In this document: piece after piece, positions 1 to 14,976 of the stretch
How the letters are laid out: every line of letters starts with the position of its first letter
Numbering within the stretch: the first letter of the stretch is position 1
Assembly: GCA_030619425.1 (NCBI GenBank)
Contig: JAUXBJ010000007.1
Location: 1 to 14,976 of the forward strand
DNA length: 14,976 nucleotides
Direction: 5' to 3'
Source of the DNA: a bacterium
GTDB taxonomy: Bacteria; Zixibacteria; MSB-5A5; GN15; FEB-12
Made by a program: the position numbers and the translations under genes
The notes under the pieces: model-generated
Seen by the model: the letters and a program-made list of their open reading frames with translations, nothing else
Told to the model about the DNA's origin: nothing
The model's database searches: none

Positions 1-118
1 CCTCCGTCCTCTCCCCAAACTGCCACAATAAACCAATCAGCAGAACAAAAATGTCTCCAATGTCATTTGGCACAAATATAGGCGGGGTGGGATTCATCTA
101 TTTTTCGATAGAGCACGT

Positions 119-928
119 CTACTGAGTAGTTGCCGACCGCTGTTTCAGGTAAGTTACAATCTCATAGACGACATACCCAATCACGAACAACGTAAACGCC
201 CAGAAAACGCCCGGGAACATGCCACTGTAGTGTTGGTTCGTCGAGTCGAAGGCGACACCACCCCAGTCAAACGTATCCTGCAGACGATTGATGAACAGCG
301 AGATTCGCGCCATCACCGTGAACCCGAACGACGCACCGAAACCGATCATCAATATCCAGATGCCGAACGTGGCCACGCGACCAAACACTCCGGTATGCTC
401 CTTGGAGAAGAAGAAATAGACAATGGCCGAAATGGTGCCGACCATGATCAGCAGTTGCGAGAAACCGCTGGTCACATCCAAAAGATTGAAACCGTCGTGG
501 CCGAAGAAATTGGCCCAGTCGATCTCCACCATCATCGCATGGAGCTGCTTGTTGACCTTGTTGGACATTTCCAGTGGAATCGCCAGACCGGCGGAGATAC
601 CGATATACAGCGCCATCGGCCACCGCGAAAGCCACGAGTAGTTCTTCGAAAACCGAGCCCACATCAGACACCCGAGAATCGCCGGGATTATGTACTCCCA
701 GTGTGACGAATTGAGAAAGCCGTAGTACCAGTCACCGTCCTCCAGCCGTTCGAACAACTTGGGGACCAGACCCTGGTGCCACAGGATGATGACGAAGTAT
801 CCCGCCGAAACGCCCACCACCAAATGCTCGGCAAACTTGTAAAACGGGTTGTCCTTATACAGGAAGGACATAGTGCAAAGCGTCACGAATACGCCGAAAG
901 TCAGCCAAAGAAAACTAGTGAATTCCAT
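119..928 (-). CDS. Cassette A gene 4: polytopic membrane protein with SKEHxG / FGASFG motifs
   Basis: Protein of 269 aa and unknown function, third paralogue of the families at 3909-4730 and 7582-8217. Shared landmarks are LYKDNPFYKFAEH (residues 23-35), SRWPMA (101-106), FFFSKEHTGVFGR (172-184) and FGASFGFTVMARISL (197-211). Several hydrophobic segments indicate an inner-membrane protein: about 5-22, 35-50, 78-92, 103-120, 157-173, 188-206 and 239-260. It differs from its paralogues by a C-terminal extension after the conserved core, with an extra membrane helix (about 239-260) and a short charged tail. The ATG at 928 is preceded by a strong GGGAGGG ribosome binding site and begins two bases after the stop of the gene at 931-1809, so the two are probably co-translated. 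It is the last gene of the twelve-gene run. No enzymatic motif is recognised, so the role as a complex subunit is inferred from gene order only. Confidence 0.85.
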   Translation of the reverse strand: MEFTSFLWLTFGVFVTLCTMSFLYKDNPFYKFAEHLVVGVSAGYFVIILWHQGLVPKLFERLEDGDWYYGFLNSSHWEYIIPAILGCLMWARFSKNYSWLSRWPMALYIGISAGLAIPLEMSNKVNKQLHAMMVEIDWANFFGHDGFNLLDVTSGFSQLLIMVGTISAIVYFFFSKEHTGVFGRVATFGIWILMIGFGASFGFTVMARISLFINRLQDTFDWGGVAFDSTNQHYSGMFPGVFWAFTLFVIGYVVYEIVTYLKQRSATTQ

Positions 929-930
929 TA

Positions 931-1809
931 CTATGCCCTCCCTTCACGTCTTAGTCGCAATTTGTTGGCGAAGAAGCCTACATTACCCATGATGATGAAC
1001 AATATGATCACCAGGTGAGCCGGGAGTTGAACTCTCATCCCGTCCTTGGCTCGACCGGGATTATCGGTGAGCTTCTCATATTGGGCGGCGCCTAACAGGC
1101 CCCCCATGATCCCGATAACCTGTCCGCTGCCGAGGTACGGGTAATACTGCGCCGTCATAACGCCGGTGAGTCCGAGCGCCAGATCAAAGCCGAAGCGTCC
1201 CTGACCATAAGAAATCCAGGCGTCGGTAATGTTGCCGCCGGAAATGTCGACAACTAAATCTACTTGATCGTAGTTGATGATACCACGCATCATCGGCACC
1301 TCATCAAGCGGTGTACCGTAGTAGTCGGTTGGATACGGCTGATTGAAGGCCTGCCCCATACCGAGAATCACTATCGCGTAGTATGGTTTGTAGCCAAGGA
1401 AACAGTAGTCAACGCCGTTGACAACCTCCCGGCCCTTATACATAACGCCGTTATACTCTTTGTCCCGGCTCACACTATCGGTTATATCGCGTATGGCCTG
1501 AACGCACATACCGGGTCCGTTCATGGAAAGCGCCGTGAAGATTGTCTTGATCTTCTTACGCCAGCACTGCTCCACGAGAGCGTAGGTCATCGGATGCAAT
1601 TCGGCCAGATTGTTTGGATCGTAATCTATCGCCACCAGCACAACAGAACCTTCCGGCAACCCTTCGACCTTGTCATAGATAGACTGGACCTCAGGCATAA
1701 CGAGAATGGGTACCGAGAAGCTGGAAGCATAGGCCCAGACGCAGACGATGATCAACAGCAGGAAGACCCACCGTCGGTCTAGTTTCATTAGTCTTTCAAA
1801 TAGTTCCAT
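931..1809 (-). CDS. Cassette A gene 3: membrane-anchored protein with DYDP soluble domain
   Basis: Protein of 292 aa and unknown function. One N-terminal membrane helix (about 14-34) follows a basic n-region (KLDRR). A soluble domain (about 40-262) comes next, then a C-terminal helix (264-281) ending in a basic tail. Positive charges at both ends place the soluble domain in the periplasm. Motifs shared with the paralogues at 4727-5641 and 8230-9240 are GSVVLVAIDYDP (54-65), LHPM (71-74), FLGYKP (137-142), the DYYGTP turn (162-167), QVIGIMGG...GAAQYE (230-245) and AHLVI...GNVGFF (264-280). I chose the ATG at 1809, not an in-frame start further upstream, because GAGGAGG sits seven bases before it and the upstream alternative would run into the previous gene. 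The stop overlaps nothing; the next gene starts two bases later. This copy has one N-terminal helix, against two in B and three in C. The alternating beta/alpha look suggests a Rossmann-like fold, which is inference. Confidence 0.84.
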   Translation of the reverse strand: MELFERLMKLDRRWVFLLLIIVCVWAYASSFSVPILVMPEVQSIYDKVEGLPEGSVVLVAIDYDPNNLAELHPMTYALVEQCWRKKIKTIFTALSMNGPGMCVQAIRDITDSVSRDKEYNGVMYKGREVVNGVDYCFLGYKPYYAIVILGMGQAFNQPYPTDYYGTPLDEVPMMRGIINYDQVDLVVDISGGNITDAWISYGQGRFGFDLALGLTGVMTAQYYPYLGSGQVIGIMGGLLGAAQYEKLTDNPGRAKDGMRVQLPAHLVIILFIIMGNVGFFANKLRLRREGRA

Positions 1810-1819
1810 AGCAGCCTCC

Positions 1820-2635
1820 TCAACCTCTACCCATATAGCCGCGTTCAATGCCGAGAATAATCTTCAGCGCCGTACCGACAATTCCCAGACCGATACCGAT
1901 CACGATAGCACGTTGCGCCGCCAGATTGGGCACATTCATCAACCAGTTGGAGGCGTTGGCCACATACTCGGCGCCGGGTATGACCGGGTTGAAACGCGAC
2001 ATCACCAGCAGGGCTGCCAACAAGAGCAGCGAGGCCAGTACGTTGCGCGCCCTGAAAGCGCGATAGGCGGCCGATGCGATGTAGAACGCCAAAAGCGAAA
2101 ACATCGTCGCCAGAATCGGCATCATAATGTGGTCGAAGAATATCTCGAACATGCTGTTTTCGAGCCCTTCCGGGGTGTACAGGAAGAAGGCCCAGGCATC
2201 ATCGAATATCGCCACCAGCACCGCAGCCACCAGAAATCCCACCGAAGCCAGAGCCCACATCCGTTTCTTGCCTGAGTCGGTGGACGCTCTGAGTCGCATC
2301 AGTGACACTATGCAGGCGCTACACAACATGATCCACAGGAAGTACAGCCCCCAGCCCTCGCCGGTCTGTTGGGTAAACCCGAAGGCAACCATCATATACA
2401 GACCAACCAGCGTGATGTAGGAGTAGTTGCCTCCTTCCTTACCCTGCTTGATCTTCTCCACCGACACTTTGAACAGCGACCAGATACCCAGCGCCAGAGC
2501 GAAAATGCCGATTACAATGATCCAGTCCAGCAGAAACTCGTAGACCCACTCAGACTTCTCATGCGGTACAAAGAACTGGAACACCATGAAGATGCCGAAG
2601 ATGAAGACCAGTCCGAAAGGTATTTGTCGTCTCAT
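1820..2635 (-). CDS. Cassette A gene 2: polytopic membrane protein, long form
   Basis: Protein of 271 aa and unknown function, the longest of three paralogues (224 aa at 5641-6315, 216 aa at 9237-9887). The extra length is an internal insertion with additional hydrophobic helices between the amphipathic block near KVSVEKIKQGK and the conserved second half. Shared features are the N-terminus MRRQIP, the block ASAAYRAFRARN in the second half, and the C-terminal QRAIVIGIGLGIVG...IILGIERGYMG, a glycine-rich last helix followed by a conserved ER pair. It is predicted to sit in the inner membrane with six or more helices. The ATG at 2635 is chosen because GGAGATGAAGGA directly precedes it and because the paralogues also begin MR(Q/R). 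It starts 13 bases after the stop of the gene at 2649-3878, and the next gene starts 10 bases after its stop. Its exact role is not known; conservation of gene order points to a subunit of the same complex. Confidence 0.83.
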   Translation of the reverse strand: MRRQIPFGLVFIFGIFMVFQFFVPHEKSEWVYEFLLDWIIVIGIFALALGIWSLFKVSVEKIKQGKEGGNYSYITLVGLYMMVAFGFTQQTGEGWGLYFLWIMLCSACIVSLMRLRASTDSGKKRMWALASVGFLVAAVLVAIFDDAWAFFLYTPEGLENSMFEIFFDHIMMPILATMFSLLAFYIASAAYRAFRARNVLASLLLLAALLVMSRFNPVIPGAEYVANASNWLMNVPNLAAQRAIVIGIGLGIVGTALKIILGIERGYMGRG

Positions 2636-2648
2636 TCCTTCATCTCCT

Positions 2649-3878
2649 TCAATCAATCACTTGGAACAGGGTTGTAAACTCAAACCATTCGAAGTTGGCC
2701 GCCAGCAACCCGACTATCGCCAGCGCAACAAACGCTGCCTTGGCCCAATCCTGAGCTTTCAACGAACCCAGCAACTTTGGTTCACGACCGAGATAGGCCG
2801 ACGCCGCGTAGAGTTCCTCACCAATCAATGTGTAGTCGCAGGCCACAATAAAGAACGGTATCTGAGCAATTTCATCAGTGCCGGATATCTGGATTGAGCC
2901 GGCCAGTGACCCTGTCTCGGCCAACAACAGCGACTCGGCGAAAAACTTACCCATATAAACACATGTAGCAGGCAGTTCCCTGAGCATGATACCGTTAACC
3001 GCCGCCACGTAGGCGAATTGTGACTGGGTGACAAAGTGAACGCAGTCCTCTTTGAAGTCCTCGGGACGACCGGCATCGAAGTACGACGACTTCACCACTT
3101 CCTGAGCAACCGACATAACAATCGGATCATAGGTCGGCACAATCAACTCCGTCTGGTACTCGGCGACGCGCTTGGCGACACGACCCAGAATCGTGAACGA
3201 GGCAATCGTAGCTACGTCGGCCGCCGAACCGAGACCCAGCACGTATAGAATGGGACGTCCCATCTCTGTGGCGCGCCCGATAGCGTCATCGACCGCTTCG
3301 ATACCTCCGATCGGACGAACGTACAGTTTCTTACCGCGTTTCGCGCTGAGCACGAAGAACGCTGTGAGCAGGCCGAAGATCAGCACCGCCACCAGCACCG
3401 GAATCCGGCCGGTGTTAAACCACTGACCCGAACACTGCACTGGACCCAGGACATCCGAGGTGGTGCGAATAGTCGGATCAGCCGTCACAGCGTCGATCTG
3501 GTAGAAGAGGTCGGTGTAGTCAGGTACGAACGCGCTGTCCAACGGTTCTTTCGATCCGATGTGCCTGAACTCACCCGTGCCGGCCGGCACCGCACCAACG
3601 CTGTCGAAAGGACCGTCGAACGAAGTGCTATAGAAGATTTCGTAACGCAGCACATTGTTCTTGCCGCCGCCATCGTCAGCCGAAGTTTCCCAGGTCACGA
3701 TGACAGCATGACCGTGATCGTTCGGTTTGTCTACCACCTGTACATCAGAGACCGCCGCCGGGAAGAGTTCAGTGGAATCCACCACCATACTATCCACCAC
3801 AGGCGGTTCCGTCTGAGCCCAGACTGAAGACAGGCCGAACAGCAACAACAGGCCAACTATCAGGAATCTATGCTTCAT
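2649..3878 (-). CDS. Cassette A gene 1: FnIII ectodomain plus DUF6754-like cytoplasmic domain
   Basis: Protein of 409 aa. A classical Sec signal peptide spans residues 1-21 (basic MKHR, leucine-rich core, VWA-Q cleavage). A fibronectin-III-like beta domain (about 40-145) follows, with VTWETSADD and YQIDAVT strands. Then come a membrane helix (about 160-178), the basic stop-transfer AKRGKK and a cytoplasmic domain (185-380), with a hydrophobic C-terminal helix (about 381-395). The cytoplasmic domain carries GRATEMGRP (201-209), TILGRV (229-234), FFAESLLLAETG (312-323), PFFIVACDYTLIGEEL (341-356) and AASAYL (358-363). I tentatively match it to the family I remember as DUF6754, which needs a profile search. 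Counted by hand, residues 201-380 are about 57% identical to the cassette B copy with no gaps. The start has GGGAG seven bases upstream and lies 30 bases after the previous stop, the largest junction inside the twelve-gene run. Function is unknown. Confidence 0.88.
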   Translation of the reverse strand: MKHRFLIVGLLLLFGLSSVWAQTEPPVVDSMVVDSTELFPAAVSDVQVVDKPNDHGHAVIVTWETSADDGGGKNNVLRYEIFYSTSFDGPFDSVGAVPAGTGEFRHIGSKEPLDSAFVPDYTDLFYQIDAVTADPTIRTTSDVLGPVQCSGQWFNTGRIPVLVAVLIFGLLTAFFVLSAKRGKKLYVRPIGGIEAVDDAIGRATEMGRPILYVLGLGSAADVATIASFTILGRVAKRVAEYQTELIVPTYDPIVMSVAQEVVKSSYFDAGRPEDFKEDCVHFVTQSQFAYVAAVNGIMLRELPATCVYMGKFFAESLLLAETGSLAGSIQISGTDEIAQIPFFIVACDYTLIGEELYAASAYLGREPKLLGSLKAQDWAKAAFVALAIVGLLAANFEWFEFTTLFQVID

Positions 3879-3908
3879 AAGCTTCTCCCTGTCTGATGAG
3901 AGAATCGT

Positions 3909-4730
3909 TTAAGATATTATTTCCAGCCAATCTCTGAATAGGAAAGTAATGCGCCCTACCAACAGTGATATGCGACCCATCACCGTGTAACCGAACGACG
4001 CGCCAAAAGTAATCATCAAAATCCAGATACCCAATCGTGACGCGCGTCCGAAGGCGCCGGAATGCTCCTTGGAGAAATAGAAGTAAATGATACCGCAAAT
4101 GACACCAAAGAATATCACCCAGTTAGATACGATCGCAGCCAATTGTCCGGTAGCGGACAGGTCCAGGTTGGAGATGAAAGCGCCGAACCCCTGCCATCTG
4201 TGCGGATCCTCGCCCAACAGCGGCATGAATGTCGATGACACCTGTACAACAAAGTCCGAGCGCAAATAGCGCACAAAGTTCAACCCGGCGGTGGTACCCA
4301 CTATCATAGCCAACGGCCAGCGCGACATCCAGCCATACTTCTCCGTGAGACGCATCAACAACATGATGCCGAGTATCACCGGGATCCAATATGTTATGTT
4401 CCAGCCACTGGCCTGGTACGGTTGTTGGAAGTAATTGGACAGACCTTCCGACAACCTGGGAAAGAGGTTACCGACGATCGTCGACCAGAAAGCCTGACAC
4501 ATCCAATAGGCCGCCGACACACCGACATAGAGATGCTCGGCGAACTTATAGAACGGATTGTCTTTGTAAAGGAACGAGTAGATCGCCAGAGTCAGGAAGG
4601 CCGCCATAGTGATCATGAACGCGCGCTCAATACCATCTGCCTCACCCGACATCGATACGGCATGAAGAACCCAACTCAGCCCAAACAGCAGGACCACGCC
4701 TGCAACCACAATGTAAGTCGTGCGCCTCAT
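3909..4730 (-). CDS. Cassette B gene 4: polytopic membrane protein with SKEHxG / FGASFG motifs
   Basis: Protein of 273 aa and unknown function, paralogous to the genes at 119-928 and 7582-8217. It has the family landmarks FLYKDNPFYKFAEH (53-66), SRWPLA (136-141), FYFSKEHSGAFGR (217-229) and TFGASFGYTVMGRISLL (241-257). Compared with the cassette C copy it has an additional N-terminal membrane helix (about 5-24) before the conserved core, and a longer loop in the middle. It is predicted to be an inner-membrane protein with about six to seven helices. I chose the ATG at 4730 because its ATGA overlaps the stop of the upstream gene and GGAGAGAGGG precedes it; a start further upstream would lie inside the previous gene. 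The conserved SKEH/FGASFG segment is the most strongly kept part in all three copies and may line a helix-helix interface or pore. That is inference; no known transporter signature is seen. Confidence 0.86.
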   Translation of the reverse strand: MRRTTYIVVAGVVLLFGLSWVLHAVSMSGEADGIERAFMITMAAFLTLAIYSFLYKDNPFYKFAEHLYVGVSAAYWMCQAFWSTIVGNLFPRLSEGLSNYFQQPYQASGWNITYWIPVILGIMLLMRLTEKYGWMSRWPLAMIVGTTAGLNFVRYLRSDFVVQVSSTFMPLLGEDPHRWQGFGAFISNLDLSATGQLAAIVSNWVIFFGVICGIIYFYFSKEHSGAFGRASRLGIWILMITFGASFGYTVMGRISLLVGRITFLFRDWLEIIS

Positions 4731-5641
4731 CGGCCCTCTCTCCTGCGACTGCGGAAGAAAGCGACGTTGCCGATGACGATGAAGCATATGATCACAATGT
4801 GCGCCAGTGTCTGCGGCCCCATCATCTTAAGACCGGGTTGGGCCATGTTTTTGAATCGTTCGTGACGATGGGCCAACTCCGATTCGTACTCGGCCGCGCC
4901 CTTGACCCCACCCAGCATTCCGATAATCTGTCGTGGATAGTACGGGTACAACTGGGGCGCCACCACCGCCGCCACGCCGACACCGATCGGCACATCGGCC
5001 GGATCGCCCACGAACAACACCCACTCCTTGGGTCCCGGACGACCGCCACCAAGAGCCACGATCAAATCGAAATCGGCACACGAGTTGATCTCATCGAATA
5101 TCACCGCACTGTCCAGCGGCACTCCGTTCACATCGGTCGGGAACATCTTCTTGAAATCCGACACGATCACGTTGAGCACGCCTTCGTTGCCCGCCTTGTA
5201 ACCAGTACTGATAAAATCAACGCCGTCAATCAAATCGGGAAACTCCGGCCGGATCACATCCTCCAGCGTGTTGAACAAAAGAGTTTGTCCGGTGGCCCAC
5301 AGGGACATGAAGACTACCTTATGCCCTCTGTCGAGGCAATGAAACGAGATAGCGTTGGCCATCGGCTGCACTTCCGGCGCCATGGCCGGATCGTAGTCAA
5401 ACGAAATAAGAACACGCGACCCGGGCGGAAGCGTATCGATGTGATCGAAAAGACCTTTCACAACCGGTGAGGCGTGCTCCTCAAATGTAATCGGGAACAG
5501 GATCGGCGCCGCGACGGCTACAAATATGAAAACAAAAATGACCCGGCGCTCGACCTCACGACCTTTTATGGATCGAAACAGCAGCCAGGCCAGACCGCCG
5601 AAAATCACCAACATCGAGATTATCACGCCGAGATACGCCAT
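4727..5641 (-). CDS. Cassette B gene 3: membrane-anchored protein with DYDP soluble domain
   Basis: Protein of 304 aa and unknown function. Two N-terminal helices (about 3-22 and 34-51) are joined by a basic loop (RSIKGREVERR), which positive-inside logic puts in the cytoplasm. The large soluble domain (about 55-278) is therefore periplasmic. A C-terminal helix (280-297) ends in RSRRREGR. Family motifs are GSRVLISFDYDP (74-85), VQPM (91-94), STGYKAGNE (145-153), DVNGVP (170-175), LYPYYPRQIIGMLGG (231-245), GAAEYE (248-253) and AHIVI...GNVAFF (280-296). A GTG lies one codon upstream, but the ATG at 5641 is preferred because GGGAGGGG lies at proper spacing from it and the GTG would sit too close. 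The TGATG arrangement overlaps the upstream stop by one base. The domain has several conserved Asp residues (DYDP, FDLIV) that could bind a metal or ligand, which is inference. Confidence 0.86.
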   Translation of the reverse strand: MAYLGVIISMLVIFGGLAWLLFRSIKGREVERRVIFVFIFVAVAAPILFPITFEEHASPVVKGLFDHIDTLPPGSRVLISFDYDPAMAPEVQPMANAISFHCLDRGHKVVFMSLWATGQTLLFNTLEDVIRPEFPDLIDGVDFISTGYKAGNEGVLNVIVSDFKKMFPTDVNGVPLDSAVIFDEINSCADFDLIVALGGGRPGPKEWVLFVGDPADVPIGVGVAAVVAPQLYPYYPRQIIGMLGGVKGAAEYESELAHRHERFKNMAQPGLKMMGPQTLAHIVIICFIVIGNVAFFRSRRREGR

Positions 5642-6315
5642 CACTTGTCCCCTCCCAGATACGAGCGTTCAATGCCCAATATCAACCGTAGCGACATCGA
5701 AATGACACCCAACCCGATACCAATCATGATGGCGCGCTGTCCGGCTAAGTTCGGGGAATTCATGATCCAAATGGCTAAGTTTGGAATCTGCAAAAGCGAT
5801 GTGGAATCCGGGACCCAATAAGTGAGCATCACTCCAAACGGTGTCCTGCCCAGAAGAATAATAAACGCCGCTATCAACAAGAGGGTTGCTTCACGATTCT
5901 TGGCTCTGAAGGCGCGATATGACGCCGAGGCCACAAAGAACGCCAGCAGCGAATACATGGTCGCACTCAAAGGATACTGCACTGAGTTGAAAATATCGTA
6001 GAACAGAGAGCCGGGTGCATCCACGGCTGAGGCGATGTCGCCGGGGTTGCCGATCTTGAACAAACCCGCGATCAGCATCACAAGGAATCCAACGATCGTG
6101 ACTATCGAAAAACCCCAGTCTCGCTTCCGCTTTCTCAGCTTGTTTATATGGACCCTGAGCAGGTTGCCGCCGCCAAGGAAAAAAGCAAACACCGCGATGA
6201 TGTCGAACCAGATGTTGAATGTTGTCTCCAGGTCCCCAAACGGCGGGATGAAGACCGACACGATCAACAGGGTGCCGACAATAAACGTGATTAACAGTGG
6301 TATTTGCTGTCTCAT
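5641..6315 (-). CDS. Cassette B gene 2: polytopic membrane protein, short form
   Basis: Protein of 224 aa and unknown function, paralogous to the genes at 1820-2635 and 9237-9887. About five hydrophobic segments are visible: 5-24, 35-52, 70-86, 115-132 and 142-157, plus the C-terminal 193-214. A strongly basic loop (KLRKRKRD, 59-66) follows the second segment and should be cytoplasmic. Signature blocks are MRQQIPLLIT (1-10), PLSATMYSLLAFFVASASYRAF (about 115-136), and AGQRAIMIGIGLG (191-203) with LILGIERSYLGG at the end. The first residues match the cassette C copy almost exactly. The start ATG at 6315 lies seven bases after the stop of the FnIII gene, and no good Shine-Dalgarno is seen, so translation may depend on coupling to the upstream gene. 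The stop overlaps the start of the next gene. No catalytic motif is recognised. Confidence 0.85.
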   Translation of the reverse strand: MRQQIPLLITFIVGTLLIVSVFIPPFGDLETTFNIWFDIIAVFAFFLGGGNLLRVHINKLRKRKRDWGFSIVTIVGFLVMLIAGLFKIGNPGDIASAVDAPGSLFYDIFNSVQYPLSATMYSLLAFFVASASYRAFRAKNREATLLLIAAFIILLGRTPFGVMLTYWVPDSTSLLQIPNLAIWIMNSPNLAGQRAIMIGIGLGVISMSLRLILGIERSYLGGDK

Positions 6316-6322
6316 ATCAAGT

Positions 6323-7582
6323 TCAACTCGAGGAGAATACTTTCACTAACCAGGCATGCAAGTCTGTCATTATTCCAACATCCCACGCCTCACTCATGGT
6401 CACCGCCACTACGCCAAGTAGAATCGTGATCATGGCGATTGCCTTGCCTACATCCTGACCCTTGAGCGAACCTAACATCCTCGGTTCACCTGACAGGTAA
6501 GCGGAGGCGGCGAATAACTCCTCACCGATGAGGGTGAAATCGCAGGCGGCAATAAAAAACGGTAACTGCGCCGGACGGGCCGTCCCGGCAATCTGAATGG
6601 CGCCGACTGAGTTGCCGGTCTCGGCCAGAATCAGCGATTCTGCAAAGAAGGCACCCAACAAAAACACGGTTGCCGGTTTCTCGCGAACCATCAGACCGTC
6701 AACTGCGGCGACATAGCCAAACTGTTCATCGGTAACATAGTTGACCATGTCATCACTGTAAGCATCCGGACGCCCGGCCGCCTGGTACGAAGCCTTGATC
6801 GTCTCACGCGCCGCCGTCATCACCAGTGATCGAGCTACCGGCATAAAAATCTTGCTGTCGTAGTCGGCGATAGTGCGCGAAACTCGTCCGAGGATAGTCA
6901 ACGCCGCCAGTGTCTGCACATCGTCCATGTCGTGAATGCCGGGGATGAACAACACCGGTCGACCCATCTCAGTAGCCCGACCGACCGCCTCGTCGATCGC
7001 TTCCAATCCGGCGATCTTGCGTACAAACAGTTTCTTGCCGCGCTTGGCCGTCTCGACATAGAAGATTATGGCAGCCGAGATAATAATCATGATGATAAAC
7101 AGATAACCGCGCCTGAAATTGATCCACTCCCGCTGTGGTGATTTCGACTCGGTGTGAATCGACGGGTACTCGCCGCTCTCGGTGAGGGTGGCGACATAGT
7201 ACACATAAGAACTGTCCAACTCGACATTCTTGTCCGTGTAGTTGCCGACTCCGGGAAGCAGATCGACTATTGGCTCGGCGTCTCCCCCATTGACCGCACG
7301 GTAAACGCGGTAGCCGGTGACCTTGCTATCGATGAGCTGATCATCAATCGACGGCACCCAGAACAGCCTCAGTGAGTCACCGTTATCGTACCTGCCATCC
7401 TCCACCAAAAGCGTCGTCACCGGCGCGGCTGTGATCGATACGGTGTCATCGACCACGGTCGTGTCCAACAGAGAATCACTCTGACCGAAAGCAGACGAGC
7501 AGGTAGCCAGAGCTATAACTATAATAGACAGAAACAGATGTACGGATAAACGCGGGGATGTCGCTGCCAGTGGTAACGACAC
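6323..7582 (-). CDS. Cassette B gene 1: FnIII ectodomain plus DUF6754-like cytoplasmic domain
   Basis: Protein of 419 aa starting at a GTG. The frame is open further upstream to 7816, but that part is only the shadow of the upstream gene 7582-8217. The GTG at 7582 overlaps that gene's stop by one base (TAGTG), has a GGGGATGATAGGA stretch just upstream, and gives a proper signal peptide (one Arg, hydrophobic core 14-27, AFG-Q near 34). The layout is an FnIII-like domain (about 50-145), a membrane helix (about 160-176), basic TAKRGKK, a cytoplasmic domain (185-380) and a C-terminal hydrophobic helix (about 381-396). Its landmarks match the other copies at the same residue numbers: GRATEMGRP 201-209, TILGRV 229-234, FFAESLILAETG 312-323, PFFIAACDFTLIGEEL 341-356. 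By hand count, residues 201-380 are about 69% identical to cassette C and 57% to A. The DUF6754 label is a recollection to be checked; the activity is unknown. Confidence 0.87.
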   Translation of the reverse strand: MSLPLAATSPRLSVHLFLSIIVIALATCSSAFGQSDSLLDTTVVDDTVSITAAPVTTLLVEDGRYDNGDSLRLFWVPSIDDQLIDSKVTGYRVYRAVNGGDAEPIVDLLPGVGNYTDKNVELDSSYVYYVATLTESGEYPSIHTESKSPQREWINFRRGYLFIIMIIISAAIIFYVETAKRGKKLFVRKIAGLEAIDEAVGRATEMGRPVLFIPGIHDMDDVQTLAALTILGRVSRTIADYDSKIFMPVARSLVMTAARETIKASYQAAGRPDAYSDDMVNYVTDEQFGYVAAVDGLMVREKPATVFLLGAFFAESLILAETGNSVGAIQIAGTARPAQLPFFIAACDFTLIGEELFAASAYLSGEPRMLGSLKGQDVGKAIAMITILLGVVAVTMSEAWDVGIMTDLHAWLVKVFSSS

Positions 7583-8217
7583 TATCCTATCATCCCCAGC
7601 CAGTCGCCCAGAAGGAAATCCATCCGTCCAATCAACAGTGACATACGACTCATCACGGTGTAACCGAACGAAGCTCCGAAGGTGATCATAATGAAGAAAA
7701 TTCCAACCCGTGCGGCTCCCCCAAACGCACCTTTGTGTTCCTTTGAGAAGAAGAAATACACCAACCCGGTGAAGGTTCCCACGACGATTACCAAACTGCT
7801 GATAATTGCACCCCACCCGGCATCAAACCCACTTGCGTAGCTGATCGAAAACAGCGGCTGGATCGTCGCCTGGACCTGGACCATGATATTCGAGGCCAGG
7901 TAGTTCATCAGCCAGAGACCACTGGTGGCGCCGACGATAAAGGCCAGTGGCCACCGCGAGATCCATCCGATCTTCGGCACCAGCCTCAACAGCATCAGGA
8001 AGCCGAGAGCAGCGCCGACGAAGAGCATAGGCTCATCCTGCCAGCCATCCCAGAACTTGCCGACAAGATTGTCCCAGAACAACGTCACAAACCAGAATCC
8101 GGCCGAGATACCGACAAAGATCGCCTCGCTCAGTTTGTACCAGGGATTGTCCTTATAAAGAAAGGAGAGAATCCCGAGAGTCAGGAAAGCTGAAAGCCAG
8201 AGTGCGAAGTGCTCCAT
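7582..8217 (-). CDS. Cassette C gene 4: polytopic membrane protein, minimal form
   Basis: Protein of 211 aa and unknown function, the shortest and probably minimal form of the family also found at 119-928 and 3909-4730. It keeps SFLYKDNPWYKLSE (18-31), RLVPKIGWISRWPLA (78-92), YFFFSKEHKGAFGG (154-167) and ITFGASFGYTVMSRMSLLIGR (178-198, split here by a small loop). About five membrane helices are visible: 5-20, 32-47, 64-78, 89-108 and 138-156, followed by 170-188. The arginine after FG in the other two copies is a glycine here (FGGAAR). The ATG at 8217 follows a TAGGAG ribosome binding site that contains the previous gene's stop codon. Its own stop overlaps the GTG of the next FnIII gene by one base. 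It therefore links cassette C to cassette B at the translational level, with no room for an intervening promoter or terminator. Confidence 0.86.
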   Translation of the reverse strand: MEHFALWLSAFLTLGILSFLYKDNPWYKLSEAIFVGISAGFWFVTLFWDNLVGKFWDGWQDEPMLFVGAALGFLMLLRLVPKIGWISRWPLAFIVGATSGLWLMNYLASNIMVQVQATIQPLFSISYASGFDAGWGAIISSLVIVVGTFTGLVYFFFSKEHKGAFGGAARVGIFFIMITFGASFGYTVMSRMSLLIGRMDFLLGDWLGMIG

Positions 8218-8229
8218 AAGTGCCGGCTC

Positions 8230-9240
8230 CTAATTCCCTTTCAACTTCGACTTGCGACCACTTCTAAAGAAGGCCACGTTGCCGATTATGATAAAAGCGA
8301 TCACGACCACATGTGCAAACGTCTGTGACAGCATGAACTTGGTGCCTTTTGCCCGATACTCTGCGACCGCCTCAAACTCGGCCGCGCCGCTCATGCCGCC
8401 CAACAATCCCTCCAACTGCCCGGCGTTGAGATAAGCATACATTACCGGCGCCTGCACCGCCGTGTTACCGGCGCCCATGAGGAGGCCATAACGATCGACG
8501 GCTATCTGCACCCATTCAACCGTGCCGGGAAAACCGGCTGACAGATTAACCGAGAAGTCGACGTTGGAGAAATTCCGCACGTTTCTGACCAGTGGTATCT
8601 CTCTATATGGTGTGCCTTCGTAGTCACTTGAGAACATAGATTCAAAGGAACTGCCCATGCGCTGGATCACAAACTCATTACCGGCTTGAAATCCCAAATT
8701 GACGTAATCCTCTCCGTACTGGAGGTTCTTGGCCAGGATCGCCGAGTCTTCAAACACTCTCTCCAGCGCCAGATTGGCCTGCTGCGGTCCCTGGGGCCAC
8801 AACCCCATCACGATAACTTTCAGATCTCTCTCGAAACACACCCGGATGATCGACTCCGCCATCGGCTGCAACTCCGGCGCCGAAGGTGGATCGTAATCGA
8901 ACGAAATCAGAACCTTGGAACCGGCCGGCAACTCCATTATGGCTTCATGAAGCTGATAGACTTCAGGTGAGATCGTAATTTTCTGTGAAAACGACATGAA
9001 TAGCGGCAGCGCCACCGCAAAGCCTACATAGACAAATACTACCCGTCGTTCAATCAGCCTCCCCTTCAGAGTGAGAATCAGTATCCATAATAGGGACAAG
9101 CCAATGAAAGCCATCACAATAAAAGATAGCAACGTCGGGAACTCAAACGTTCCCCAACCCCACACTTTACCGAGGTAGAAGATCAGGGCAAACAGGCTGA
9201 TCACGCCCAGGGCGATGAGTTCTTTGGTTCGAACGCTCAT
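8230..9240 (-). CDS. Cassette C gene 3: membrane-anchored protein with DYDP soluble domain
   Basis: Protein of 336 aa and unknown function, the longest of its three paralogues. Three N-terminal hydrophobic helices are seen (about 8-26, 35-57 and 67-83), with the basic loop KGRLIERR between the second and third. The soluble domain (about 88-305) is then predicted to be periplasmic, and a C-terminal helix (309-325) ends in RSGRKSKLKGN on the cytoplasmic side. The family motifs are GSKVLISFDYDP (107-118), ELQPMAE (123-129), VNLGFQAGNE (180-189), DYEGTPY (206-212), QLEGLLGGMSGAAEFE (275-290) and AHVVV...IGNVAFF (309-325). The start ATG at 9240 overlaps the previous stop as ATGA. The N-terminus of this copy has one more helix than B and two more than A, while the DYDP block and the C-terminal anchor are constant. 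The conserved acidic block may be a ligand or metal site (inference only). Confidence 0.86.
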   Translation of the reverse strand: MSVRTKELIALGVISLFALIFYLGKVWGWGTFEFPTLLSFIVMAFIGLSLLWILILTLKGRLIERRVVFVYVGFAVALPLFMSFSQKITISPEVYQLHEAIMELPAGSKVLISFDYDPPSAPELQPMAESIIRVCFERDLKVIVMGLWPQGPQQANLALERVFEDSAILAKNLQYGEDYVNLGFQAGNEFVIQRMGSSFESMFSSDYEGTPYREIPLVRNVRNFSNVDFSVNLSAGFPGTVEWVQIAVDRYGLLMGAGNTAVQAPVMYAYLNAGQLEGLLGGMSGAAEFEAVAEYRAKGTKFMLSQTFAHVVVIAFIIIGNVAFFRSGRKSKLKGN

Positions 9241-9887
9241 TTGCCGCCTCCGATATGCGCGCGCTCAAGCCCAAGGATGATTCTGAGCGATGTGGAAACA
9301 ATCCCCAACCCGATCCCGATCATTATTGCGCGTTGTCCGGCCGCCTGCGGGACGGTCATCACCCACGAGGCCAGATCAGACAACTGCCACCCGATCGGCA
9401 TGAACGACGACAGGGTATGCCCAACCGGCACCCGACCGATCATGACAAAGAAGGCTGCTATCAACAGTAGTGTAGCCTCGAAATTGCGAGCCCGAAAAGC
9501 GCGATACGAAGCCGACGCCACAAAAAAGGCCAGGATCGCGAACATGGTCGCCGACAACGGGATGTAAACAAAGTTGTAAAGCCAGTCAAACGATGTGCCG
9601 GGATTGCGGAAACCACGCCCCTCAGCTATCCCGATAATAGTCATCAAGAGGAAAGACGCGATGATAACCGCCGCGTAGCCCCAGTCCTCCTTGCGCCGAT
9701 AGGTCTTCTCTATGGACACTTTCAACAGATTAAGCGCACCGAGGATGATGGCGCAGGCTCCCACAATCGAGAACCAGTCGGAGAACCAGTCGCTCATCTT
9801 GCCGAACGGCCAGTGCGGAATGAAGTACTGGATGACGAATCCGATGCCGACTATGGCCGTGATGAGCAGGGGTATTTCTTGTCGCAT
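9237..9887 (-). CDS. Cassette C gene 2: polytopic membrane protein, short form
   Basis: Protein of 216 aa and unknown function, paralogous to the genes at 5641-6315 and 1820-2635. It begins MRQEIPLLIT, nearly the same as the cassette B copy. Hydrophobic segments lie at about 5-24, 38-55, 71-87, 108-126, 136-150 and 186-205. The KTYRRKE loop (61-67) is probably cytoplasmic. Conserved blocks are PLSATMFAILAFFVASAS (110-127), YRAFRARNFEATLLL (128-142), and AGQRAIMIGIGLGIVSTSLR (183-202) followed by ILGLERAHIGGG. The start ATG lies one base after the preceding stop (TAATATG) with only a weak ribosome binding site, suggesting reinitiation by ribosomes finishing the FnIII gene. Its stop overlaps the next start by four bases. 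Such tight packing of every junction in the cassette is the main reason to infer a stoichiometric complex. The molecular role is unknown. Confidence 0.85.
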   Translation of the reverse strand: MRQEIPLLITAIVGIGFVIQYFIPHWPFGKMSDWFSDWFSIVGACAIILGALNLLKVSIEKTYRRKEDWGYAAVIIASFLLMTIIGIAEGRGFRNPGTSFDWLYNFVYIPLSATMFAILAFFVASASYRAFRARNFEATLLLIAAFFVMIGRVPVGHTLSSFMPIGWQLSDLASWVMTVPQAAGQRAIMIGIGLGIVSTSLRIILGLERAHIGGGK

Positions 9888-9888
9888 A

Positions 9889-11145
9889 TTAGTCTATCAC
9901 CGAAAACAGGTTGGAGAGTTGGAAAACACCGAATGTCTCAAGCAGGACTCCCAACAATATAGCAGCCAATACGACTCCCTTGCCCATATCCTGTCCTTTG
10001 AGCGACCCAAGCAATTTCGGCTCCTTGGATAGATAAGCCGAAGCTGCAAACAATTCCTCACCTATCAGGGTATAATCACACGCCGCTATGAAGAACGGCA
10101 ACTGCGACGGCATAGCCGTGCCGGCAATCTGGATGGCGCCGATCGAGTTGCCGGTTTCAGCCAAAATCAGCGACTCGGCATAGAACTGCCCCATGAAAAA
10201 GATCGTGGCCGGCTTTTCACGTACGAAAAGCCCATCGACACCGGCTGCGTAACCGAATTGATCATCGGTTAGGTAGTGCACCATGTCGTCTTTGTAAGCA
10301 TCAGGCCGTCCCACTTTGGAGTGGGCCTCTTTGAGCACCTCACGCGCCGTCACCATCACCATCGAACGACAAACCGGCACATCAAGATATGTCTCGTACT
10401 GGGCCGACATCTCCGCCACTCTTCCCAGTATGGTCATGGCGGCAATCGTCATCATATTGTCCATGTCGCCAATGCCGGAGATGTAGAATATCTTCTTGCC
10501 CATCTCGGTGGCGCGCCCGACCGCCTCGTCGACCGCTTCCATTCCAGCAATCTTGCGAATAAACAGCTTCTTGCCGGCTTTGGCCTGAGCAATGTAGTAA
10601 ATGATGAAAAACGACAACAGACACATGCCGACCAGGGTGTTGATCCGCTGTTTATGAAACCACTGCGGCGTTGATGTGATCGGCCCGGCCATATCCGATT
10701 CCGATGTGAATTCGGACTCCTCGCCTGCCTCATTATAGACTACGTTGACGGCAACCACCTTATAGAAGTAGGAAACATCATCCGATGTGTTTCCATCATC
10801 AGAGGAATAATCAGTTTTACCCGCCGGAGAATCACCTACCTCGGTGAACTCCCCCGGCTGACCGTTGACGGCCTCGGCACGCATAACCCGATACAGCCTG
10901 ACCTTACCACCCGAGTAGTCGTCAGCCGATGGCATCCACGACACCGTGATCGATCCACCGGCATCGTTGTCGGTGTCGGCCACCGTCACATTAGTGACCG
11001 GGGCTGGAGTCAGGTCCAGTTCCATGCTGCTTGCGATTGAGTCTGACAGAACGCTCTCAAGCGTATCAGGTTCCGTCTGGGAACAGACGGTAATAGGTAT
11101 CAGACAAATAAGTGAAAGGATTAACAGAGATATCGGACTTAACAT
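9889..11145 (-). CDS. Cassette C gene 1: FnIII ectodomain plus DUF6754-like cytoplasmic domain, first gene of the operon
   Basis: Protein of 418 aa if it starts at the ATG at 11145. A hydrophobic export signal (about 5-22) is followed by an acidic stretch and an FnIII-like domain (about 48-155, with ITVSWMPSADD and YRVMRAEAV strands). Then come a membrane helix (about 168-187), basic QAKAGKK, the conserved cytoplasmic domain (about 194-388) and a hydrophobic C-terminal helix. Landmarks are GRATEMG (210-216), TILGRV (238-243), YAESLILAETG (322-332), PFFIAACDYTLIGEEL (350-365) and AASAYL (367-372). The start is uncertain. The ATG has no clear ribosome binding site, whereas a TTG at 11175 has GGAAAG upstream and would add a basic IPRRYKADR n-region that suits a signal peptide. 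A further TTG at 11205 is possible. VCSQ near residue 21 is a poor lipobox. The family is tentatively DUF6754-like and function is unknown. Confidence 0.84.
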   Translation of the reverse strand: MLSPISLLILSLICLIPITVCSQTEPDTLESVLSDSIASSMELDLTPAPVTNVTVADTDNDAGGSITVSWMPSADDYSGGKVRLYRVMRAEAVNGQPGEFTEVGDSPAGKTDYSSDDGNTSDDVSYFYKVVAVNVVYNEAGEESEFTSESDMAGPITSTPQWFHKQRINTLVGMCLLSFFIIYYIAQAKAGKKLFIRKIAGMEAVDEAVGRATEMGKKIFYISGIGDMDNMMTIAAMTILGRVAEMSAQYETYLDVPVCRSMVMVTAREVLKEAHSKVGRPDAYKDDMVHYLTDDQFGYAAGVDGLFVREKPATIFFMGQFYAESLILAETGNSIGAIQIAGTAMPSQLPFFIAACDYTLIGEELFAASAYLSKEPKLLGSLKGQDMGKGVVLAAILLGVLLETFGVFQLSNLFSVID

Positions 11146-11340
11146 ACGATCAGCTTTGTACCGGCGAGGGATCAAAATGCTTCTTTCCAGGTTGTTGCAG
11201 TCCAATCGATAACCGGCTATCGGCCATCGCTGATTGCATTTGAAGTTTGCAAGTGGGCTCTCCGGGAAAACTCATCCAGATCACCCCACGCCGGTTTAGA
11301 GACGCGGCAAACCTCATCATTGTGCAAAACAACAGTGGGC

Positions 11341-11369
11341 AATCTATGGCAGCCCTTAAATCAAGTCAA
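11341..11369 (-). promoter_or_regulatory. Candidate sigma-70-type promoter of the twelve-gene operon
   Basis: On the minus strand, TTGACT (11369-11364) is followed after exactly 17 bases by TAGATT (11346-11341). These match the consensus boxes at five and four of six positions. It is the best-looking promoter upstream of the gene at 9889-11145 and would give a leader of roughly 190 bases to the ATG at 11145. The match is by eye, and the sigma specificity of this organism is unknown. Confidence 0.35.
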
Positions 11370-11442
11370 GGAAAAAAGGGGGCAACGCGCAACCCGCGAG
11401 ATTGGTGATTCAATCGCCACTTTTTCTTTGACCTCCAAAGCC

Positions 11443-11471
11443 TTGAACAATAGCTTGTCAAGCATGACAAT
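11443..11471 (+). promoter_or_regulatory. Weak candidate promoter for the plus-strand membrane protein gene
   Basis: TTGAAC (11443-11448) and GACAAT (11466-11471) are separated by 17 bases, each matching four of six consensus positions. Transcription would begin about 80 bases before the GTG at 11558. The -10 box overlaps the second arm of the inverted repeat at 11455-11470, so a bound regulator could block it. Both points are by-eye inference. Confidence 0.25.
11455..11470. promoter_or_regulatory. Operator-like inverted repeat TTGTCA-N4-TGACAA
   Basis: Perfect six-base arms (11455-11460 and 11465-11470) are separated by four bases, between the divergent genes and overlapping a possible -10 box on the plus strand. 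The size and position fit a dimeric regulator site, but a chance six-base palindrome is not unlikely and no regulator gene is present in the window. Confidence 0.25.
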
Positions 11472-11557
11472 CTGTTTGATCAGAGCTACAGAACCCAATC
11501 ATTCAGGTATGACCCGAACTCGATGAACCATAATATGGCGCCAGACAGGGCTGAACA

Positions 11558-12721
11558 GTGATAGAAGTAATCATACTGACCGCCGTTCTGATGTACAAGT
11601 TTGGTCCTGCTCTTTCCGGTTTGTCTTACACAAGGCTGGACAATGCTCTACTTAACCACGAACAACGACGTGGGCGGTTGGTGTGGACGATCCAGATTTC
11701 TGCACTACTGGTCGTAGCTGCATGCTTGTACACCCGCGTGGACGTTGGATGCGCTTATCTGGGCGGACACTACGCGCGGCTGGCGGCTGATCCCTTCGCC
11801 TTCGATGCCGACAACCCGGTTTCATATCGTATTCTCACTCCTTTGATTAGTTACCTCCTCGGGCTGAGGCAAGGTTGCATGATCAACCTCACCAACCTGA
11901 TTATGGCCGGGCTGTTGATCGGATGGGTGTATGCGACTTTCCGCAAGGTTGCGGCGCGTCCCGGCGACGCCTTCCTGGCAGCCGTAACCATTACCTGCTC
12001 GCTGGCCGTTCTCACCTCGATCTACTGTGGCGGCTATACCGATGTATCGACCTATTTGGTGATTTTTCTAATGTGGCGATACCGTGATCGCAGGATTCTG
12101 TTCCACGTCCTGTTTTTGTTGGGGCTCTTCAACCGGGAGTCGATAGCATTTCTGATCCCCTGGTTCATACTCATAAGCTTGCAGGATGCCCGGAAAAAGA
12201 GCCTTCGCATACTGGAACTGGCTCTTGGTTTCATTGCGACGCTAAGTCTCTACTATCTCTTCCGTTTGTGGGTTAGCTCTCAGCAGGATGTGATCTACTC
12301 TTTGGATTACTACATCCGACCATTTCTGGAGGACCCTATTGGTCGGATACGCCATACCGCGCCGTATCACGGACTGGGGCTCTTTTCCGTTTTCACATTG
12401 CTCTGGGTCTTCCCGGTGATGGCCGCCATCGCCTGGTGGAAAGAACGTGCCCACTACGAACTGCTCGGCCTGATCCTTCTTGTTTTCTGCCCCTATATGC
12501 AACTGTTCATTGCAGACGATACGTCCCGCCTGTTTACGCTTGGTTTCATGATCATGATTGTAGCTCTCCACAAACTACTGACTACGGCTTCTACGCACTT
12601 TAGGAAGTACGCCTTCTGGCTGATCCTGCTCAATTTGTTTGTGCCACAACTGTACACTGCGGGTGACACAGTTGAGGTGTTTCAGTCGGCATCGACTTAC
12701 CTGTTCAACCTCGTTTGGTAG
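11558..12721 (+). CDS. Polytopic GT-C-like membrane protein of unknown function
   Basis: Protein of 387 aa with about ten hydrophobic helices. They include 2-18, 41-58, 93-102, 108-127, 138-155, 163-174, 180-207, 219-237, 274-292, 301-317, 325-342 and 351-364, some of them short. Recognisable features are NPVSYRILTP (86-95) after the first large extracytoplasmic loop, GLFNRES (189-195) in a central helix and DDTSRLFTL (320-328). I associate such motifs with integral membrane proteins resembling GT-C glycosyltransferases; no catalytic assignment is possible. The GTG at 11558 is the first start after an in-frame TGA and has AGGG eight bases upstream; an ATG at 11591 is the alternative. The gene is divergent from the membrane-module operon and convergent with the GT/TPR gene on the right. 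It may share a role in surface glycan assembly with the latter, which is inference from neighbourhood only. Confidence 0.75.
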   Translation: MIEVIILTAVLMYKFGPALSGLSYTRLDNALLNHEQRRGRLVWTIQISALLVVAACLYTRVDVGCAYLGGHYARLAADPFAFDADNPVSYRILTPLISYLLGLRQGCMINLTNLIMAGLLIGWVYATFRKVAARPGDAFLAAVTITCSLAVLTSIYCGGYTDVSTYLVIFLMWRYRDRRILFHVLFLLGLFNRESIAFLIPWFILISLQDARKKSLRILELALGFIATLSLYYLFRLWVSSQQDVIYSLDYYIRPFLEDPIGRIRHTAPYHGLGLFSVFTLLWVFPVMAAIAWWKERAHYELLGLILLVFCPYMQLFIADDTSRLFTLGFMIMIVALHKLLTTASTHFRKYAFWLILLNLFVPQLYTAGDTVEVFQSASTYLFNLVW

Positions 12722-12779
12722 GCGATTCAGGAATTGTCCAGTCCAATCACATCTCGGATGTCGGCACCGCCGTTTCTGC

Positions 12780-12811
12780 GCTGATTTCAATTCCTGCGCG
12801 CAATAATCAGC
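12780..12811. repeat. Inverted repeat GCTGATT / AATCAGC
   Basis: Seven-base perfect arms (12780-12786 and 12805-12811) are separated by 18 bases, about 60 bases after the stop of the plus-strand gene. No T-run follows, so it is a poor factor-independent terminator. The rest of 12722-12887 shows nothing I can support. Confidence 0.25.
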
Positions 12812-12887
12812 AGGTTCTGCGATTTCGTCGATGTCGGCATTAGCTGGATACGATGTGGCTCATACTAAGTAACCATCTCTTAACCTG

Positions 12888-13085
12888 TTAGCATTGGAAT
12901 GCTTTGTCGGGCACGCAGTTTGTTACTACATCAATGTGCCGGGGCACGCTGAACACGTAAAACGGCAAGCCCGCAACCTGCCAATTTATGAGACTTTCAA
13001 GCAGTGGTGATGGCGGTCGAACTGCTTGAACATAGCCCCGGATGGTGAGGAGAGAAAGGTCTCGACGGTTTCGTCGAGGCCTTTT
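12888..13085. repeat. Hairpin-rich intergenic element, possibly an interspersed repeat
   Basis: This non-coding stretch holds four successive palindromes: GCATT/AATGC (12891-12902), GTGCC/GGCAC (12936-12947), perfect ten-base arms TTCAAGCAGT/ACTGCTTGAA (12996-13005 and 13021-13030) and the terminator-like stem at 13058-13081. An open frame crosses it on the minus strand but has no ribosome binding site and runs into the neighbouring repeats, so I do not call it a gene. The regular spacing of hairpins suggests a structured RNA or a small non-autonomous mobile element. There is only one copy in the window, so its repeat nature is inference. Confidence 0.35.
13058..13085 (+). terminator. Terminator-like hairpin, possibly bidirectional
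   Basis: A ten-base-pair stem GGTCTCGACG/CGTCGAGGCC (one G-T pair) with a GTTT loop spans 13058-13081, followed by TTTT on the plus strand. The other side has AGAGAAA, so a minus-strand transcript would also end in a U-rich run. It lies between the convergent genes ending at 12721 and 13387 and could stop both, although it is over 300 bases from each. Confidence 0.55.
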
Positions 13086-13116
13086 CGTATGCGTTTTGTC
13101 TACGAGCGGCAGATAT

Positions 13117-13181
13117 AATGAAAAACCCACCCGACGCTGAAGCTCTGGGTGGGGTACCGTTTTGTTCTTGGCGGAAGATAC
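13117..13181. repeat. 65-bp palindromic repeat, copy 1
   Basis: This is identical to 13223-13287 at 63 of 65 positions (differences at 13123 and 13141). It contains CCCACCC (13126-13132) and GGGTGGG (13147-13153), which form a hairpin with a 14-base loop. The GGTGGGGTACC at 13148-13158 can instead pair with GGTACCCCACC at 13184-13194 in the spacer, a perfect 11-base inverted repeat, so two folds compete. Confidence 0.8.
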
Positions 13182-13188
13182 TTGGTAC

Positions 13189-13215
13189 CCCACCTAAAGC
13201 GAAGCGACAGGTGGG
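13189..13215. repeat. Spacer hairpin CCCACCT / AGGTGGG between the repeats
   Basis: Seven-base perfect arms (13189-13195 and 13209-13215) lie in the 41-bp spacer between the two copies of the 65-bp repeat. The arms are variants of the repeat's own CCCACCC/GGGTGGG stem, which suggests that the spacer is a diverged part of the same element. Confidence 0.5.
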
Positions 13216-13222
13216 CTTCACG

Positions 13223-13287
13223 AATGAAGAACCCACCCGACGCTGAGGCTCTGGGTGGGGTACCGTTTTGTTCTTGGCGGAAGATAC
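13223..13287. repeat. 65-bp palindromic repeat, copy 2
   Basis: Second copy in direct orientation, 106 bases after the first. Its hairpin arms are CCCACCC (13232-13238) and GGGTGGG (13253-13259). Unlike copy 1 it is not followed by the GGTACCCCACC partner, so only the local hairpin can form. Open frames crossing both copies translate to proline- and serine-rich strings typical of non-coding repeats. Confidence 0.8.
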
Positions 13288-13295
13288 CCTGTTTG

Positions 13296-13361
13296 TTGTG
13301 GCCGCTGAGTCTTCAGACTCAGCGGGAAGCGCAGCCGAACCTGAAGATTCGTCTGCCACAA
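13296..13361. repeat. Nested hairpin element
   Basis: A perfect ten-base-pair inner hairpin, CCGCTGAGTC/GACTCAGCGG with a TTCA loop (13302-13325), lies inside outer arms TTGTGGC (13296-13302) and GCCACAA (13355-13361). The two share the C at 13302, so only one of them can use that base. It lies 26 bases before the stop of the minus-strand gene at 13387, that is, directly downstream of it in transcription. No T-run follows, so it looks more like a structured repeat or 3' protective hairpin than a terminator. Confidence 0.45.
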
Positions 13362-13386
13362 ATCCACGGAATGCCATCAAGCGCAG

Positions 13387-14976
13387 TTAGTAGCCCCGTT
13401 TTTCCAGCAACTCTCTCAAATCAAGTGCCTGCTGAAAGGAAGAATCGATCTCCAAACAGCGATCAAGGAACTGGTACACGCTGTCCCTGGGTTCCCCTCC
13501 TTCATAGTAGGCCAGCCCGATACAGTACCAAGCCTGATGCATCCTCTGGTTTTCCTTCAGCGCCATCAGCATTTTGGAGACACCGTCGGTGTACCGCTTC
13601 CGCTGAATGTACGACAGTCCCCAGTTGAAGTAGTCGGTCGCGTTGAGGTCCTCGAAATGCCGCCCCACTTTGAATAGACTGTCCATAATGTGATGCCCAC
13701 CGTAACGCGCGAAGAACGCCGCTCCCTGCTTGTATGGTTTCGCATACTCAGGCGTTATCGTTAAGGCTTTGTGATAAGCGGCGGCAGCGGAATCAAGCTC
13801 GCCCAAATCCTCCTGGACATCAGCGATGTTCAGCCATACCTGGCACAAATCATTTGGTGTCGTGACAGCAGTATCGTATTTGTTCAGCGCAGTCTGGAGC
13901 AGATACAACGCCGAATCAGGCTCCCCCTTGTCCGCCACCAACAGACCCAAATTATTGTAGAGCGGCGCATATTCCGGATCGATCTGCAACCCTCTCCGAT
14001 AGTTCCGATCCGCTTCAGAATGCTTACCCTGCCTGAACTGTGTGTAGGCCAGATTGTTGATCAAGGTCGCCGAAAATGGGTACTCTTGATCGGCAAGGAG
14101 ATACTCCTTCTCAGCGCTGACATAGTCCCCGGTGCTCTCATACCGAAGGCCGTTGTTGAAGTGAATCTGAAACATGTTGTCGGAGCCAAGGTCATAATAT
14201 GTGCGATTGATGATGAATACTGAGACCAGGAAAATCAACCCTATGGCTATCCACTCGCGACCCGAACGACCGCGCCGCGCATGGACCAGCTTCACCAGCC
14301 CGGCCGCTGCCATGATGATAAGGAACGGAACCAGTGGCAGACGATGCCGCGCCGTCACCAGGAAGAGTACGATTGTGGGGATATATGCAAGCACGAAGAA
14401 GTACAGCGGGGCCAGGTCGCGCCGGCGATCACGATGGACATAAACACCCAATATCGCCAAAGGCAACAGCAGCCCGAACGGGAAATAGAGCCAATCGTCC
14501 AGATTCCAAAGAAGTAACGAGAACAGCCTCGATTTCGTCCGCTGGTAGTAAATATCGGTGTTGTCGGAGTTCTCAAAGCCACACACGAGATAAACCGATT
14601 TCTTCCAGATCAGGCTTGCAAACTTGCCCGGATTCGAGACAATGAAGCTGACCGCTTTCTTAGTCCAAAATGCCGACAACTCTGCTTCCGACATCTCCCG
14701 CCCGGCTTCACGCTCGGCCGCCACCCTGGTCACAACACCGAACTGGCGCCAACTCACCGACTCGTCCAGTTCCACCTCCGGCATAATCATAGTGAGCCCG
14801 CTGGCGTACGCATTGTTGCCGAGGTGGAGATTGATCCCACCCTGTGAGGAGATCAGCATAAAGTCACCGGTCACGATGGCATTGCGCACTGTCACCGGCG
14901 CCACCGCGGCCAGCGGAGCAGCTCCTCTGTTCCAGGGACGAGTGTTCCGTTCTCGACCCCCAGGGCTTCGTGGCGC
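13387..14976 (-). CDS. C-terminal part of a GT39-like membrane glycosyltransferase fused to TPR repeats (partial)
   Basis: The frame is open to the right edge with no stop, so the 5' part is missing; 529 residues are visible. A GTG at 14904 could be read as a start, but the residues upstream continue the family pattern (RPWNR...APVTVRN). The visible part has the extracytoplasmic LISSQGGINLHLGNN motif (41-55) and then helices at about 163-180, 190-208, 212-231 and 241-257, with ARHRLPLVPF (209-218). This is typical of PMT/ArnT-like GT-C transferases that move a sugar from a polyprenyl phosphate carrier. From about residue 270 to 520 follow roughly six tetratricopeptide repeats (for example NNLAYTQFRQGKHSEADRNY and NNLGLLVADKGEPDSALYLL), predicted outside the cytoplasm and likely to bind a protein partner. 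Substrate and acceptor cannot be read from the sequence. The gene is convergent with the one at 11558-12721, across a repeat-filled gap. Confidence 0.82.
   Translation of the reverse strand, partial: APRSPGGRERNTRPWNRGAAPLAAVAPVTVRNAIVTGDFMLISSQGGINLHLGNNAYASGLTMIMPEVELDESVSWRQFGVVTRVAAEREAGREMSEAELSAFWTKKAVSFIVSNPGKFASLIWKKSVYLVCGFENSDNTDIYYQRTKSRLFSLLLWNLDDWLYFPFGLLLPLAILGVYVHRDRRRDLAPLYFFVLAYIPTIVLFLVTARHRLPLVPFLIIMAAAGLVKLVHARRGRSGREWIAIGLIFLVSVFIINRTYYDLGSDNMFQIHFNNGLRYESTGDYVSAEKEYLLADQEYPFSATLINNLAYTQFRQGKHSEADRNYRRGLQIDPEYAPLYNNLGLLVADKGEPDSALYLLQTALNKYDTAVTTPNDLCQVWLNIADVQEDLGELDSAAAAYHKALTITPEYAKPYKQGAAFFARYGGHHIMDSLFKVGRHFEDLNATDYFNWGLSYIQRKRYTDGVSKMLMALKENQRMHQAWYCIGLAYYEGGEPRDSVYQFLDRCLEIDSSFQQALDLRELLEKRGY

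Follow-up and report, generated by a model that had tools for sequence, protein, structure and literature searches.

A DUF6754-headed four-gene membrane-protein block held in three diverged tandem copies in Zixibacteria

The Pfam entry PF20539 (DUF6754) is a single domain of unknown function. GlmL-type accessory proteins are thought to restore inactivated cobalamin mutases, and the known partner of GlmL is glutamate mutase E. Type IV pili, with PilM and PilN/O/P, are one example of an envelope machine that has an actin-like/ASKHA cytoplasmic ATPase. The locus described here encodes three copies of a block of four membrane-protein genes, F1 to F4. F1 carries the PF20539 domain whole, whereas no Pfam family scored over cut-off for F2–F4. 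In F1, the N-terminal part predicted to lie outside the cytoplasm shows profile similarity to FnIII domains (titin and others), a common module that is uninformative about block function. Likeness to the GlmL/MutL family consists of a PF13941 match in a linked protein, MutL; however, the Zixibacteria MutL is longer than that domain and is paired with a protein designated K375 and often with the membrane blocks. PilM-type machines resemble the system in having a cytosolic ASKHA-type protein and single-pass and polytopic membrane partners in one neighborhood, but none of F1–F4, MutL, or K375 matched a component of the pilus or of another named machine over the Pfam or NCBIfam cut-off.

The window, meaning the whole stretch of DNA that was analyzed, is an entire contig of 14,976 bases (C51) that ends 118 bases past the C4 stop. 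As an earlier note on this DNA had claimed, positions 119–11145 hold three tandem copies of a four-gene set: 12 ORFs, on the minus strand throughout, form three F1-F2-F3-F4 blocks, with a transcription order of A1-A2-A3-A4, B1-B2-B3-B4, and then C1-C2-C3-C4. The features are as follows.

A1, 9889–11145, minus strand: F1, 418 aa; PF20539 at 408 bits
A2, 9237–9887, minus strand: F2 (GIGLG...ER protein), 216 aa, about 6 predicted TM segments; no family model over cut-off
A3, 8230–9240, minus strand: F3 (DYDP protein), 336 aa; no family and no PDB sequence match
A4, 7582–8217, minus strand: F4 (SKEH/FGASFG protein), 211 aa, about 5–6 predicted TM segments; no family over cut-off
B1, 6323–7582, minus strand: F1, 419 aa from the GTG at 7582; PF20539 at 404.5 bits
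B2, 5641–6315, minus strand: F2, 224 aa
B3, 4727–5644, minus strand: F3, 305 aa from a GTG, or 304 aa from the ATG at 5641
B4, 3909–4730, minus strand: F4, 273 aa from the ATG at 4730
C1, 2649–3878, minus strand: F1, 409 aa; PF20539 at 382 bits
C2, 1820–2635, minus strand: F2, 271 aa from the ATG at 2635
C3, 931–1809, minus strand: F3, 292 aa from the ATG at 1809
C4, 119–928, minus strand: F4, 269 aa, with an additional hydrophobic segment at the C-terminus
Gap between A1 and a divergent ORF, 11146–11557, no strand: 412 bases

The junctions from A1 to C4 measured 1, −4, 12, −1, 7, −4, −4, 30, 13, 10, and 2 bases (negative values are overlaps). These lengths depend on the start codons chosen for the 12 ORFs; with the chosen starts, the earlier figure of at most 30 bases was exact (−4 to 30). 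The B1 GTG start (7582) and the A4 stop have one base in common. A promoter-like site at 11369–11341 (minus strand) lies inside the 412-base gap before A1, but it is no evidence alone, because it is one of 9 such sites in the window where 11.5 ± 3.5 were expected, which is no excess. Terminator-like sites in the window likewise showed no clear excess (20 found vs 15.4 ± 4.0 expected), and a search of the window for Rfam families and tandem repeats gave none.

All within-family pairs among the 12 proteins were homologous by BLASTP. Pairwise identities were 42.5–52% for F1 (E 2e-94 to 2e-127), 32–52% for F2 (E 2e-33 to 3e-74), 30–41% for F3 (E 6e-39 to 2e-68), and 39–46% for F4 (E 4e-43 to 5e-64). 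The best BLASTP match across families had an E of only 0.78. Profile comparison led us to reject a common origin of F2 with F4 or of F1 with F3 (probability <1% each), and of F1 with K375 (no similarity).

F1 belongs clearly to the catalogued Pfam domain: PF20539 matched A1, B1, and C1 with 408.4, 404.5, and 381.7 bits over 251–255 of its 257 positions, against a cut-off of 27. The description of F1 in the earlier note as "FnIII/DUF6754-like" thus understated the second part, F1 being a full member at 382–408 bits. Its FnIII part stood: a profile of 44 F1 proteins matched titin FnIII with an E of 3.3e-28, the best stretch being positions 43–133. As single sequences, A1 scored 13.8 bits with Pfam fn3, under the cut-off of 25, and B1 and C1 gave no fn3 match at E 0.1. 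Topology was predicted from hydropathy and K+R counts in 133–144 sequences per family. The probable order in A1 and F1 generally is an N-terminal hydrophobic segment (a signal peptide in A1, judged by eye), FnIII outside, a TM segment, DUF6754 in the cytoplasm, and a further TM segment. F3 probably has an extracytoplasmic domain flanked by membrane helices, to which A3 appears to add two N-terminal helices; A2 is predicted to have about 6 TM segments and A4 about 5–6. Across all subtypes, 67 positions in the cytoplasmic part of F1 were at least 95% conserved, and many of these are polar.

The earlier note had recognized no named system of this composition, and the searches agreed. Beyond PF20539 and the FnIII part of F1, none of the 12 proteins gave a match over the curated cut-off in Pfam or NCBIfam. 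The profiles of F2, F3, and F4, and likewise MutL, matched nothing among PDB sequences. No PADLOC family matched the eight proteins of blocks A and C, MutL, or K375 at E 0.01, and a defense island was rejected for lack of a PADLOC match to blocks A and C. Cargo of a mobile element was also rejected: A1 was absent from 50,697 phage and 72,556 plasmid records, and PHROGs gave no match at E 0.01 for blocks A and C. We found no mention of "DUF6754" or "PF20539" in the literature searched, nor anything on the block genes in its titles and abstract openings. Neither the family libraries, nor the PDB sequences, nor the titles and abstract openings searched contained a description of the system.

DUF6754 was found in all 132 Zixibacteria genomes searched, with several copies in most. 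The neighborhood survey that the earlier note had proposed found multi-copy and single-block versions across genomes, and wherever surroundings were read, DUF6754 nearly always headed the same four-gene block. In the fetched loci, 145 of 162 blocks were complete F1-F2-F3-F4 sets, including solo blocks elsewhere in genomes; a block was closed at each break of gene order, so gene disorder would appear as incomplete blocks. Complete single blocks also occur in a second phylum, the Eisenbacteria, in which four of the 7 genomes examined had one DUF6754 match each. Gaps within blocks had a median of 3 bases; 386 of 411 were 30 bases or shorter, and 139 were overlaps. Of the 17 incomplete blocks, 7 lay no more than about 230 bases from a stretch end, 3 within 400 bases of an N run, and 7 near neither (G040, G062, G086, G088, G007 twice, and G120). 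The ORF collection excluded ORFs with more than 5 unknown residues, among them F1 of locus L093, which was recovered afterwards, and locus L104 contained no block. The arrangement varies by lineage: in some there are just two blocks, in some B is missing, and in some other genes separate the blocks (G115, G120). Two-block arrays made up 13 of 76, part of them cut by contig ends. Split arrays in G023, G026, and G027 are in our judgment scaffold joins, because runs of exactly 100 N lie 51–393 bases from a block.

Copies A, B, and C formed separate clades by array position in all four gene trees, from which truncated ORFs were excluded; the clades are common to distant genomes, with few exceptions. 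The same position clades recurred in a concatenated tree of blocks rooted on Eisenbacteria, which had 157 tips from the 162 blocks after exclusion of those with fewer than two usable genes. The closest relative in another genome had the matching array position in 98/102 F1, 99/103 F2, 98/102 F3, and 95/99 F4 proteins. The order A-B-C was seen in 30 of 49 multi-block arrays, a set that includes L058 (an extra F1 ahead of a D block). Subtypes D and E are further single blocks at loci apart from A–C. Their F1 proteins are shorter (median 297 residues in D and 284.5 in E vs 421.5–442.5 in A–C) and, judged by length, appear to have no FnIII stretch, the rest being kept. Fixed residue differences between subtypes occupied 15, 17, 12, and 9 columns in F1, F2, F3, and F4, respectively. 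For each of the 12 genes, ω (dN/dS) was 0.03–0.14 in two comparisons; all 12 look to be under purifying selection, and A, B, and C probably differ in function. Together, block integrity, separate subtype clades, and purifying selection support the earlier proposals that the four products work together and that none of the three versions is redundant. This is a clear case of a whole multi-gene module, rather than single genes, being multiplied and held distinct.

Two predicted cytosolic proteins are linked to the blocks: MutL, which is GlmL/MutL-like and of ASKHA type, and K375, of 375 residues. Each adjoined 23 of the 49 multi-block arrays, lying upstream on the same strand in 10 (MutL) and 11 (K375), and each was found in 123 of 132 genomes; in 7 genomes the two are fused. 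DUF6754, MutL, and K375 all occurred in the same four of 7 Eisenbacteria genomes, which are of unstated completeness and are not independent by descent. The fetched stretch held no MutL gene for 26 of 49 arrays, including this window and the same-genus loci L051, L087, and L088, although 11 of the 49 had an upstream part shorter than 5 kb. The genome of this window carries MutL and K375 on other contigs, C135 and C337. MutL was over the PF13941 cut-off in 123 of 132 genomes and has about 600–650 aa, compared with 450 positions in the domain. One MutL protein (L053:12753-14576) scored below both NCBIfam GlmL models, with 234.6 bits for NF040745 (accessory_GlmL; cut-off 475) and 176.7 bits for TIGR01319 (glmL_fam; cut-off 204). 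Glutamate mutase E (PF06368) was over cut-off in only 5 of 129 genomes, and in 7 of 129 at E 1e-3; with the mutase mostly absent, the idea that MutL is the GlmL partner of glutamate mutase was rejected. Judging by its family, MutL would use ATP.

In uncultured Zixibacteria, the maintenance of repeated blocks, frequently three in a row, as distinct versions through much of the history of the phylum points to a cell-envelope machine. Its composition is well supported; the mechanism that we infer is as follows. F1–F4 would be four subunits of a single integral-membrane complex in the cell envelope. F1 would serve as the anchor, its FnIII part facing outward and its highly conserved DUF6754 domain facing the cytoplasm; F3 would contribute a large extracytoplasmic domain, and F2 and F4 a polytopic core. 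The putative operon would yield three anciently diverged versions of the complex (A, B, and C) together, not as spares, and these would most likely co-assemble, or work side by side, in a larger envelope machine, with D and E as two more versions encoded at separate loci. MutL and K375 may dock onto the cytoplasmic DUF6754 domains, and ATP turnover by the pair may drive assembly or conformational activation. We favor this explanation tentatively, at somewhat short of an even chance. The existence of two-block lineages, B-less lineages, and interrupted arrays means that three-way co-assembly cannot be obligatory everywhere. A bolder version is speculative and rather unlikely: a twelve-subunit hetero-oligomer, in which three paralogous four-subunit modules would hold fixed non-equivalent places and be worked by the MutL ASKHA ATPase via K375 as adaptor, representing an undescribed class of machine general in Zixibacteria and present also in other uncultured phyla. 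The data assign DUF6754 to a defined system for which there are now a list of parts, a hypothesis on stoichiometry, candidate partners, and a test across phyla.

It is quite possible, instead, that A, B, and C are three parallel, independent F1–F4 complexes, each with its own outside ligand or partner (FnIII and F3 differ), which are co-transcribed through tandem origin and shared conditions. The solo D and E blocks, with the one DUF6754 match in each of four Eisenbacteria genomes, imply that a single block suffices, and the fixed subtype differences and the two-block arrays fit this reading as well. Independence accounts less readily for the contiguous, ordered A-B-C arrangement across families while D and E lie apart, and the tight packing and overlaps of the genes fit a fixed stoichiometry. 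Recent tandem amplification for gene dosage, with functionally alike copies, would explain why the copies stand in tandem, but has virtually no probability: the copies are only 30–52% identical, almost every copy has its closest relative at the corresponding position of another genome, and the subtype trees contradict it.

A membrane enzyme, with DUF6754 catalytic or cofactor-binding and MutL as its ATP-dependent reactivase after inactivation, would suit the many conserved polar positions in the cytoplasmic part of F1, the PF13941 membership of MutL, and its sub-threshold matches to the GlmL models. We consider it improbable, because the cobalamin motif DxHxxG is not conserved (14/158 F1, 0/156 F2, 2/152 F3, and 2/147 F4), a CxxCxxC-like pattern occurs in none of the F1, F2, F3, or F4 proteins, and Walker A was found in 6 of 158 F1 and in no F2, F3, or F4 proteins; moreover, no enzyme family was over cut-off in Pfam or NCBIfam, and mutase E is rare. 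An envelope sensor or an adhesion/scaffold set, in which FnIII and F3 would contact partners in the wall or at the surface and DUF6754 would pass the state inward, is more improbable still. The FnIII part of F1 and the predicted extracytoplasmic domain of F3 agree with it, but the shorter D and E F1 proteins appear to dispense with FnIII and keep the remainder, and no signaling domain was over cut-off in Pfam or NCBIfam.

Returning to the proposed MutL-K375 partners of the envelope complex, comparisons of K375 gave leads at most. As a single sequence against solved structures, its best match was to uracil-DNA glycosylase inhibitor (E 0.08); its profile matched RNA polymerase β′ marginally (E 0.014–0.05), as it did geranylgeranylglyceryl phosphate synthase (E 0.018). 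In 10 of 49 arrays, each of which has MutL-K375 divergent, K375 is close to an ExbB/TolQ-type gene, which this genome has on contig C337; it was taken as a neighbor of MutL-K375, and a link with Tol-Pal was rejected. An uninformative protein search with a small protein, X, gave 13 matches, one of them named Gemmatimonadetes.

The earlier note had described four membrane-protein families recurring three times in one order, and this arrangement was confirmed: F1 (DUF6754 plus an FnIII part), F2 (GIGLG...ER), F3 (DYDP), and F4 (SKEH/FGASFG) follow one another thrice on the minus strand, with the 12 genes occupying 119–11145. The junctions are as close as had been claimed, adjacent genes overlapping by at most 4 bases or lying at most 30 bases apart. 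We designate the blocks A, B, and C, and their genes A1 (F1 of block A) and so on. Copies of one family are homologous across most of their length (30–52% identity); between families, neither sequence comparison of the window proteins nor the profile comparisons made (F2 with F4, F1 with F3) showed a relation. DUF6754, carried by F1 only, was the sole Pfam domain above cut-off among the operon proteins; F2 matches to TMD0_ABC, acyltransferase, and TraX were weak and all under cut-offs. The window is one entire contig of a draft genome (G000:C51; 2.33 Mb, 413 contigs, 69% complete) and also holds these ORFs:

11558–12721, plus strand: divergent ORF of 387 residues with many hydrophobic stretches; match to NF046093 (cell surface glycopolymer family) sub-threshold, 31 vs. 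150 bits
13387–14976, minus strand: ORF running off the contig end, hydrophobic in its N-terminal part and with TPR repeats toward the C-terminus

Upstream of the operon, in sequence that has no convincing gene, lies a 65-base direct repeat pair (13117–13181 and 13223–13287), 97% identical, the copies 106 bases apart.

Every one of the 132 genomes searched from the phylum had DUF6754, with one to six matches each (commonest by eye, five); none of 14 control genomes did. In 12 better genomes the matches mostly formed a tandem group spaced at ∼3–4 kb plus lone copies; the exceptions were G010 (a pair only), G115 (a pair 5.7 kb apart), and G027 (one copy distant from the other two). Sequence surrounding arrays (up to 20 kb) and lone copies (up to 14 kb) was fetched, and genes were called with profiles from the window families, taking the longest frame as the gene start; the genomes are drafts, and some neighborhoods were ended by contig ends. 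Counting the window and four Eisenbacteria loci, this gave 162 blocks in 76 arrays, 145 of them complete; 7 of the 17 incomplete blocks lay at a stretch end and 3 adjoined a run of N. The one-, two-, and three-copy versions that the earlier note had suggested looking for were all found, three blocks being commonest (35 arrays, against 13 of two, 27 of one, and 1 of four). Gaps inside blocks had a median of 3 bases and were ≤30 bases in 386 of 411 cases (an earlier set of 147 blocks). Array splits in three genomes were treated as scaffold joins and left aside on account of 100-N runs: L055, L093, L094, and L100, from genomes listed as one contig, have runs of exactly 100 N beside the splits and are probable joins. 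Blocks are separated by other genes in a few genomes (L048, L080, L081), and an insert of ∼147 residues, CBS-domain-like by eye, recurs between blocks in 3 genomes.

Outside the phylum, a single complete block was found in four of seven Eisenbacteria genomes, and among the 8000 relatives scored, F1 relatives also occurred in at least Krumholzibacteriota, Latescibacteria, and Marinimicrobia records. A1 matched nine loci in named genomes: the two nearest at 94 and 93% F1 identity, six from Candidatus Zixiibacteriota at 88–55%, and one from Candidatus Eisenbacteria at 52%. No phage-record or plasmid-record match to A1 was found.

In three-block arrays, the nearest relative in another genome occupied the same array position for 98 of 102 F1, 99 of 103 F2, 98 of 102 F3, and 95 of 99 F4 proteins. 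Array positions formed their own clades in all four gene trees; support ranged between 0.57 (F3, position 3) and 1.0. The best clade held 30–33 of 31–34 members for position 1, 31 of 34–35 for position 2, and 28–33 of 33–35 for position 3, with 0–2 members of other classes (5 for F1, position 3); the exceptions were mainly G102, G109, G111, G120, and G121, whose arrays differ in make-up. A concatenated tree of blocks, rooted on Eisenbacteria, placed B (36 blocks, support 1.0) as sister to A (48 blocks, 0.82) plus a clade of 69 blocks (1.0) containing C (41 blocks) and two solo subtypes, D (9 blocks) and E (10 blocks; 1.0 each). Of 49 multi-block arrays, 30 were A-B-C; the remaining 19, several of which run off contigs, comprised A-? 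(5), A-C (4), A-B (3), A-C-? (3), and four further types once each. Subtype B was not found in the arrays read of G008, G009, G010, G102, and G109. From the position clades and array make-up, we conclude that duplication was by whole blocks and predated the split of many sampled families. On informal inspection, no gene exchange between blocks was apparent. Subtype-specific fixed columns numbered 15, 17, 12, and 9 for F1 through F4, and shared columns 79, 37, 26, and 41. Omega over the twelve genes was 0.03–0.14 against a near relative (L035) and 0.03–0.11 against a farther one (L051), for which dS was partly saturated.

The surroundings of D and E differ from those of A-B-C and have no common theme.

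L109 6559–9682 (also L111, L113, L117, L119): solo D block within a conserved housekeeping stretch
L044 (G000:C35) 3–770, minus strand: fourth DUF6754 gene of G000, apparently of a short type, cut by the contig end

Around D lie Obg, a PTS enzyme I type protein, a bact-PGI isomerase, a nucleotidyltransferase, SAM synthetase, and SAH hydrolase (Pfam on L109 and one L117 gene), with DprA recognized by eye only. Genes for a solute-binding protein and permeases diverge from the solo E block (L057, L059, L064, L110), and an ABC-2 exporter pair and an OmpA protein are encoded nearby (Pfam on L057; other loci by similarity, clustering, or eye). Next to the L044 gene are encoded a TPR protein and a PKD protein bearing C-terminal sorting domains of the FlgD/Por type. 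We favor co-assembly of A, B, and C because these blocks persistently stay adjacent and in order, unlike D and E, which sit elsewhere; parallel, independent A, B, and C complexes would fit the data nearly as well.

Topology was predicted from mean hydropathy and lysine/arginine counts in 133–144 sequences per family. F1 would have an N-terminal hydrophobic segment (a signal peptide by eye), the FnIII part outside, one membrane helix, DUF6754 inside, and a second helix; K+R counts near the ends (7.8 vs. 2.3) support DUF6754 being inside. The FnIII assignment is based on an F1 profile match to titin (E 3e-28). By our own count, 67 positions of the cytoplasmic part are ≥95% conserved across all subtypes. 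F2 is predicted to have about six helices and both termini inside, and F3 an inside N-terminus, an outward domain of ∼220 residues, and an inside C-terminus, A3 having two additional helices. F4 probably has about six helices, with uncertain placement of its ends. What we infer most strongly is that F1–F4 form a single membrane complex. No described system of this make-up was found, and newness is claimed in that sense; when its function is learned, it may turn out to belong to an already known type of machine.

Two proteins predicted to be cytosolic are linked to the blocks, a GlmL/MutL-like protein (MutL) and a 375-residue protein (K375), each found in 123 of 132 genomes. MutL lies upstream of 23 of 49 multi-block arrays (13 divergent, 10 same strand) and K375 upstream of 23 (12 divergent, 11 same strand); with ≥5 kb upstream fetched (38 arrays), each was present in 21 and 17 were without. 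A pyruvate phosphate dikinase-like gene is downstream of 27 of the 49 (Pfam checked on one). Genes run MutL-K375-A1 along a single strand in families as far apart as those of G010, G090, G096, G102, G109, and G125, sometimes with an extra ORF interposed. Of four loci read with MutL remote from the array, three (G044, G088, G000 C337) still have K375 two genes from MutL; in G008, K375 stays beside the array and MutL is elsewhere. Mean column identity was 82% for MutL (10 sequences) and 76% for K375 (11 sequences). Seven zixibacterial genomes carry a second MutL fused in frame to a K375-like part (868–982 aa), with varying neighbors:

L137 9063–11858
L138 8010–10958
L139 7965–10808
L140 2267–5068
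L141 7450–10233
L142 8006–10825
L143 8435–11041 (cut by contig end)

These fusions argue that MutL and K375 act together. MutL scored above the PF13941 cut-off. The one MutL scanned fell below the NCBIfam GlmL cut-offs, and glutamate mutase E exceeded its cut-off in 5 of 129 genomes; MutL is thus GlmL-like in sequence and most likely is not a partner of glutamate mutase. As an ASKHA family member it presumably binds ATP. Ranked next after the complex itself is the proposal that MutL-K375 would serve it from the cytosol, the side faced by DUF6754.

In Eisenbacteria, DUF6754, MutL, and K375 occurred in the same four of seven genomes (of unstated completeness) and the other three were without all three; MutL and K375 were adjacent in the three MutL loci read. 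Two small genes, Y and X, precede three of four Eisenbacteria blocks, the fourth contig not being seen to hold both:

L121 8102–9057: Y/X small genes ahead of the single block
L123 8859–9747: Y/X small genes ahead of the single block

Y has two helices and a tail judged PH-like from a bPH_6 match below threshold. Zixibacterial loci also have members of both families upstream of MutL-K375, X in five of them and Y in four.
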